In this document: positions 1 through 56,129 of the stretch, in pieces
Layout of the letters: every line of letters begins with the position of its first letter
How positions within the stretch are numbered: the first letter of the stretch is position 1
Origin: an uncultured Clostridia bacterium
GTDB taxonomy: Bacteria > Bacillota > Clostridia > Christensenellales > Borkfalkiaceae
Length of the DNA: 56,129 bases
Direction of reading: 5' to 3'
Assembly: GCA_947175325.1 (NCBI GenBank)
Contig: CAMWME010000008.1
Coordinates: 1 to 56,129 of the forward strand
Notes under the pieces: generated by a model
The model's database searches: none
What the model was told of the DNA's origin: nothing
The model's input: the letters and a program-made list of their open reading frames with translations, nothing else
Position numbers and translations under genes: made by a program

Positions 1-42
1 TTAACCGAAGTGTCGTAGGTTCAAGTCCTACAAGCGGAGCCA
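1..42 (+). tRNA. tRNA-Asn(GUU), 3' part only
   Basis: The window opens inside the anticodon loop: the first bases TTAACCG fit the ...GTTAA... loop of tRNA-Asn, with the G of GUU just outside the window. A T-arm (GTAGG stem, TTCAAGT loop, CCTAC stem) follows, then the acceptor strand AAGCGGA, discriminator G, and an encoded CCA at 40-42. The identity as Asn rests on the anticodon remnant and the discriminator G. The 5S gene starts one or two bases later, so this is the tail of an rRNA operon. Confidence 0.85.
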
Positions 43-43
43 T

Positions 44-157
44 TCCGGTGACGATGGCGGTGAGGATCCACCTGTTCCCATACCGAACACAGAAGTTAAG
101 CTCACTTGCGCCAGAAGTAGTTGGGTTTTAACCCCGCAAGATAAGGTAGTTGCCGGA
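44..157 (+). rRNA. rrf: 5S ribosomal RNA
   Basis: The 5' strand TCCGGT and the 3' strand GCCGGA pair to form helix I. Between them lie the conserved 5S segments GGATCCACCTGTTCCCAT, CCGAACACAGAAGTTAAGC, and the GTAGTTGG...CCCCGCAAGATAAGGTAG arm. Length is about 114 nt, normal for Gram-positive 5S. It follows tRNA-Asn directly and is followed by a hairpin terminator. The ends are set by the closing helix and may be off by a few bases. The 16S and 23S genes should lie upstream of the window. Confidence 0.95.
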
Positions 158-170
158 TTTCAAAAAAAGA

Positions 171-203
171 GAAGTATCCAAGATGTGGGTACTTCTTTTT
201 TTG
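171..203 (+). terminator. Intrinsic terminator of the rRNA operon
   Basis: Stem GAAGTATCCA / TGGGTACTTC (one G-U pair) with a short loop, followed by a run of seven T. It lies just after the 5S gene. Confidence 0.9.
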
Positions 204-262
204 TGCAGCGATTATTATTTGTAATTCATTTTATATTTACTCTTCCATTTGTTAAGTTTTTA

Positions 263-271
263 TGCTACAAT
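263..271 (+). promoter_or_regulatory. Probable extended -10 promoter element
   Basis: TGCTACAAT is an extended -10 (TG plus one base plus TACAAT). The -35 at the correct distance (TTCCAT) is poor. It lies 42 bp before the next start codon. Confidence 0.45.
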
Positions 272-312
272 CTAAATATCGGATAAAAACAGTAATTTAG
301 CGGAGTAATTAG

Positions 313-651
313 TTGCAATCTTTATCTTATCAGCAATTCATAGATGATATAAACAGTGGAAAAATTATTAAAGCGGTATTTCAAGTTAAAGACTATGCCC
401 ATTATAGATGTTGTTCAATTGAAAGAATAGTAGATATTTTCCCAAACGGTAATTCTATGGTCAGAATTGATGTAAAATTGGCAAAAAGTTATTATGTAGG
501 AGAATATGGTCATATTGTTGGACACTTTGGTTTTTTTGGAAAATTTAAAGAGGACCGCAAACTGTTCAAAATGGGGCGTAATGGTACATTTACGTTAAAA
601 CAAATGTGGGATAGGATTGAATTTACATCAATTGATTATGCCAATAAATAA
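313..651 (+). CDS. Hypothetical protein, 112 aa, TTG start
   Basis: I do not recognise this protein. It would start at TTG, supported by CGGAG eight bases upstream; no ATG start fits better. The product is a compact, likely soluble protein rich in Lys, Phe and Tyr, with no signal peptide and no membrane segment. The stretch from about residue 20 to 80 reads like a beta-rich domain (alternating hydrophobic and charged residues). The base composition is clearly more AT-rich than the next genes, which could mean recent acquisition. The next gene begins 30 bp later with the same CGGAGTAATTA leader, so the two may be co-transcribed. Confidence 0.6.
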   Translation: MQSLSYQQFIDDINSGKIIKAVFQVKDYAHYRCCSIERIVDIFPNGNSMVRIDVKLAKSYYVGEYGHIVGHFGFFGKFKEDRKLFKMGRNGTFTLKQMWDRIEFTSIDYANK

Positions 652-681
652 ACAGATAAATTTCAAATTAACGGAGTAATT

Positions 682-1527
682 ATGTTAAAAGAAGATTATA
701 TTTTGATGGGCGGCGTAAAAATTCCTAAGCTCGGATTGGGAACGTGGCAAATGTCGGAAAACGAAGCGGAAGAGGCAACGCTTAATGCGTTAAAACTCGG
801 TTACAGACAAATAGACACCGCCGGTGCATACGGCAACGAGGCGGGCGTAGGCCGCGGAATAAAGCGGTACGGTGCAAGGCGAGAAGAGATATTTATCACC
901 ACAAAAATACAAGCCGAAATTAAGACTGCCGAAGGCGCGGCCGAGGCAATTGAAAATTCACTTAGGCTGTTAGATACCGATTATATCGACTTAATGCTCA
1001 TTCACGCGCCTATGCCTTGGGACGAAATATGCTACAGAAAACCCCGCCCTTCGCACAGATACGAAAAGGAAAACATAGCAGTTTGGAAGGTAATGGAAAA
1101 ATATCTTGAAAGCGGAAAATTACGCGCTATCGGGGTGTCCAATTTCGAAATTCACGATATTTTGAATATAATTGAAAATACTTCTATAAAACCCGCCGTC
1201 AACCAAGTGCGCTGTTATATAGGGCACACGCCGCGTAAGGCAATAGATTTTGCAAAGGAGCAAGGAATTATCATTCAAGCTTATTCCCCCAACGCGACGG
1301 GAAGATTATTGTCTGACGAAACGGCAAACCGCCTTGCAAAAAAATACGGAGTAACGGTCCCGCAGCTTGCTATAAAGTACGATTTGCAGCTCGGAACTCA
1401 GCCGTTGCCCAAAACCACGAACGCTTTGCATATGGAAGAAAATTGCAAACTGAATTTCGATATTTCGGCGGACGATATGCAAATTCTCGAAAGCTTGGGC
1501 ACCGTCGATTTGGTTCGTGAAAAATAA
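682..1527 (+). CDS. Aldo/keto reductase
   Basis: A 281-residue member of the aldo/keto reductase superfamily, an NAD(P)H-dependent cytoplasmic enzyme that reduces aldehydes or ketones. The TIM-barrel landmarks are in order: KLGLGTWQM at the start, the catalytic Asp45 and Tyr50 in DTAGAYGNE, catalytic Lys75 in TTKI, His108 in LMLIHAP, GVSNF around 151, and the NQVRCYIGH strand near 175. Length is that of the diketogluconate/glyoxal reductase-like group. The substrate cannot be told. The start is ATG with CGGAG upstream. A nitroreductase follows 18 bp later, so the pair is probably an operon handling electrophiles or redox stress. Confidence 0.93.
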   Translation: MLKEDYILMGGVKIPKLGLGTWQMSENEAEEATLNALKLGYRQIDTAGAYGNEAGVGRGIKRYGARREEIFITTKIQAEIKTAEGAAEAIENSLRLLDTDYIDLMLIHAPMPWDEICYRKPRPSHRYEKENIAVWKVMEKYLESGKLRAIGVSNFEIHDILNIIENTSIKPAVNQVRCYIGHTPRKAIDFAKEQGIIIQAYSPNATGRLLSDETANRLAKKYGVTVPQLAIKYDLQLGTQPLPKTTNALHMEENCKLNFDISADDMQILESLGTVDLVREK

Positions 1528-1545
1528 TTAAATGGAGATATTAAA

Positions 1546-2208
1546 ATGGATTTGAAAGAAGCTATATTAAGCCGCCATTCGGTGCGTTCCTACGTTGATA
1601 AGCCTATCGAGGGCGAAACGCTTGAAAAGCTGAACGCTATGATTGAAGAATGCAATAGGGAAGGCGATTTGCATATACAGCTCGTTACGAACGAGCCGAA
1701 AGCGTTTGACTGTTTTCTTGCCCACTACGGCAAATTTAAGGGCGCAAGTAATTATATTGCGCTCGTTGGGAAGGACTGTGAAGACTTCTACGAGAAACTC
1801 GGTTATTATGGAGAAAAGCTCGTTCTTTACGCGCAGACGCTGGGGCTGAATACTTGTTGGGTTTATCTCACTTATAAAAAGGTCAAAAACGCTTACGTGC
1901 TTAATAAAGGTGAAAAGTTGGGTCTTATCATAGCAATAGGATACGGTGAAACACAAGGGAAAAGCCACAAGAGCAAGACGCTTGCAGACGTTTCGGCTGC
2001 GGTCAATCCGCCCGAATGGTACGTTAAGGGAATCGAAGCGGCTTTGCTTGCGCCGACGGCTATGAACAAGCAAAAATTCTTTTTCTCTCTTGAAGGGAAC
2101 AAGGTTAAAGTAGATACGGCTTCGGGAGTATGTACGAAAATTGATTTGGGTATCGTAAAGTATCATTTTGAGATAGGCGCGGGCAAAGAGAACTTCGAAT
2201 GGGCGTAA
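1546..2208 (+). CDS. Nitroreductase-family FMN protein
   Basis: A 220-residue protein of the nitroreductase fold, expected to bind FMN and use NAD(P)H to reduce nitro compounds or quinones in the cytoplasm. The N-terminal SRHSVRSYVDKPI is the family's R-x-S-x-R FMN-binding signature. YGEKLVLYAQTLGLNTCWVYL near residues 88-108 and the IAIGYGE strand near 129-135 are also typical. EAALLAPTAMNKQKFFF near 164-180 is the substrate-domain region of the TM1586-like subfamily. The start is ATG 18 bp after the aldo/keto reductase, with GGAG upstream. A strong hairpin follows the stop. The natural substrate is unknown. Confidence 0.88.
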   Translation: MDLKEAILSRHSVRSYVDKPIEGETLEKLNAMIEECNREGDLHIQLVTNEPKAFDCFLAHYGKFKGASNYIALVGKDCEDFYEKLGYYGEKLVLYAQTLGLNTCWVYLTYKKVKNAYVLNKGEKLGLIIAIGYGETQGKSHKSKTLADVSAAVNPPEWYVKGIEAALLAPTAMNKQKFFFSLEGNKVKVDTASGVCTKIDLGIVKYHFEIGAGKENFEWA

Positions 2209-2257
2209 AACAATTATAGATATGTTTATGTAGTTTAATGGTTCTAAGCGTTATAAG

Positions 2258-2286
2258 AGCCGCAACTTTCGAAAGTTGCGGCTTTA
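2258..2286 (+). terminator. Perfect 13-bp inverted repeat, likely terminator
   Basis: AGCCGCAACTTTC is followed at once by its exact reverse complement and then TTT. It lies 50 bp after the nitroreductase stop. The T-run is short, so termination may be modest. Confidence 0.7.
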
Positions 2287-2400
2287 AGCTTGGTCGAAAT
2301 CTTTATGCGTTTAATTTTGTCACACGATGGGCACACAAGTATAAAATAATAGTTTTGTTGTATAAAACAGCTACAATTTAAGGTTTTTAAGCAATTATAT

Positions 2401-2526
2401 GCGTAATAGGTGGTTCAAGGCATACAAGCGGAGCCATTACGCTGACGACACATAGAATACATCTATTCACATACCGCAGAATTAGTTGGTTTCAACCTTG
2501 CAAGGTAAGTTTGACGGATTTCAAAA
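2401..2526 (+). pseudogene. Decayed tRNA-Asn/5S rRNA remnant
   Basis: This stretch matches positions 10-160 in the same order but with many changes and deletions. A T-arm remnant (GGTTCAAGG, then ATACAAGCGGAGCCATT) is followed by CGCTGACGA, CACATACCG, CAGAATTAGTTGG, AACCTTGCAAGGTAAG and GACGGATTTCAAAAAA. The 5S helix is broken and roughly 25 bases are missing from the centre, so neither RNA can be functional. Confidence 0.8.
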
Positions 2527-2559
2527 AATAAGCACTCACTATGTGGGCGCTTATTTTTT
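2527..2559 (+). terminator. Retained terminator of the decayed rRNA tail
   Basis: TAAGCACTCAC / GTGGGCGCTTA pair with one mismatch and one G-U, then a T-run. It occupies the same place as the terminator at 171-203, but the stem sequence has drifted with compensating changes. Confidence 0.75.
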
Positions 2560-2641
2560 GTTTTTAATAAAGCGTCGATTTTAATATGGTTTCTTGGTTT
2601 GCTTTTTTGTTGCTTACGCGACGCGGTTTTGCAAATATACA

Positions 2642-2671
2642 TTGACTATATTTGACGCTTTATGATATAAT
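2642..2671 (+). promoter_or_regulatory. Sigma-A type promoter for the HRDC gene
   Basis: -35 TTGACT (2642-2647), 18-bp spacer, -10 TATAAT (2666-2671). The leader to the next start codon is about 130 nt and shows no obvious riboswitch. Confidence 0.75.
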
Positions 2672-2806
2672 AACTATCAAATCCGAAACGATTACAAACG
2701 GTTGTAGGTTCTCCGCAAGGGCTTTTTTGGCACAGCGGAAGACTTGTTGGAGAAATAGGAAGAAGCAAACCGTTTTGATACTGAGATTATTAGGAAAGGG
2801 GAAACT

Positions 2807-4147
2807 ATGGATAAGCATACGAATGACAGCATTTCGATTGGGTGCGTGGTAGGATTGTATTGTCCTACTGCTGACGAGCATCTTGAATATCGCTTGGTCA
2901 AAAGTAGAGATACGATGGAGTATAAGCCGCGATTCGGAAGCAAAATTTCGTTTGGCAGTAAGTTATATTATGAAAATATCACTCAATTTGCGGAATATGC
3001 AGACGACGAGCTTGCCGAAGATAGACCGTTGGCACAAGCTTTAATGGGTAAAAGGCTTGGCGACAGTTTTAAAATAAACGAATATACTTATCGGGTTGAA
3101 AAGATAATTTTCCCTAACGGGCAAATTGCGGAGGAGGAAGGCGAATCTAATATTGCAAAAGAAATTAAAGACGAGATTCGTCATGAAGGTGTTGGTTTTG
3201 ATAATTGTCTTGCCGCTGAATGCACGGAAGAGGAATTACAGATAATACACAGCTTTCAAGAGTTTATGGGCAGAGAATTTCCGCAATTCCTATGTGAAAG
3301 CAAGACGGATAAAATTGTTTTTTATAATCCGGAAATTCAATGCGACAATGAACAACCGTATCAGTTTTGGTTCGTAAAACGCGGTGGAATTCTTACGTTT
3401 AGATTCAAGCTTACTCAGAACGAAAGCGATGAATTAAAATATTTTAACAACGTTTTAGTTGCGGATAACGTGCAGTTTGATTCAATTTGTATTTTGGTCA
3501 AGCTTATATTGGCACAGAGCAACCGTTCTCCCCAAGAAGAACAAAAAACGGAGAATCCGAGCCTTGACAGTTTAGAGCAAGGTTATAAAAGCGATAACGA
3601 TTTATTTGAAGAGCTGCGTATTTGCAGACTTAAAAAAGCACAAGAAGAGGGAGTTGCGGCTTTCCAAATCTTATGGAATAGAACGTTAACGGAAATAGTT
3701 AGGGTAAAGCCTACTAACTACGAAGAATGGATTAACATAAAGGGTCTAGGTGACGCAACTTATAAGAAAATAGGCGTCGAGTTTATAGAAATTATTAAGA
3801 AGTATGCGGATATTAAAGGGGAAGCGGTAAAAGAAAATTTGTCGGATTCGGAAGAAGAGAATTACTTAACGGTAAATATAAACGGTTTCGATTTTATTTG
3901 CGACGAAAACGGTGAGATTGTTACAGACTCCGATTTGTTGGAAGAATTGCGGAAGCGCAGATTAAGCTTAGCTCAAGAAGAAAGGGTGCCGGCTTACTGT
4001 GTTTTTTCTAATTCGGTATTGGTCAGCTTGGCTACTTATAAACCGGTTAACGAAGCAGAATGGCTTGCTATAAAAGGATTGGGCGCGGCTAAGTTTGCAA
4101 AGTACGGCGAGCAAATTATAACGCTGATTAAGGAATATAAGCGGTAA
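2807..4147 (+). CDS. GreA-C-like protein with two HRDC domains
   Basis: A 446-residue soluble protein. Residues 8-110 resemble the FKBP-like C-terminal domain of GreA/GreB, most clearly in ISIGCVVGLY and in AEDRPLAQALMGKRLGDSF. Residues 135-245 form a domain I do not recognise. Residues 265-337 and 375-446 are two HRDC domains, each with the ELRxxRLxxAQEE...P helix and a WLxIKGLG-type hairpin. HRDC domains normally sit at the C-terminus of RecQ-type helicases or RNase D and bind nucleic acid; there is no helicase or nuclease core here. A link to RNA polymerase or to DNA repair intermediates is inference. ATG start with AGGAAAGGGG upstream and its own promoter. Confidence 0.8.
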   Translation: MDKHTNDSISIGCVVGLYCPTADEHLEYRLVKSRDTMEYKPRFGSKISFGSKLYYENITQFAEYADDELAEDRPLAQALMGKRLGDSFKINEYTYRVEKIIFPNGQIAEEEGESNIAKEIKDEIRHEGVGFDNCLAAECTEEELQIIHSFQEFMGREFPQFLCESKTDKIVFYNPEIQCDNEQPYQFWFVKRGGILTFRFKLTQNESDELKYFNNVLVADNVQFDSICILVKLILAQSNRSPQEEQKTENPSLDSLEQGYKSDNDLFEELRICRLKKAQEEGVAAFQILWNRTLTEIVRVKPTNYEEWINIKGLGDATYKKIGVEFIEIIKKYADIKGEAVKENLSDSEEENYLTVNINGFDFICDENGEIVTDSDLLEELRKRRLSLAQEERVPAYCVFSNSVLVSLATYKPVNEAEWLAIKGLGAAKFAKYGEQIITLIKEYKR

Positions 4148-4208
4148 ACAGTTATAAGCGGAATTAGTAGTGAGAAACCGTATTATAATAAGTACGATGG
4201 GAGGAGCT

Positions 4209-4541
4209 ATGGCTATTACGATTAATATTTATTATACCGGTGAGGGGGGAAGCGCGAAGAAGTTCGCAGAGGAAATGGTTTCGAGCGGAGTAGTTGACGA
4301 GATTCGCGCCGAAGAGGGGAATATCAGATACGAGTACTTCTTCCATATGGACGATAAAGAGACGGTGCTTTTAATTGATAGCTGGAAGGACCAGAGCTCG
4401 CTTGACAAGCACCACGCCTCGCCTATGATGGCGAAGATAACTAAGCTTCGCAACAAATACGATTTGCATATGAAGGTTGAAAGGTACGTATCCGACGATG
4501 CGGGCGTGCCGTCAACCGATGAAAAATTTATCCGCAAATAA
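4209..4541 (+). CDS. ABM-domain (antibiotic biosynthesis monooxygenase-like) protein
   Basis: About 110 residues. The ITINIYYTGEGGSAKKFAEE opening, the NIRYEYFFHMDD strand, and the VLLIDSWKDQSSLDKHHASP segment match the ferredoxin-like ABM fold seen in YgiN-type quinol monooxygenases and small heme or flavin-linked oxygenases. Such proteins act as dimers in the cytoplasm. A longer reading frame starts at 4170, but GGGAGGAG lies immediately before the ATG at 4209, so I place the start there (spacing is rather tight). A flavoredoxin-like gene follows 17 bp downstream, suggesting a two-gene redox unit. The substrate is unknown. Confidence 0.82.
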   Translation: MAITINIYYTGEGGSAKKFAEEMVSSGVVDEIRAEEGNIRYEYFFHMDDKETVLLIDSWKDQSSLDKHHASPMMAKITKLRNKYDLHMKVERYVSDDAGVPSTDEKFIRK

Positions 4542-4558
4542 AAATAAAGGAGTAAAAT

Positions 4559-5131
4559 ATGTTAAAAGATTTAGGAGTTAAACCTTACGTTTTCCCGATG
4601 CCCGTGCTGTTGATTTCGACCTATAACGAGGACGGAAGCGTTGACGTTATGAATATGGCTTGGGGCGGAGTATGCGCCGAGAATATGGTAGCGCTGAACA
4701 TTGACGAGGACCACAAGACCTCTGAAAATATCAAGCGCACGGGTGCATTTACTTTGAGTATTGCCGACGTTCCCCACATAGAGGCGGCGGACTTTTTCGG
4801 GATTGCGACGGGCAATAAAATGAAGGACAAGTTCGAGCGTTCGGGCTTGCACGCCGTAAAAAGTACGAGAGTGAACGCGCCGATAGTGGAGGAATTCCCG
4901 TTGACGCTCGAATGCAAAGTCGTAGAGTGCCAGCATACCGTTTACGGGTTCCGCGTGCTCGGCGAAATACTCAACGTGCTTGCGGACGAAAAGGTGCTTG
5001 ACGGCAAAGGCAAGGTTGACCCCGCGAAACTCAACGCGTTCGTGTTCGACCAGTTCCAAAGCGGTTACTACGCGGTAGGCGAAAAGGTCGGGCAAGCTTG
5101 GCAGTCGGGCGCGAAGCTGATGAAGAAGTAA
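4559..5131 (+). CDS. Flavin reductase-like (flavoredoxin) FMN-binding protein
   Basis: A 190-residue protein of the FMN-binding split-barrel, flavin reductase-like family. The opening PYVFPMPVLLISTYNEDGSVDVMNMAWGG and the segments LNIDEDHKTSENIKRTGAFTLSIAD and HIEAADFFGIATG are the usual FMN-contact blocks. It probably carries electrons with bound FMN in the cytoplasm. ATG start with AAAGGAG upstream. It follows the ABM-domain gene closely, converges on the HxlR-type regulator, and ends before a shared terminator. Regulation by that HxlR protein is possible by position only. Confidence 0.88.
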   Translation: MLKDLGVKPYVFPMPVLLISTYNEDGSVDVMNMAWGGVCAENMVALNIDEDHKTSENIKRTGAFTLSIADVPHIEAADFFGIATGNKMKDKFERSGLHAVKSTRVNAPIVEEFPLTLECKVVECQHTVYGFRVLGEILNVLADEKVLDGKGKVDPAKLNAFVFDQFQSGYYAVGEKVGQAWQSGAKLMKK

Positions 5132-5151
5132 GGAGCTGATATGAGTAAGAA

Positions 5152-5178
5152 AAAAGAGGAACGGGCTGTTCCTCTTTT
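5152..5178. terminator. Bidirectional intrinsic terminator
   Basis: Perfect 11-bp stem AAAAGAGGAAC / GTTCCTCTTTT with a 5-nt loop. The A-run and T-run allow termination of both the flavoredoxin gene and the convergent HxlR gene. Confidence 0.85.
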
Positions 5179-5181
5179 AAG

Positions 5182-5508
5182 TTATAGGCTGTTTTTATAA
5201 TCGGTGCCCCAATCTACCATAGCGTCGAGAATGGGTTTTAACGAGGTGCCGAGGGGCGACAAGGAATACACTACGCGGGGCGGGACTTCGGCAAAGACTT
5301 CCCTTTCGACTATTCCGTCGTCTTCGAGTGCGCGTAGGTTATCCGTTAAAACCTTTTTGCTTATGGCGGGAATGGTTTTTATAAAATCTGTAAACCGTTG
5401 GTTCCCGTTGTAAATCAAGTTGCGGATAATTAAAAGTTTCCACTTGTTGCCTATAAGCTGTACGGTGGTGGCAACTGGGCATTCGGGCAATTCGGATTTA
5501 GTCAGCAT
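5182..5508 (-). CDS. HxlR-family transcriptional regulator
   Basis: A 108-residue winged-helix protein of the HxlR/YodB type. Visible are CPVATTVQLIGNKWKLLIIRNL, the recognition region RFTDFIKTIPAISKKVLTDNLRALEDDGIVER, and the wing PPRVVYSLSPLG. Cys10 just before the helix is the redox- or electrophile-sensing cysteine position in YodB, HypR and relatives, so quinone or disulfide stress sensing is a fair inference. I start at the ATG preceded by AGAGGT (complement of 5508) rather than at an upstream in-frame ATG. It is divergent from the cupin/macrodomain/sirtuin operon, with a palindrome between the two promoters. Confidence 0.9.
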   Translation of the reverse strand: MLTKSELPECPVATTVQLIGNKWKLLIIRNLIYNGNQRFTDFIKTIPAISKKVLTDNLRALEDDGIVEREVFAEVPPRVVYSLSPLGTSLKPILDAMVDWGTDYKNSL

Positions 5509-5530
5509 GGTTTTACCTCTTTTTTGTTTC

Positions 5531-5559
5531 ATTATATTAAATAGCGGAGATAAAGTCAA
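5531..5559 (-). promoter_or_regulatory. Promoter of the HxlR gene
   Basis: On the minus strand: -35 TTGACT (complement of 5554-5559), 17-bp spacer, -10 TATAAT (complement of 5531-5536). Confidence 0.8.
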
Positions 5560-5589
5560 TAGTTCAAAAAAGAAACTTAGTAACGAATT

Positions 5590-5604
5590 TATTATCAGAT
5601 AATA
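5590..5604. promoter_or_regulatory. Candidate HxlR operator palindrome
   Basis: TATTATC-A-GATAATA is a perfect 7-bp inverted repeat midway between the divergent HxlR and cupin promoters. AGTAAC motifs flank it on both sides. The binding role is inferred from position. Confidence 0.55.
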
Positions 5605-5618
5605 GAAAAGTAACTCTC

Positions 5619-5647
5619 TTGTATTAATTTTTGCCGTTTGCTATACT
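5619..5647 (+). promoter_or_regulatory. Promoter of the cupin/macrodomain/sirtuin operon
   Basis: -35 TTGTAT, 17-bp spacer, -10 TATACT. It lies 15 bp from the candidate operator palindrome. Confidence 0.6.
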
Positions 5648-5679
5648 TGCGGTACAAAATCAAATTCGGAGGTATCATT

Positions 5680-6030
5680 ATGAACAACTACAAGAAAATC
5701 AGCGTTGCGGAAGGAGCGCGCACCGAGCTTCACGACAGCCTTGCCCTTACGGGTGCGGAGGTTAGCATAAACGCTTTGCCCGCAGGTGCAAGCGTGCCCT
5801 TTATCCATTCGCATAAGCAAAACGAGGAAATTTACGCCGTTTTGGAAGGCGAGGGATACGCCGTAATCGACGGAGCAAAGGTGGACTTAAAAGCCGGCGA
5901 CTGGCTGCGTATTTCACCCGCGGCGAAGAGGCAGTTTTTCGCATCCGAAAAATCCGCAATAAAGTATATTTGTATTCAAGTAAAGGAGAACTCGTTAGAG
6001 GGTTACACGATGACGGACGCCGTCGTTTAA
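5680..6030 (+). CDS. Cupin-domain protein
   Basis: A 116-residue single-domain cupin. The metal-binding motif 1 is PFIHSHKQNEEIYAVLEGEG, with the His-x-His pair and a Glu; motif 2 is GDWLRISPAAKRQFFASE and is weaker, lacking an obvious metal His. It may be a small binding or sensing protein or a non-classical dioxygenase or isomerase; no substrate can be assigned. Start is ATG at 5680, behind GGAGG; a longer frame from 5638 lacks a ribosome site. It is the first gene of an operon with a zinc-macrodomain protein 6 bp downstream, and is divergent from the HxlR regulator. Confidence 0.88.
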   Translation: MNNYKKISVAEGARTELHDSLALTGAEVSINALPAGASVPFIHSHKQNEEIYAVLEGEGYAVIDGAKVDLKAGDWLRISPAAKRQFFASEKSAIKYICIQVKENSLEGYTMTDAVV

Positions 6031-6036
6031 AATTTT

Positions 6037-6810
6037 ATGGAGCAAGCGCAGAGAAGAAAGTATTTAATTGAATATTTGTTATCGGAAAGGAAGTTGCCGA
6101 CCGAATTGCCGCCAAATACGGACGCGCAGAAAAGGCTGTTCCGTGCGCTTGTGAACGAGCGTATGCCCAAAGAGGCAAGCAAGGAATTTTTGCGAATTCA
6201 AGACGAGTATTTGCGGGAAGAGCTGCGGCAAAAAGGCGTGACCGATATTGCCGAGCTTTCGCCCGTTGCCCCCGACATATACCTTTGGCAAGGCGACGTT
6301 ACCACGCTGAAATGCGACGGAGTCGTAAACGCCGCAAACTCGCAGATGCTGGGCTGTTTTTGCCCCAACCACGGCTGTATAGACAACGCCATTCATACCT
6401 TTGCTGGCGTGCAGCTTAGGCAAGAGTGCGCCGAGATTATGAAGGCGCAAAGAGAAGAGGAGGCGACGGGGCAAGCGAAAATTACGGGGGCTTACAACTT
6501 GCCGTGTAAATATATTTTGCACACCGTCGGCCCGATAGTTTACGGCGAGCTGACCGAGCGGCACGAAACACTGCTTGCAAACTGTTACCGTTCGTGCCTT
6601 GCGCTTGCCGATAAAAACGGATTGCAGAGCTTGGCGTTTTGCTGTATCTCTACGGGTGAGTTTCACTTCCCGAACGAGCGGGCGGCGCAAATTGCAATAC
6701 GCACGGTTGAGGAATACAAACGGCAAACGGGCAGCAAAATCAAAGTAATTTTCAACGTGTTCAAGGATTACGATTATGAAATCTACGCAAGATTACTCGG
6801 AAAAGCTTAA
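6037..6810 (+). CDS. Zinc-containing macrodomain ADP-ribosyl hydrolase
   Basis: A 257-residue protein. Residues 1-75 are a helical N-terminal region and residues 80-255 a macrodomain. The ADP-ribose binding loops are seen as GDVTTLKCDGVVNAAN (86-101) and the CCISTGEFHFP loop (202-212). The insertion GCFCPNHGC (106-114) provides Cys107, Cys109, His112 and Cys114 as zinc ligands, which marks the Zn-macro group associated with class M sirtuins. Family members remove ADP-ribose from sirtuin-modified proteins. It overlaps the following sirtuin gene by 35 bp, so the pair is a writer/eraser unit. No clear ribosome site is present; translational coupling to the cupin gene is likely. Confidence 0.9.
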   Translation: MEQAQRRKYLIEYLLSERKLPTELPPNTDAQKRLFRALVNERMPKEASKEFLRIQDEYLREELRQKGVTDIAELSPVAPDIYLWQGDVTTLKCDGVVNAANSQMLGCFCPNHGCIDNAIHTFAGVQLRQECAEIMKAQREEEATGQAKITGAYNLPCKYILHTVGPIVYGELTERHETLLANCYRSCLALADKNGLQSLAFCCISTGEFHFPNERAAQIAIRTVEEYKRQTGSKIKVIFNVFKDYDYEIYARLLGKA

Positions 6811-7633
6811 TAAGTTAAGGGCGGCTTTGAAGAACGCGGAGGCGGTGGTTATCGGCGCGGGCGCGGGGCTTTCCACCTCGGCGGGGTTTACCTATTCGGG
6901 TAAGCGGTTCGGGGAACACTTTGGCGACTTCGAGGAAAAGTACGGCTTCCACGATATGTACTCGGGCGGGTTTTACCCATACTCCACGCCCGAAGAGGGG
7001 TGGGCGTTTTGGTCGAGAAATATTTTAATCAACCGCTATCAAAATCCGCCCAAGCCCGTGTACGAGGATTTGTACGGGATAGTAAAAGATAAAAATTATT
7101 TCGTAATCACTACTAACGTTGACCACTGTTTTCAAAAGGCGGGGTTCGATAAGGAGAGGCTGTATTACACGCAAGGTGACTACGGCTTGTTTCAGTGCTC
7201 GGTGCCGTGCCACGATAAAACCTACGACAACGAGGGGCTCGTTCGCCGCATGGTTGCCGAACAAGCCGACATGAAAATTCCGCCCGAGCTCGTGCCGCGC
7301 TGCCCAAAATGCGGCAAGCCTATGACGATGAACTTGCGTTGCGACGATAAATTCGTGCAAGACAAGGGGTGGTATGCGGCATACGAGCGGTACGAAAATT
7401 TTATTCGGCAGAATAAGAATAAGCGGGTTCTTTATCTCGAACTCGGCGTGGGCGGCAATACGCCCGTGATAATAAAGTATCCGTTTTGGCGGCTCACTAA
7501 CCAAAACCCGAAAGCGACTTACGCATGCATAAACTACGGCGAGGCGATTTGCCCGCCGCAGATAGAGGACCGCTCGATTTGTATCAACGAAGACATAGGC
7601 GCAGTGTTGGCGCAATATAAAAAAACCGTTTAG
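6776..7633 (+). CDS. sirTM: Class M sirtuin (SirTM), protein ADP-ribosyltransferase
   Basis: A 285-residue NAD-dependent sirtuin. The Rossmann loop reads GAGAGLSTSAGFTYSG (27-42) instead of the deacetylase GAGxSxxSGIPDFR. TTNVDH (112-117) is retained, but the position of the catalytic His is Gln133 (YTQGDYG), as in ADP-ribosylating SirTM enzymes. Zinc ligands are Cys141, Cys145 and the CPKC pair. The enzyme should transfer ADP-ribose to a protein rather than deacetylate. In the described systems the target is a lipoylated GcvH-like protein, with LplA2 alongside; neither is in this window. The ATG at 6776 has AAGGA upstream and overlaps the macrodomain gene by 35 bp. Confidence 0.9.
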   Translation: MKSTQDYSEKLNKLRAALKNAEAVVIGAGAGLSTSAGFTYSGKRFGEHFGDFEEKYGFHDMYSGGFYPYSTPEEGWAFWSRNILINRYQNPPKPVYEDLYGIVKDKNYFVITTNVDHCFQKAGFDKERLYYTQGDYGLFQCSVPCHDKTYDNEGLVRRMVAEQADMKIPPELVPRCPKCGKPMTMNLRCDDKFVQDKGWYAAYERYENFIRQNKNKRVLYLELGVGGNTPVIIKYPFWRLTNQNPKATYACINYGEAICPPQIEDRSICINEDIGAVLAQYKKTV

Positions 7634-7653
7634 CGAACGCTAAGCGGTTTTTT
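7621..7653 (+). terminator. Terminator overlapping the sirtuin stop codon
   Basis: AAAAACCGTTTAGCG / CGCTAAGCGGTTTTT with one G-U pair and a T-run. The stop codon TAG lies inside the left arm. The A-run also allows it to serve the convergent exonuclease gene. Confidence 0.85.
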
Positions 7654-7659
7654 AATGCG

Positions 7660-8505
7660 TTAGGGTAAAATGCCCGTGGACTTTAAAACTTCGGTGGTGG
7701 TGGAAGGGGGGACGGCGTAGATAAGGTCGTCAAGCCTAAAAGGCAAGATTGCGCCGTCGGTGAGTTTGATTAGCTGATAGTTGGTTTTTAACCTTTCCGT
7801 GTTTTTAACTACGGATTCTCTGACGGATTGCCGTTCTATGCGGTCGGCGTTGGCGATTATATTTTCGAGGTTATCAAACTCTTTCAAAAGCGCCGCCGCC
7901 GTTTTGGGGCCTATCTTGTCCGCGCCTTTTATGTTGTCCGACGAGTCCCCGACGAGGGATTTGAAGTCGGCGTATTGAGAGGGGGACACGCCGTAGCGGT
8001 TTAATACGTAGTTTGGCGTGCAGATTTCAGTTTTTACGCCGCGGTAGCGGAGTACTGAAATTTTATCGGTTATAAGCTGAAAGTAGTCGCTGTCAAACGA
8101 GGATATGACGATTTGCGTATCCTTGCCGTAGGTTAAGGCGTAGGCGGATATCCAGTCGTCGGTTTCGCAAACGGTGGTTTCGGCACGCTTGATTTTAAGG
8201 TTATCTATGGCGGCGTAAATATCGGGCAGCTGCGTGAAGGGGTTGTCCTCGTCGGAAGCCTTAGAGTAGTCGGGGCGGTTCGCCTTATAATCCGCGTTGA
8301 GGTCCGCCCGCGCGTTTTCGTGCTCGCCGTCGAAAAGTACTGTGACGTGCGTGGGTTTGGTCATACGGATAATTTTCAAGAGTGCGCCTATAAAGCCTAC
8401 CGTGCCGTGAACGGGTTTGCCGCTGCGGTTGAATATGCGGGCGGGCATTCCGAAAAACATTTGAAAAAGCAGATTGCTACCGTCGACTAAAAGCAGTTTA
8501 TTCAT
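7660..8505 (-). CDS. 5'-3' exonuclease (flap endonuclease-like)
   Basis: A 281-residue protein matching the free-standing 5'-3' exonuclease domain of DNA polymerase I. Metal-binding acids are visible at Asp8 (LLLVDGSN), Asp59 (VTVLFDGE), Glu114/Asp116/Asp117 (ETDDW), Asp138/Asp140 (SFDSDY) and Asp187/Asp190 (GDSSDN). The helix-3-turn-helix GADKIGPKTAAALL that grips DNA follows. It should process flaps or RNA primers during replication or repair. It is a lone gene on the minus strand. The promoter's -10 ends only 6 bp before the ATG and there is no ribosome site, so the mRNA may be leaderless. Confidence 0.9.
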   Translation of the reverse strand: MNKLLLVDGSNLLFQMFFGMPARIFNRSGKPVHGTVGFIGALLKIIRMTKPTHVTVLFDGEHENARADLNADYKANRPDYSKASDEDNPFTQLPDIYAAIDNLKIKRAETTVCETDDWISAYALTYGKDTQIVISSFDSDYFQLITDKISVLRYRGVKTEICTPNYVLNRYGVSPSQYADFKSLVGDSSDNIKGADKIGPKTAAALLKEFDNLENIIANADRIERQSVRESVVKNTERLKTNYQLIKLTDGAILPFRLDDLIYAVPPSTTTEVLKSTGILP

Positions 8506-8511
8506 AATTAT

Positions 8512-8540
8512 ATTGTATCACACGGCGGGGGTGAAAGCAA
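8512..8540 (-). promoter_or_regulatory. Promoter of the exonuclease gene
   Basis: On the minus strand: -35 TTGCTT (complement of 8535-8540), 17-bp spacer, -10 TACAAT (complement of 8512-8517), then 6 bp to the ATG. Confidence 0.65.
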
Positions 8541-8588
8541 AGCAAATTAAAAATATTGCCCAAATCTGTACTTTTTTAAATTCGGGGC

Positions 8589-8617
8589 TTGACAAACCGT
8601 TTTCGGTGTGATACGAT
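8589..8617 (+). promoter_or_regulatory. Strong promoter upstream of the alpha-glucan locus
   Basis: -35 TTGACA, 17-bp spacer, -10 TACGAT. The next start codon is 366 bp downstream. In between lie a hairpin with a T-run and two LacI-type operators. Confidence 0.7.
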
Positions 8618-8711
8618 GTTAATGAATAAAATTATTTGATAATTTGTAACATTTATCCTTTCCCGAAACGTATAGTTTATGAGAAACGTGATAAAGCGAA
8701 TAAAAATTTTT

Positions 8712-8730
8712 AAGGGGACGTCCCCTTTTT
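8712..8730 (+). terminator. Palindrome with T-run, possible attenuator
   Basis: AAGGGGACGTCCCCTT is a perfect palindrome followed by TTT, about 90 nt after the likely transcription start. It could end a short RNA or attenuate the operon. Confidence 0.5.
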
Positions 8731-8747
8731 CGTGCGCTTCGCGCACG
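8731..8747. repeat. Inverted repeat CGTGCGC-TTC-GCGCACG
   Basis: A perfect 7-bp hairpin immediately after the T-run of the preceding palindrome. The rest of the 8506-8982 gap holds the promoters, this pair of hairpins and two operators; I see no gene in it. Confidence 0.6.
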
Positions 8748-8811
8748 AAAACAACGAACTGTTTGCTTTAAAACCGTAAGGGAGGAAGGATATTTTAATT
8801 TTTCAAGTTTA

Positions 8812-8825
8812 GTTAAACGGTTAAC
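8812..8825. promoter_or_regulatory. LacI-type operator, copy 1
   Basis: GTTAAACGGTTAAC, an imperfect palindrome with a central CG, as in LacI/MalR-family operators. An identical copy lies 46 bp downstream and another at 10634. Confidence 0.75.
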
Positions 8826-8857
8826 AAATCGGGCTGCAATGCTCGAAAAATGGTAAG

Positions 8858-8871
8858 GTTAAACGGTTAAC
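8858..8871. promoter_or_regulatory. LacI-type operator, copy 2
   Basis: Exact repeat of GTTAAACGGTTAAC. The 46-bp spacing from copy 1 would allow cooperative binding or a small DNA loop. It lies 112 bp before the start of the starch-binding lipoprotein gene. Confidence 0.75.
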
Positions 8872-8982
8872 TAAGCTAATTGCTTGTAAAAAGCTTTAAA
8901 AAACGGTGCTAATGGAAGGGTTAGGGTAAACCTGATTTTTTCAAATAACATAATAAAAAAAACTTTTAAGTGAGGAAAATGT

Positions 8983-10521
8983 ATGAAAAAAGCAAAAATT
9001 TTGGCGGCTGTTACGGCGGCTGCGGTATTATCGGTTAGCGGCGGCTTGTTTGCGGGTTGTACCGACGGACACACGCATACCTATTCCGAAGATTGGAAAA
9101 ACGATGCGAACGGTCACTGGCACGTAGCTACTTGCGACGACCTTAAAGAGGGCGATACGGACTACAAGTCCGGCTATGCTGCTCACGTTTGGGGCGACGA
9201 TAACGAGTGCGACGTTTGCCACTACACTAAAACAGTTACGCCCACACCTACGCCCGTAACCGAGTACACCGTAACCCTTGACGTTAACGGCGGTACGCTT
9301 CCCGAAGGTACGGAAACGACTTTGACTACGGTTAGCGGCAAGCTTTCTTCGCTTCCTACGCCCACGGCACCCGACGGACAAAAGTTCGACGGCTGGTACA
9401 CTGCCAAAACGGAAGGCACCAAGGTTGACGCTGAATATACTTTTACGGGTGAAACCAAGGAAGTTACCATTTACGCGGTGTACAGCGACGATACGCCCAC
9501 GCCCGGACCCGAAACAACTATAGCGATTGATAAAGAAACGTTGACGCTTGGCATCGGCAACACCGAATACGACAGCCTTGTTGCAACCATCACTAACGGC
9601 GAAGAAGGCGCAGAAGTAGTGTGGTCATCCGATAATCCCAGCGTTGTGGCAGTTGGTGAAGAAAACGGTTACGTCGAGGCGTTTAAACCCGGCGCGGCAA
9701 CTATTACCGCAACGATAAAAGATACCGAAATTTCCGCAACTTGCGAAGTGACGGTAGAAGACGGTTACTACTTAATCGGCGGTCAAGATTCGGCTTGGAA
9801 CAAGTGCGGCGTATTCGGCCAGAGCGGCGTTATCTACTTTATGCCCACCGAAACAGAAGGTATTTATTCGACCGGAAGCATTGAATTGCCTAAGCTCGGT
9901 AGTTTCCAAGTCGCGCCCGTCGGCGATACGTCAGCTAACTGGTGGCAAAAGGCATTCAACGGCAATTATATTGCAACAGACGACGAAGTATTAAGTAAAA
10001 ATAGTGATAACAATATTGCCGTTGAAAAACACGGTATGTACACGATTACGCTTGATTTAACGGGCACAAAAGCTGTGGTTTCGTGCACAGAGTATAGCGT
10101 ATCCGATGACGAAGACGACGAAGACGTTTACTATATTATCGGTACGGTGAACAACTGGACTACGGTAGATAAAAACACAAATAAGGATACATACAGCGCA
10201 TTTACGAAAAACGCTGACGGCACTTATACCTTAACTACGAATTTAACTTCTGGTGCGTTATTTAAATTTGCTCTCGTCGGTATGGCTTGGAACGGTGCAC
10301 TTTCTACGCAGAACGTAAAGAGTGGCAGAATAGCAAATTCGGTAACTTCTTCTGTTCAACTGTTATACGGACCGAGTGATTATAATATGAAAGCCGGCGT
10401 TACAGGCTGGTATACGTTTACGATAACCGTTGCAAACGGTACGTCTACGATTGACTATACGTACTCGGAGACTGAACCTACGACAACTCCCGTAGAAACT
10501 CCCGAAATTCCCGAAGAGTAA
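8983..10521 (+). CDS. Multi-domain starch-binding-type surface lipoprotein
   Basis: A 512-residue lipoprotein. The signal peptide ends in a lipobox LFAGC with Cys26. Residues 28-85 carry a His/Cys-rich module (HTHTY, WHVATC, CDVCH). Residues 93-167 are an InlB-type beta-repeat (VNGG...FDGWY...TIYAVY). Residues 177-257 form a bacterial Ig-like (Big2) domain. Two related beta domains near 258-360 (YYLIGGQDSAWN) and 375-490 (YYIIGTVNNWTT) resemble SusE/SusF-type starch-binding modules. A Thr/Pro/Glu tail ends it. It probably captures alpha-glucan at the cell surface for the amylase encoded next. Two LacI-type operators precede it. ATG follows TGAGGA. The binding function is inferred from domains and context. 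Confidence 0.8.
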   Translation: MKKAKILAAVTAAAVLSVSGGLFAGCTDGHTHTYSEDWKNDANGHWHVATCDDLKEGDTDYKSGYAAHVWGDDNECDVCHYTKTVTPTPTPVTEYTVTLDVNGGTLPEGTETTLTTVSGKLSSLPTPTAPDGQKFDGWYTAKTEGTKVDAEYTFTGETKEVTIYAVYSDDTPTPGPETTIAIDKETLTLGIGNTEYDSLVATITNGEEGAEVVWSSDNPSVVAVGEENGYVEAFKPGAATITATIKDTEISATCEVTVEDGYYLIGGQDSAWNKCGVFGQSGVIYFMPTETEGIYSTGSIELPKLGSFQVAPVGDTSANWWQKAFNGNYIATDDEVLSKNSDNNIAVEKHGMYTITLDLTGTKAVVSCTEYSVSDDEDDEDVYYIIGTVNNWTTVDKNTNKDTYSAFTKNADGTYTLTTNLTSGALFKFALVGMAWNGALSTQNVKSGRIANSVTSSVQLLYGPSDYNMKAGVTGWYTFTITVANGTSTIDYTYSETEPTTTPVETPEIPEE

Positions 10522-10544
10522 TAATTATTAAAACATAATTAAAA

Positions 10545-10577
10545 CCAAAGGCTCTATCTTTTTGATAGAGCTTTTGG
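10545..10577 (+). terminator. Hairpin after the starch-binding lipoprotein
   Basis: CCAAAGGCTCTATC / GATAGAGCTTTTGG, a 14-bp stem with a 5-T loop. It lacks a T-run after the stem, so it may slow, process or protect the transcript rather than terminate fully. Confidence 0.55.
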
Positions 10578-10597
10578 TGACAAAATCAGACTTTAAT

Positions 10598-10624
10598 TTT
10601 ACGGACTTTTTGCAAGTCCGTAAA
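10598..10624. repeat. Perfect 11-bp inverted repeat before operator 3
   Basis: TTTACGGACTT / AAGTCCGTAAA with a 5-nt loop, ending 9 bp before the third LacI-type operator. Role unknown. Confidence 0.6.
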
Positions 10625-10633
10625 GCAATTTAA

Positions 10634-10647
10634 GTTAAACGGTTAAC
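10634..10647. promoter_or_regulatory. LacI-type operator, copy 3
   Basis: Exact copy of GTTAAACGGTTAAC, 18 bp before the start codon of the surface amylase gene. Confidence 0.75.
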
Positions 10648-10665
10648 AGAAATTTGGAGGAAATT

Positions 10666-13074
10666 ATGAGAAAGAGAAGCTTTCTTTGCACCGTAATTGC
10701 CGGAATAATGGCGCTCGGTTTGGTGCTTTCGGGCTGTTCGACTGAGCAGAAACCCGAAGAACCCGCGGGCAACGGCGGCGGCAGTGGCGGCGTGGACGCA
10801 ACCGCGGCGCAGTTATACGACCAGTATATTGACTGGGGCGAAGTAAACCACCTTTATATTCACTATCTGCGCGGTTCGCATTCAGAGGCGGAGCAAGGGA
10901 CGGTGAACTCTGCGTCTAAACCCGATTACTCAACGCAGATTAATTCTTCGGTCTACGGCGATTGGGGACTTTGGGTATGGGAATACTTCCCCACCAACAG
11001 TGAAGGCAGAGCTTTCTATCCCATGAAGATAGACGAGTCGGGCGCGGTGTACGATATCGACCTTGCGGCTCAATATTCGGACGCGGGCTGGAACGAGGCA
11101 ACCCTTAACAATAAGGGGCTTAATATAACCTACGGCGCGGCACTCCGTTTGGGTATTCAAGTTTACTCGCAAGACAGCCGTATCAACGGTTCGGGCTTCT
11201 GGGTAAACGACGGCGGCGACGTTTATATTACCTTGGACGAGGCAAAGCGCGACAAGGGCGACTATCATTGGTTCGTTCGTCAAGGCGAAGTGGGAAGCGG
11301 CTCGGCACACTTCTCAAGTACTATCGTTTCCAACCCCTACGAGGGACTTGCGCCCGGTTCGGCAACCTCCAAGTACGACGTGGAATCAAATAAGGGTAAC
11401 AATACCGTTTACGCTCAGCAACCCGTTGCGGAGGGCTGGGAAGAAAACAGCGTGGGCTATCAAGTGTTTATCGCTTCGTTTGCGGACGGCAACGGCGACG
11501 GAATGGGTGATTTAAGGGGTATAATCAACAACCTTGATTACTTTGAAGAGCTGGGCGTGGATACGCTTTGGCTTACGCCCTTCCAACACTCTAACTCATA
11601 CCACGGCTACGACATAATGGACTACTTCACGGTAGACCCCAGGTTCGGAACTCTCGAAGACTACCGCGAGCTTTTATTCAAGGCGCACCAAAGGGGAATG
11701 AAGGTTCTTATGGACTTCGTTTTAAACCACACATCGCCTTCGAATCCTTGGTTCATTAAATCGCAAAACCTCGTTAAAGAAACGGTTAAGCTGCCCGACG
11801 GCACTACGAAAGAAATAGATTACCGCAACTTCTATACTTGGCAAAACGAGGAGTACGTTCAAAGCATTACGGACCCCGTAGCAAAGGCGCAGTGGTTTAA
11901 GGATTCCAACGGATATTACTTCTATTCGAGCTTCGGTTCCACGATGCCCGAGCTCAACTACGACTATCAAGCGACGCGCGACGCTATTTTGGAGGTTGCG
12001 CTGTATTGGATGAGCTTCGGCCTTGACGGTTTCCGTCTTGACGCGGTTAAGCACATCTATATGGCAAACGAAAGCCGCGACCGCTCCGATTGGGTAATTG
12101 AAGACGGCGGGTATTCCTTCGATATGAATAAGGACGCACACTTCTTTATGGAGTTTAACGCGAAGCTTAAGGCAAGCTACCCCAACGCAATTTTATTGGG
12201 CGAAAACTTCAACGGCGACCCCGCTTATCTTGCGGGCTTGTACGGCGGTATGGATTCGCAGTTCAACTTTAACTGGTACTACGACGCAACTTACGCGCTT
12301 ACCCAAATTGCGAACGGAGAGGATGACTTGGCTGCAAAGGTTTTGAACCAGTACGATTCGGCACAGTTCAGCTTCTCGCAGTACCGCACCGACTATATCG
12401 ACGGCGTGTTCACCTCCAACCACGACGTACAGCGTGCACGCGATAAGGTGTACAGCACCGACGTGGGCGTTCCCCGCACTGCACAAGCGGGCGATACGGC
12501 GTGGACGTTATCCGAAAACCTTGCAAAGCTTTGGGCGGGAATGAGCCTTACCGTGCCCGGTATCACTTGGATATACAACGGCGACGAAATCGGTATGTTC
12601 GGCACCAAGACGGATAACCCCGTTGAAGAGGGCACCGGACACGAGGACAGATGGTACCGTCAACCCATGAAGTGGACTACGGCGCTTGAAGACAGCACGT
12701 ATAACTGCCATTATCTGATGGGCTTCAACAACTATTACATCGAGTGGGATAATTTGAATGCACAGCTTGCCGGCGTTGCAGAACAGCGCGAGGACGAGAA
12801 CTCGATTTTCAACACTTACAAGGATATTATTGCTATCCGTAAGGAAAACCCCGTTCTTGCAAGAGGTAAGGTCGTTTCGCATACGACGGGCGGCAACGTA
12901 ATTTGCTACTCCGTACAGAATGAAGAGAGTGAAATTCTCGTATACGTCAACGCTTCGAACAAGGCGCAAGCCGCGGGCTATTCGGTGCCGACCGGTGCAA
13001 CCCTTCTCTACGGAAGCGGATTAACCGACGAAAAGGCGCCCGCAAGGTCCATTCAGATTTACAAGGTTAAATAA
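10666..13074 (+). CDS. Surface GH13 alpha-amylase lipoprotein
   Basis: An 802-residue GH13 glycosidase that should cut alpha-1,4-glucans outside the cell. The signal peptide ends in LVLSGC (Cys24). Residues 45-235 are a beta-rich N-terminal domain like those of pullulanases and amylopullulanases. The (beta/alpha)8 barrel carries the four GH13 blocks DFVLNHTS, GFRLDAVKH, LLGENFN and FTSNHDVQR, giving Asp459 as nucleophile, Glu513 as acid/base and Asp587. A beta C-terminal domain follows. A longer frame begins at 10654, but the GGAGG at 10656-10660 supports the ATG at 10666. The gene lies under operator 3, so repression by the LacI-type protein encoded at 14057 is likely. Confidence 0.93.
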   Translation: MRKRSFLCTVIAGIMALGLVLSGCSTEQKPEEPAGNGGGSGGVDATAAQLYDQYIDWGEVNHLYIHYLRGSHSEAEQGTVNSASKPDYSTQINSSVYGDWGLWVWEYFPTNSEGRAFYPMKIDESGAVYDIDLAAQYSDAGWNEATLNNKGLNITYGAALRLGIQVYSQDSRINGSGFWVNDGGDVYITLDEAKRDKGDYHWFVRQGEVGSGSAHFSSTIVSNPYEGLAPGSATSKYDVESNKGNNTVYAQQPVAEGWEENSVGYQVFIASFADGNGDGMGDLRGIINNLDYFEELGVDTLWLTPFQHSNSYHGYDIMDYFTVDPRFGTLEDYRELLFKAHQRGMKVLMDFVLNHTSPSNPWFIKSQNLVKETVKLPDGTTKEIDYRNFYTWQNEEYVQSITDPVAKAQWFKDSNGYYFYSSFGSTMPELNYDYQATRDAILEVALYWMSFGLDGFRLDAVKHIYMANESRDRSDWVIEDGGYSFDMNKDAHFFMEFNAKLKASYPNAILLGENFNGDPAYLAGLYGGMDSQFNFNWYYDATYALTQIANGEDDLAAKVLNQYDSAQFSFSQYRTDYIDGVFTSNHDVQRARDKVYSTDVGVPRTAQAGDTAWTLSENLAKLWAGMSLTVPGITWIYNGDEIGMFGTKTDNPVEEGTGHEDRWYRQPMKWTTALEDSTYNCHYLMGFNNYYIEWDNLNAQLAGVAEQREDENSIFNTYKDIIAIRKENPVLARGKVVSHTTGGNVICYSVQNEESEILVYVNASNKAQAAGYSVPTGATLLYGSGLTDEKAPARSIQIYKVK

Positions 13075-13086
13075 GGTGGAAATAAA

Positions 13087-13962
13087 ATGAAAAAGATTTT
13101 AGCTTTGGCGCTTTCAAGCGTACTCGTTATTTCCGGTGCGGCTGCGTTTGCGGCTTGCACTACTGCAGCCGAGGAAGAAGGACAAAAGCCCGTGCAAGAA
13201 AAACTTTACTTCGTACCCGGTACCTATATGTCGGACGGGGTGAAGGTTGAAAACACTTTGTCGGACGGTGCGACTAAGCTTTCCGACGATAAGTGCGCGG
13301 AGATGAATACCGAAAACGTATATCAATGCACTCTGTCCGCGGGGGCAAACCTTCCCGTACCGACGAGCCAAAGGAAGGATAAGGACGATAATCTTTACAC
13401 CTTCAACGGTTGGTGGACTATCGTAAACGCCACGGTTACCTATTACGAAACGGTGCCTACGGTTACGGAAACTACTTTCCTTTACGCCGATTGGCGCGCG
13501 GATTTATCACAGCGCAAGGACCCGATAGTACCCGACGAAAGTACGACCGTTCAACCTCTTCATTATATGTCGATAAAACGCGCTAAAACGGGTGAAGAAG
13601 AAAAGGTCGTTTTGCGCGTGAGCGGTACGGACGTATCCGCCGAAACTCTCGGTTACGGCAGACCCGTGCAGCTTTACAACGGCTGGTTCGAGCTTAACCC
13701 CGGCGATATTATAACCGTTTACACGGCGGGTTTAGGCGAGTCTACCGAGGCGCAGATTGCCCCGCTTGACGTAGCGGGACGCGGCATAACGCTTGAAAAC
13801 AACGGCGAAGGAACGAACATTACGGCAAACTATTTAACCGCTTCGATAACCGACGGTACGATGACTTACAGAAAGTCGTTGAAGAAACGGCATTTCAGAA
13901 TATACATTAAGTTCCAATCGGCGGGCGCAAAGATGACCGTCTATATGGAGCCGATGGATTAA
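13087..13962 (+). CDS. Lipoprotein of unknown function in the alpha-glucan locus
   Basis: A 291-residue lipoprotein with a signal peptide and the lipobox FAAC (Cys24). Residues 30-140 are beta-rich, and the segment TFNGWWTIVNATVTYYETVPTVTETTFLYADW resembles a divergent InlB-type repeat. Residues 155-291 (HYMSIKRAKTGEEEK to the end) look like another beta-sandwich domain, perhaps for carbohydrate binding. I see no catalytic motif. It starts 12 bp after the amylase, with AAGGTGG upstream, so the two are co-transcribed. A role in holding or guiding glucan at the surface is inference from context. Confidence 0.8.
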   Translation: MKKILALALSSVLVISGAAAFAACTTAAEEEGQKPVQEKLYFVPGTYMSDGVKVENTLSDGATKLSDDKCAEMNTENVYQCTLSAGANLPVPTSQRKDKDDNLYTFNGWWTIVNATVTYYETVPTVTETTFLYADWRADLSQRKDPIVPDESTTVQPLHYMSIKRAKTGEEEKVVLRVSGTDVSAETLGYGRPVQLYNGWFELNPGDIITVYTAGLGESTEAQIAPLDVAGRGITLENNGEGTNITANYLTASITDGTMTYRKSLKKRHFRIYIKFQSAGAKMTVYMEPMD

Positions 13963-13994
13963 TCAGGTTTTTCTCCTCCTATATATTCCGCAAA

Positions 13995-14019
13995 GACCTT
14001 CCCCCTAAAGGGGAAGGTC
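13995..14019. terminator. GC-rich hairpin between lipoprotein and regulator
   Basis: GACCTTCCCC / GGGGAAGGTC, perfect 10-bp stem with a CTAAA loop and no T-run. It may act as an mRNA stability element or weak terminator between surface and cytoplasmic genes. Confidence 0.5.
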
Positions 14020-14056
14020 GGCGCGGAGACGGTTTGTAAATTTACTTGGAATTAAA

Positions 14057-14854
14057 ATGGAAAAAATCACTATAAAAGACGTTGCCCGTCTTGCGGGCGT
14101 GTCGGTTGCAACCGTATCTTACATAATAAACGGCAAGCACGAGGACAGATATACCGAGGAAACCAAGCGTAAGGTTTTGCAGATTGTAAACCTTTACGAC
14201 TTCCAGCCTTCACGCCTTGCACAGTCGTTTGCGCTGAGTACGAGCAGAAGCGTTATTATTCTGACGGCAAAGCACGAATCCATTTTGCAAAAGGCCGAAA
14301 GCTACGACTTCGTAAGGCTGTTCTGCAAGACCTTCGAGCGCTTAGGCTACAACGTCATTATGCGTACGCACTTGGAAAACACGAGGATAGATACTGCCGA
14401 CGCGATAATCTGCGTGGGAATGGAAGAGGATAAGTTCCGCCGTTTGGCGCGGGAAAATTACGTGCCGCTTTTGTCCGTTGACGGAAAGATAAACGACGAG
14501 CTGTTCTTCCAAGTTTATCAAGATTTTGACCATTTGTTGAAGGCGGGGGAAAAGGAGTTCGGCAAGGACAATTTTTCGGTGGTGCTGGTGGATACATACA
14601 ACCAAACCTTGAAGGACGAGATAAGCGCGCTGTCCGATAAAATAGTTTTCATTGCCGACGACGATATGTCTAAGCTTCCGAAGGGTAACGTGGTTACCGC
14701 AAACTCTTCTTTAAAGAGTTTGGGCGCCCGCTATAACTCCAATATGCTGTTCGTTCCCGCGAATACGCAAGCGAGGGCGGACGCGGTTTTGGACTGTTTC
14801 AATAAGGCGAGGGAGCGCGTTCAAGGCACTACGCACACCGTGCTGGTAAAGTAA
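14057..14854 (+). CDS. LacI-family regulator of alpha-glucan genes (short effector domain)
   Basis: A 265-residue LacI/MalR-type regulator. Residues 3-50 are the LacI helix-turn-helix (ITIKDVARLAGVSVATVSYIING), followed by the hinge FQPSRLAQSFALS. The remaining 200 residues read as a reduced periplasmic-binding-like domain, about 70 residues shorter than usual, and the sugar-binding consensus is hard to find. It should bind GTTAAACGGTTAAC, three copies of which lie in front of the starch-binding and amylase genes. Maltodextrin as effector is inferred. It is followed two bases later by the cytoplasmic GH13 gene, so regulator and enzymes share a transcript. Confidence 0.88.
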   Translation: MEKITIKDVARLAGVSVATVSYIINGKHEDRYTEETKRKVLQIVNLYDFQPSRLAQSFALSTSRSVIILTAKHESILQKAESYDFVRLFCKTFERLGYNVIMRTHLENTRIDTADAIICVGMEEDKFRRLARENYVPLLSVDGKINDELFFQVYQDFDHLLKAGEKEFGKDNFSVVLVDTYNQTLKDEISALSDKIVFIADDDMSKLPKGNVVTANSSLKSLGARYNSNMLFVPANTQARADAVLDCFNKARERVQGTTHTVLVK

Positions 14855-14856
14855 AA

Positions 14857-16560
14857 ATGAATAAATACGCTATATTGCACAGACCCGAAAGTAACTTTGC
14901 ATACGCCACGGCGAAAAACAAGCTTATCGTAATTTTAAGGGTTGCCGCAAACGACGAGTTAGAAAAGGTAGAAATACTTTACAACAATAAATACGCTTTT
15001 ACTAAAACCCGTTCCCGAATTTCAATGGCAAGGTACGCCGAGGACGGACTTTTCGCCTATTACCGTGCGGAAATTACCCTACCCGACGCGCGGTTTGCTT
15101 ACATTTTCAAGATAACTGAAAAGGGGAAGGTCTACTATTATTCCGAGGAAGGACTTTCCGAAGAATACGAATTTAATCTTGCATACTATACGTTTTTTCA
15201 GTTCGCGTTCATAAACGGCGTGGACGTTATGCCCGTCTTGGACTGGGCGGGTTCAGCCGTGTTCTATCAGATTTTTATCGACAGATTTGCGCGCGGCGAT
15301 TACTCGAAAGACGATAAATATATCAACACGCCGTGGGATAGCGAAATCGACCGCTATTCGTTTACGGGCGGCGACCTTGACGGCGTAAGGGAAAAATTGC
15401 CGTATCTTAAAGAGATGGGTATAAACGCGCTGTATTTAACGCCCGTTTTCCTATCCGACTCTAACCACAAATACAGCGTAAAGGACTATCTTACCGTTGA
15501 CCCGCAGTTCGGCGATAACGAGAAATTAAAAGGGCTTTTGACCTCGGCGCACGGGCTTGGAATGAAGGTTATTATAGATACCGTTTTCAACCACTGCGAC
15601 GCGGGGCACGAATATTTTAAGGACGTTGTCCAAAACGGCAAAGCGTCAAAGTATTACGACTGGTTCGTAATCGACGGGGAATATCCCGACGAAAAGCGGG
15701 GCAACTACGCGTGCTTTGCGGAGTGCAAGCATATGCCGAAGTGGAACACCAGCAACCCCTCCGTGAGAAGGTATTTGACGGACATTGCGCTGGAATATCT
15801 AAAAACCGGTTTCGACGGGTTGCGGCTTGACGTTGCCGACGAAATTTCGCACGAGATGTGGCGGCAGCTTAGGCGGGAGGTAAAGGAAAAATATCCGTCC
15901 GCGCTTATCCTCGGCGAGATATGGCACGACAACGAGCATTGGCTTAAAGGCGACCAGTTCGACGGAGTGATGAACTATAAGCTGCAAAAGATTTTGGTTG
16001 ATTACTTCGGCAAAGCTCCCGTAAGCGCAAAAAACGCGGCGGACAGAATGAACGGAATATTGGTTGCAAACACCGAGCAAGCCAACGCAAACTCCTTGAA
16101 CTTTTTGGATAACCACGACACGCCGAGGTTTTTAAGGACCACGGGCGGCAACAAAGACAAGCTACTTTGCGCGCTGTGTGCAATGGTTTTATTCCCGGGT
16201 ATGCCGTGCGTGTTTTACGGCACGGAGCTTCCCTTGGACGGCGCGGGCGACCCCGATTGCCGCAAGCCCTTCGATTGGAGCTTCAAGGGGCGAGAGGACG
16301 GCTACAAGGATAATTTTTATAAAATTTTGGCTTTGAAAAAATTGCCCGCCTTGCAAGGCACGGGATGCAAAGTTCGCGCCGAAAACGGCGTTTTGAGCAT
16401 TACGCGAGAGGCGGACGGCGAGAGCGTTACGGCGTACTTCAACACGAGCGGGAAAGCGAAGAGAATTGAAGTGCAAGGCGAAGTGATTTTCGGCTTGAAT
16501 TATTGTGGCGACAGAATTTTAAACGACGGAACGGTCGTTATTAAAAATATAAAAAATTAA
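14857..16560 (+). CDS. Cytoplasmic GH13 neopullulanase/cyclomaltodextrinase-type enzyme
   Basis: A 567-residue GH13 enzyme with no signal peptide. Residues 1-125 are an N-terminal beta domain of the CBM34 type. The barrel begins at AVFYQIFIDRFARGDY and carries DTVFNHC, GLRLDVADE, LILGEIWHDN and NFLDNHDTPR, giving Asp325, Glu354 and Asp421. This set fits the GH13_20 group (neopullulanase, cyclomaltodextrinase, maltogenic amylase), which splits imported maltodextrins or cyclodextrins. ATG is two bases after the regulator's stop. The importer genes follow 21 bp downstream. Exact product specificity cannot be read from the sequence. Confidence 0.92.
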   Translation: MNKYAILHRPESNFAYATAKNKLIVILRVAANDELEKVEILYNNKYAFTKTRSRISMARYAEDGLFAYYRAEITLPDARFAYIFKITEKGKVYYYSEEGLSEEYEFNLAYYTFFQFAFINGVDVMPVLDWAGSAVFYQIFIDRFARGDYSKDDKYINTPWDSEIDRYSFTGGDLDGVREKLPYLKEMGINALYLTPVFLSDSNHKYSVKDYLTVDPQFGDNEKLKGLLTSAHGLGMKVIIDTVFNHCDAGHEYFKDVVQNGKASKYYDWFVIDGEYPDEKRGNYACFAECKHMPKWNTSNPSVRRYLTDIALEYLKTGFDGLRLDVADEISHEMWRQLRREVKEKYPSALILGEIWHDNEHWLKGDQFDGVMNYKLQKILVDYFGKAPVSAKNAADRMNGILVANTEQANANSLNFLDNHDTPRFLRTTGGNKDKLLCALCAMVLFPGMPCVFYGTELPLDGAGDPDCRKPFDWSFKGREDGYKDNFYKILALKKLPALQGTGCKVRAENGVLSITREADGESVTAYFNTSGKAKRIEVQGEVIFGLNYCGDRILNDGTVVIKNIKN

Positions 16561-16581
16561 ACGGTATAGGAGGACATTTTG

Positions 16582-17850
16582 ATGAAAAAACGTTTAATAT
16601 CTTTACTTGCTTGCGGCGTGCTTACTGCAAGCGCGGTTGCGGGCTTGACTGCTTGCGGTGACGGCGGTATTAAGTTGACCGTGTGGGGCTCGGCAACGCA
16701 ACAAGAAACTTTGAAACAGATGGTCGAGGAGTTTAAGGCGGCAAACCCCGATACAAAGTACAATATTGAAGTAGGTGTCGGTGAAGAGGATATGGCGGCA
16801 AGTAACGTTACGAAGGCGCCTTCCGCGGCGGCAGACGTATATTGCTATTCCAACGACCAGCTTATTAACCTTTTAAAGCTTGGTGCACTTTCAAGATTGG
16901 GCGGTGATTACCTTGACTTCGTAAAGACGAATAACAGCGAAGAATCGGTTGCTTCCGGTTCGATTGCATACGGCACTGACGACGAGAAAGTCTACGGCTA
17001 CCCGTACGCGGCAGATAACGGATACTTTATGTATTATGACAAGTCGGTTTTGACAGAAGAACAAGTCGGTTCGCTTGAAACTATTATCTCTGTATGCGAA
17101 GGCGCCGGAAAGAAAATACACTGGGCGTTAGACGTGCCTTGGTACGTTGCCGGATGGTTCTTTACTTTCGGCGGTGAATATAAAGTTGAGTACGATTACA
17201 GCAACAATTACACCGAAACCAAGGTAGAAGTAAACTTCAATGAAAACGGTGGTATTTTGGCGTCCAAAGCTATGGCTATGCTTGCGGGCAGTTCTTCTTT
17301 TGCGGGCAAGGGCACGGACGACGAAAAGATACTTACGGGCTTTGCTACGCACAATACGGCCGTTGCGGTGTCGGGCACGTGGAACGCTAAGGCTATAAAG
17401 GAAAGATTGGGTGACAACTACGGCGTATGCGAGCTTCCCACTGTTACGGTTGACGGCACGACGAAGCATCTTTATTCCTTCAAGGGTTACAAGCTTATGG
17501 GCGTAAACCCTAATACCAAGTATGCGGCAGAAGCGCACAAGCTCGCGCAATTCCTTACGAGCGAAGCAAATCAGCAAGCACGCTATGAAAAGCACCAGAT
17601 AGGACCTACCAACAAGACGGTTGCAAATTCTGATGCAGTTAAGGGCGATATAACGCTTAACGTTCTCAACAGCCAGAATGAGTACGCGTTGGAGCAAGTT
17701 TCCGTTCCCACCAACTTCTGGGAGCCTTTAAAGGGCTACGGTTTAAATATTATAGATAAACTTATCGACGAAAAAGGCTCTTCGGGTGAAAAATTCACTT
17801 ATCAGAATTATCTCAATTCTATGGTGGCAAGCATTAAAGGAAATAAGTAA
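16582..17850 (+). CDS. malE: Maltodextrin ABC transporter substrate-binding lipoprotein
   Basis: A 422-residue extracellular solute-binding lipoprotein (signal peptide, lipobox LTAC, Cys25). The family 1 solute-binding fold is seen in IKLTVWGSATQQETLKQMVEEFKAANPD, then ADVYCYSNDQLINLLKLGAL and YGYPYAADNGYFMYYDKS, with an aromatic-rich C-terminal lobe (VPTNFWEPLKGYG). It should bind maltodextrins and deliver them to the MalF/MalG pair encoded next. A TTG at 16579 is also in frame, but the ATG at 16582 has the better distance from AGGAGG. A weak, degenerate operator-like sequence overlaps the end of the upstream gene. Confidence 0.92.
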   Translation: MKKRLISLLACGVLTASAVAGLTACGDGGIKLTVWGSATQQETLKQMVEEFKAANPDTKYNIEVGVGEEDMAASNVTKAPSAAADVYCYSNDQLINLLKLGALSRLGGDYLDFVKTNNSEESVASGSIAYGTDDEKVYGYPYAADNGYFMYYDKSVLTEEQVGSLETIISVCEGAGKKIHWALDVPWYVAGWFFTFGGEYKVEYDYSNNYTETKVEVNFNENGGILASKAMAMLAGSSSFAGKGTDDEKILTGFATHNTAVAVSGTWNAKAIKERLGDNYGVCELPTVTVDGTTKHLYSFKGYKLMGVNPNTKYAAEAHKLAQFLTSEANQQARYEKHQIGPTNKTVANSDAVKGDITLNVLNSQNEYALEQVSVPTNFWEPLKGYGLNIIDKLIDEKGSSGEKFTYQNYLNSMVASIKGNK

Positions 17851-17870
17851 TAACAATTTTCGGGGAAACT

Positions 17871-19382
17871 ATGGTTGATTTGGAATATCTGAAAATGTCG
17901 CCGTGGGGAAAGTTTTGGTTTAACTTCAAAAGCTTTTTCAAGCGGTTGCCGTCTTCGTTTGTGGCATTCTTCAAGGCGATACCAAAAAAACTTTATAAGC
18001 TTTGGCTCGCTTTTGCCGGTATTTTTATAAATATCGGCAAGGCGGCAAAAGACGGTGATTGGAAAACTAGAACCTCGTTCGGAATAATGGGCTTCGGGCT
18101 TTTGGCACGCAAGCAGTATTTAAAGGGTATTTTATACCTCGTTTTTGAAATTCTGTTCGTTCTGTATATGGTTTTCTTCGGTTGGAAGTACCTTGCCCAA
18201 ATGGGTACTTTGGGCGTTATGGGGCAAGTGGAAGAGTGGGACCCCGCTTTGGGAGCATATGTAACGAAAGTTTACGATAACAGCCTTTTAATTTTGCTGT
18301 ATTCGCTGTTGACCATATTCATTATGGTTGCGTTCGTCTATATGTGGTATCAGAACGTAAAGGGCAACCTTTTGTCCCAGCAGTTTACGGAAGCGCACCT
18401 TGCACTCCCCACCAGCAAGGACGATATAAAATCCTACGCCAACGAAAACTATCATAAAACGCTGTTGTCAATACCCTTGCTCGGGCTTGTGATATTCACA
18501 ATTCTGCCAACGTTTTTCATGATTTTTATAGCGTTTACCAACTACGGGCCGGGGCATTCTCCAACGGTAAATCCCTTTCATTGGTCGGGCTTTGATAACT
18601 TCTCTTCCGTAATAGTAGGTGGTATATCCGCAGACGGCAAAGAGTTTGCAATTACGTTTAGGGAGATTCTTCTTTGGACGATAATTTGGGCGTTCTTTGC
18701 CACCTTTACAAATTACGTCCTCGGAATGGTGGTGGCAATACTCATAAACAAAAAGGGCGTTAAATTCAAAAAGCTGTGGCGCACCATTCTCGTAATGACG
18801 ATAGCTATTCCGCAGTTCGTTTCCTTAATGTTTATGTCACAGCTTCTTGCCGACCAAGGACTTATAAACAGTCTTTTAATGAATTGGGGCTGGATAAGTA
18901 AACCTATACCGTTTTTAACGGACGGCACAGTTGCCAGAATTACCGTAATAATCGTAAACGTGTGGGTTGGTATTCCTTACTCGATGCTAATCTGCACGGG
19001 CATACTTATGAATATCCCCGCGGACTTGTACGAGTCGGCGCGCATAGACGGCGCGGGCCCCGTAAAGGCGTATATGAAGATAACCCTTCCGTATATGCTG
19101 CACGTTACCACGCCTTACCTTATCACGCAGTTTATAGGCAACTTGAACAACTTCAACATTATATTCTTATTGACGGGCGGCAACCCCCCGCTGGACGTAA
19201 GCGGCAGCACGGGCGGTCAAACAGACCTTCTTATTACGTGGCTGTATAAGCTTACCGTAAGCGACGGACAGTATGCGGTAGCGTCCGTAATAGGTATATT
19301 TACTTTCATAGTAGTTGCAGTTCTTTCGCTGGTACTTTACAACCGCTCTAAATCAGTTAAAAACGAGGAGGAGTTCATGTAA
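17871..19382 (+). CDS. malF: Maltodextrin ABC transporter permease MalF
   Basis: A 503-residue membrane permease. A long cytoplasmic N-terminus with amphipathic helices (residues 1-70) is followed by about eight membrane segments. The EAA loop that docks the ATPase is ESARIDGAGPVKAYMKITLP near residue 388. Like MalF it has an enlarged extracytoplasmic loop (residues 225-265, GPGHSPTVNPFHWSG). It forms a channel with MalG. The ATG is 20 bp after the binding-protein gene, with GGGGAAAC upstream, and the stop overlaps the MalG start in TAATG, so translation is coupled. Confidence 0.93.
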   Translation: MVDLEYLKMSPWGKFWFNFKSFFKRLPSSFVAFFKAIPKKLYKLWLAFAGIFINIGKAAKDGDWKTRTSFGIMGFGLLARKQYLKGILYLVFEILFVLYMVFFGWKYLAQMGTLGVMGQVEEWDPALGAYVTKVYDNSLLILLYSLLTIFIMVAFVYMWYQNVKGNLLSQQFTEAHLALPTSKDDIKSYANENYHKTLLSIPLLGLVIFTILPTFFMIFIAFTNYGPGHSPTVNPFHWSGFDNFSSVIVGGISADGKEFAITFREILLWTIIWAFFATFTNYVLGMVVAILINKKGVKFKKLWRTILVMTIAIPQFVSLMFMSQLLADQGLINSLLMNWGWISKPIPFLTDGTVARITVIIVNVWVGIPYSMLICTGILMNIPADLYESARIDGAGPVKAYMKITLPYMLHVTTPYLITQFIGNLNNFNIIFLLTGGNPPLDVSGSTGGQTDLLITWLYKLTVSDGQYAVASVIGIFTFIVVAVLSLVLYNRSKSVKNEEEFM

Positions 19383-20245
19383 TGGAAAAGCAGAAATATG
19401 CAAGCAAGAAAGGCAGAGAAAGGCTTTCTCTTGCGGTTATATATACAATTCTTATATTAATTTCACTCGTCTGGCTTATTCCTTTTTTCTTGATTGTAAT
19501 TCTTTCTTTGCGAGGGGAGGCGGCCGGTATGTCGGCGGGCTATATTTTTCCCAAAGAGTGGTCGTTTAAAAACTATATAACGCTGTTTACGGAAACCCAA
19601 TTTTTAAGGTGGTACGGCAATACGTTACTCGTTTCGTTGGTGGTAACAATCTTTCAAACAATTATAGTTTTAATGACGAGCTATGCCTTATCGAGGCTGC
19701 GCTTTAAAATGCGTAAACCGCTTATGAACTTGATGCTTATTTTGGGTATGTTCCCCGGTTTCCTTTCTATGACGGCGGTATATTTCATTCTGGACAGTAT
19801 GCATTTCACCAACGTCATAGGGCTAATTTTAGTTTATTCGGCAAGCTCTGCAATGCAGTACTACATTTGTAAAGGCTTCTTCGATACAATCCCCAAGTCT
19901 TTGGACGAGGCGGCAAGAATAGACGGCGCAAGTAGACACACTGTATTTTTTAAAATCATACTTCCCCTTGCAAAACCCATTATAATTTACACGATTTTAA
20001 CGGCGTTTATCGCGCCTTGGGGTGAGTATATGTTCTCGTCGCTTATTGTCGGCACTGGCTCAATGGACAATTACACCGTGGCAGTCGGTATGTGGAAGTG
20101 GCTGGAAAATCCGCAGCTCAGAACTGCATATTTCCCCGTATTCTGTGCGGCGGCGGTTATAGTTTCAATTCCCATAACTGCGCTGTTTATTTGGTTGCAA
20201 AGATACTACGTCGAGGGCGTAACGGGCGGCTCGGTAAAAGGTTAA
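19382..20245 (+). CDS. malG: Maltodextrin ABC transporter permease MalG
   Basis: A 287-residue permease with six predicted membrane segments and the binding-protein-dependent transport fold. The EAA loop is DEAARIDGASRHTVFFKIILP near residue 178. Its first base overlaps the last base of the MalF stop codon. With MalF it makes the translocation path, powered by the ATPase encoded 12 bp downstream. GAGGAG lies about 10 bases before the ATG. Length and membrane layout are normal for the family. Confidence 0.93.
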   Translation: MEKQKYASKKGRERLSLAVIYTILILISLVWLIPFFLIVILSLRGEAAGMSAGYIFPKEWSFKNYITLFTETQFLRWYGNTLLVSLVVTIFQTIIVLMTSYALSRLRFKMRKPLMNLMLILGMFPGFLSMTAVYFILDSMHFTNVIGLILVYSASSAMQYYICKGFFDTIPKSLDEAARIDGASRHTVFFKIILPLAKPIIIYTILTAFIAPWGEYMFSSLIVGTGSMDNYTVAVGMWKWLENPQLRTAYFPVFCAAAVIVSIPITALFIWLQRYYVEGVTGGSVKG

Positions 20246-20257
20246 AGAGGTATTTTT

Positions 20258-22150
20258 ATGGCTAACGTAAGTTTAAAACATATTTATAAAGTTTATCCCA
20301 ACGGCACGAAAGCGGTAAACGATTTCAATATGGAAATTCAAGACAAAGAGTTTATCGTGTTCGTAGGTCCTTCGGGCTGCGGAAAATCGACCACGCTCAG
20401 AATGATAGCGGGGCTTGAGGATATTTCCGCGGGCGAGCTGAAAATCGGTGATTTAATCGTAAACGATATGGAGCCGAAGGACAGAGATATTGCGATGGTT
20501 TTCCAAAACTACGCGCTGTACCCGCATATGACCGTTTACGAAAATATCGCGTTCGGGTTGCGTTTAAGGAAGTTGCCCAAAGACGAAATTCACAATAAGG
20601 TTTTGGAGGCGGCGGAAATACTCGGCATAACCGAGTACCTAAATAAAAAGCCCAAGGAAATGTCGGGCGGACAGAGGCAGAGGGTTGCCTTAGGGCGTGC
20701 GATAGTGCGCGAGCCGAAGGTTATGCTTTTGGACGAACCCTTATCAAACCTTGACGCAAAACTGAGAACGCAGATGCGTGCGGAAATTTCCAAGCTGCAC
20801 GCAAAATTGCAGACGACTTTTATCTACGTAACGCACGACCAAGTCGAGGCGATGACGATGGGTACGCGCATAGTCGTTATGAAAAACGGCTTCGTTCAGC
20901 AGATAGATACGCCCAAAAATTTATACAATTATCCCGCGAATAAATTCGTCGCGGGCTTCATAGGAACGCCGCAGATGAACTTCTTCGAGGGCACGCTTTT
21001 GAAGAAGGGTGATAACGTAGTTATCAAGTTTGATAATTCCGAGGCGGAAATTACCGTGCCGTATTCGATGCTGTACAAGGCAAAGCCCGCTTATTTGGAC
21101 GGCAACGCGAAGGTGTATATAGGGCTTCGTCCCGAGGACGCCACCATTGCGGCAGACGGCGGCAACGCGGTTATCAAGGTGAAGGTTTCGCACAAGGAAG
21201 AGCTTGGCAGCGAAACGCTTATATACGGCGATATCAACCTTGAAGGCGACGGCTACGGAGAAGGCAGCACGAGGATTATTATCAAGGACACGGGCGATAG
21301 GGAGCTTAACGGTGGAGATATTATAGATGTTGCGTTGAACCTTAACCGCGTGCACCTTTTCGACAAGGAGACCGAGCAGTCGGTATTGCCCCGTATCCCC
21401 GAGTACAACTATCTTGATTGCGAGGTTAAGGGCGGTAAGCTCAAATTCTTGGGCGCCGAGCTCGACTTGCCCGAGGCCGCAAAGTGCGGCGATTTGAAGG
21501 GCGAGCTTCTTCTTCCCACGGACGCCATAACATTTAACGGCAATCTTAAAGCCGAAGTGGTTTCGTGCGAGAAAATAGGCGGAGTGAACTTGCTTGCTTT
21601 GACGCTTAACGGCAAAAGGCTTTACGCCGTATCGCCCGAATGCGTAGAGGCAAAGACGGTTAATATCGGCGTCGACTTTAAGAAAATAACCGTGATTTCG
21701 GGCGGAGAAAAGGTGATTGCGCCTATGCCCGAGGTGAACGAATTTGCTTGCAAGTTCGTAAAGAAAAAGGCGGTTGAAGAGGTCGAAGAAAACGGCAAGA
21801 CCAAAAAGAAAAAGGTTATACGCTTCGGGTTTGCCGTAGGTGATAATTTCTTCGAGGCTTCGGAAGAAAATTCGCAAAAAATATTTGCCGCTCTCGGTAT
21901 TAAAAAGGCTTTCACTGCGGGGCTTAAAATGGAGTGCGGTGCGTACGACCTTACCGTATCCGACGAAGGAATTGCTGCAAGCGTTATCGAAACACTTGAC
22001 TACGGCGTTGAAAAGTTCTTGAAGTGCAAGGTCGGCGAGGGCACGGTTTACGTGAAGTGCGACGGCGAGATAAAAGGAGATATTCACCTTTTGCCCGATT
22101 TCGAAAAAGTCGGCATAGTGGAAACCGAAAGGGACATTAAAATAATTTAG
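20258..22150 (+). CDS. malK: MalK/MsmX-type ABC ATPase with long C-terminal extension
   Basis: A 630-residue sugar importer ATPase. Residues 1-240 are the nucleotide-binding domain: Walker A GPSGCGKST (37-45), Q-loop VFQNYALYPHMT, signature MSGGQRQRV, Walker B VMLLDEPLSNLD and the H-loop VTHDQ. Residues 245-375 are the usual TOBE region (GLRPEDA, VHLFDKET). The family normally ends near 370; here about 255 more residues follow. They appear to hold two further TOBE-like modules (around 385-485 and 555-630) joined by a Lys/Glu-rich stretch near 510-520. These could bind regulators or sugars. ATG with AGAGG upstream. Confidence 0.93.
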   Translation: MANVSLKHIYKVYPNGTKAVNDFNMEIQDKEFIVFVGPSGCGKSTTLRMIAGLEDISAGELKIGDLIVNDMEPKDRDIAMVFQNYALYPHMTVYENIAFGLRLRKLPKDEIHNKVLEAAEILGITEYLNKKPKEMSGGQRQRVALGRAIVREPKVMLLDEPLSNLDAKLRTQMRAEISKLHAKLQTTFIYVTHDQVEAMTMGTRIVVMKNGFVQQIDTPKNLYNYPANKFVAGFIGTPQMNFFEGTLLKKGDNVVIKFDNSEAEITVPYSMLYKAKPAYLDGNAKVYIGLRPEDATIAADGGNAVIKVKVSHKEELGSETLIYGDINLEGDGYGEGSTRIIIKDTGDRELNGGDIIDVALNLNRVHLFDKETEQSVLPRIPEYNYLDCEVKGGKLKFLGAELDLPEAAKCGDLKGELLLPTDAITFNGNLKAEVVSCEKIGGVNLLALTLNGKRLYAVSPECVEAKTVNIGVDFKKITVISGGEKVIAPMPEVNEFACKFVKKKAVEEVEENGKTKKKKVIRFGFAVGDNFFEASEENSQKIFAALGIKKAFTAGLKMECGAYDLTVSDEGIAASVIETLDYGVEKFLKCKVGEGTVYVKCDGEIKGDIHLLPDFEKVGIVETERDIKII

Positions 22151-22157
22151 CTTGCTT

Positions 22158-24401
22158 ATGGACAGAAACGAATTTACGAATAAACTGAAAGGGCTCGTAA
22201 CGGACGGGAAGACGACGGTAGAGCTGTACAACGAGATTTCCGCCTACGCTATGAGCTACGGGTTGGCAAAAGCTACTAAGCCCGCCGAAAGAAACGCTTA
22301 CTATCTTTCGATGGAGTTTTTGATAGGGCGGAGCTTTTACAATAACCTTATGGAGCTGGGGCTTCTTGAAGAAACGCGGGAAGTGCTCGCCCAAAAGGGA
22401 ATAGACATAAATATTTTCGAAGAAATAGAGGATGCGGCGTTAGGCAACGGCGGGCTCGGTAGGCTTGCCGCGTGCTTCCTCGATTCCGCGGCGGGGCTTG
22501 GGCTGCCCCTTCAAGGCTACGGAGTAAGGTACAAGTACGGGCTTTTTAAACAAGCGATACGAAACGGATTTCAAGTTGAACTGCCCGACGATTGGCAACG
22601 CTTCGGCGATCCTTGGTCGATACGAAAGGATAACGAAAAGCGCATAATAAAGTTTGCGGATATGCTCGTGACGGCGGTGCCCTACGACGTGCCCGTGTTC
22701 GGTAAGCGCGTAAACAATTTGCGGTTATGGCAAGCCGAAGGAAGCGCGGCGGCGGAAAAAATCAGCGAATACCTTTACCCCGCAGACGATACCGAGGAAG
22801 GGAAGCTTTTAAGGCTTAGACAAGAGTATTTCTTCTCTGCGGCGGCAGTGGGCGAGCTTATCGAAAAGCACGTAAAGAAGTACGGCAAAAGGTTCGATAA
22901 CTTTGCAGACTTCAACGTTATTCAGCTTAACGACACGCACCCCGTGCTTGCTATTGCCGAGCTTATAAGGATACTGACGGCGGACTATAAAATTCCCTTC
23001 CCCGACGCGCTTGAAGTTGCGAAGAAGACCTTTGCGTACACTAACCACACCGTTTTGCCAGAGGCGTTAGAGTGTTGGGGCGCGGACTTGGTGAAGAAGA
23101 TTTTGCCCGATATTTACGCGCTTTTGATTAAGATTCATTTAAGGCAGAAGGAAGTATTCGAAAGGATTAAATGTACCAAAGAGGAAGCGTTGGATATGTC
23201 AATATATTCTAACGAAAAGTTTTCTATGGCAAATCTTGCGTTGGCAGTGGGTAAAAGCGTAAACGGCGTTGCGAAACTGCACAGCGAAATATTAAAGAAC
23301 AGTCTTTTCAAAACGGCTTACAAGTATTACCCCGACAAGTTCCAAAACAAGACGAACGGAATAACGCAAAGAAGATGGCTTATGCTTTGCAACCGCGAAT
23401 TATCTTCGCTTATAGACGGAGCGATAGGCGACGGCTGGCGAAACGATATGTCGCTTTTGAACGATTTGAACGGGCGCGTTGAAGATATTGCCGACGACTT
23501 TATACGAGTCAAAGCCGAAAAGAAAAGACAGCTTTTCGAGCATTTACGGATAAACGAAGGCGTAGATATTCCCGAAGACTTTATCGTCTTTTCACAAGTT
23601 AAAAGGTTGCACGAGTACAAGCGCCAGCTTATGACGGCGTTTGCAATCCTTGAAATTTACAAGGGCTTAAAGGACGGGAAGATAAAGGATTTTCAGCCGT
23701 CGGTGTTCGTGTTCGGCGCAAAGAGCGCGCCGAGCTATAATCGGGCTAAGGCCATCATAAAATTCATAAACGAAATCGCCGCAAAGGTGAATGCGGATAA
23801 GGATACGAACGGGCTTTTGAGGGTCGTGTTCGTGCAGAACTATAACGTTTCCTACGCCGAAAAAATAGTGGCGGGTACGGACGTGTCGCTGCAAGTTTCC
23901 ACCGCGGGGCTTGAAGCCAGCGGTACCGGAAATATGAAGTTTATGATGAACGGCGCGGTAACTTGCGGAACGATGGACGGAGCGAATATTGAAATAGTCG
24001 AGCTTGCGGGCAGAGAAAATAACTATATTTTCGGCGCGGAGGTGGACGAGATTGAGCGGCTTAAAAAGGACGGCTACGACCCTTGCAAGCTGTTAAAGAG
24101 CAACGCCCTACATAACTACGCCGTATCCTCGCTTATAGACGGAACTTTTTCGGACGGAGGCAAGGGCTGTTTTAAAGAATTGTACGACGCGCTGACTGTC
24201 GGGGCGTCGTGGCATAAGCCCGATAACTACTTCGTTTTGCACGATTTGGAAAGCTTGGTAAACGCGCTTTTGAAAATCAATTCTGACTATAAAGACGGGA
24301 AAGCGTTTGCGGTTAAACAGCTAAAAAATACGGCTAACTCGGCGCACTTCTCGTCGGACAGAACGATAAAGGAATACGCAGAAGATATTTGGGAAATTTA
24401 A
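22158..24401 (+). CDS. glgP: Glycogen/maltodextrin phosphorylase (GT35)
   Basis: A 747-residue pyridoxal-phosphate enzyme that releases glucose-1-phosphate from alpha-1,4-glucans. Family blocks in order: YYLSMEFLIGRS, ALGNGGLGRLAACFLDS, GYGVRYKYGLFKQ, the VIQLNDTHPVLAI strand, TNHTVLPEALE, NGITQRRWL, RLHEYKRQLM, and the PLP-lysine motif EASGTGNMKFMMNG. At 747 residues it is somewhat shorter than typical 800-residue forms. A TTG frame begins at 22152, but ATG 22158 is preferred; it lies 7 bp after the MalK stop with no ribosome site of its own, implying coupling. It ends the locus before a strong hairpin. Confidence 0.95.
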   Translation: MDRNEFTNKLKGLVTDGKTTVELYNEISAYAMSYGLAKATKPAERNAYYLSMEFLIGRSFYNNLMELGLLEETREVLAQKGIDINIFEEIEDAALGNGGLGRLAACFLDSAAGLGLPLQGYGVRYKYGLFKQAIRNGFQVELPDDWQRFGDPWSIRKDNEKRIIKFADMLVTAVPYDVPVFGKRVNNLRLWQAEGSAAAEKISEYLYPADDTEEGKLLRLRQEYFFSAAAVGELIEKHVKKYGKRFDNFADFNVIQLNDTHPVLAIAELIRILTADYKIPFPDALEVAKKTFAYTNHTVLPEALECWGADLVKKILPDIYALLIKIHLRQKEVFERIKCTKEEALDMSIYSNEKFSMANLALAVGKSVNGVAKLHSEILKNSLFKTAYKYYPDKFQNKTNGITQRRWLMLCNRELSSLIDGAIGDGWRNDMSLLNDLNGRVEDIADDFIRVKAEKKRQLFEHLRINEGVDIPEDFIVFSQVKRLHEYKRQLMTAFAILEIYKGLKDGKIKDFQPSVFVFGAKSAPSYNRAKAIIKFINEIAAKVNADKDTNGLLRVVFVQNYNVSYAEKIVAGTDVSLQVSTAGLEASGTGNMKFMMNGAVTCGTMDGANIEIVELAGRENNYIFGAEVDEIERLKKDGYDPCKLLKSNALHNYAVSSLIDGTFSDGGKGCFKELYDALTVGASWHKPDNYFVLHDLESLVNALLKINSDYKDGKAFAVKQLKNTANSAHFSSDRTIKEYAEDIWEI

Positions 24402-24406
24402 CTGAA

Positions 24407-24440
24407 AAAGGCGTGTAAGGTTTTAACCTTACACGCCTTT
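24407..24440 (+). terminator. Terminator of the alpha-glucan locus
   Basis: Perfect 14-bp stem AAAGGCGTGTAAGG / CCTTACACGCCTTT with loop TTTTAA, starting 6 bp after the phosphorylase stop codon. Confidence 0.85.
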
Positions 24441-24459
24441 AAGCTTATAAAAACAGATA

Positions 24460-24488
24460 TTGCAAAACCGCGCGGTATATGGTATAAT
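24460..24488 (+). promoter_or_regulatory. Promoter of the two-component system
   Basis: -35 TTGCAA, 17-bp spacer, -10 TATAAT; the start codon is 21 bp after the -10, behind GGGGGAAAG. Confidence 0.75.
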
Positions 24489-24508
24489 TTATTTATCGGG
24501 GGAAAGTT

Positions 24509-25222
24509 ATGAAAAATATTGCAATCGTTGAGGACGAGGATACCGCTGCGGAACTTTTGACTTCGTACATAGTCAAATACGGCAAGGCGTACGGTCAAGA
24601 GTTTAACGTTGTAAGATTTAATAATGCGGTTGAGTTTCTCGAAGGCTACAAGGCCGCTTATACCGTTGTGTTTATGGACATTCAGATGCCCAAAATGAAC
24701 GGAATGGACGCCGCCGTGGAACTGAGAAAGCTTGATAAAGCCGTTTCCCTTATATTCATAACGAGCATGATACAGTACGCGCAGAAGGGCTACGAGGTGG
24801 ACGCGGTAAGCTTTTTGGTCAAGCCCGTGAGCTACTTCGATTTTTCTATGAAGTTCAAAAAAGCGTTGGACATAAGCGTATTGAACGAGGAGCGTACTAT
24901 AATCGTTAAAAACCAAGGCGGGCTGTGCCGTATTTCCACGGATAAGCTTATGTACGTGGAGATAATAAGCCATAGGCTTTACTATCACCTCGTTGACGGC
25001 GTGGTCGAGGTTACGGGCGTTCTTTCCGCAGTTGAAAAGGAGCTAAGCGCGTACGGCTTTTTAAGATGTAACAAGTGCTATATCGTTAATCCTCAGTTCG
25101 TGGTAAGCGTGAAGGGCTTCAACGTGCAAGTGGGCAACAGCGTTTTGCAGATAAGCAGACCCCGCCGCGCCGCGTTTTTATCCGAGCTTGCCAACTGGTA
25201 TGCGGGAATCGGGAGAAAATAA
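24509..25222 (+). CDS. LytTR-family response regulator
   Basis: A 237-residue response regulator of the AgrA/LytR type. The receiver domain (1-120) has the acidic pocket EDED (8-11), phospho-acceptor Asp57 in VFMDIQMPKMNG, Thr in ITSM, and Lys in LVKPVSYF. The LytTR DNA-binding domain (135-235) is seen in IIVKNQGGLCRISTDKLMYVEIISHRLYYHL and FLRCNKCYIVNPQFV. The partner kinase follows immediately. No AgrB or AgrD-type peptide gene is nearby. The beta-glucanase genes downstream are candidate targets by position only. Confidence 0.92.
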   Translation: MKNIAIVEDEDTAAELLTSYIVKYGKAYGQEFNVVRFNNAVEFLEGYKAAYTVVFMDIQMPKMNGMDAAVELRKLDKAVSLIFITSMIQYAQKGYEVDAVSFLVKPVSYFDFSMKFKKALDISVLNEERTIIVKNQGGLCRISTDKLMYVEIISHRLYYHLVDGVVEVTGVLSAVEKELSAYGFLRCNKCYIVNPQFVVSVKGFNVQVGNSVLQISRPRRAAFLSELANWYAGIGRK

Positions 25223-26593
25223 ATGGGCGAAGTCGTTTCGGTTTATTTAAAAATTATAATCGAGTTTTTGGCGGAGCTGTATATTTTTTACGGTTTGGTC
25301 GGCTTCAAGTTGGAGCGTTCAAAATATTTTATTTTGAAACTTTTTTTGGGCCTTGCCGCCGTGCTTGCCGTGGCGTTCGGCGTGGCGTATTTCTATTGGC
25401 TTTTCGGCAATACCGTTTGGGGCAGAATTATCGTGTATTTGTTCCTATTCGGAATAACCACGCTGCATTTCAGACTTTGCTTTAACGAGAACTACAAAAC
25501 CGTGCTTTTTTGCTGCTTGCTTGCGTACGCGGCGCAGAATATAGTTTATAAGCTTTTCCTCATTTTGTGGTGCACTGGCGAACAGCTTGGGCTTTTCGAT
25601 TCGTGGGGGAGCCTTTTCGAGCTGTATTACAGATTGTTATATTATACTTTCTTTATAGCGGTTACGGCGGGACTGTATTTTTTACTTATACGCCGCCAAA
25701 GCAAAAGGCTTTCGAACAGCCAAATAAACAACCGTATGCTTGCTATCGCGTTCAGCGTGCTTTTAATAACCGTCGTACTGTGCTCTTGCGAGGATATTTA
25801 CTTTGCCGAGCTTAGCGAATTGAAGGAAAACCGTTACTCCGTGTACGAGTATTTTGCGCTTAGGCAAACGGGCAACGCACTGTCCGTCGTGTGCTGTGCG
25901 GTAGTTCTTCTGCTTATCGTTAAATCGGTAGAGGAGCGGGATTTGAAGCGCGAGGTGGAGTATCTGCAATACACCGTAAGGCAAAGTGAAAGGCAGTACG
26001 AAATTTCCAAAGACACGATAGATATGATAAATATCAAGTGCCACGATATAAAGTACAAACTTGGTTCGTTCGTAAACGGCGGCGAATATTCCGCGTCTGC
26101 CGTGGACGATTTGCGAAAAAGCATATCCATATACGACAGCAAGATAGAAACGGGCAATAAAATTTTGGACGTGCTGTTTACCGAAAAAAGCCTTTACTGC
26201 GAGCAGAACGGCATAAGCTTTTCGTGTATGGCGGACGGTGAAAAGCTGGCATTCATTTCCGACGGCGACCTTTACTGTCTTTTCGGGAATATTTTGGATA
26301 ACGCGCTCGAAGCCGTTAACTCTATATCCGAAAAAGAGCGCAGAATTATAAATATCGTTATCAAAGTAAAAAACGGTATGCTTATAATCCAAGAGGAAAA
26401 TTATTTCGACGGGCAGCTTGACTTTAAGGACGGCTTGCCGCAGACCATTAAAGACGATAAAAATTACCACGGCTTCGGTATGCGGAGTATCAAAATGATA
26501 GTGCACAAATACGACGGCGAGCTGACCGCCTCGGTTGCGGACGATATTTTCCATCTGAATATTATTTTCAGTTTGGACGCTGTAAAAAATTGA
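25223..26593 (+). CDS. GHKL-type sensor histidine kinase (AgrC-like)
   Basis: A 456-residue membrane kinase. About six membrane segments occupy residues 8-235, with little extracellular mass between them, which suits sensing of a small or lipophilic signal. A coiled segment (238-265) leads to IKCHDIKYKLGSF holding the phosphorylated His. The GHKL ATPase domain has the N-box LFGNILDNALEAV and the G-box GFGMRSIKMI. ATG begins directly after the stop of the response regulator gene, using GGGAGAAAA as ribosome site. The signal is unknown. Confidence 0.92.
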   Translation: MGEVVSVYLKIIIEFLAELYIFYGLVGFKLERSKYFILKLFLGLAAVLAVAFGVAYFYWLFGNTVWGRIIVYLFLFGITTLHFRLCFNENYKTVLFCCLLAYAAQNIVYKLFLILWCTGEQLGLFDSWGSLFELYYRLLYYTFFIAVTAGLYFLLIRRQSKRLSNSQINNRMLAIAFSVLLITVVLCSCEDIYFAELSELKENRYSVYEYFALRQTGNALSVVCCAVVLLLIVKSVEERDLKREVEYLQYTVRQSERQYEISKDTIDMINIKCHDIKYKLGSFVNGGEYSASAVDDLRKSISIYDSKIETGNKILDVLFTEKSLYCEQNGISFSCMADGEKLAFISDGDLYCLFGNILDNALEAVNSISEKERRIINIVIKVKNGMLIIQEENYFDGQLDFKDGLPQTIKDDKNYHGFGMRSIKMIVHKYDGELTASVADDIFHLNIIFSLDAVKN

Positions 26594-26619
26594 CAAAATA
26601 AGTAAAATAAGTACAGTTT

Positions 26620-26654
26620 AAGGAATGCCCGTTGATTTTCGGCATTCCTTATTT
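26620..26654 (+). terminator. Terminator after the kinase gene
   Basis: AAGGAATGCC / GGCATTCCTT, perfect 10-bp stem with an 11-nt loop and a T-rich tail. A TTG lying in its loop opens a longer reading frame for the next gene but is unlikely to be its start. Confidence 0.75.
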
Positions 26655-26682
26655 TAATATAAAAACGGTAAATACTGATTAT

Positions 26683-27564
26683 ATGGTAAGTTTTAAATTT
26701 GGCAAGAAATTGCGTGCAAAAATAATATTGAGTATATTGTGCTGCATAACTGTTGCGTTAAGCTTTGGAACGGGTTGCGGTGTCCTTGACAACTTTTTCG
26801 GACCGAGCGACGAACAAAGCGGAACCGAGCAAGGCGGCAAACAGCCGAACGACGACGAAGGCAAAGGCGAAAAACCCAAACCGCCTATCGCGGCGGACAG
26901 AGACACTGCCGATAGCGATAAAATAGCCGTGTTTGCAAACGGTGAACCCAGTTGGGCGTTTCATAAAGCGAACGGTTACAGCAACGGCGATATGTTCAAC
27001 TGCGTTTGGCTAGGCAACAATATCAATTTTGACGGTGGCACGATGAACGTGTCGATAACGTCCGGCGCAAACTTCGAATATCACGGTAAAAAATACGATT
27101 ACGCCGGCGGCGAATACCGCACGAACGGCAACTATTCGTTCGGATATTATTCGGTAAGTATGAAGCCCGCAAAATGCGTGGGCACCGTATCTTCGTTCTT
27201 CACCTATACTAGCGACCCCAGATGGGACGAGATAGATATAGAATTTTTGGGTAAAGACACGACGAAGGTACAATTCAATTACTACACGGACGGCGTGGGC
27301 GAGCACGAGTATCTTTACGACTTGGGCTTTGACGCGGCGGAGGATTTCCACGAGTACGGCTTTTATTGGCAAAGTGACGCGATAATTTGGTACGTTGACG
27401 GTAAAGCGGTGTACAAAGCTACGGTTGATATTCCTAAGTATGCGGGCAAAATAATGACGAACGTGTGGAACGGTATAGGCGTTGACGATTGGCTTGGGCC
27501 GTTCGACGGCTCGAAGTTGCCCGTTACGGCACAGTATCAATGGATAGGTTATAAAGCCGGTTGA
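26683..27564 (+). CDS. GH16 beta-glucanase lipoprotein
   Basis: A 293-residue secreted GH16 enzyme (lichenase/laminarinase type). From the ATG at 26683 a signal peptide runs to Cys32 in FGTGC, a non-ideal lipobox. A Gly/Lys/Asp-rich linker covers 40-70. The catalytic block WDEIDIEFLG gives Glu183 as nucleophile, Asp185 and Glu187 as acid/base. Supporting motifs are YSFGYYSVSMKPAK, GTVSSFFTY and DFHEYGFYWQSDAIIWYVDGKAVY, all typical of GH16. The enzyme should cut beta-1,3 or mixed-linkage beta-glucan at the cell surface. I reject an upstream TTG that falls in the terminator loop. No strong ribosome site is seen. Confidence 0.88.
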   Translation: MVSFKFGKKLRAKIILSILCCITVALSFGTGCGVLDNFFGPSDEQSGTEQGGKQPNDDEGKGEKPKPPIAADRDTADSDKIAVFANGEPSWAFHKANGYSNGDMFNCVWLGNNINFDGGTMNVSITSGANFEYHGKKYDYAGGEYRTNGNYSFGYYSVSMKPAKCVGTVSSFFTYTSDPRWDEIDIEFLGKDTTKVQFNYYTDGVGEHEYLYDLGFDAAEDFHEYGFYWQSDAIIWYVDGKAVYKATVDIPKYAGKIMTNVWNGIGVDDWLGPFDGSKLPVTAQYQWIGYKAG

Positions 27565-27598
27565 CGGCGTAAAAATAATTTATGATAAGGAGAAAAAT

Positions 27599-29533
27599 AT
27601 GAAGAAGATTAAAAAACCACTGATTGCGGTGCTTTCTACCACGGTTGCCGCAGCAAGCTTGTTTGCGCTTGCCGCATGTAACCCGCAGCTTACCGACGAA
27701 CCGCTTAACGCTACCAAGATTGCCGACTATACGAAAACGGCAGAGGACAGAGCGGAAACCTTCGCTTCGGGCAGCAAGGGATATTCGTGGGAGAACGGCG
27801 GCGCGTTCAACGTATGGTGGAAGCCCCAAAACGTTTCCTACGAGGGCGGCAAGATGTCCCTTTCCATTTCCGAAATGACCCAAAAAGAGCAAGCTTGGGA
27901 CGAGGAAAAGGGTGAAAACGTTGACTGCATCGCAGAATATTACGGCGCTGAGGAGCGTTCCGAGCATTACTACGGCTACGGCGATTTCCAAGTAAGAATG
28001 AAACCCGCAAAAATCGTGGGCACGGCAAGCACCTTCTTTACTTGCACCGGACCTTACGACAAATGGTATAACGAGGACGGCACCGAGGTTATCAAAACCA
28101 ACAAACACGACGAAATCGACATAGAGTTCTTGGGCAAGGATACAACGAAGGTTCAGTTCAATTACTTTGCCGACGGCAAGGGCGGACACGAGTATATGTA
28201 CGACCTCGGCTTCGACGCTTCGGTTGAGTTCCACGATTACGGCTACCGTTGGACCGAAAAATATATCACTTGGTTCGTAGACAGTACGCCCGTGTATAGG
28301 GTTGACCGCAAGGGTAGCGAGGCGTGGCCCGAGGCCCCCGGCAGAATTATTATGAACTACTGGTGCGGTACCGAAGAGGCTTCAAGCTGGATGGGCGAAT
28401 TTAAAGACGATTATTCGGGCAAGGCGGAGTACGAATACGTTGCAACCAGCGCAACGCAGTGCCCCGACCCCAACACCGCGCATATTAAAGACGAGCCCGT
28501 TATTCCTCCCGACACGTCGGAAGTTCCCACCGAGGGCTGGACGGATATTTCAACCGACGGCTTCGATGGTTGGAGCATGTACACGGTTGATAAGACGAAC
28601 GGGCTGAAAATATCGCACGATACGAAAAAAGGTAGTTGGGATTGCTGCGGTATGCCTTTGGCCGATTGCTACGATTGGGTTAAATTTACCGTAAAGAACG
28701 AAGAGGCAACAGCCGCAACGGTTAGAATCAGTATAAAGGACACGGCGCTTCCCGACACCGCGGCAGCGGCAATAGCCGGTGTGGTTGCCGAAAGCGGTGC
28801 AACTTACGATAAGGGCGCGGGCGTGGTTATTATTAACCTTGAAGCAAACGAAGAGCTTGACGTTGCTTTAAAAATGAAAGCCGAATACGCTAATCAGATG
28901 ACCTTATTCTTGAACAGCACCGATAACGCTACGGCGACTACGGGTAGCATAACCATTACCGAGCTTAAAGGTATAGTAAACGAGGATATTGCAAAGCCCG
29001 AGCCCCCCAAACCAAATGAGGACGGTACGGTTGCAATTAATTACAGCGGTTTCGGCGGCTGGGACATGTACGACGTTGACAATACCGACGGTATAAATAT
29101 TTCGCACAAGACCGACAAGATAGGCACTTATCAATGTTGCGGTATGGATTTATCCTCCGACTACGGCGTGGTTAAGTTCACTGTAAAGAACAACAGCTCC
29201 GATTACGGCGCGGTTATAAAAATTGATATTAAGAAGAAGGGCGAAGCCGAAGGCGACAACGGCACGGGCGGAGTTGAAACCGCTATCGCCACCAAGGGAG
29301 GAGCCGAGGACTGTTACGCTTATCATAACGATTACGACGATTCGGTCGTTATCGTTATTGCGGCGGGTGCCGAACTTGAAATTGAAGTTACTATAAAGGA
29401 TGAAGTAGTTGTCAACCAGCTCGTTGTTTTCTTTAACAGTACGGGTGATGCAACGGCAACTGAGGGCGACGTTACCATTTCGGATTTGCGCGGCGCGGCT
29501 AAAACGGCTGACGACACGGAAACTGCGGACTGA
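27599..29533 (+). CDS. GH16 beta-glucanase lipoprotein with two C-terminal repeats
   Basis: A 644-residue lipoprotein (lipobox FALAAC, Cys27). Residues 55-300 are a GH16 domain closely related to the preceding gene; the catalytic block HDEIDIEFLGKDTTKVQFNY gives Glu172, Asp174 and Glu176. Residues 315-460 and 475-635 are two copies of one beta-sandwich-like module. Each copy contains a GW-x-MY pair, a K-x-SHxT turn and a vicinal-cysteine motif (CCGMPL, CCGMDL), and ends with LFLNST- or FFNSTGDATAT-type strands; they are probably carbohydrate-binding. The gene likely arose by duplication with its neighbour. AAGGAG precedes the ATG, and a strong terminator follows. Confidence 0.9.
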   Translation: MKKIKKPLIAVLSTTVAAASLFALAACNPQLTDEPLNATKIADYTKTAEDRAETFASGSKGYSWENGGAFNVWWKPQNVSYEGGKMSLSISEMTQKEQAWDEEKGENVDCIAEYYGAEERSEHYYGYGDFQVRMKPAKIVGTASTFFTCTGPYDKWYNEDGTEVIKTNKHDEIDIEFLGKDTTKVQFNYFADGKGGHEYMYDLGFDASVEFHDYGYRWTEKYITWFVDSTPVYRVDRKGSEAWPEAPGRIIMNYWCGTEEASSWMGEFKDDYSGKAEYEYVATSATQCPDPNTAHIKDEPVIPPDTSEVPTEGWTDISTDGFDGWSMYTVDKTNGLKISHDTKKGSWDCCGMPLADCYDWVKFTVKNEEATAATVRISIKDTALPDTAAAAIAGVVAESGATYDKGAGVVIINLEANEELDVALKMKAEYANQMTLFLNSTDNATATTGSITITELKGIVNEDIAKPEPPKPNEDGTVAINYSGFGGWDMYDVDNTDGINISHKTDKIGTYQCCGMDLSSDYGVVKFTVKNNSSDYGAVIKIDIKKKGEAEGDNGTGGVETAIATKGGAEDCYAYHNDYDDSVVIVIAAGAELEIEVTIKDEVVVNQLVVFFNSTGDATATEGDVTISDLRGAAKTADDTETAD

Positions 29534-29548
29534 TTTACTGTAATATTC

Positions 29549-29579
29549 AACCGCCGATTGCGGTGCAATCGGCGGTTTT
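29549..29579 (+). terminator. Intrinsic terminator after the second GH16 gene
   Basis: AACCGCCGATTGC / GCAATCGGCGGTT, perfect 13-bp stem with a GGT loop and T-run. The next gene starts only 27 bp later, so read-through must supply it, or a promoter overlaps the hairpin. Confidence 0.85.
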
Positions 29580-29605
29580 AGTTATTAAATTACAAGGAGT
29601 ATACG

Positions 29606-32600
29606 ATGAAATCTAAGTTAGGCGTCATAATAATATCCGCCGTTATTGCATTTATCCTCGTAGTTTCAACGCTCTTCAACGTGCTTGCGCTTAACGTGTA
29701 CGATAAACAGCTTGAAACGGCTATCGGAAAATCTGCGGACAAGGTAGAGGGCGACCCGCTGGGCGCGGACGTAAATTACGTAAAAAGCAGTTTTGGGGGC
29801 GCAAAGGAATTGTACGAGTACGAGGAAAACCTCGTAACCGAGATTGCACAAGAGGGGGCAACCCTCTTGGAAAACGACGGGCTTTTGCCCCTTGCAAAAA
29901 ATACCAAGCTAAGCCTTTTCAGCCACTCCTCGGTCGATTTCATAAGCGGCGGTTCGGGCTCGGGCTCGGGCAGCTTCGAGCTTACGGTTAACCTTAAAGA
30001 CGGGCTTGAAAAGGCGGGCTTAAAGGTAAACGAAACGCTGTGGAATTTTTACGAAAGCGGCAAGGGCTCTTCATATAAGCGCGGCGAGGGCGTTATCAAC
30101 TACGGCGCGGGCTTCGATTGGAGCATAAACGAGTGCCCGTTGGAAGTTATTAAATCCGACCCCGCGGTGGTGAACTCTTACGGTAATTCCGTGGCTATGT
30201 TCGTGCTTTCACGCACGGGCGGCGAAGGGGGCGACCCCGCGCGCGATATGGCGGCTTACGGCGGTAAATCGGGGCAGCACTATCTTGAACCCGACGATAC
30301 CGAGCTTGAAATTATAGACTATCTTAACAAGACCTTCGATAAAGTAATTTTGCTCGTAAACTGCAACAACGCAATGGAGCTTGGCTGGGTTAAGGACTAC
30401 GCCAACATAAAGGCGGTGGTAAACTTCCCCGGCGCGGGCAGAACGGGCGCTTACGGCTTGGGCTATATGCTTACGGGGCTTGATAAGGACGGTAAGGAAA
30501 TTTCCCCTTCGGGGCACCTCGTGGACACCTTCGTGTACGATAACTTCTCTGCGCCCGCTATGCAGAATATGGGCGACTACGTGTACGACGGAACGAAGTA
30601 CTATTACGTAAACTACGGCGAAGGCATTTACGTGGGCTACAAATACTACGAAACCCGTTACGAGGACGCAGTGTGCGGCAGAGCGGACGTCGGCGATTAC
30701 GACTATGCGGATACGGTGCATTATCCCTTCGGCTACGGACTTTCGTACACGACCTTTGCGTGGAGCGATTACAGCGTATCCTCCGCGGATAGCAAGGGGA
30801 ATATTAAAGTTTCTTTAAAGGTTAAAAACACCGGTAACCGCAACGGCAAGGACGTGGTGCAAATTTACGTGCAATCGCCTTACACCGACTACGATAAAGC
30901 GAACGGCGTTGAAAAGGCGTCCGTTGCCTTGGTCGGCTTTCACAAGACGGGGCTGCTTGCACCCAACGCCGAGGAAGAGGTTGAAATTACCTTAAACCTT
31001 AAAGACTTTACCAGCTACGACGCGAACGGCGCAAAGACTTATATTTTAGAAGACGGAACTTACTATATAACCGCAGCGTCCGACGCGCACAAGGCGGTAA
31101 ATAACATACTTACGGCAAAAGGCGTGGCGGAAAGCGCGTTGACGGGAACGGGCGATGCGGGCTTCGTAGGCACTTACGTGCAGAATACCTTTGATAAAAC
31201 TACTTACGCAGTAAGCACTACGGGAACCGCAATAACTAACCTTTTCGACAATGCGTCGCTTTCGGACGGAAAGTATTATCTTTCCCGTTCGAAATGGTCC
31301 GTTATGGATAACGACGGGTTAAGATACGGCACGCCTTCGGACGTGAACAGCGGAAGCGAGGTCGGCGGCAAACAGTGGTCGCACCCGATAACGGCTGAGC
31401 TTAAAGCGGCGCTGGATTCCAAAACATCTTTAAACCCCGCAGAGGGAACGGTGCCCAAAACCTACACCTTCGGCGCGAAGAAGGGTGTTGAGCTTATAGA
31501 CCTGCGCGGGCTCGATTACGACGACCCGCTTTGGCAAGACCTCTTGGACGAAATAACCCTTGCCGAATTGGAAAAGCTGGTTGACGAAAGCGGCTACGTA
31601 ACGATAGAAATGAAGTCCATCAACAAACCCGAGGTAATTGATTTGGACGGACCCGCGGGGCTGAACGACGTTATCGGTCACGGCTCGCTGGATATAGGCG
31701 AGGGGCTTAAAGCGATGACATGGTCAAGCGAGTACATTCTTGCTTGCACTTGGAACCCCGACTTTGCCGAAAAGATGGGCGTTGGCGTTGGCGAGGACGG
31801 ACTTTACGGCGGCGCGGCGGGCTGGTACGGACCGGGAATAAATATCCACCGTACGCCCTTTGCGGGAAGAAACTTCGAGTATTATTCCGAGGACAGCTAT
31901 TTAAGCGGTATTATGGGTCGCGCGGCCGTTCACGGCGCGGCAAGCAAGGGTATGTACGCGTTTATAAAGCACTTTGCACTCAACGACCAAGAAACCCACC
32001 GCGACCAGCTTGGGCTTATAACTTGGGCGGAGGAGCAAGCGATACGCGAAATATATTTAAAGCCTTTTGAAATGACCGTTGTAGACAATACCGTTACGGT
32101 TAATTACAACGAACCCGTTAAAAACGAGAAAGGCGATATCACCGCCTATACTCCCAAAACCGCGCAAATACCCGCGACTACGGCGGTTATGACCTCGTTC
32201 AACCGTATCGGCGCAACTTGGGCGGGCGGAAACTATAACCTCGTTACGGGCGTTTTAAGAAAGGAATGGGGCTTTAACGGCTTTGCGCTGACCGATTACG
32301 AGGTTGCGGATTATATGTTTACCGACCAAAACCTTGCGGCGGGCGGCGACGCCAAATTGAAGGCGCACGGCATCTACGGTAACTTTGCGTTCGGATATTC
32401 ACTGAGAGGAAACGCGGAGTATCAAGGCTACGCAAGGGAGGCGGCACACCATATACTTTATACGGTTGCAAACTCTGCCGCAATGAACGGGTACTACCAC
32501 GGTTACAGATATATAAGCGGTTTTGCTTATTATAAAATTATCATAATCGTGTGGGACGTTCTGTCTGCGGCGGGTATAGCGGTGCTTGCATTCTTTTTGG

Positions 32601-32632
32601 CTAAAAAAATAAAAAAGTACAAGGCGCAGTAA
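29606..32632 (+). CDS. Membrane-anchored GH3 beta-glucosidase with permuted domain order
   Basis: A 1008-residue GH3 glycosidase. Residues 6-29 are an N-terminal membrane helix. The alpha/beta sandwich that is usually second comes first (LVTEIAQEGATLLENDGLLPLAKN, near 75-98), then the fibronectin-like domain (HYPFGYGLSYTTFAW to about 500). The TIM-barrel domain that is usually first comes last (DEITLAELEKL, then IDLDGPAGLND, YGPGINIHRTPFAGRNFEYYSEDSY, KHFALNDQETHR). The nucleophile Asp lies in GFNGFALTDYEVADY. A second membrane helix (about 975-998) is followed by a Lys-rich cytoplasmic tail. The catalytic part is therefore held outside by both ends. It likely finishes the oligosaccharides made by the GH16 enzymes. 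AAGGAG before the ATG. Confidence 0.92.
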   Translation: MKSKLGVIIISAVIAFILVVSTLFNVLALNVYDKQLETAIGKSADKVEGDPLGADVNYVKSSFGGAKELYEYEENLVTEIAQEGATLLENDGLLPLAKNTKLSLFSHSSVDFISGGSGSGSGSFELTVNLKDGLEKAGLKVNETLWNFYESGKGSSYKRGEGVINYGAGFDWSINECPLEVIKSDPAVVNSYGNSVAMFVLSRTGGEGGDPARDMAAYGGKSGQHYLEPDDTELEIIDYLNKTFDKVILLVNCNNAMELGWVKDYANIKAVVNFPGAGRTGAYGLGYMLTGLDKDGKEISPSGHLVDTFVYDNFSAPAMQNMGDYVYDGTKYYYVNYGEGIYVGYKYYETRYEDAVCGRADVGDYDYADTVHYPFGYGLSYTTFAWSDYSVSSADSKGNIKVSLKVKNTGNRNGKDVVQIYVQSPYTDYDKANGVEKASVALVGFHKTGLLAPNAEEEVEITLNLKDFTSYDANGAKTYILEDGTYYITAASDAHKAVNNILTAKGVAESALTGTGDAGFVGTYVQNTFDKTTYAVSTTGTAITNLFDNASLSDGKYYLSRSKWSVMDNDGLRYGTPSDVNSGSEVGGKQWSHPITAELKAALDSKTSLNPAEGTVPKTYTFGAKKGVELIDLRGLDYDDPLWQDLLDEITLAELEKLVDESGYVTIEMKSINKPEVIDLDGPAGLNDVIGHGSLDIGEGLKAMTWSSEYILACTWNPDFAEKMGVGVGEDGLYGGAAGWYGPGINIHRTPFAGRNFEYYSEDSYLSGIMGRAAVHGAASKGMYAFIKHFALNDQETHRDQLGLITWAEEQAIREIYLKPFEMTVVDNTVTVNYNEPVKNEKGDITAYTPKTAQIPATTAVMTSFNRIGATWAGGNYNLVTGVLRKEWGFNGFALTDYEVADYMFTDQNLAAGGDAKLKAHGIYGNFAFGYSLRGNAEYQGYAREAAHHILYTVANSAAMNGYYHGYRYISGFAYYKIIIIVWDVLSAAGIAVLAFFLAKKIKKYKAQ

Positions 32633-32648
32633 ATTTTTAAAATTTGTA

Positions 32649-32677
32649 TTGATTAAAACCGCTTTGTGTGGTATGAT
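32649..32677 (+). promoter_or_regulatory. Promoter of the Cys-insert XRE gene
   Basis: -35 TTGATT, 17-bp spacer, -10 TATGAT. Confidence 0.65.
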
Positions 32678-32722
32678 TTAACTGTTGAAATTTGTCGAAA
32701 AAGAGAAAACAGAGTAAATCGT

Positions 32723-33049
32723 ATGGAAACTATTAAAAGACAGACAGTGGACTGGGCTAAGACGGGAAAGAATTTGCAGCTTTTAAGGAACGATAACGTA
32801 AACCTTAGGCGGTGCGCTTGCCGTGTAAACAATTTAAAAAAGGAAAACTGCGACGGGGACTGCGAAACTTGCAAGTATGATATGGACAGCAACATAAGCC
32901 GTAAGGAGCTTGCCGTGCTTTTCGGTGTGTCGGATAACGTCATATACAGCTGGGAAACGGGCAGAACGCCGATAGGCTTAGAGGACCTAATATTCTATTG
33001 CAAAATTGCCCGCGTCAAGCTTGAAGAAATAGTCGTGTTCGCTGACTAA
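32723..33049 (+). CDS. XRE-family regulator with cysteine-rich insertion
   Basis: A 108-residue DNA-binding protein. The XRE helix-turn-helix begins at DWAKTGKNLQLLRND (10-24) and resumes at ISRKELAVLFGVSDNVIYSWETGRTPIGLEDLIFYCKI (58-95). Between helix 1 and helix 2 lies an insertion of about 33 residues holding Cys31, Cys33, Cys43, Cys47 and Cys50 (CAC, then CDGDCETC). This looks like a metal or redox site built into the HTH; that reading is inference. I prefer the ATG at 32723 over an upstream ATG at 32666, which would overlap the -10 region. The ribosome site is weak. It stands alone between two terminators. Confidence 0.82.
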   Translation: METIKRQTVDWAKTGKNLQLLRNDNVNLRRCACRVNNLKKENCDGDCETCKYDMDSNISRKELAVLFGVSDNVIYSWETGRTPIGLEDLIFYCKIARVKLEEIVVFAD

Positions 33050-33074
33050 TCTTTTAAAAATTTAATACAGAATT

Positions 33075-33104
33075 AAAAAAGTCGTATTTTTTACGGCTTT
33101 TTTT
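33075..33104 (+). terminator. Intrinsic terminator after the XRE gene
   Basis: AAAAAAGTCGTA / TACGGCTTTTTTT with one G-U pair, followed by a seven-T run. Confidence 0.85.
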
Positions 33105-33166
33105 GTTTGCTTGCGAAAGGTCGGTAAGGTTGGGGAGTAAGCCGCACGAACGGAAGAAACCTTTTA

Positions 33167-33196
33167 TTGCGTGGGTGCGACGGGTTTTAGTATAAT
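33167..33196 (+). promoter_or_regulatory. Promoter of the VirD4-like cassette
   Basis: -35 TTGCGT, 18-bp spacer, -10 TATAAT (33191-33196). The leader to the first gene is about 80 nt. Confidence 0.65.
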
Positions 33197-33208
33197 TATA
33201 TTGAAGAT

Positions 33209-33229
33209 AGGAGGAAAAGAAAAATGTAA
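33209..33229 (+). promoter_or_regulatory. Start-stop element: AGGAGG then ATG-TAA
   Basis: A perfect AGGAGG (33209-33214) is followed nine bases later by ATG (33224) and at once by TAA. A ribosome binding here could initiate and stop without making a peptide. The genuine start of the next gene has its own ACGGAGG 55 bp further on. Confidence 0.5.
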
Positions 33230-33284
33230 GATTTAACGCAAGAAAGATTTACGAAATTACGAAAATAAAACGGAGGAAATAGAT

Positions 33285-33935
33285 ATGAGATACTTATCAG
33301 ACAGAAGCCTGTACTATTATTTCCTAATGCGTGAAGTAACGGACGCGGGCACGGAAGCATGGGGTTTTATTGCAAAAAATTTCGGCGTTAAATCAAAAGA
33401 AATCAAAGCGTATGAAAGCGTGCTTTCCGACCGAACGCTTGACGACCTTACGACGATAGGCGATATCGAAATGTACAGAAACTTTTTAAGCGGCTTTTGC
33501 GTTAACGAAACCGAGTTCGGTAAAACCCGTAACGAGCAGGACGCCATCGAGGCGAAGGCGCTTGCTCTGCACAAAATAGAGGGGCTGTTCGGTGAAACGC
33601 TTATTAAAAGCAATAGGCTGCGCTCGCTGTCGCACAACTACGAGTACGACCACATTGCAAGCGTGCTGTACGCGCTTCAACTGCTGTATTTCAACAGTAA
33701 TAAAGAGTGCGAAAGGTTTGCCGAGAACATACTTTCCAAGGAGCTTAAAGACGGCAAAAACAGCGACGCGGGATTGATACTTTTAAAGCTTAAAGAGGGC
33801 GAAGCGGATAAAATTATACTTAGCTTAAAGAGCTTGCCCGACTTATTGTTAAGACCCGATATGCAGAAGTACCTTTCCAAGCAGTGCGGAAGCGGTGAGA
33901 TAGTTTTAAGCGACAAGCACACGATAGGATTTTAA
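33285..33935 (+). CDS. Unrecognised helical protein upstream of a VirD4-like ATPase
   Basis: I do not recognise this 216-residue protein. It has no signal peptide or membrane segment and reads as mostly alpha-helical, with Leu-rich helices at 100-155 (KALALHKIEGLFGETL, HIASVLYALQLLYF) and 160-195 that may form TPR-like pairs. The ATG is preceded by ACGGAGG. Twelve bases separate it from the VirD4-like ATPase gene, which has its own AAGGAGG, so the two are made together. An adaptor or regulator of that ATPase is a plausible but unproven role. Confidence 0.8.
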   Translation: MRYLSDRSLYYYFLMREVTDAGTEAWGFIAKNFGVKSKEIKAYESVLSDRTLDDLTTIGDIEMYRNFLSGFCVNETEFGKTRNEQDAIEAKALALHKIEGLFGETLIKSNRLRSLSHNYEYDHIASVLYALQLLYFNSNKECERFAENILSKELKDGKNSDAGLILLKLKEGEADKIILSLKSLPDLLLRPDMQKYLSKQCGSGEIVLSDKHTIGF

Positions 33936-33946
33936 GGAGGCGTGGT

Positions 33947-35545
33947 ATGAAATTTAATTCCAAGCTAATTGAAAAGTTTGCCAAAAGCGTTCCAGGCGAG
34001 CAGACCGTAATCCTCGGAATAGACGACATTGCGAAGGAAAGCGACTACGAAAAATACGAGGCTTTGAGAGAGCATTCCGTCGGCGTGCCGGTGTCCGCTT
34101 ACAGAGAGAGCGACGGAAAGCTGTATATACTTCAACGCAAGGGGTTGTGCCATTCGCTTGTGACGGGCTCAACGGGTTGCGGTAAGTCGCTGATGTTTAT
34201 GCTGAATTATTTATTCAACCTTGACGGCAAACAGTCGGTTATCGTTGCGGATATTAAGGGCGAATTGTACCGCTTTGCGGGCAACTATCTTAAAAGCGTT
34301 TACGGCGGGGACAACGTCAAATATATGGACTTTATCCACCCCGAGGTTTCCGAGATTCTGTTCAACCCCATCGTGGATATAGCAAGGCGTTACCGCGACG
34401 CCGAGCTGTATCCCGAGGAGAAACAGAGTATAAGAAACGAGGCGCTTGCCGAACTGAAAAAGCTGTACGATAAGCTTTTTCCCATACGCTCGCACAACGA
34501 CGTAAGCTGGGACGAGGGCGCAAGGGGGTTCATCTACGGCATAACCGTTGCGCTGTTCGAGGATACCTTGCTTACGCGTGAGCAAGAAGAAAAGACGGGA
34601 AGAAGGCGCGTGCTGCCCGAACAGATAAACTTCGAAACCATATCCGAAGTTTTCTATCACTTCGATTATTCTTCGGGGGACTTCGACGACCACGGGTTCT
34701 TCACGTCGAGGGATAAAAACGATATCGTTTGGCGGTACGTGCGCGGTATTATGCACGACGCACCCAACACGAGGGCGTGCTATATTCAGCTTATCGAAAG
34801 TTATTTAAACGATTACAGCTACCCCGATATCCGCAACCTTACCATTACGGACAACTTTGACGTGAAAACGCTGGGCGATAAACCGCAAGTAATATTCTTA
34901 ACCTACGATATGACGGACGAGCGCATGCGCGGGTTCGTTAACCAGTACATAGTGAAGGCGTTGGATAACTTGAAAAAGAAGGCGATAGACAAGGGCACTG
35001 CGCTCGATATCCCCGTGGTGTATTTGCTTGACGAGTTCCCCACCTTGCAAGCCGACCCCATTTATCCGACTATATTCAGCGTCGGGCGCGGACTTAACAT
35101 TTTTATTACCGCGATTGTGCAAGACTTCACCCAGCTTGAAACGACCTATTCGGGCGGGGTTGCACAGCAGATACGCAACAACTGCAACTTGACCTATTTC
35201 TTAGGCACCAACGACGTGCATACCGCGAAGTCGGTTAAAGAGCAGATAGGCAAACACGTTATTCCCGACCCCGCGAATTACTTGCAAGGCGGATTGAAGT
35301 TTATCGAAACGCACGTGGTGTCCGAGGACGAGCTTATGCACAGAGTTAAGCCCGGGGACGCGTATATTACTATAAACAACCATATGCCCCTTAAAGGGTG
35401 TTTCGAGCTTTACTTCAACTGCCCCGAGTACACCTCGTATCCAGCGTCGGCGAGCGAGAGGAAGCCCGCAATAGACTTCAAGGACAAGAAGTACCACTAC
35501 GACGTTTCTTGGATGTTAAAGCGCAAGAAAAACTTTTGGGAGTAA
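33947..35545 (+). CDS. VirD4/TraG-like ATPase without membrane anchor
   Basis: A 532-residue P-loop ATPase of the type IV coupling-protein class. Walker A is GSTGCGKS (74-81), the VADIKGELYRFAGNYL segment (100-115) matches the VirD4 D-x-KGELY motif, and Walker B is VVYLLDEFPTLQ (357-368). VGRGLNIFITAIVQDFTQLE and IRNNCNLTYFLGTND follow as in TraG/TrwB. Classical VirD4 proteins carry two N-terminal membrane helices; none is visible here. No relaxase, VirB4 or other conjugation gene is nearby, so this is an orphan. It may move DNA or protein at the membrane, or remodel DNA; that is inference. Strong AAGGAGG before the ATG. Confidence 0.88.
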   Translation: MKFNSKLIEKFAKSVPGEQTVILGIDDIAKESDYEKYEALREHSVGVPVSAYRESDGKLYILQRKGLCHSLVTGSTGCGKSLMFMLNYLFNLDGKQSVIVADIKGELYRFAGNYLKSVYGGDNVKYMDFIHPEVSEILFNPIVDIARRYRDAELYPEEKQSIRNEALAELKKLYDKLFPIRSHNDVSWDEGARGFIYGITVALFEDTLLTREQEEKTGRRRVLPEQINFETISEVFYHFDYSSGDFDDHGFFTSRDKNDIVWRYVRGIMHDAPNTRACYIQLIESYLNDYSYPDIRNLTITDNFDVKTLGDKPQVIFLTYDMTDERMRGFVNQYIVKALDNLKKKAIDKGTALDIPVVYLLDEFPTLQADPIYPTIFSVGRGLNIFITAIVQDFTQLETTYSGGVAQQIRNNCNLTYFLGTNDVHTAKSVKEQIGKHVIPDPANYLQGGLKFIETHVVSEDELMHRVKPGDAYITINNHMPLKGCFELYFNCPEYTSYPASASERKPAIDFKDKKYHYDVSWMLKRKKNFWE

Positions 35546-35549
35546 GACT

Positions 35550-36329
35550 ATGGATAAGACTTTTTCAAAGGTTTTGAACCTATGCATAAAACTCAGTAAA
35601 GACGGTGAGGCGGAAATAAGCGTATTCGATTTGCTGTACGAAACGGGTTTGCCGTATACTGTATTAAAGGGTATGCTCGATAATTTCGTTGCCGAAAACG
35701 AGCTTGCGGAAATAGATATTAAAACCTATAAGTTCATTGGCGATACAAACCGCGAGCTTGACGAGCCCGAGCCTATTCCCGAATCGCTTGACGACAGAAT
35801 TGCCATATTGGAGCGGAGGCGGCAAGAGCTGCTTGCAAAAATGGACGATGACGAGCAAGAGGCGTGCGGTAAATTGTTTGTTACCGACGCGCAAGCGGAC
35901 GGGGAGCTTATGCACTGTGACGATGACGAAGAACTCGACAGAAAGTTTGCCGAATACGAGCGCTATTTAAACGAAGAGTTGCCCGAATTTACGGGCGACG
36001 ACGAAAACGAAGAGAGAGAGCAAGAGCTGGTCAAATTTATGGTAGCGCTGTTTAAGGACGGGCACAAAAAAGCCGTAGGGAAGGTGCCCGCGCATACGGA
36101 GTGGGACGACGAGGACGACCTTTTGCGGTTTTGCGCCGAGCAGATTATAACGCTTATTTCAAGGGATAAAAGCATCGGCAAGCAGAGCGTTATCAAAAAG
36201 GCGGTGGATATGCTTGCAAGCCTTCGCGGTATGGAAAACGTTATGGTAACCGAGCTGTACGAGCGCATAATTTACGAGCTTAAAAATATGAGCAATTACT
36301 ACTTTAATAAAATCCGAGAACAGTGTTAG
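35550..36329 (+). CDS. Acidic winged-helix-like protein downstream of the VirD4-like ATPase
   Basis: A 259-residue soluble, very acidic protein. Residues 1-65 look like a winged helix (VFDLLYETGLPYTVLKGMLDNFVAENELAEID), comparable in outline to the FtsK gamma domain. Residues 75-150 are a charged, probably coiled region rich in Asp and Glu. Residues 155-259 form a helical domain. I do not recognise the family. The start lies 4 bp after the ATPase stop, so the genes are translationally coupled. A role as DNA- or substrate-recognition partner of the ATPase is suggested by the order and the N-terminal fold only. Confidence 0.8.
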   Translation: MDKTFSKVLNLCIKLSKDGEAEISVFDLLYETGLPYTVLKGMLDNFVAENELAEIDIKTYKFIGDTNRELDEPEPIPESLDDRIAILERRRQELLAKMDDDEQEACGKLFVTDAQADGELMHCDDDEELDRKFAEYERYLNEELPEFTGDDENEEREQELVKFMVALFKDGHKKAVGKVPAHTEWDDEDDLLRFCAEQIITLISRDKSIGKQSVIKKAVDMLASLRGMENVMVTELYERIIYELKNMSNYYFNKIREQC

Positions 36330-36381
36330 CTTTATCGAGAAGTGGTAAAAATTGTGTAACCGAGCATTACGCTTACGAAAC

Positions 36382-36410
36382 TTGACACGGCGCGGATAAA
36401 ATATTATAAT
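36382..36410 (+). promoter_or_regulatory. Strong promoter of the following membrane protein gene
   Basis: -35 TTGACA, 17-bp spacer, -10 TATAAT. Confidence 0.85.
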
Positions 36411-36442
36411 TTTACCGTAGCCAAAATTAAAAGAGGTTTTCT

Positions 36443-37624
36443 ATGAGTTACAAATTGTATTCCGACGAGGAAAAGAGATTACAAAGGAAACTTATACCCT
36501 TAAATATAATCGTTGCGTTGCTTGCGCTTGTTGCCGCAATTTCTTTGATTATTACGCCCCTTTTGAAAATTGATATCGGCAAAATTGCGCCCGCACTCGT
36601 TAGCGAAATGAGCGGTAGCAGTAGCAGCGAAAGCAGTGAGGGCGAGGGAAGTGAGAGTGAGGGCAGTGAAGGCTCCCAAGGCGACGAGCTGTCGCAAATG
36701 ATGGCGGTAATGTTCGAGGGCGTTGACGCTGTGATAGAGCTTTCTCCTTTGGATATGGCAAAGGTTTTAATTGCGCCGGAAAACCGGAAGGGTGCGATTT
36801 TAATAGAAAGCTTGCTCGTTAAAAACGGATTTATAGAGCAAGTTTCGGCTTCGTTCATTAACTCGTATTTAGCCACTAAAACCAAAGCGATAGTGAGCGC
36901 GGAGGACTTTGATAAGCTCGATATAGATACGCTGAACGACGCGCTTTTGAAAATAGACAGCGTGCAGTCTTCCGAGGAAATGGTTGAAGAGCTTGACGAT
37001 TACTTAAAACTTTTAGAGGAGCAGCTCGATTTCACCTTTACGGAAGAGCAAAAGACGGCTGCCCGCGAAAACTGCGTTGAGATTTACGAGACCACGGTTG
37101 CGGCAACGGGCGGAAGCTTTTCCGTTGAAGAAATGATTTGCGTACAAATGTCGCCCGAAGGCGGGGATGCGTACACCTCGTACTCCGACTTGGTTATGGG
37201 TATGGCAAGCGGTGATTTCGATTCTGACGAATCCACTTCGGGGCTTGCGGACTACGCACAAATGATGAACCAAATAGCCGCGCCTTACGGGTATCTGTTT
37301 ATATTCGTTGCGTTCCACGCGCTTATGTGGTTTATACTTTTCTTGTTTGCGTTCTTCCGCACGTTTGCGAAGAATAAGCGGTTTACTATGTGGTACGTAA
37401 AGCTGGTAAGCTGCTGGCCTTGCATAATTTTCTGCTTGGCGCCCTTGGCAATGACTGTTGCCGCTGCGGGCGTAGGACTTCCGGCAACCTTGGTTACGGT
37501 ATTCTCGGCAGTATCCTCGATGACTTGGATAAGCGGTATTTGCTATCTTCTTCTGTGGGTGTTCTCGATTTGCTGGGCGTTCCCCATCAAGCACAAGATA
37601 AGAAAAGTACGCAAGGGTCGCTAA
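36443..37624 (+). CDS. Membrane protein with Ser/Glu/Gly-rich segment
   Basis: A 393-residue protein I do not recognise. A basic N-terminus leads to one membrane helix (21-42). The extracytoplasmic part (43-280) begins with a low-complexity stretch of Ser, Glu and Gly (57-83) and continues as a helical domain. Three membrane helices follow (about 281-306, 322-350, 357-380), with a Lys/Arg-rich cytoplasmic end. It has its own promoter, so it need not belong to the VirD4-like cassette upstream. The repeat-like codons (GAAAGCAGTGAGGG) in the low-complexity part could vary in length between strains. AAAAGAGG precedes the ATG. Confidence 0.85.
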   Translation: MSYKLYSDEEKRLQRKLIPLNIIVALLALVAAISLIITPLLKIDIGKIAPALVSEMSGSSSSESSEGEGSESEGSEGSQGDELSQMMAVMFEGVDAVIELSPLDMAKVLIAPENRKGAILIESLLVKNGFIEQVSASFINSYLATKTKAIVSAEDFDKLDIDTLNDALLKIDSVQSSEEMVEELDDYLKLLEEQLDFTFTEEQKTAARENCVEIYETTVAATGGSFSVEEMICVQMSPEGGDAYTSYSDLVMGMASGDFDSDESTSGLADYAQMMNQIAAPYGYLFIFVAFHALMWFILFLFAFFRTFAKNKRFTMWYVKLVSCWPCIIFCLAPLAMTVAAAGVGLPATLVTVFSAVSSMTWISGICYLLLWVFSICWAFPIKHKIRKVRKGR

Positions 37625-37646
37625 GCAATAATTTGTTTTTGAGCTA

Positions 37647-37675
37647 TTGATTTTTGCAAAACTGCGTGATATAAT
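37647..37675 (+). promoter_or_regulatory. Promoter of the KDPG aldolase gene
   Basis: -35 TTGATT, 17-bp spacer, -10 TATAAT. Confidence 0.75.
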
Positions 37676-37706
37676 AAAAACAATCTTTTAAATTTTGGAG
37701 AAAATT

Positions 37707-38327
37707 ATGACCGAACAAGAACTTCTTGAAAAAATCAAACAGACCAAAATCGTGCCCGTAGTGGTGCTTAACTCCATTGAAGAAACTCTTCCTAAGATGC
37801 AAGCTTTGGTAAACGGCGGACTTCCTTGCGCGGAAATTACCTTCCGTACCCCTTGCGCGGCGGAGGCTATCGCGCTTACCGTTAAAACCTATCCCGATAT
37901 GCTCGTCGGCGCGGGTACGGTTATCAACAAGGAGCAGTGCGAAAAGGCTATTAAAGCGGGCTCTAAATTTATCGTATCCCCCGGCTTTTCCGAAGAGGTT
38001 GCAAAGTGCTGCAAAAAGCACCATATGCTTTACCTTCCCGGCATCGTAACCCCCACCGAAGCTATGGCGGCAATCGCTTGCGGGCTTACGACCTTGAAGT
38101 TCTTCCCCGCGTCGAACTACGGCGGACTTAAAACCATTAAGGCTATCTGCGCGGCGTTCCCTTATCTCAAAATTATGCCTACTGGCGGTATCTCTGCGGA
38201 CAATATCCTCGAATACCTTGCATACGATAAAATTATCGCTTGCGGCGGCAGCTGGATGATGAACGGCACGCCCGAAGAGATTGAGGCAAAGACCAAGGCC
38301 GCAGTTGAATTGGTTAAGAACGTTTAA
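37707..38327 (+). CDS. eda: KDPG/KHG aldolase
   Basis: A 206-residue class I aldolase that splits 2-keto-3-deoxy-6-phosphogluconate to pyruvate and glyceraldehyde-3-phosphate (also 4-hydroxy-2-oxoglutarate). The Schiff-base Lys131 is in TTLKFFPAS and the general acid/base Glu43 in CAEITFRTP. VGAGTV, FIVSPGF and IMPTGGIS are the remaining family motifs. Start is the ATG at 37707 behind GGAG; an upstream frame from 37695 is not supported. No kdgK or uronate genes are close, so it is a stand-alone gene whose pathway lies elsewhere in the genome. Confidence 0.95.
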   Translation: MTEQELLEKIKQTKIVPVVVLNSIEETLPKMQALVNGGLPCAEITFRTPCAAEAIALTVKTYPDMLVGAGTVINKEQCEKAIKAGSKFIVSPGFSEEVAKCCKKHHMLYLPGIVTPTEAMAAIACGLTTLKFFPASNYGGLKTIKAICAAFPYLKIMPTGGISADNILEYLAYDKIIACGGSWMMNGTPEEIEAKTKAAVELVKNV

Positions 38328-38432
38328 TTTGTAAATATAAAAAGCTCCCTACGCAGTTACTATATTTCCCGTGGGGAATCAAAAAAGCAACGGAAAGGAG
38401 CAACGCAAGGCTGCTCCTTTTTAATTTACAAA
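38328..38432 (+). other. Possible structured leader RNA of the ABC transporter gene
   Basis: TTTGTAAAT (38328-38336) and ATTTACAAA (38424-38432) are perfectly complementary and could close a domain of about 105 nt. Inside are a small TTCCC/GGGAA hairpin, GCTCC (38344-38348) able to pair with GGAGC (38397-38401), and the terminator hairpin at 38394-38422 which uses the same GGAGC. This is the layout of an attenuator, but no known riboswitch class was recognised. Confidence 0.4.
38394..38422 (+). terminator. Intrinsic terminator between eda and the ABC transporter
   Basis: AAAGGAGCA / TGCTCCTTT, 9-bp stem, 9-nt loop, followed by TT and an AT-rich tail. Confidence 0.75.
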
Positions 38433-38451
38433 AACATTAAGGGCAATTAAA

Positions 38452-40833
38452 ATGCTAAAACTGAAAGGCGTAAGTAAAACTTACATATCAAAAGGCAAGC
38501 AAAAGGTTGAAGCGCTTAAAGATATTAATCTTGAAATAGGCGACGGAGGGCTCGTTTTTATTCTCGGTAAAAGCGGAAGCGGCAAATCTACCCTTTTAAA
38601 TATTTTAGGCGGAATAGACGGCGCAACGAGCGGGGAAATCTTCGTAAACGATCAAAGCTTTGCGGATTTTAAACAAGCCGACTACGATAATTACCGTAAC
38701 GGTTACGTCGGTTTCGTGTTTCAAGAATTTAATCTTTTAAACGATTTCGACGTTGCGGGCAACGTTGCGCTTGCGCTGCGCCTTTCAAGGGAAACGGAAA
38801 TATCGGACAAGGTTACTGCCGCTTTGCAGTCGGTCGGACTTTCCGCCGATTACCTTTCAAGGAAAATCGACGAGCTGTCGGGCGGCGAAAAACAGAGGGT
38901 TGCCATTGCCCGCGCAATAGTGAAAGACAGCAAAATAATCCTTGCCGACGAGCCTACGGGAAATCTTGACAGCACGACGGGCGAAAGCATATGGAATATT
39001 CTCAAAGACCTTTCGGCAGAAAAACTCGTCGTAGTAGTTACGCACGATAGGGAAAGCGCGGAAAAGTACGGCGACAGAATAATAGAAATCTCCGACGGAA
39101 AAATTATTTCCGACAGCGGTGAACAGCCCGAAAGCACGCGGGAAGCGCAAACTTTTTCTACCCCAGGGAAAGGCTTATCACCCGCCGTTTGCTTCAAAAT
39201 GGGGGTCAACAATCTGGCGCAACGCAAGGTAAAATCCGCAAGCGTAATTTTGCTTGCGATATTTACGATTTTTGCAATTTTGCTGACGCAAGTTATCTTG
39301 TGCTTTTCTTCGGAAAAATCCATCGCAAAGTTTGTAAACGATAACGATATCGACTATATAGAAATTACCCAAGGCACTTTAAGACGCGGTAACGGAATAA
39401 CCGCAAGCGCTTATATGCCCAATACTACGGCAAACTATATAGAACGGAACGTTACCTATATTAAAAACGGTTTCGTCGAAAGCAAGCAAGATATTCTGGA
39501 TATGGGTTTATCGTTCGTCGGTGAGGCGCTTGAACTCGACGATTATTCTTTTTATATGACGTCTGAGCGGTTGGAACAACTTTACCATGAGAAATTCGCT
39601 TACGTTGAAGTTGACGGTAAAGCAGTTTTAATAAATAAGCAACAGCACCCCGCCAAATTTCTCGTAGGTAAGAAGGTGAAAATCGACTGGACACGTCCAT
39701 TTAACTACACTTTTGCGGGTGTGATTGACGTATCAAAGTGCAACCCTTTAAGCGGATGGGCGCTTCATCGTGATTATTATGCGAAAGAAAGCTTCGCCGG
39801 CAGAACGGTTACTACCAGTAAACATAACTCCTTAAAAACTCCGGATATTACGCTTGAGTTCGGTAATGCGGAATATTCAAAGAATTTTTTTGTGACACCA
39901 AAAGTCGACGACATAGCGTTAGACGGCAAAATTTTGACAGAACGGGGTTTACAAGAACACGGGGAAGTTGAACTTGCCGATGACGAAATCGTGCTCTCGT
40001 ACTATCTGTATGCACATTTCTTCAGCATGTATCCGATGCTGTCCTACGTCAGCCCCGATTTAACCGAATGTATACGCATGCCCGAATATATAGGGCAAAG
40101 CTTCCCGCTTAAAATATACGATGACGAGTCCGGTGAACTTATATACGATGCGGGCGAATTTAAAATTGCGGGAATAGGTTTTTCTAATACGGACTACGAA
40201 GCGGGCTTTACCACCGGTGCAAACGCCATCAAAAAAATAAGTATGGCTATAGAGCCGCAAAAGTATCTCGTTGAGGTTGCAAGTATTGAAAATCTTCAAA
40301 AGTTCCTCGTCGATTTCAGGGCTCAGCATAACGGCTACGTCACTAATGCGGGCGTGGATACGACCGTTAAGTACAGTTTTGTAAATTATGCAAATCTTAT
40401 CTACGGCTTTGAACGGGGGATTTCCCTTTTCAAAATAATATTTTCAACCATAGCCGCAGTACTTTCCGTAATTCTGTTGTTGCTCGTAATGAACTTGATT
40501 TCTTTCAGTATTTTAAACCGCAAAAAAGAAATAGGAATACTATCCGCACTCGGTGCAACGAATAGGGATATAATTAAAATATTCTTGATAGAAATCCTAT
40601 TTATTGCTGCCGTAGCTTTCGTCGTTAATTTGGTTGCAATTATCGTTGCGACGGTCGTTTTCAACAAAACGTTTTGTGCGGCGTATACTTTGGGAGTAAC
40701 TCTATTGAGGGTAGATATCGTTACCGTTACGACGCTTATCGTATCTTCTTTCGGTTTATTGTTGCTTGCCGCGTTGATACCTTTAAGAAAGATAATAAAG
40801 TTAAAGCCGATAGACGCAATTAAAAATTTATAA
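38452..40833 (+). CDS. MacB/LolD-type ABC transporter, ATPase fused to FtsX permease
   Basis: A 793-residue fusion. Residues 1-225 are the ATPase: Walker A GKSGSGKST (39-47), Q-loop FVFQEFNLL, signature LSGGEKQRV and Walker B IILADEPTGNLD. Residues 250-793 are the permease, with one membrane helix near 262-286, an extracellular domain of about 360 residues, and three helices near 655-685, 700-730 and 755-780, including the FtsX motif LNRKKEIGILSALGATNRDIIKIF. This mechanotransmission type exports peptides, lipids or antibiotics, or signals across the membrane. The fused order matches MacB-like proteins in Clostridia. No sensor kinase is adjacent. A possible attenuator precedes it. Confidence 0.9.
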   Translation: MLKLKGVSKTYISKGKQKVEALKDINLEIGDGGLVFILGKSGSGKSTLLNILGGIDGATSGEIFVNDQSFADFKQADYDNYRNGYVGFVFQEFNLLNDFDVAGNVALALRLSRETEISDKVTAALQSVGLSADYLSRKIDELSGGEKQRVAIARAIVKDSKIILADEPTGNLDSTTGESIWNILKDLSAEKLVVVVTHDRESAEKYGDRIIEISDGKIISDSGEQPESTREAQTFSTPGKGLSPAVCFKMGVNNLAQRKVKSASVILLAIFTIFAILLTQVILCFSSEKSIAKFVNDNDIDYIEITQGTLRRGNGITASAYMPNTTANYIERNVTYIKNGFVESKQDILDMGLSFVGEALELDDYSFYMTSERLEQLYHEKFAYVEVDGKAVLINKQQHPAKFLVGKKVKIDWTRPFNYTFAGVIDVSKCNPLSGWALHRDYYAKESFAGRTVTTSKHNSLKTPDITLEFGNAEYSKNFFVTPKVDDIALDGKILTERGLQEHGEVELADDEIVLSYYLYAHFFSMYPMLSYVSPDLTECIRMPEYIGQSFPLKIYDDESGELIYDAGEFKIAGIGFSNTDYEAGFTTGANAIKKISMAIEPQKYLVEVASIENLQKFLVDFRAQHNGYVTNAGVDTTVKYSFVNYANLIYGFERGISLFKIIFSTIAAVLSVILLLLVMNLISFSILNRKKEIGILSALGATNRDIIKIFLIEILFIAAVAFVVNLVAIIVATVVFNKTFCAAYTLGVTLLRVDIVTVTTLIVSSFGLLLLAALIPLRKIIKLKPIDAIKNL

Positions 40834-40845
40834 AAGCGTACTAAA

Positions 40846-40873
40846 AACCCCCGCGCCGAACGGCGCGGGGGTT
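40846..40873. terminator. Bidirectional GC-rich terminator
   Basis: AACCCCCGCGCCG / CGGCGCGGGGGTT, 11-13 bp stem with a minimal loop, between convergent genes. Confidence 0.85.
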
Positions 40874-40908
40874 ATTTAATTAAGATACTTGATTAAACGG
40901 AACGTTTA

Positions 40909-41844
40909 TTAGAAGGAGGCGCGGAAGCCCTTGCCTAAAATCTCGTTCGTGTCGGTTAGAATTACGAAGGCGGTGGGGTCCGCCGCGTTAATTTTAAATT
41001 TAAGCCTTACGGCTTCCCTACGGTTGCAGACGGTTAAAAGCACCGTCTTTTCTTCGCCCGTGTATCCGCCGGTCGCCTTGTACGAGGTGTAGCTTCGGTG
41101 CAACCCCTCTATTATAAACGGCGTTATAAGCTCGGGGCGGGAAGTTATTATCGTTACGAATTTACTTCTGCCTATGCTTTCGATTACGCCGTCGACGAGG
41201 AAGGACTTGAAGAACAAGCCGAGGATAGAGTAAAGACCAGTCGTAACGTCGAATACGAAGAAGGTGGAGCAAGCAATAATTAAGTCGGTTGCGACCATTG
41301 CCTTGCCGATATCGAGTTTAGCGTACTTCTTAATAATCAGCGCAACGATGTCCGTTCCGCCGGAGGACGCGCGGCAATTGAAAAGTATTGCACTACCAAT
41401 TCCCGTCAAAAGCATTGCGTAGACGAATTCAAGGAACTTCTCGTTCGTTAAGGTGTGCCCCGAAGAAATTTCAATTCCGCACGCTTGGAAAATCCATTGC
41501 ATGGCGTACATTTCAAGAGTGTACATTAAACTGCAATACGCCGTCTTAAAGGTACAGCCCTTGCCGAGAAAGATAAAGCCGATAATAAGCAGTAAGCCGT
41601 TTAAAATAAAGTTCAAAACGGACTGTGTAAGAAAGGGTACGAGGGGCGTTACGTATTTACTGATAATTATGGTAATACCGCTTACGCCGCCCGTTGCAAA
41701 GTTGTTGGGGCCTTTAAAAAGGAATACCCCGAACGCAAGCATCAGAACGCCGAGGTTAATCATAACCCATTCTAATACGGTTCCCTTTATCTTTTTCTTT
41801 CTTTCGACGGTATTCAATTCACTTTCGTTTTTTTTCTTTATCAT
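40909..41844 (-). CDS. YitT-family membrane protein
   Basis: A 311-residue YitT family protein. Five or six membrane segments cover residues 25-215, with the family motifs NFATGGVSGI, FNCRASSGGTDIVALIIKKY and GLFFKSFLVDGVIE. A soluble C-terminal DUF2179-type domain (225-311) ends with the typical AFVILTDTNEILGKGF. The biochemical role of the family is unknown. It is the second of two tandem paralogues on the minus strand, 25 bp behind the first, so the pair is one transcript. It ends at a bidirectional hairpin. Confidence 0.9.
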   Translation of the reverse strand: MIKKKNESELNTVERKKKIKGTVLEWVMINLGVLMLAFGVFLFKGPNNFATGGVSGITIIISKYVTPLVPFLTQSVLNFILNGLLLIIGFIFLGKGCTFKTAYCSLMYTLEMYAMQWIFQACGIEISSGHTLTNEKFLEFVYAMLLTGIGSAILFNCRASSGGTDIVALIIKKYAKLDIGKAMVATDLIIACSTFFVFDVTTGLYSILGLFFKSFLVDGVIESIGRSKFVTIITSRPELITPFIIEGLHRSYTSYKATGGYTGEEKTVLLTVCNRREAVRLKFKINAADPTAFVILTDTNEILGKGFRASF

Positions 41845-41869
41845 TTTTTCCCGCTTATCTTAAAGTAAA

Positions 41870-43015
41870 TTAAAGTGTGCCGCCGAAGCCCTTGCCCAAA
41901 ATTTCGTTCGCGTCGGTAATTATTACGAAGGAAGTGGGGTCTTCTTGGTGAATTTTCATTTTAATTTTCAACGCCTCACTGCGCTTGCAGACGGTAACCA
42001 AAACCTTCTTTTTCTTGTGAGTGTAGCCGCCTTCCGCGTCGTACATAGTATAGCCGTGATTTATAACTTTTAATATGTATTCCGCAATCTTTTCGGGGTT
42101 TTCCGTAATTATCGTAAGGTACTTGGTTTTGCCCATACTTTCGATTACGCCGTCCAAAAGGAAGGACTTGGTGAAAAGACCCAGCACGGAGAAAAGCCCC
42201 GCCGAAACGCTGCCGAAGGTGTAGAAGGAGATGCATACGACTATCATATCAATAATCATAAGCGCCATACCTACGTTTATGTTGGTGAACTTCTTCAAAA
42301 TAAGCGCGATAATATCCGTACCGCCCGAGGACGCGCCGCAGTTGAACACCAGCGCGCCGCCGATACCGAAAAGAAGAATTGCGTAAACGAGCTCTAAAAG
42401 GGGCTGGTCGGTTAGGGTTCGTATTCCTTCTCTGCCTACTGCGGAGTTTATTAAGCCTACGATATCAAAGTATTCGAAAACCCAAATAAACGCAGTGTAG
42501 AAAAGGGAGCAGAAAATAGTCCTTATAGTGCATTGCTTGCCCAAAATAATAAGCCCTATAATAAGCAGTATGACGTTGATTATCGCCATGATAACGCCTT
42601 GCGTTAAAATTGCGGCAACCGCCTCGGGCAAAAAGCTGTTTATGATTACCGCAACACCCGCGATGCCGCCCAAAGTAATATCGTTGGGCGTCTGGAAGAA
42701 GTAGACGCTGCAAGACATCATCAATATTCCGAATATGAGGATAACCCACCTTACAACCGAGCGTTTTCTTTGCTGGGCTTTGGTTAAAACCTTATCACCG
42801 TAAACGGCGGGCTTACCGTCCGCAGCTTGGGGTGCGGGTAGTTCTTCGCCGTTTTCAAGCGTGCCCGCGGCAGCTGCCGCAGCGATTTCGGCGTTTTCGG
42901 CTACCTCGGCTTGTTTTACTTCTTCCGCGTTCTCTGCGGGAGCGGGGGTTACGCCTTCCTTTTCAATATCTTCGGGAACTTCGTTCCCGTTTTTGGGTTT
43001 TTTCTTTAAGTTCAT
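41870..43015 (-). CDS. YitT-family membrane protein with acidic N-terminal extension
   Basis: A 381-residue paralogue of the following gene. Residues 1-80 are an added cytoplasmic extension rich in Glu, Ala and Pro with no clear fold. Membrane segments run from about 90 to 285 and contain NDITLGGIAGVAVII, FNCGASSGGTDIIALILKKF and GLFTKSFLLDGVIES. The DUF2179-like end closes with SFVIITDANEILGKGF. Both copies keep the same motifs, so both are probably functional; they may form a hetero-oligomer. ATG with AAGGA upstream and its own promoter at 43050-43078. Confidence 0.9.
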   Translation of the reverse strand: MNLKKKPKNGNEVPEDIEKEGVTPAPAENAEEVKQAEVAENAEIAAAAAAGTLENGEELPAPQAADGKPAVYGDKVLTKAQQRKRSVVRWVILIFGILMMSCSVYFFQTPNDITLGGIAGVAVIINSFLPEAVAAILTQGVIMAIINVILLIIGLIILGKQCTIRTIFCSLFYTAFIWVFEYFDIVGLINSAVGREGIRTLTDQPLLELVYAILLFGIGGALVFNCGASSGGTDIIALILKKFTNINVGMALMIIDMIVVCISFYTFGSVSAGLFSVLGLFTKSFLLDGVIESMGKTKYLTIITENPEKIAEYILKVINHGYTMYDAEGGYTHKKKKVLVTVCKRSEALKIKMKIHQEDPTSFVIITDANEILGKGFGGTL

Positions 43016-43049
43016 AAATATCCTTACGTATTAGTATATTAGCAAATAA

Positions 43050-43078
43050 AATATAACATAACCCAAATTTAAAGTCAA
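43050..43078 (-). promoter_or_regulatory. Promoter of the yitT pair
   Basis: On the minus strand: -35 TTGACT (complement of 43073-43078), 17-bp spacer, -10 TATATT (complement of 43050-43055). Confidence 0.75.
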
Positions 43079-43090
43079 TATTAGTAAATG

Positions 43091-43123
43091 AAAAGCCGAC
43101 GGAAATTTTTTCCGTCGGCTTTT
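43091..43123 (-). terminator. Terminator of the 67-residue gene
   Basis: AAAAGCCGACGGAAA / TTTCCGTCGGCTTTT, perfect 15-bp stem, with runs suitable on either strand. It lies just after the minus-strand gene at 43134-43337. Confidence 0.85.
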
Positions 43124-43133
43124 CATATGCCGT

Positions 43134-43337
43134 TTAACGCGCCATTGGTATGAATTGTATAAAATACCTTTGCCCGTTAGGCAAACGGTATTTTATCCCG
43201 CGCGGGTCGTTTGTTACGAATTCACCCTCGAAAAAATCTTCCATAAGCGGAATGAATTCGTTAATCATATCTGCTCTGGTTACGCGTTTTTCATTAATTT
43301 GCTCCAAAGAGAAATGTTTTTCTGCCGTTAAACCCAT
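43134..43337 (-). CDS. Small hypothetical protein, 67 aa
   Basis: I do not recognise this protein, but it is well supported as a gene: AAAGGAGGT sits 8 bases before the ATG, a promoter lies upstream and a strong terminator follows. The product is soluble, with a helical acidic first half (EKRVTRADMINEFIPLMEDFFEGEF) and a basic beta-like end (GIKYRLPNGQRYFIQFIPMAR). It is divergent from the double-HTH regulator at 43474. Control by that regulator, or a toxin/antitoxin-like pairing, is possible but not shown. Confidence 0.8.
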   Translation of the reverse strand: MGLTAEKHFSLEQINEKRVTRADMINEFIPLMEDFFEGEFVTNDPRGIKYRLPNGQRYFIQFIPMAR

Positions 43338-43392
43338 CTTTAAGTACCTCCTTTAATTTTTTCCACCTTGTGCACATAATAAGTGTAAATAT

Positions 43393-43422
43393 ATTATACC
43401 TCTACGAGTAGACCAACAGCAA
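43393..43422 (-). promoter_or_regulatory. Promoter of the 67-residue gene
   Basis: On the minus strand: -35 TTGCTG (complement of 43417-43422), 18-bp spacer, -10 TATAAT (complement of 43393-43398). It lies between the two divergent genes. Confidence 0.65.
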
Positions 43423-43473
43423 GTAAATTGGTTCAGACTGTGGGATAATTTTTTGTCGAGGGGAGACTGTTTT

Positions 43474-43914
43474 ATGGATATTTTGTCGAAACTGTCTGAA
43501 AGGCTGAAAGATTTAATGGAGGAGCAAGAGCTTAACAATTCTGCGCTTGCTGATAAATTAAATATCGAGCAATCTGAAATTTCTAAATATGTGCGTGCTG
43601 TAAGAATGCCGGCAGCAACTACCTTAGTGAAATTAGCCGACTATTTTAAGTGCACTACTGATTATCTTTTGGGCTTGTCGGATATTTTAGACGATAGGTC
43701 TTTTAAACAGCGTCCGCCGTTTAACGAGCAATTAAGTTTTTTGTTAAAACATTTTCAAATATCAAAATACCGACTTGAAAAAGATACGGGCTTATCTGAA
43801 ATGGCAGTCAATAATTGGCATAAAGGTAAATACGAGCCGACGGCTGAAAGTTTGGTAAGGCTTGCAAAATATTTTGACTGTTCCGTTGATTTTATTCTTG
43901 GCAGAGAAGTTTAA
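43474..43914 (+). CDS. Tandem double XRE helix-turn-helix regulator
   Basis: A 146-residue protein made of two full XRE/Cro HTH domains. The first (8-66) reads LMEEQELNNSALADKLNIEQSEISKYV and ends in DYFKCTTDYLLG. The second (80-146) reads LKHFQISKYRLEKDTGLSEMAVNNWHKGKYEPTAESL and ends in KYFDCSVDFILG. The parallel ends show an internal duplication. A single chain could occupy both half-sites of an operator. Start is the ATG at 43474 behind GAGGGGAG; the frame from 43453 lacks a ribosome site. It is divergent from the 67-residue gene, the most obvious target besides itself. Confidence 0.88.
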   Translation: MDILSKLSERLKDLMEEQELNNSALADKLNIEQSEISKYVRAVRMPAATTLVKLADYFKCTTDYLLGLSDILDDRSFKQRPPFNEQLSFLLKHFQISKYRLEKDTGLSEMAVNNWHKGKYEPTAESLVRLAKYFDCSVDFILGREV

Positions 43915-43922
43915 AATGATAA

Positions 43923-43951
43923 AGCCGCCCGCGCATTTTGCGCGGGCGGCT
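43923..43951 (+). terminator. GC-rich terminator after the double-HTH gene
   Basis: AGCCGCCCGCGCA / TGCGCGGGCGGCT with a TTT loop. The arms are the same as in the hairpin at 49614-49648. A promoter starts two bases later. Confidence 0.75.
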
Positions 43952-43952
43952 A

Positions 43953-43981
43953 TTGACTTTAATTGCACGCCGTGTTATAAT
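43953..43981 (+). promoter_or_regulatory. Promoter of the GH13/glgB operon
   Basis: -35 TTGACT, 17-bp spacer, -10 TATAAT. Confidence 0.85.
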
Positions 43982-44018
43982 TTCCCGTGAAGAATAGGCT
44001 TATTATAGGGACTTGAAA

Positions 44019-46061
44019 ATGATTAACAGAAACGCACTTTTCGCCGACGAAACGGTACAATTTAAAACGCCTTACGAGCCCGTTACCGGCGATACGGTTA
44101 CGCTAATATTTCGAACGCTTGCAAACGACGCGCTTCAAGTTTGGACGGTTATCAACGGTATTCGCCACAAAATGGTGAAGTTTAAGACCGACGAGCATTT
44201 CGACTATTACAAATTTTCCTTTAAGTGTACGCAAAAAGAGGTTAGCTATCACTTCTGTGCAACGGACGAGGACGATATAATCTATTATAACCGTTTGGGC
44301 GCGGTTGAAAATATTCAAGCGGAGTACGACTTTTCCTTCGTGCCCAACTTCAAGGTTCCCGACTGGGCTAAGGGCACGGTGTTTTATCAGATTTTTCCCG
44401 ACCGTTTTTGCAACGGCAACCCCGATAACGACGTTGAAGATAACGAGTATTTCTACACGGGCGGGCACTCACGCAGAATACGCGAATGGTACAAATTTCC
44501 CGACAGCCTTGACGTAAACTGCTTTTACGGCGGCGACTTGCAAGGCGTGAGGGAAAAGCTTGACTATCTGCAAGATTTGGGCGTTGAGGCGATTTATTTC
44601 AACCCGATTTTCGTTTCGCCCTCAAACCACAAGTACGACACGCAGGACTACGACTATATTGACCCGCACCTCGCCGTTATCGAGGACGACGTGCAGCACG
44701 CTATGCAGCACTGGGAAACGCACAACGGCTACGCGCCCAAGTACATTAAGCGCACCACCTCGAAGAAAAACCTTGAAGCGAGCAACGCGTATTTTGCAGA
44801 GCTAGTGAAGGAAATTCATTCCAGAGGAATGAAAGTCGTTATTGACGGCGTGTTCAACCACTGCGGCTCGTTCAATAAATGGCTGGACAGAGAGGGGATT
44901 TATTTAAACAAAGAGGATTACGCGGAGGGTGCGTTTCAGTCGGCGAAAAGCCCGTACAGAAGTTATTTTAAATTTAAAAAGCCCAACGAGGCGCACAGCG
45001 AATACGAGGGCTGGTGGGGCTTCCCTACCTTGCCTAAACTCAACTACGAAAAGAGCCAGCAGCTTGAAGAATATATTTTGAATTTGGGCGCGAAGTGGGT
45101 TTCCGAGCCCTACGGCGTGGACGGTTGGCGGCTTGACGTGGCGGCGGACTTGGGGCACAGCCCCGCTTATAACCACAAGTTTTGGCAGAAGTTCCGCGCC
45201 CGCGTGCGGCAAGCTAACCCCGAGGCGTTCATATTTGCCGAGCATTACGGCTCGCCCGAGAGCTGGTTCGGCGGAAACGAGTGGGACTCGGTTATGAACT
45301 ACGACGCGTTTATGGAGCCGGTTACTTGGTTTTTGACGGGTATGGAAAAGCACAGCGAGGCGTTTGACGGCGGCAAACTGAGGGACGGCAAGCAGTTCTT
45401 TGACAGTATGTTTAAGGCTATGTCAAAGTTCCCGCGACCCGCGCTGGATTCGGCTTTAAATCAGCTTTCAAACCACGACCATTCGCGCTTTTTGACGCGC
45501 ACGAATAGGACGGTGGGCACGACCAAAACGAAGGGCCCGCACGAGGCGGGTTACAATATCGACAAGCGCGTTATGCAGCTTGCGGTGCTCATGCAAATGA
45601 CTTGGGTAGGCTCGCCCGGTATCTATTACGCGGACGAGGCGGGGCAAGTGGGTTGGACCGACCCCGACAGCCGCAGAACCTACCCGTGGGGCAGTGAGGA
45701 TTTGGATTTAATCGAATTCCACAAGCGGGCAATCGCGTTAAGGAAGCGTATACCTTGCCTTAAAATGGGAAGCTTGAAACGGCTTGACGCGGGCAACGGC
45801 TACGTTGCTTACGGCAGATTTGACGAAAACGAGTGCTGCGCCGTTATCATAAACTGCAACGACGGAGAAATCTCTTTGACAGTTCCCGTTTGGGAGCTGG
45901 GCGTTCCGCACGGCGGCGCGAAGATGACGAGGAAGTTTTTATCAAGCGGCTGGGGCTTTGATGAGCGCGAGGAAGAAAGCGAGGTCAAGCACGGCAGGCT
46001 TTTCGTAACCTTGCCCGAAAACAGCGGCGCGGTTTACTATTATTCTTTTAAAGAAGATTAA
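44019..46061 (+). CDS. GH13 neopullulanase/maltogenic amylase-type enzyme
   Basis: A 680-residue cytoplasmic GH13 enzyme without signal peptide. Residues 1-110 are a CBM34-like N-terminal domain. The barrel starts at TVFYQIFPDRFCNGNP and has the long insertion between strands 3 and 4 (VIEDDVQHAMQHWETHNGYAPKYIK region). GH13 blocks are IDGVFNHCG, GWRLDVAAD, IFAEHYG and QLSNHDHSRF, giving Asp373, Glu408 and Asp487. It probably trims branched glucan or maltodextrins. A TTG at 44013 is in frame, but the ATG at 44019 fits AGGGA better. The branching enzyme gene follows 13 bp downstream, so the pair suggests glycogen turnover. Confidence 0.92.
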   Translation: MINRNALFADETVQFKTPYEPVTGDTVTLIFRTLANDALQVWTVINGIRHKMVKFKTDEHFDYYKFSFKCTQKEVSYHFCATDEDDIIYYNRLGAVENIQAEYDFSFVPNFKVPDWAKGTVFYQIFPDRFCNGNPDNDVEDNEYFYTGGHSRRIREWYKFPDSLDVNCFYGGDLQGVREKLDYLQDLGVEAIYFNPIFVSPSNHKYDTQDYDYIDPHLAVIEDDVQHAMQHWETHNGYAPKYIKRTTSKKNLEASNAYFAELVKEIHSRGMKVVIDGVFNHCGSFNKWLDREGIYLNKEDYAEGAFQSAKSPYRSYFKFKKPNEAHSEYEGWWGFPTLPKLNYEKSQQLEEYILNLGAKWVSEPYGVDGWRLDVAADLGHSPAYNHKFWQKFRARVRQANPEAFIFAEHYGSPESWFGGNEWDSVMNYDAFMEPVTWFLTGMEKHSEAFDGGKLRDGKQFFDSMFKAMSKFPRPALDSALNQLSNHDHSRFLTRTNRTVGTTKTKGPHEAGYNIDKRVMQLAVLMQMTWVGSPGIYYADEAGQVGWTDPDSRRTYPWGSEDLDLIEFHKRAIALRKRIPCLKMGSLKRLDAGNGYVAYGRFDENECCAVIINCNDGEISLTVPVWELGVPHGGAKMTRKFLSSGWGFDEREEESEVKHGRLFVTLPENSGAVYYYSFKED

Positions 46062-46074
46062 AATGGGGGAAATT

Positions 46075-48075
46075 ATGGAAAAGTATTTCGGGGATTTGGA
46101 CAGATATCTGTTCCATCACGGCACTCATTACGAGCTGTACAACAAGATGGGCGCACACGTTCGCGAGGTTGACGGCGTGCGCGGCGTTCAATTCGTTTTG
46201 TGGGCACCCAACGCCAAAGCCGTTTGCGTAGTTTCGGACGGCAACGGTTGGACGCCTTGGGCGGATATTATGACCAAAGTCGACGACGCCATGTGGGAGC
46301 TGTTCGTGCCCGGTATGTGCGAAGGGGTCAAGTACAAGTACCTCATCGTTCGCGCCGACGGCAGCGAGGTGTACAAGATTGACCCGTACGCTTACGGCTC
46401 CGAAAAGCGCCCCGCAAACGCCTCGGTAGTAACAAACCTCGATAACTACAAGTGGGGCGACGAGAAGTGGCGCAAAGAAAAGAAGGGCGAAAACTTTCTT
46501 GAAAAGCCCATGGCTGTGTACGAGGTGCACCTCGGCAGCTGGAAAAAGGATTTATCCAAGTGGGACGAGGACCAATTTTTTGACTATCGCCGTCTCGCGC
46601 ACGAGCTTGCCGAATACATAAACTATATGGGCTATACACATATCGAGCTTATGGGTATATGCGAGCACCCCTTCGACCCGAGCTGGGGGTATCAAGTTAC
46701 GGGGTACTTCTGCCCGACGGCGCGCTACGGCTCGCCCGAGGACTTTATGTACTTCGTAGACCATATGCACAAAAACGGTATAGGCGTTATTTTGGACTGG
46801 GTGCCCGCGCACTTCCCCAAGGACGATTGGGGGCTTGCTAATTTCGACGGTACGCCCCTTTACGAGTACGCCGACCCGTTGCGCGCCGAATATCCCGAAT
46901 GGGGCACCAAGGCCTTCGATTTGGGCAAAAAGGAGGTTTCCAACTTCCTTATCGCGTCGGCGTTCTTCTGGGTTGAAAAATACCATATCGACGCTCTGCG
47001 CGCGGACGCGGTTGCGGCTATGTTTTATAACAGCTTCGGGCGGGAGCAGTACCGACCCAATATGTACGGCGGCAACGAGAATTTGGAAAGCTTCGAGTTC
47101 TTCCGCCACCTTAACAGCGTGTTAAGGCAAAAGACCGACGCCTTTTTGATTGCGGAGGACAGCTCGATTATTGCGGGCGTAACCCAGCCCGCAAAGGACG
47201 GGGGCTTCGGGTTCGGCTTAAAGTGGAATATGGGCTGGATGAACGACGGAATTAAATACTACAACACCGACCCCATTTTCAGACCGTACCATCACCATTT
47301 GATGACGCACACCTTCGAGTACGCGTTTAACGAAAATTATATGCTCGTACTGTCGCACGACGAGGTCGTTTACGGCAAGGGCAGTATGATTAATAAGCAA
47401 GTGGGCAACAAGATGGATAAGATGGGCAGCCTTAAAACTTGCTACACGATGATGATGGGGCACCCCGGCAAAAAGCTTTTGTTTATGGGGCAAGACTTCG
47501 CGCAAGAGAGCGAGTGGAATTTCAAGACGGGGCTTGACTGGTGGCTTTGCGACGACGAGGGGCACCGCGACGTTATGAACTGCTACCGCGCGCTTTTGCA
47601 TATATACAGAAATTATCCCGTTCTGTACAACGACTGCGGCGGACCCGTTACTTGCGAGTGGATAAACAGCGGGGATTATAACCGCAACATTTTCACCTTT
47701 ATAAGGCGCAACCCGTGGAACTATAACAACGCGCTTATCTTCGTGTGCAACTTTGCGCCCGTTTACAGAAAGGATATGGGCGTGGGCGCACCCGTTGCGG
47801 GAAAGTATAAGAGGATTTTCACAACCTATTCCGAAGATAACCTCGTGGAAATCGACGCCGTCGAAGAACTGTGCGACGGCAGAAAATATAAGCTTAAATT
47901 CGATTTAAGACCGTACGAGTCGCTAATCTTCGAAATCCCCTTTAAAGAGGAAACCGAGGCGGAAAAGAAAGCGGCGCAAAAGGTTAAGTCAAGCATTAAA
48001 AAACAGTTCGAAGGGGTCAAAAACGACCTATCGCATATCCCCCAAGTAGAAGTGCCCGAAGATTTGAAAAAGTAA
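46075..48075 (+). CDS. glgB: 1,4-alpha-glucan branching enzyme
   Basis: A 666-residue branching enzyme (GH13), which makes alpha-1,6 branches in glycogen. Residues 25-120 are the CBM48 domain (GVQFVLWAPNAKAVCVVSDGNGW). Catalytic blocks are DWVPAHFPKD, ALRADAVAAM, LIAEDSS and LSHDEVVYGKGSM, giving Asp311, Glu361 and Asp429. GSMINKQVGNKMDKMGSL and GKKLLFMGQDFAQESEWN are typical of branching enzymes. The C-terminus adds about 45 charged residues beyond the beta domain. An ATG at 46063 is in frame, but GGGGGA at 46065-46070 points to ATG 46075. No glgC or glgA is in the window. Confidence 0.95.
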   Translation: MEKYFGDLDRYLFHHGTHYELYNKMGAHVREVDGVRGVQFVLWAPNAKAVCVVSDGNGWTPWADIMTKVDDAMWELFVPGMCEGVKYKYLIVRADGSEVYKIDPYAYGSEKRPANASVVTNLDNYKWGDEKWRKEKKGENFLEKPMAVYEVHLGSWKKDLSKWDEDQFFDYRRLAHELAEYINYMGYTHIELMGICEHPFDPSWGYQVTGYFCPTARYGSPEDFMYFVDHMHKNGIGVILDWVPAHFPKDDWGLANFDGTPLYEYADPLRAEYPEWGTKAFDLGKKEVSNFLIASAFFWVEKYHIDALRADAVAAMFYNSFGREQYRPNMYGGNENLESFEFFRHLNSVLRQKTDAFLIAEDSSIIAGVTQPAKDGGFGFGLKWNMGWMNDGIKYYNTDPIFRPYHHHLMTHTFEYAFNENYMLVLSHDEVVYGKGSMINKQVGNKMDKMGSLKTCYTMMMGHPGKKLLFMGQDFAQESEWNFKTGLDWWLCDDEGHRDVMNCYRALLHIYRNYPVLYNDCGGPVTCEWINSGDYNRNIFTFIRRNPWNYNNALIFVCNFAPVYRKDMGVGAPVAGKYKRIFTTYSEDNLVEIDAVEELCDGRKYKLKFDLRPYESLIFEIPFKEETEAEKKAAQKVKSSIKKQFEGVKNDLSHIPQVEVPEDLKK

Positions 48076-48077
48076 AT

Positions 48078-48109
48078 AAAAAGCCCGCGCTAATCGCGCG
48101 GGCTTTTTT
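48078..48109. terminator. Bidirectional terminator after glgB
   Basis: AAAAAGCCCGCGC / GCGCGGGCTTTTT with a 5-nt loop, serving glgB and the convergent XRE gene. Confidence 0.9.
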
Positions 48110-48110
48110 A

Positions 48111-48308
48111 TTATTCTATTCCGAATAATATGTTTGGCTGGATATTGAATTTTTCGTAAATCAGCATAATGCTGTCGTATCCGGGCTTCTTTTTGCCCAA
48201 AAGCCATTGGCTTACCGTCGTTTGGTTCACGCCCAAAATATCGGCAAACTTCTGTTGACTGTAGCTTTTTTCTTCCATGATTTGTTTTATTATTTCTATA
48301 TACGCCAT
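48111..48308 (-). CDS. Small XRE-family repressor
   Basis: A 65-residue protein that is almost only a helix-turn-helix (EIIKQIMEEKSYSQQKFADILGVNQTTVSQWLLGKKKPGYDSI), ending in a dimer-type tail (EKFNIQPNILFGIE). It is divergent from a two-gene membrane protein operon. The shared intergenic region holds several GGTCAA/TTGACC elements, one of them a 16-bp palindrome between the -35 and -10 of the opposite promoter. Autorepression and repression of the membrane genes are therefore strong inferences. ATG at complement of 48308. Confidence 0.88.
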   Translation of the reverse strand: MAYIEIIKQIMEEKSYSQQKFADILGVNQTTVSQWLLGKKKPGYDSIMLIYEKFNIQPNILFGIE

Positions 48309-48329
48309 AGGTTGATTTTAAGTTTTTTT

Positions 48330-48370
48330 AGGTCAAAAGTCTTGACTTAGGTCAAATGACCTAGTATAAT
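48330..48370 (+). promoter_or_regulatory. Promoter with embedded operator palindromes
   Basis: -35 TTGACT (48342-48347), 17-bp spacer, -10 TATAAT (48365-48370). The spacer is almost wholly a palindrome, TAGGTCA-AA-TGACCTA with 48348-48363 fully symmetric about its centre. A second inverted pair GTCAA...TTGAC (48332-48346) overlaps the -35. Confidence 0.8.
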
Positions 48371-48400
48371 ACAGTTAATCTGTTTTACTTAGGAGAAAAA

Positions 48401-49060
48401 ATGAAGGATTACAATCTTATAAGATACCTTGCGAAAATGGCGGGGGCTAAGCCCAAGAGGGACAAAACGGCGTTATTTTGCTATTTTCCGTTCGGGAGCA
48501 ATAACCTTATTACCGCTTTAATCACTTTTTCACACAAGACCTCAACGGGCGTATTCTTTGACTTAACGAGCGTTTATGAAGCGTACGGCAAAAAATACGG
48601 CTCTTACGAGGATTTTATTTCCACACTGACGGAAAAATATGCGTTTTTCGATTCAACTGTTTTGGGCGGCAAAGCCTACGTTGTGAGTGATTTAAGGCAA
48701 AACAGAATAGACCACGTGGCTTCGCAAGCGTTGACGAGCGTAACCGTTATGATTAATTGCTTGAACGAGATGTTCGGAACGAGCTGCCCGAGCTTTTCGG
48801 AGGAAACTTGGCGCGATTTTCACCGCGAATATCTTGCCAAGCAAAGCCGCAACAGTTGCTTATTCGGTTGGGCGGGCGTCGTAGCCTTCGTTTTGTGCGT
48901 GGTATGGTTCATAGTTGCAGGCAGCGGTAACAACGTTTTTCTGTTTTTATTAAGTATTCCAGCCGCCGTGGCGTGCCTTATTGCTTTTATAGTGTTTTTC
49001 ATAAGGCGCCGCCACTTCAAAAACCAGCTCGGTAAATCGTTAAGGTCGAAAAGGCGTTAA
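48401..49060 (+). CDS. Membrane protein of unknown function, target of the XRE repressor
   Basis: A 219-residue protein I do not recognise. Residues 1-150 are a soluble alpha/beta domain (CYFPFGSNNLITALITFSHK, FFDLTSVYEAYGKKYGSYEDF). Two membrane helices follow (about 153-172 and 177-202), with a Lys/Arg-rich end, so the soluble domain probably faces the cytoplasm. TAGGAG precedes the ATG. It is the first gene under the palindrome-containing promoter and is followed 11 bp later by a second membrane protein gene. Confidence 0.82.
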   Translation: MKDYNLIRYLAKMAGAKPKRDKTALFCYFPFGSNNLITALITFSHKTSTGVFFDLTSVYEAYGKKYGSYEDFISTLTEKYAFFDSTVLGGKAYVVSDLRQNRIDHVASQALTSVTVMINCLNEMFGTSCPSFSEETWRDFHREYLAKQSRNSCLFGWAGVVAFVLCVVWFIVAGSGNNVFLFLLSIPAAVACLIAFIVFFIRRRHFKNQLGKSLRSKRR

Positions 49061-49071
49061 GGGGTGGCGAT

Positions 49072-49599
49072 ATGCAAATCGGAATATTAATTGCGGTTGC
49101 CGTAGTCGGCATAATATTAATTGCAATTTTGTTAAAAATTTTATCCAAGAATTTAATTGTTTATCTGGTCTTTTTAATTTTGGCGGCTGCGGGGATAATA
49201 ATTTCTTCGTTCGCTATGCCGCATATCGAAAAGGACTTGCCTTGGGGTTGGATAATCGCGCAAGCTTTATGCATTTTTCTTTTTTGCGTTTCGTTTTGCG
49301 CGGGCTTCGCTTTTGATAGTGAAGAGGTTGCCGTAACCGACGGCTCGGGGGAATGGAACGGAAACCGCTTCGAATACAAATCCGAAACCAAACTTGAAAG
49401 CAGAAGCTTGTTCTGGTCGGTTTTGGGCGGAAGCCTTGGCGTTGCGGCGGTTTTGGTATTTTTAAATTACGTTATTTTTGAATCGCACGCAATTGCGCTC
49501 GGTGTAATCGGCTGTTTAGCCGCGGGTTGGGCGATTATAATGCTGATAAAGTATATAGTAATTATTCATAGGTCGCGCCATCACAGAGATTATTATTGA
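49072..49599 (+). CDS. Multi-pass membrane protein, second gene of the XRE-controlled pair
   Basis: A 175-residue protein, unrecognised. About five membrane helices: 3-22, 28-48, 59-80, 113-134 and 140-163. Between helix 3 and 4 lies a hydrophilic loop (EEVAVTDGSGEWNGNRFEYKSETKLESRS). The end is basic and His-rich (IIHRSRHHRDYY). The ATG has AAGGGGTGG upstream and follows the previous stop by 11 bp. Together with its neighbour and the repressor it forms a three-gene module of unknown purpose, ended by a strong hairpin. Confidence 0.82.
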   Translation: MQIGILIAVAVVGIILIAILLKILSKNLIVYLVFLILAAAGIIISSFAMPHIEKDLPWGWIIAQALCIFLFCVSFCAGFAFDSEEVAVTDGSGEWNGNRFEYKSETKLESRSLFWSVLGGSLGVAAVLVFLNYVIFESHAIALGVIGCLAAGWAIIMLIKYIVIIHRSRHHRDYY

Positions 49600-49613
49600 G
49601 ATAAAAATTAAAT

Positions 49614-49650
49614 AAGCCGCCCGCGCATTGTTGATGCGCGGGCGGCTTTT
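49614..49650 (+). terminator. Terminator of the XRE-controlled operon
   Basis: AAGCCGCCCGCGCAT / ATGCGCGGGCGGCTT, perfect 15-bp stem, 5-nt loop, T-run. Confidence 0.9.
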
Positions 49651-49656
49651 AAACAC

Positions 49657-49685
49657 TTGACCTCACTGGCGGCTTGTAGTATAAT
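49657..49685 (+). promoter_or_regulatory. Promoter of nadA
   Basis: -35 TTGACC, 17-bp spacer, -10 TATAAT. Only 7 bp separate the -10 from the nadA ATG. Confidence 0.8.
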
Positions 49686-49692
49686 TTTTACG

Positions 49693-50607
49693 ATGATTAA
49701 AGATTTACAGCAGCAAATTTTAGCTTTGAAAAAGGAGCGGGATATCTGTATTCTTGCCCACAGCTATATGTCCGAAGAGGTTTGCGAGGTTGCCGACTTC
49801 GTAGGCGACAGCTACGCGCTTTCCGTAAAGGCGAAAACCGCGCCTCAAAGCACCGTTATTATGTGCGGCGTTCGGTTTATGGCCGAAACGGTGAAAATGC
49901 TTTCGCCCGAAAAAAAAGTTATTCTTGCCAGCCCCGACGCGGGTTGCCCCATGGCGGAGCAGTTCGATAAGGACGTTATAAAAGAAGTTAAAAAGATGTA
50001 CCCCGATTACGCGGTGGTCGCGTACGTGAACACCACTGCCGAGCTTAAAACGGTTGCGGACGTGTGCGTTACTTCTTCAAGCGCAGTTAAAATCTGCCGC
50101 GCTCTGCCCGAAAAAAATATTCTGTTTATACCCGATATTAATCTCGGCACTTACGTTAAAAACCAAGTGCCCGAAAAGAATTTCAAGCTTTTGTCGGGCG
50201 GTTGCCCCACGCACGCGAGGATAGAAAAAGACGACGTTCTTGCCGCCAAGGCGGCGCACCCTAACGCGCTTTTCTTGGTGCATCCCGAGTGCAGACCCGA
50301 GGTTGTGGAGCTTGCGGACTTCGTCGGTTCAACCTCCGGAATTATGGACTATGCCGAAAAGTCGGACGGGGAAGAGTTTATTATCGGCACAGAAAACTCT
50401 ATCGTTCAGCACTTGCAGTATAAGTGCCGCGAAAAGAAGTTTTATCCCCTTTCAAAAAATTTGGTTTGCCACAATATGCGCTTGACTACGCTTCCCGACG
50501 TTTTAAACTGCGTTTTGGGACGTGGCGGCGAGGAAATAGTTTTGGACGAAAAACTGCGATTGCAAGCCGTGAAGTGTATCGAAAAAATGATTGAACTGGG
50601 TGGTTGA
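49693..50607 (+). CDS. nadA: Quinolinate synthase NadA
   Basis: A 304-residue [4Fe-4S] enzyme that condenses iminoaspartate with dihydroxyacetone phosphate to quinolinate in NAD synthesis. The cluster ligands should be Cys85 (PDAGCPMA), Cys171 (SGGCPTHARI) and Cys259 (LVCHNMR). ILAHSYMSEEVCEVADFVGDSYALS, the VTSSSAV block and HPECRPEV are family motifs. Reading frames starting earlier fall inside the promoter. The ATG at 49693 lies at the expected transcription start and has no ribosome site, so the mRNA may be leaderless. nadB and nadC are not in the window. The downstream Rrf2, NifS and IscU genes fit its need for an iron-sulfur cluster. Confidence 0.95.
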   Translation: MIKDLQQQILALKKERDICILAHSYMSEEVCEVADFVGDSYALSVKAKTAPQSTVIMCGVRFMAETVKMLSPEKKVILASPDAGCPMAEQFDKDVIKEVKKMYPDYAVVAYVNTTAELKTVADVCVTSSSAVKICRALPEKNILFIPDINLGTYVKNQVPEKNFKLLSGGCPTHARIEKDDVLAAKAAHPNALFLVHPECRPEVVELADFVGSTSGIMDYAEKSDGEEFIIGTENSIVQHLQYKCREKKFYPLSKNLVCHNMRLTTLPDVLNCVLGRGGEEIVLDEKLRLQAVKCIEKMIELGG

Positions 50608-50613
50608 TTTATT

Positions 50614-51006
50614 ATGATGATAACGACCAAGGGCAGAAACGCCCTTAAAATTATGATTGATTTGGCTCAGCACGAGGGCGAGGGTTTTATCTCCCTCAAC
50701 GACATTGCGGAGCGGCAGAAGGAATCGGTCAAGTATTTGGAAGCGTCTACGGCTCAGCTTACGGCGGCGGGCTTTATATTAAGCGCACGCGGCAAAAGCG
50801 GCGGCTATAAGCTTGCACGCCCCGCCGCGGAATACAGCGTGGCGGAAATTCTTGAAAAAGGCGAAGGCTCGCTTGCGCCCGTTTCGTGCCTTATAAACGG
50901 CTGCGAAAACGCGTGCACTTGCCAAACCTTGCCCCTTTTTAAAGAGCTTGACGAAGTTATTTCAAACTTTCTTAATTCAAAAACACTTGCGGATTTGGTG
51001 AAATAA
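50614..51006 (+). CDS. Rrf2/IscR-family regulator
   Basis: A 130-residue winged-helix regulator. TTKGRNALKIMIDLAQHEGEGFISLNDIAERQKESVKYLEASTAQLTAAGFILSARGKSGGYKLARP is the Rrf2 DNA-binding domain. Cysteines 92, 97, 101 and 103 (SCLINGCENACTC) stand where IscR holds its [2Fe-2S] cluster, so it should sense iron-sulfur status. The likely target is the inverted repeat AATTCCTA/TAGGAATT before the nifS gene 500 bp downstream. It begins 6 bp after the nadA stop; ATG 50614 and ATG 50617 are both possible. Confidence 0.9.
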   Translation: MMITTKGRNALKIMIDLAQHEGEGFISLNDIAERQKESVKYLEASTAQLTAAGFILSARGKSGGYKLARPAAEYSVAEILEKGEGSLAPVSCLINGCENACTCQTLPLFKELDEVISNFLNSKTLADLVK

Positions 51007-51008
51007 TT

Positions 51009-51473
51009 ATGAAAATGAGCGTTAGAAAAATCGTATTATTAATATTAAGCATTTTCGTTTTAGGGTTCGGGCTGTATAACATTATAAGCACTATCGTTGA
51101 AATACCCGCTGCGCGCGAAGAAGTTATGGCGATATTTTCCGACCCGCAATTTAGCGAATTTATCCCCGACCCCGAACGAATCATTAACGTGGCAATAGCT
51201 ATAACCGTAGTTTTTTCGTGCTTGGGCGCTGCGTTCTATTTTGCAACGGGTATACTCGGCTTGCTCGTATCTCTCGGCAAATACAAGGGCGGCGCGCATA
51301 TCGTGCTTACTTGGATTTACCTCGTGTTAAGCGCCTTAGGGCTCCTTATCGGTATCATCGGGATGATTAAGAGCGCACAGTTCGACTGGACGATATTATT
51401 AAGCGTTTTAAGGGTCGGCGTAGGGATTGCCTTTATAATCATTGCCAAGCAGATTAAAGAGGAAGAATATTAA
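51009..51473 (+). CDS. Small membrane protein in the nadA-Rrf2 operon
   Basis: A 154-residue protein with four membrane helices (about 6-26, 57-84, 93-116 and 124-146) and a short acidic outer loop (AAREEVMAIFSDPQFSEFIPDPER). I do not recognise the family. It starts two bases after the Rrf2 stop and is thus part of the nadA transcript. No metal-binding motif is evident, so a transport role in iron or sulfur supply would be a guess. ATG 51009 or 51015. Confidence 0.75.
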   Translation: MKMSVRKIVLLILSIFVLGFGLYNIISTIVEIPAAREEVMAIFSDPQFSEFIPDPERIINVAIAITVVFSCLGAAFYFATGILGLLVSLGKYKGGAHIVLTWIYLVLSALGLLIGIIGMIKSAQFDWTILLSVLRVGVGIAFIIIAKQIKEEEY

Positions 51474-51498
51474 TTAAATTTATTTCGAATAAAGATAC

Positions 51499-51523
51499 AA
51501 TTCCTATTGACAAAGTAGGAATT
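51499..51523. promoter_or_regulatory. Candidate Rrf2 operator upstream of nifS
   Basis: AATTCCTA and TAGGAATT form a perfect 8-bp inverted repeat with a 9-bp centre that contains the -35 hexamer. This resembles Rrf2-family (CymR/IscR-like) sites. A half site TAGGAATTA lies at 51554-51562. Confidence 0.75.
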
Positions 51524-51535
51524 TATTTTTATAAT
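51507..51535 (+). promoter_or_regulatory. Promoter of nifS
   Basis: -35 TTGACA inside the operator centre, 17-bp spacer, -10 TATAAT. Binding of a regulator at the operator would block this promoter. Confidence 0.85.
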
Positions 51536-51567
51536 TAAATCATATTAAATACATAGGAATTAATGTT

Positions 51568-52758
51568 TTGAAAACAGTTTACGTAGACAACGCGGCGACG
51601 ACCGCAATGAGTGATAAAGCTATCGAGGCAATGACACCCTTTTTGAAAGGAGTGTACGGCAACCCTTCGTCACTGCACACGGTGGGACAAGTTGCCAAAG
51701 AGCACTTGGAGGACGCCCGCGCCAAAATAGCAAAGTGCTTAAACTGCGAGCCGAGGGAGGTTTATTTCACCTCGGGCGGGTCGGAAGCCGATAACCAAGC
51801 AATACGCTCCGCAGCATTAAACGGTGCACGCAAGGACAAGAAGCATATAATTTCAACCGCGTTCGAGCATCACGCCGTGCTGCACACCCTTAAAAAGCTT
51901 GAAAAAGAGGGATTTGAGGTAACTTACCTTCCCGTACATGCGGACGGGCTTATAACCGCCGACGAGGTGGCTGCGGCAATAAGAGAAGACACCGCCTTGG
52001 TTACGGTGATGTTTGCGAACAACGAGGTGGGCACTATTTTGCCCATAGCCGAAATAGGCGCTGTGTGCCGTGCAAAGGGCGTGGTTTTTCACACCGACGC
52101 AGTGCAAGCGGTCGGGCATGTTCCCGTTGACGTGAAGGCGCAAAATATAGATATGCTGTCGCTTTCGGCACATAAATTCCACGGCGCAAAGGGCGTTGGC
52201 GCACTGTATTGCAAACGCGGCATTCCGTTGAATACCTTTATCGACGGCGGCGCACAAGAAAGAAATAAGCGCGCCGGCACGGAAAACCTTGCGGGCATAG
52301 CGGCGATGGCGGCGGCTTTGGAAGAAGCGTGCGCGAATATGGAGGCAAACGCCCAAAAGCTTTCGGCTCTTAGGGATAGACTTATCGAAGGGCTGTTGAA
52401 GGTGCCGCATTCTAAGCTGAACGGCGACAGAAAAAAGAGATTGCCCTCTAACGTGAATATATGCTTCGAGGGTATCGAGGGCGAAAGCTTGCTGCTACTT
52501 TTGGACGCTAAGGGAATTTGCGCTTCAAGCGGCTCTGCTTGCACTTCGGGCTCACTTGACCCGTCGCACGTTTTGCTTGCTTTGGGCTTGCCGCACGAGA
52601 TTGCACACGGCTCTTTACGGCTGAGTTTGTCGGAGTACAACACCGCCGACGAGGTTGAATATATCATCAAAGAAGTGCCCAAAGTCGTGGAGTATTTACG
52701 GGGTATTTCACCCGTTTGGGAAGAACTTGAAAAGGGTTTAAAGCCGCACTTAATTTAA
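51568..52758 (+). CDS. nifS: Cysteine desulfurase (NifS/IscS type), TTG start
   Basis: A 396-residue PLP enzyme that takes sulfur from cysteine for iron-sulfur clusters. [19 protein letters not shown] opens the fold. His101 (EHHAV), the PLP Lys203 ([10 protein letters not shown]) and the persulfide Cys325 ([10 protein letters not shown]) are all present. The short loop around the Cys fits the NifS/IscS group. The start is TTG at 51568, with AGGAA 8 bases upstream; the nearby ATG at 51563 opens a two-codon frame only. IscU follows 71 bp later. Control by the Rrf2 protein is likely. Confidence 0.93.
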
Positions 52759-52829
52759 GGCAAAAATGCGATAGACCCCAATATATGCTTGAAATAACGC
52801 AATTTTTTATATTTTAAAAGGAGTTTTTT

Positions 52830-53270
52830 ATGGCTTTATACAGCGAAAAAGTAATGGATCACTTCACAAATCCCAGAAACGTCGGCAAGATAGAGGACGC
52901 TGACGGAATCGGCGAAGTAGGCAACGCTAAGTGCGGCGACATTATGAAGATTTATTTGAAAATCGAAAACGATATTATCGTGGACGTTAAGTTCAACACC
53001 TTCGGGTGCGGCAGCGCAATTGCCTCAAGCTCGATGGCGACCGAGCTTATTAAGGGCAAGCCCATTAGCGAGGCGTTGACCCTTACCAACAAGGCGGTTG
53101 CCGAGGCGTTGGACGGGCTGCCCGCGCATAAAATGCACTGCTCGGTTTTGGCGGAAGAAGCTATCCGCGCCGCGATAAAGGACTATTACGATAAGAACGG
53201 CATTGCTTACGATAAGGCGGAATTCCCCGACCCTACGGACGAGGACGAACATCACGTCGAGGAAGAGTAA
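52830..53270 (+). CDS. iscU: Iron-sulfur cluster scaffold IscU/NifU-N
   Basis: A 146-residue scaffold on which NifS-derived sulfur and iron build [2Fe-2S] clusters. The three cluster cysteines are Cys35 (NAKCGDIMKIYLK), Cys60 (FGCGSAIASSS) and Cys104 (HKMHCSVLAEEAI), with Asp37 and the preceding His. The family LPPVK-like loop is here GLPAHK. The C-terminus adds an acidic, His-containing tail (PTDEDEHHVEEE). AAAAGGAG precedes the ATG. It sits directly behind nifS. Confidence 0.95.
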   Translation: MALYSEKVMDHFTNPRNVGKIEDADGIGEVGNAKCGDIMKIYLKIENDIIVDVKFNTFGCGSAIASSSMATELIKGKPISEALTLTNKAVAEALDGLPAHKMHCSVLAEEAIRAAIKDYYDKNGIAYDKAEFPDPTDEDEHHVEEE

Positions 53271-53338
53271 CCCTTCGGTTTAATCAAGTATCTTAATGGC
53301 GAGATTGCCACACGAACAAAACGCATATCAAACGTGAG

Positions 53339-53376
53339 CCGTCTGCCGGTTTTTTGCCGGCAGACGGCGTTTTTTT
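53339..53376 (+). terminator. Terminator of the nifS-iscU operon
   Basis: CCGTCTGCCGG / CCGGCAGACGG, perfect 11-bp stem, T-rich loop, followed by a seven-T run. Confidence 0.9.
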
Positions 53377-53438
53377 GTAACTTAGAATAAACGCGGACAA
53401 ACCCGAATACCTTATTTAAAGAGAAATCGAGGTATTCT

Positions 53439-56096
53439 ATGTCAAATTTTTGCTTTGAAGATGCGGGGCAAACGCTGAAAAAGCTGAAAACTTCATCTGC
53501 CGGACTGAGCGGGCAAGAGGCGGCTGAAAGATTAAAAACTTATGGTAAAAACGAGCTTGAAAAGGGCAAAAGTACGGGTATAGTCAAGCTTTTCTTTTCA
53601 CAGTTTAAAGACTTTATGACTGTGCTTTTAATCGTTGCGGCGGCAGTTTCGGGGCTTATAGCCTTTCTTTCGAGGGATAAAAACGATTTAACCGACGTTT
53701 TTATTATCCTCGCCATTATATTTTTGAACGCGCTCGTGGGAACGATTCAGCAGTATAGGGCGGATAAGGCTATTGAAAACCTCAAAAAGCTATCCGCAAG
53801 CACTTGCAAGGTGCGCCGCGACGGCAAAGAAATAGTTATCGCTAACGAAGACGTTACAGTCGGCGATATAGTTTTGCTTGAAGAAGGCGACGTTATCCCC
53901 GCCGACTGTCGCGTCGTTGAAAGCAATTCTTTAACTTGTGACGAGTCCGCGCTTACTGGAGAAAGCACCAGCGTTGAAAAGAACGAAAAACGCATTCACG
54001 GTAATAACGTTGCGCTCGGCAATATGACTAATACGCTTTTCGGTTCAACTTACGTTGTCCGAGGCAACGCCAGCGCGGTTGTAACCGCCGTCGGTATGCA
54101 GACCGAAATGGGCAAAATTGCCGCCATGCTTCAAGGCGGGAAGGCGACGAAAACTCCCCTTGAAAACAGCCTTGATAAGCTTGGCAAAATAATTTCGGCG
54201 TTCGTTCTCGCCGTTACCGCAGTAATTTTCATTATGGGAATTTTCGTGCGGGACGACGGAATTTTAAAGAACTTTATGACTTCGGTTGCAATAGCGGTGG
54301 CGGCTATCCCCGAAGGCTTGCCCGCAGTGGTTACCATAATTATGGCAATGGGCGTGCAGAAAATGAGCAAAAAGGGCGTGGTTATACGCAAGCTGAAATC
54401 GGTTGAAACGCTTGGAAGCTGCACGGTAATTTGCTCCGACAAGACGGGTACTTTGACCCAAAATAAGCTCAAAGTCGTTACTTCTTATTTTGACGGAAAA
54501 AGGCGTTCGTTGCAGCATATTCGGGGGTCAAACGCAAAATTACTGCAATGTATGACGGTGTGTACGTCGGTAAAAGGCGATAAAGGTAACTACATTGGCG
54601 ACCCCACGGAAGTTGCCTTGAAAATCTGTGCGGACGAAGAAAATTTCAGCCTTGAATTTTTGCGCCTTGCAGAACTGCCGTTTACCTCCGAAAGAAAGAT
54701 GATGACGGTTGCTGCCGAAGTCGGCGGTGAAAGACTCAGCTTTACCAAGGGTGCGCCCGATATTCTTATAAATAAATGCACGCGCATTCTCACGGCAAAC
54801 GGCGTAAAGGGATTTTCTTCTGCAGAGAAAAAATCCGTTTTGGAAGAAAACGATAAAATGTCCGACGAAGCGCTTAGGGTTCTCGGCTTTGCCTACAAAT
54901 CTTACAGCGGTAAAATCGAGGAAGACGGTCTTATCTTTATCGGACTGTGCGGAATGAGCGACGGACTGAAAGAGGGCGTGGGTGACGCCGTTGAGGAGTG
55001 CCGCGGCGCGGGCGTCTCAACCGTTATGATAACGGGCGACCACGTGCGGACGGCGCTGTCTATCGCCAAAAAGCTTAATATTGCAAGCGATAAGTCCGAA
55101 GTTATGACGGGTGACGAGCTTGACGCGCTCGAAGGCGAGGCGCTGGACGAAGCTATTGCAAGGTGCAAGGTGTTTGCACGCGTTTCGCCCAAGCATAAAA
55201 ATATAATCGTTAACTCCCTAAAAAGCCGCGGAATGGTGGTTGCCATGACGGGTGACGGCATAAACGACGCGCCCAGCATTAAGAGCGCGGACATAGGCAT
55301 TGCGATGGGCGTTTCGGGTACGGACGTAACGAAGAGCGCTTCCGATATGGTTATTTCGGACGACAACTTCACCACGATAGTTTCCGCTGTGAAAGAGGGT
55401 AGAAGGATTTCAACCAATATCAAAAAGACCATACAGTTCTTTTTGTCAACTAACCTTGCGGAAGTGCTGGCAATACTTATCGCATCGCTGTTCCTTTTCA
55501 AATTCAACTTCTTGCTGTCAACGCAGCTACTTTGGCTAAACCTTATAACAGACAGCTTTCCAGTCCTTGCGTTGGGTATGGAGAAGGCAGACGACGACGT
55601 TATGAAGCGACCGCCCGAGCGAGCCGAAAAGAGTCTATTTTCAAAAACTTCGCTTACTTCAATAGGAATTTACGGGCTGTTTATGACTGCCGCAACTATA
55701 GGCGTTTTTGTGATTGCCCTCAACATATGGGGCAACGAAACGGCAACGACTATGACTTTTATGACTATTTCTTTCCTTGAACTTTTCCAATCTTTCAATA
55801 TCCGTTCGGAAAGGCAGTCGGCTTTCAAACACTTCTTCTCAAACAAAATTTTGCTTGTAACCGTGTTAGTTGGCGTAATTTTGAACGTTTTGCTGTGCGT
55901 AAGCCCCTTATCGGGTGCGTTCGGGCTTAAAAAGCTGACTGCAGTTCAGTGGCTTACGGTATTCGGCGTGGCACTTTTCATCTTACCTTTCGGCGAAATT
56001 TTCAAGTTGATTTTGCGTAGAATTTCAAAGCGTAAAAGCCGTTATTTAGGGCATATGTGGGGGTCTATCGCAAAAAAGCGTGTAAAAGTCAAGTGA
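53439..56096 (+). CDS. Ca2+-type P-type ATPase
   Basis: An 885-residue P2-type ATPase, likely exporting Ca2+. Present are the actuator motif TGES (near 173), the phosphorylated Asp334 in CSDKTGTLT, KGAPD in the nucleotide domain, MITGDHVRTAL, and the hinge MTGDGINDAPSIKSADIGIAMG. Ion-site motifs are VAAIPEGLPAVVT in M4, STNLAEVLA in M5 and NLITDSFPVLALGMEKAD in M6, matching the SERCA/PMCA-like group. About ten membrane helices are arranged 2+2+6. Start is ATG behind GAGGT. It stands alone. The 33 bases after it, to the window end, hold no visible feature. Confidence 0.93.
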   Translation: MSNFCFEDAGQTLKKLKTSSAGLSGQEAAERLKTYGKNELEKGKSTGIVKLFFSQFKDFMTVLLIVAAAVSGLIAFLSRDKNDLTDVFIILAIIFLNALVGTIQQYRADKAIENLKKLSASTCKVRRDGKEIVIANEDVTVGDIVLLEEGDVIPADCRVVESNSLTCDESALTGESTSVEKNEKRIHGNNVALGNMTNTLFGSTYVVRGNASAVVTAVGMQTEMGKIAAMLQGGKATKTPLENSLDKLGKIISAFVLAVTAVIFIMGIFVRDDGILKNFMTSVAIAVAAIPEGLPAVVTIIMAMGVQKMSKKGVVIRKLKSVETLGSCTVICSDKTGTLTQNKLKVVTSYFDGKRRSLQHIRGSNAKLLQCMTVCTSVKGDKGNYIGDPTEVALKICADEENFSLEFLRLAELPFTSERKMMTVAAEVGGERLSFTKGAPDILINKCTRILTANGVKGFSSAEKKSVLEENDKMSDEALRVLGFAYKSYSGKIEEDGLIFIGLCGMSDGLKEGVGDAVEECRGAGVSTVMITGDHVRTALSIAKKLNIASDKSEVMTGDELDALEGEALDEAIARCKVFARVSPKHKNIIVNSLKSRGMVVAMTGDGINDAPSIKSADIGIAMGVSGTDVTKSASDMVISDDNFTTIVSAVKEGRRISTNIKKTIQFFLSTNLAEVLAILIASLFLFKFNFLLSTQLLWLNLITDSFPVLALGMEKADDDVMKRPPERAEKSLFSKTSLTSIGIYGLFMTAATIGVFVIALNIWGNETATTMTFMTISFLELFQSFNIRSERQSAFKHFFSNKILLVTVLVGVILNVLLCVSPLSGAFGLKKLTAVQWLTVFGVALFILPFGEIFKLILRRISKRKSRYLGHMWGSIAKKRVKVK

Positions 56097-56129
56097 TTTT
56101 AATCACACAAAACGCGCCCGCCGTAATTT

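Follow-up and report, generated by a model that had tools for sequence, protein, structure and literature searches.

The window analyzed here, a 56,129-nucleotide stretch of DNA from a Clostridia bacterium whose source was probably an animal gut, holds a small gene set that is predicted to add ADP-ribose to a protein and to remove it again. On balance, we favor reading this set as a minimal writer-eraser pair, a class M sirtuin (SirTM) and a zinc-dependent macrodomain protein (Zn-Macro), that lies behind an HxlR-linked promoter and has a cupin as its co-regulated first gene. Independent SirTM/Zn-Macro pairs were already reported in the first SirTM paper in 2015 (PMC4518038), and a later paper (PMC11490716) gives the targets of such lone pairs as an open question. 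The HxlR regulator and a fixed operator geometry tie several cargo variants of the window’s family together, and this geometry, with the co-occurrence of SirTM and a peptide system described below, turns the question of the target into a short list.

Genomes and searches

Gene-context counts at SirTM loci were made with tblastn, as the codon-scored gene caller misses genes. Three sets of loci were used: 68 class-level loci, 61 family loci, and 80 named loci, the last being the best 80 of 591. Because the named and family sets overlap (e.g., L034 and L137), their counts are not independent. Upstream sequence was shorter than 6 kb at 12 of the class, 19 of the family, and 29 of the named loci.

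Gene order and identities

The features of the locus are as follows.

5182–5508 (from the ATG), minus strand: HxlR-type regulator (Pfam HxlR, 8.6e-32)
5531–5559, minus strand: candidate HxlR promoter (TTGACT-17-TATAAT; 11 of its 12 bases agree with the consensus)
5589–5605, no strand assigned: operator-like palindrome TTATTATCAGATAATAG, which recurs at cupin loci
5642–5647, plus strand: candidate −10 box TATACT of the cupin-macrodomain-SirTM operon, 36 bp after the operator
5680–6030, plus strand: single-domain cupin, 116 aa (Cupin_2, 3.3e-10)
6037–6810, plus strand: Zn-macrodomain (NF003163, 362 bits; cut-off 272)
6776–7633, plus strand: class M sirtuin, SirTM (PDB 5a3a, 1.4e-71)

The open reading frames and profile matches confirmed what the first-pass annotation had given as the positions of the cupin, Zn-macrodomain, and SirTM genes, the 35-bp overlap of the latter two (6776–6810), the leading place of the cupin, and the divergent orientation of the HxlR gene. 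That annotation had also offered nearby redox proteins as possible targets, a suggestion that lost ground when the ABM and flavin-reductase neighbors were each seen again at one other locus only. Genes for an aldo/keto reductase and a nitroreductase at 682–2208 lie outside the six upstream genes compared.

The product of 6776–7633 is a predicted protein ADP-ribosyltransferase of the class M sirtuins. In the alignment to 5a3a, a chain whose numbering runs 10 ahead of the published numbering by our own count, Asn114, Gln133, and Arg188 correspond to Asn118, Gln137, and Arg192 of the Streptococcus pyogenes SirTM, which bears out the earlier claim that Gln133 takes the place of the catalytic His; all three residues are invariant in the 10 rows of the SirTM alignment. 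The motif GVGGNTP agrees with the class motif GVGx[NT]TP, which stands among the class M hallmarks together with QG for the catalytic HG and the retained Asn and Arg, as set out in PMC4518038. The sirtuin fold, and the integrase-like genes near 4 of the named SirTM loci (the best 80 of 591), could also suit a defense or toxin system in which phage infection would set off NAD+ depletion by the sirtuin, as with antiphage SIR2 effectors (antiphage sirtuins are mentioned in the abstract of PMC12700824), but the protein has every class M transferase residue, including Gln for His, and the presence of a dedicated hydrolase and of an HxlR neighbor further makes such a role highly improbable.

The product of 6037–6810 is a zinc-dependent macrodomain and a predicted protein ADP-ribose hydrolase. 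It aligns to PDB 8rsi and 5kiv from residue 5 or 6 onward, with 8rsl also matched, and has all of the MacroD-type features considered, namely an N-terminal extension, the NAAN motif (here VNAANS), an Asp/His dyad (Asp116/His120), and a zinc loop in which Cys107, His112, and Cys114 form the Cx4HxC motif given for Zn-Macro in PMC11490716. These three residues stand as zinc ligands; Cys109, which had been proposed as a fourth, is present in 2 of the 9 rows of the macrodomain alignment and was dropped. Zn-Macro lies near SirTM at 64 of the 68 class-level loci, in the window as an overlapping gene, and was matched in 53 of the 59 SirTM genomes of the family draw (6 were without a match). Cupin loci that have no macrodomain in cis were considered as cases of SirTM without an eraser, a candidate that was rejected when 10 of 10 such genomes were found to encode Zn-Macro elsewhere.

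The HxlR regulator and its operator

The regulator is 108 aa long from its ATG, or 125 aa if an upstream TTG is used, and also matches the NCBIfam RrpB/RrpA-like models, below cut-off. An HxlR gene lies near SirTM at 35/68 class, 27/61 family, and 47/80 named loci (the best 80 of 591), and neither HxlR nor Rrf2 was seen at 23 of the 68 class loci (upstream sequence is short at 12 of the 68). Among 106 SirTM-linked HxlRs, 105 are divergently oriented and 104 carry a Cys among their first 20 aligned positions; in the window this is Cys10, in the sequence PECPV. From this one residue, we consider it most likely that the regulator senses an oxidant or electrophile.

An operator within 4 mismatches of CTATTATCNGATAATAG was found at 27 of 32 cupin loci (25 of them within 3), against a best control of 5 mismatches with one shuffle of each cupin-locus region and of 4 mismatches, reached in four cases, with shuffles of 43 other regions. 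Its spacing of 36 bp to the −10 box is kept at 33 of the 41 loci with an operator at 4 mismatches or fewer, and 101 of 105 promoter sequences are distinct. The window’s TATACT box is absent from the output of a stricter promoter scan, and the candidate promoter of the HxlR gene belongs to a total of sites in that scan that is no more than chance. In the bacterium’s own genome, the single exact copy of the operator is the one at the cupin operon promoter. A further 15 sites at 2 mismatches were considered as regulon members and set aside because the count, 16 sites in total versus 8 with a control pattern, is too near background to be interpreted. HxlR probably controls the rightward operon through this palindrome, which precedes the −10 box by 36 bp, and may do so as an activator.

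Lipoyl partners

The first-pass annotation had stated that described SirTM operons also encode GcvH-L and LplA2, which is true only of the “extended” type of Lactobacillales and Staphylococcaceae. In Staphylococcus aureus and S. pyogenes, that operon comprises GcvH-L, Zn-Macro, SirTM, LplA2, OYE, and LLM. The window resembles it in placing the writer-eraser pair among redox-related genes and differs from it in having no lipoyl carrier, lipoate ligase, or adjoining OYE and LLM. Since lone SirTM/Zn-Macro pairs have been described, the missing lipoyl genes are no anomaly. With the minimal pair as portrayed in PMC4518038 and PMC11490716, the window shares the overlapping genes, the lack of GcvH-L and LplA2, and the diagnostic residues; relative to it, the window adds a divergent HxlR gene, a cupin in first position, and an operator-like site that is conserved, and neither paper uses the word cupin or HxlR in its main text.

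The absence of GcvH-L and LplA2, claimed earlier for the operon, held when the search was extended to the whole genome: no GcvH was matched (control matches were obtained in 13 of 14 genomes) and no lipoate ligase was found, the single LplA-like match being below cut-off and carrying a biotin-ligase C-terminal domain. This absence is strong, not absolute, because the assembly is in 25 contigs and 97.4% complete. Strong GcvH matches occur in 5 of 201 family genomes and in 1 of the 59 SirTM genomes of the family draw. An HMM built from five GcvHs, run over 213 loci that include 8 lacking SirTM, found GcvH beside SirTM at one locus, L312, where it is part of a DGC-GcvH fusion; the absence of GcvH near SirTM is thus general, not universal. 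In PMC11490716, the basic patch by which SauMacro binds GcvH-L is formed by Arg175/Arg176, and at these positions the window’s macrodomain would have Tyr169/Gly170 rather than the arginine pair, given the numbering offset that we infer from the alignment. Because no GcvH and no lipoate ligase turned up in the assembly and strong GcvH matches are so few among SirTM genomes, lipoylated GcvH-L is a very unlikely target. A disguised lipoyl system, with GcvH-L and LplA2 in the unassembled 2–3% of the genome, could draw on the draft state of the assembly and on the GcvH-domain protein of L312, in another clostridial genome, but against the scarcity of GcvH in the family and the apparent replacement of the arginine pair we give it very little credence.

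The cupin and other cargo

The cupin matches PDB 3cew over its full length (5e-51). It adjoins SirTM in 19 of the 31 cupin genomes of the family, and cupin and SirTM co-occur there more often than expected (23/31 cupin genomes versus 36/170 others, p = 2e-8 as computed on genomes that are not independent). Two points at which the earlier proposal was open to challenge did not go against it: relatives keep the cupin beside SirTM, and the genome has no exact operator other than that of the cupin operon. The proposal itself, that the target is something other than lipoylated GcvH-L and perhaps the cupin, stands in its first part; its second part was weakened by HxlR-cupin pairs that exist without SirTM. 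Of the remaining 12 cupin genomes, 8 are without SirTM and 4 have it elsewhere, and the divergent HxlR-cupin pair is intact at 10 of the 11 of these loci examined (6/7 SirTM-less, 4/4 others), with the operator at 3 mismatches or fewer at 6 of the 11 when the whole locus is searched. Compared with such a plain pair, which likewise has a 3cew-like cupin, the window has Zn-Macro and SirTM added behind the cupin.

If the cupin were the ADP-ribosylated substrate, it would be switched off (or on) by SirTM, released by the Zn-macrodomain, and would replace GcvH-L. Its place as the first gene, its frequent adjacency to SirTM, the strong co-occurrence, and 10 loci at which it stays beside SirTM without a cis macrodomain are in keeping with this, but the pair persists at loci without adjacent SirTM, the cupin is missing from 65 of the 68 class-level SirTM loci (the three that have it are all from the window’s family), and linked and unlinked cupins are intermixed on the tree (7 changes, a number equally low in 47 of 500 shuffles), differing strongly in residue frequencies at columns 38, 90, and 108 only. 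We therefore consider the substrate role unlikely. Given that linked cupins do not group as a clade and that HxlR-cupin pairs are also kept where SirTM is missing, the cupin resembles cargo under shared regulation, recruited from an independently existing pair and acting more likely as a parallel detoxification enzyme than as a substrate. A literature search for sirtuin, macrodomain, and cupin together matched only a jumbo-phage paper, as far as its available text shows.

Cargo exchange is seen across Clostridia in the predicted genes that the HxlR/SirTM core carries. The operator with its exact 36-bp spacing precedes cupin operons at 24 loci, NAD(P)H-binding operons at L080 and L088, PNPOx-ferredoxin or macrodomain-first operons at L035, L142, and L133, an operon for a 263-aa protein at L187, and operons for an ACGX peptide at L058 and L069, and also occurs at L062. 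The 212-aa cargo protein had been taken as NmrA-like, and Pfam gives NAD(P)H-binding (PF13460); the 263-aa protein had been taken as metallo-beta-lactamase-like, and Pfam assigns it no family.

The appearance of one operator geometry before several unrelated cargo genes is also what regulatory hitch-hiking would produce, in which the target of SirTM/Zn-Macro is trans-encoded or general and only the promoter is shared with the cupin. This account overlaps our preferred one, from which it departs by allowing no joint pathway. Some relatives have SirTM outside such operons, for example behind clpP-clpX (L066, L070, L071), and the eraser can be trans-encoded, as in the 10 cupin-SirTM genomes mentioned above; however, hitch-hiking leaves the repeated preference for redox-type cargo without explanation, and we hold it to be a real possibility, somewhat short of an even chance. 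In the writer-eraser reading that we prefer, HxlR would respond to an oxidant or electrophile through its N-terminal Cys and would act at the palindrome, SirTM would mono-ADP-ribosylate a protein other than lipoyl-GcvH-L with NAD+ as the donor, and the zinc macrodomain would take the mark off again. The interchangeable cargo is a cupin, an NAD(P)H-binding protein, a PNPOx-ferredoxin protein, the 263-aa protein, or an ACGX peptide with a radical SAM enzyme and a nitroreductase.

The ACGX peptide system

The last of these consists of a TIGR04340 radical SAM/SPASM protein and a TIGR04341 ACGX-repeat peptide, and in relatives it fills the same slot, with a divergent HxlR gene, the cargo, and then Zn-Macro and SirTM. 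Among the sampled relatives, it was found only in genomes with SirTM (25 of 25, from seven family groups); the radical SAM gene and SirTM are at most 5 kb apart in 19 of these 25 genomes, and in five of the seven groups the two genes share a contig at such a distance. Within the family, L058 and L069 share the operator spacing (the radical SAM match at L069 is partial only), and outside the family the operator is present at 4 mismatches or fewer in only 3 of 30 ACGX promoters. The bacterium’s own genome lacks the TIGR04340 enzyme, no run of three or more ACG repeats occurs anywhere in the window, and a hidden Cys-rich peptide in the operon was discarded as a candidate, there being no ORF of 20–120 aa with at least 4 Cys between 4100 and 7800. 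Literature searches for the ACGX and TIGR names, and for macrodomain, sirtuin, and radical SAM together, returned no match for an ACGX-SirTM link; subscription papers lay mostly outside these searches.

ACGX peptides are, from their genomic context, a candidate substrate for SirTM pairs without GcvH-L. We tentatively suggest that such pairs may form an ADP-ribosylation switch that is linked to HxlR and can exchange its substrates, in which the ACGX peptide would be the counterpart of lipoyl-GcvH-L and the window a module whose peptide has been replaced. If so, a ribosomal peptide product would be under reversible ADP-ribosylation control, and we know of no other. In the ACGX operons, the cysteine-rich peptide would be a small sulfur carrier in the role of GcvH-L and would probably receive its modification from the radical SAM enzyme (or the maturation complex). 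Together with this modifying enzyme of its own, the flavin oxidoreductases, SirTM, and Zn-Macro, the carrier would make up a set like the staphylococcal one.

Gene content and diagnostic residues

The assembly to which the window belongs as contig 8 comprises 1.54 Mb in 25 contigs and is 97.4% complete. ORF and domain searches agreed with the gene positions that the first-pass annotation had assigned to the HxlR regulator, cupin, zinc-dependent macrodomain protein (Zn-Macro), and class M sirtuin (SirTM):

682-5131: genes for an aldo/keto reductase, a TM1586-type nitroreductase, an HRDC/GreA-C protein, an ABM protein, and a flavin reductase, upstream of the operon
5182-5508 (-): HxlR regulator, divergent
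5590-5604: operator-like sequence, the sole exact copy in the window's genome
5680-6030: cupin
6037-6810: Zn-Macro
6776-7633: SirTM

Of the upstream genes, those for the ABM protein and the flavin reductase are each found near SirTM at a single further locus. The macrodomain scored 362 bits against the NCBIfam model 'protein-ADP-ribose hydrolase' (cut-off 272), and the sirtuin fell below the cut-offs of generic SIR2 models; its match to the class M sirtuin structure 5a3a had an E-value of 1.4e-71. In the 5a3a alignment, Asn114, Gln133, and Arg188 align with Asn118, Gln137, and Arg192 of the Streptococcus pyogenes SirTM, mutation of which dramatically cut transfer (PMC4518038), and Gln133 stands in place of the catalytic His. 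The zinc motif is Cx4HxC (Cys107/His112/Cys114); these three of the ligands initially proposed were retained, and Cys109, which lies outside the motif, was dropped. Among the best 80 of 591 named SirTM loci, the nearest were from uncultured Clostridia genomes, many of animal-gut origin judging by their titles.

Absence of lipoyl partners

Profile searches of the 25-contig assembly returned no GcvH match, and the sole lipoate ligase-like match resembles a biotin ligase, which extends to the whole assembly the absence of GcvH-L and LplA2 remarked upon in the first-pass annotation. Its presentation as an oddity was not borne out, as minimal pairs are already in the literature: Rack et al. 2015 (PMC4518038) already reported independent SirTM/Zn-Macro pairs, and Ariza et al. 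2024 (PMC11490716) found that the Zn-Macro of a minimal pair cannot remove the modification from GcvH-L, and describe as elusive what other systems act on. Where the Staphylococcus aureus macrodomain bears a patch with two named arginines, the window's macrodomain has, by inferred numbering, Tyr and Gly. Across the family draw (201 genomes, 59 with SirTM), the GcvH model matched in 30 genomes: five matches were strong (E < 1e-30), and the 25 weak, partial ones we interpret as biotinyl domains. Only one of the 201 genomes combined SirTM with a strong GcvH match. One locus in another clostridial genome (L312:5116-7893, G580) encodes a DGC-GcvH fusion, two more proteins with DGC domains, and a ferredoxin, followed by SirTM; no macrodomain was recognised close by, and the locus possibly represents another kind of extended SirTM operon.

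Linkage of SirTM to the ACGX system

Clustering of neighbouring genes showed that many SirTM genes are preceded by genes for a radical SAM protein and for a Cys-rich repeat peptide; NCBIfam identifies the former as TIGR04340 (577 bits against a cut-off of 400) and the latter as TIGR04341 (68 bits against 28). All genomes with TIGR04340 above cut-off also had SirTM, in the class draw (15/15; SirTM in 66 of 391 genomes; p = 6e-13), in family f21 (11/11; SirTM in 15 of 38; p = 1e-6), and in the window's family (5/5, of 201; p = 0.002), p-values that assume an independence these genomes do not have. A better argument than the p-values is that the link is distributed across several family groups and SirTM lineages. 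With each genome counted once over all draws, SirTM was present in 25/25 TIGR04340 genomes from seven family groups, the two genes being within 5 kb on one contig in 19 (five family groups) and on separate contigs in six (G493, G513, G528, G033, G077, and G097). Three genomes with sub-cut-off radical SAM matches had neither SirTM nor an adjoining ACG-repeat ORF; at 20 of the 21 above-cut-off loci examined, such an ORF preceded the radical SAM gene by ≤0.8 kb, the exception (L233) being a locus of short length in which the gene is only partial, and five further f21 loci being left out of the count. A common order is divergent HxlR, ACGX peptide, radical SAM, nitroreductase, PNPOx-ferredoxin, Zn-Macro, and SirTM. 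In a quick-method SirTM phylogeny (119 rows, among them L333 on a very long branch), nine changes were needed to explain the ACGX context of 15 rows, and strongly supported branches forced at least five of these; for the cupin context, seen in 19 rows, six changes sufficed, and a single origin is possible.

The converse does not hold: the radical SAM gene is absent from 51 of the 66 class-level SirTM genomes. Other targets of SirTM must therefore exist, also in the genome of the window, which likewise lacks TIGR04340. One locus (L289:5488-5625, G396) has a shortened 45-aa ACGX peptide gene between HxlR and PNPOx-ferredoxin/Zn-Macro/SirTM and no radical SAM gene, and looks like a decaying ACGX operon with SirTM retained.

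By analogy, we propose that the ACGX peptide may be the SirTM substrate in ACGX operons. GcvH-L receives its lipoyl group from a dedicated ligase, occurs together with flavin oxidoreductases, and is ADP-ribosylated only if lipoylated, probably at an acidic residue (PMC4518038); the ACGX operon encodes, as counterparts, a small peptide rich in Cys and acidic residues together with a radical SAM enzyme, a nitroreductase, and a PNPOx-ferredoxin protein. Zn-Macros are described as the only known hydrolases cleaving ADP-ribosyl-cysteine (PMC11490716), which fits this proposal without proving it.

The cupin as partner, target, or cargo

The window-type cupin occurred in 31 of the 201 family genomes, 23 of them with SirTM, and 30 loci were examined (the 31st is in a genome without SirTM). 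As tabulated, the cupin is kept beside SirTM in relatives, with SirTM downstream at 19 of the 30 loci whether or not a macrodomain is present; among 68 class-level SirTM loci it occurred at three, all of the window's family, and at none beyond it. A macrodomain intervened at 9 of the 19 linked loci, and all ten genomes lacking it there encode a Zn-Macro elsewhere. At the 11 loci without downstream SirTM, the divergent HxlR was retained in ten (6/7 in SirTM-less genomes, 4/4 with SirTM elsewhere). Linked and unlinked copies were intermixed on the cupin tree (seven changes, against a mean of 9.2 after shuffling; 47 of 500 shuffles gave seven or fewer), and residue frequencies differed between them at columns 38, 90, and 108.

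In one family, then, the cupin is a genuine and conserved neighbour of SirTM, and it also belongs to a separable HxlR-cupin module. That it is the ADP-ribosylated target, as the first-pass annotation had ventured, would accord with the conserved adjacency, but we consider it improbable given this separability and confinement to one family, for which reasons we conclude that the cupin is probably co-regulated cargo. The feature would best be described as an HxlR-linked, predicted minimal writer-eraser pair with the cupin as cargo and a non-lipoyl target.

Zn-Macro matches, a few below the model cut-off, were also present in 23 family genomes without a detected SirTM (e.g., G010, G011, G027, and G043); thus, the eraser also occurs without this writer. 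At three loci (L066, L070, and L071), SirTM directly follows clpP-clpX, with cupin, HxlR, and cis macrodomain absent.

HxlR and geometry of the operator-like site

Within a span reaching from 6 kb before SirTM to 2.5 kb behind it, an HxlR gene was present at 35/68 class, 27/61 family, and 47/80 named loci (best 80 of 591), these sets overlapping; SirTM-linked HxlRs were divergent at 105 of 106 loci and bore an N-terminal Cys in 104. The operator-like sequence CTATTATCNGATAATAG was found in cupin-locus intergenic regions at ≤4 mismatches in 27/32 and at ≤3 in 25/32, the four-mismatch level not being free of chance, since single shuffles of each region, which reached five at best for cupin loci, reached four in 4/43 mixed-group regions. 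Among distinct sequences, ≤4 mismatches were found in 26/31 cupin, 10/42 other, and 3/28 ACGX regions, most ACGX loci lacking this operator-like sequence. A -10-like box followed exactly 36 bp after the operator at 33 of 41 operator loci, namely 24 cupin, two ACGX peptide (L058 and L069), and seven others, whose first genes encode an NAD(P)H-binding protein, a PNPOx-ferredoxin protein, a macrodomain, and other products. This fixed spacing upstream of the promoter suggests activation by HxlR; a Bacillus subtilis-type HxlR is deposited as an activator, according to its entry title.

The SirTM/Zn-Macro pair itself is already known; the HxlR/operator frame, cupin variant, and ACGX link were not found in the literature searched, and the words cupin and HxlR are missing from the main text of both SirTM/Zn-Macro papers (PMC4518038, PMC11490716).

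A second palindrome, AAGT-N4-ACTT, often AAGTGCGTACTT, is common among the intergenic regions next to HxlR (42 of 105; e.g., L151, L175, and L193) and is perhaps the operator of other HxlR lineages. Four SirTM operons (L065, L068, L082, and L086) have Rrf2 as regulator in place of HxlR and, in place of the cupin, an NAD(P)H-binding protein, and Pfam phage-integrase-family genes lie close to SirTM at four named loci, such as L156 (best 80 of 591).
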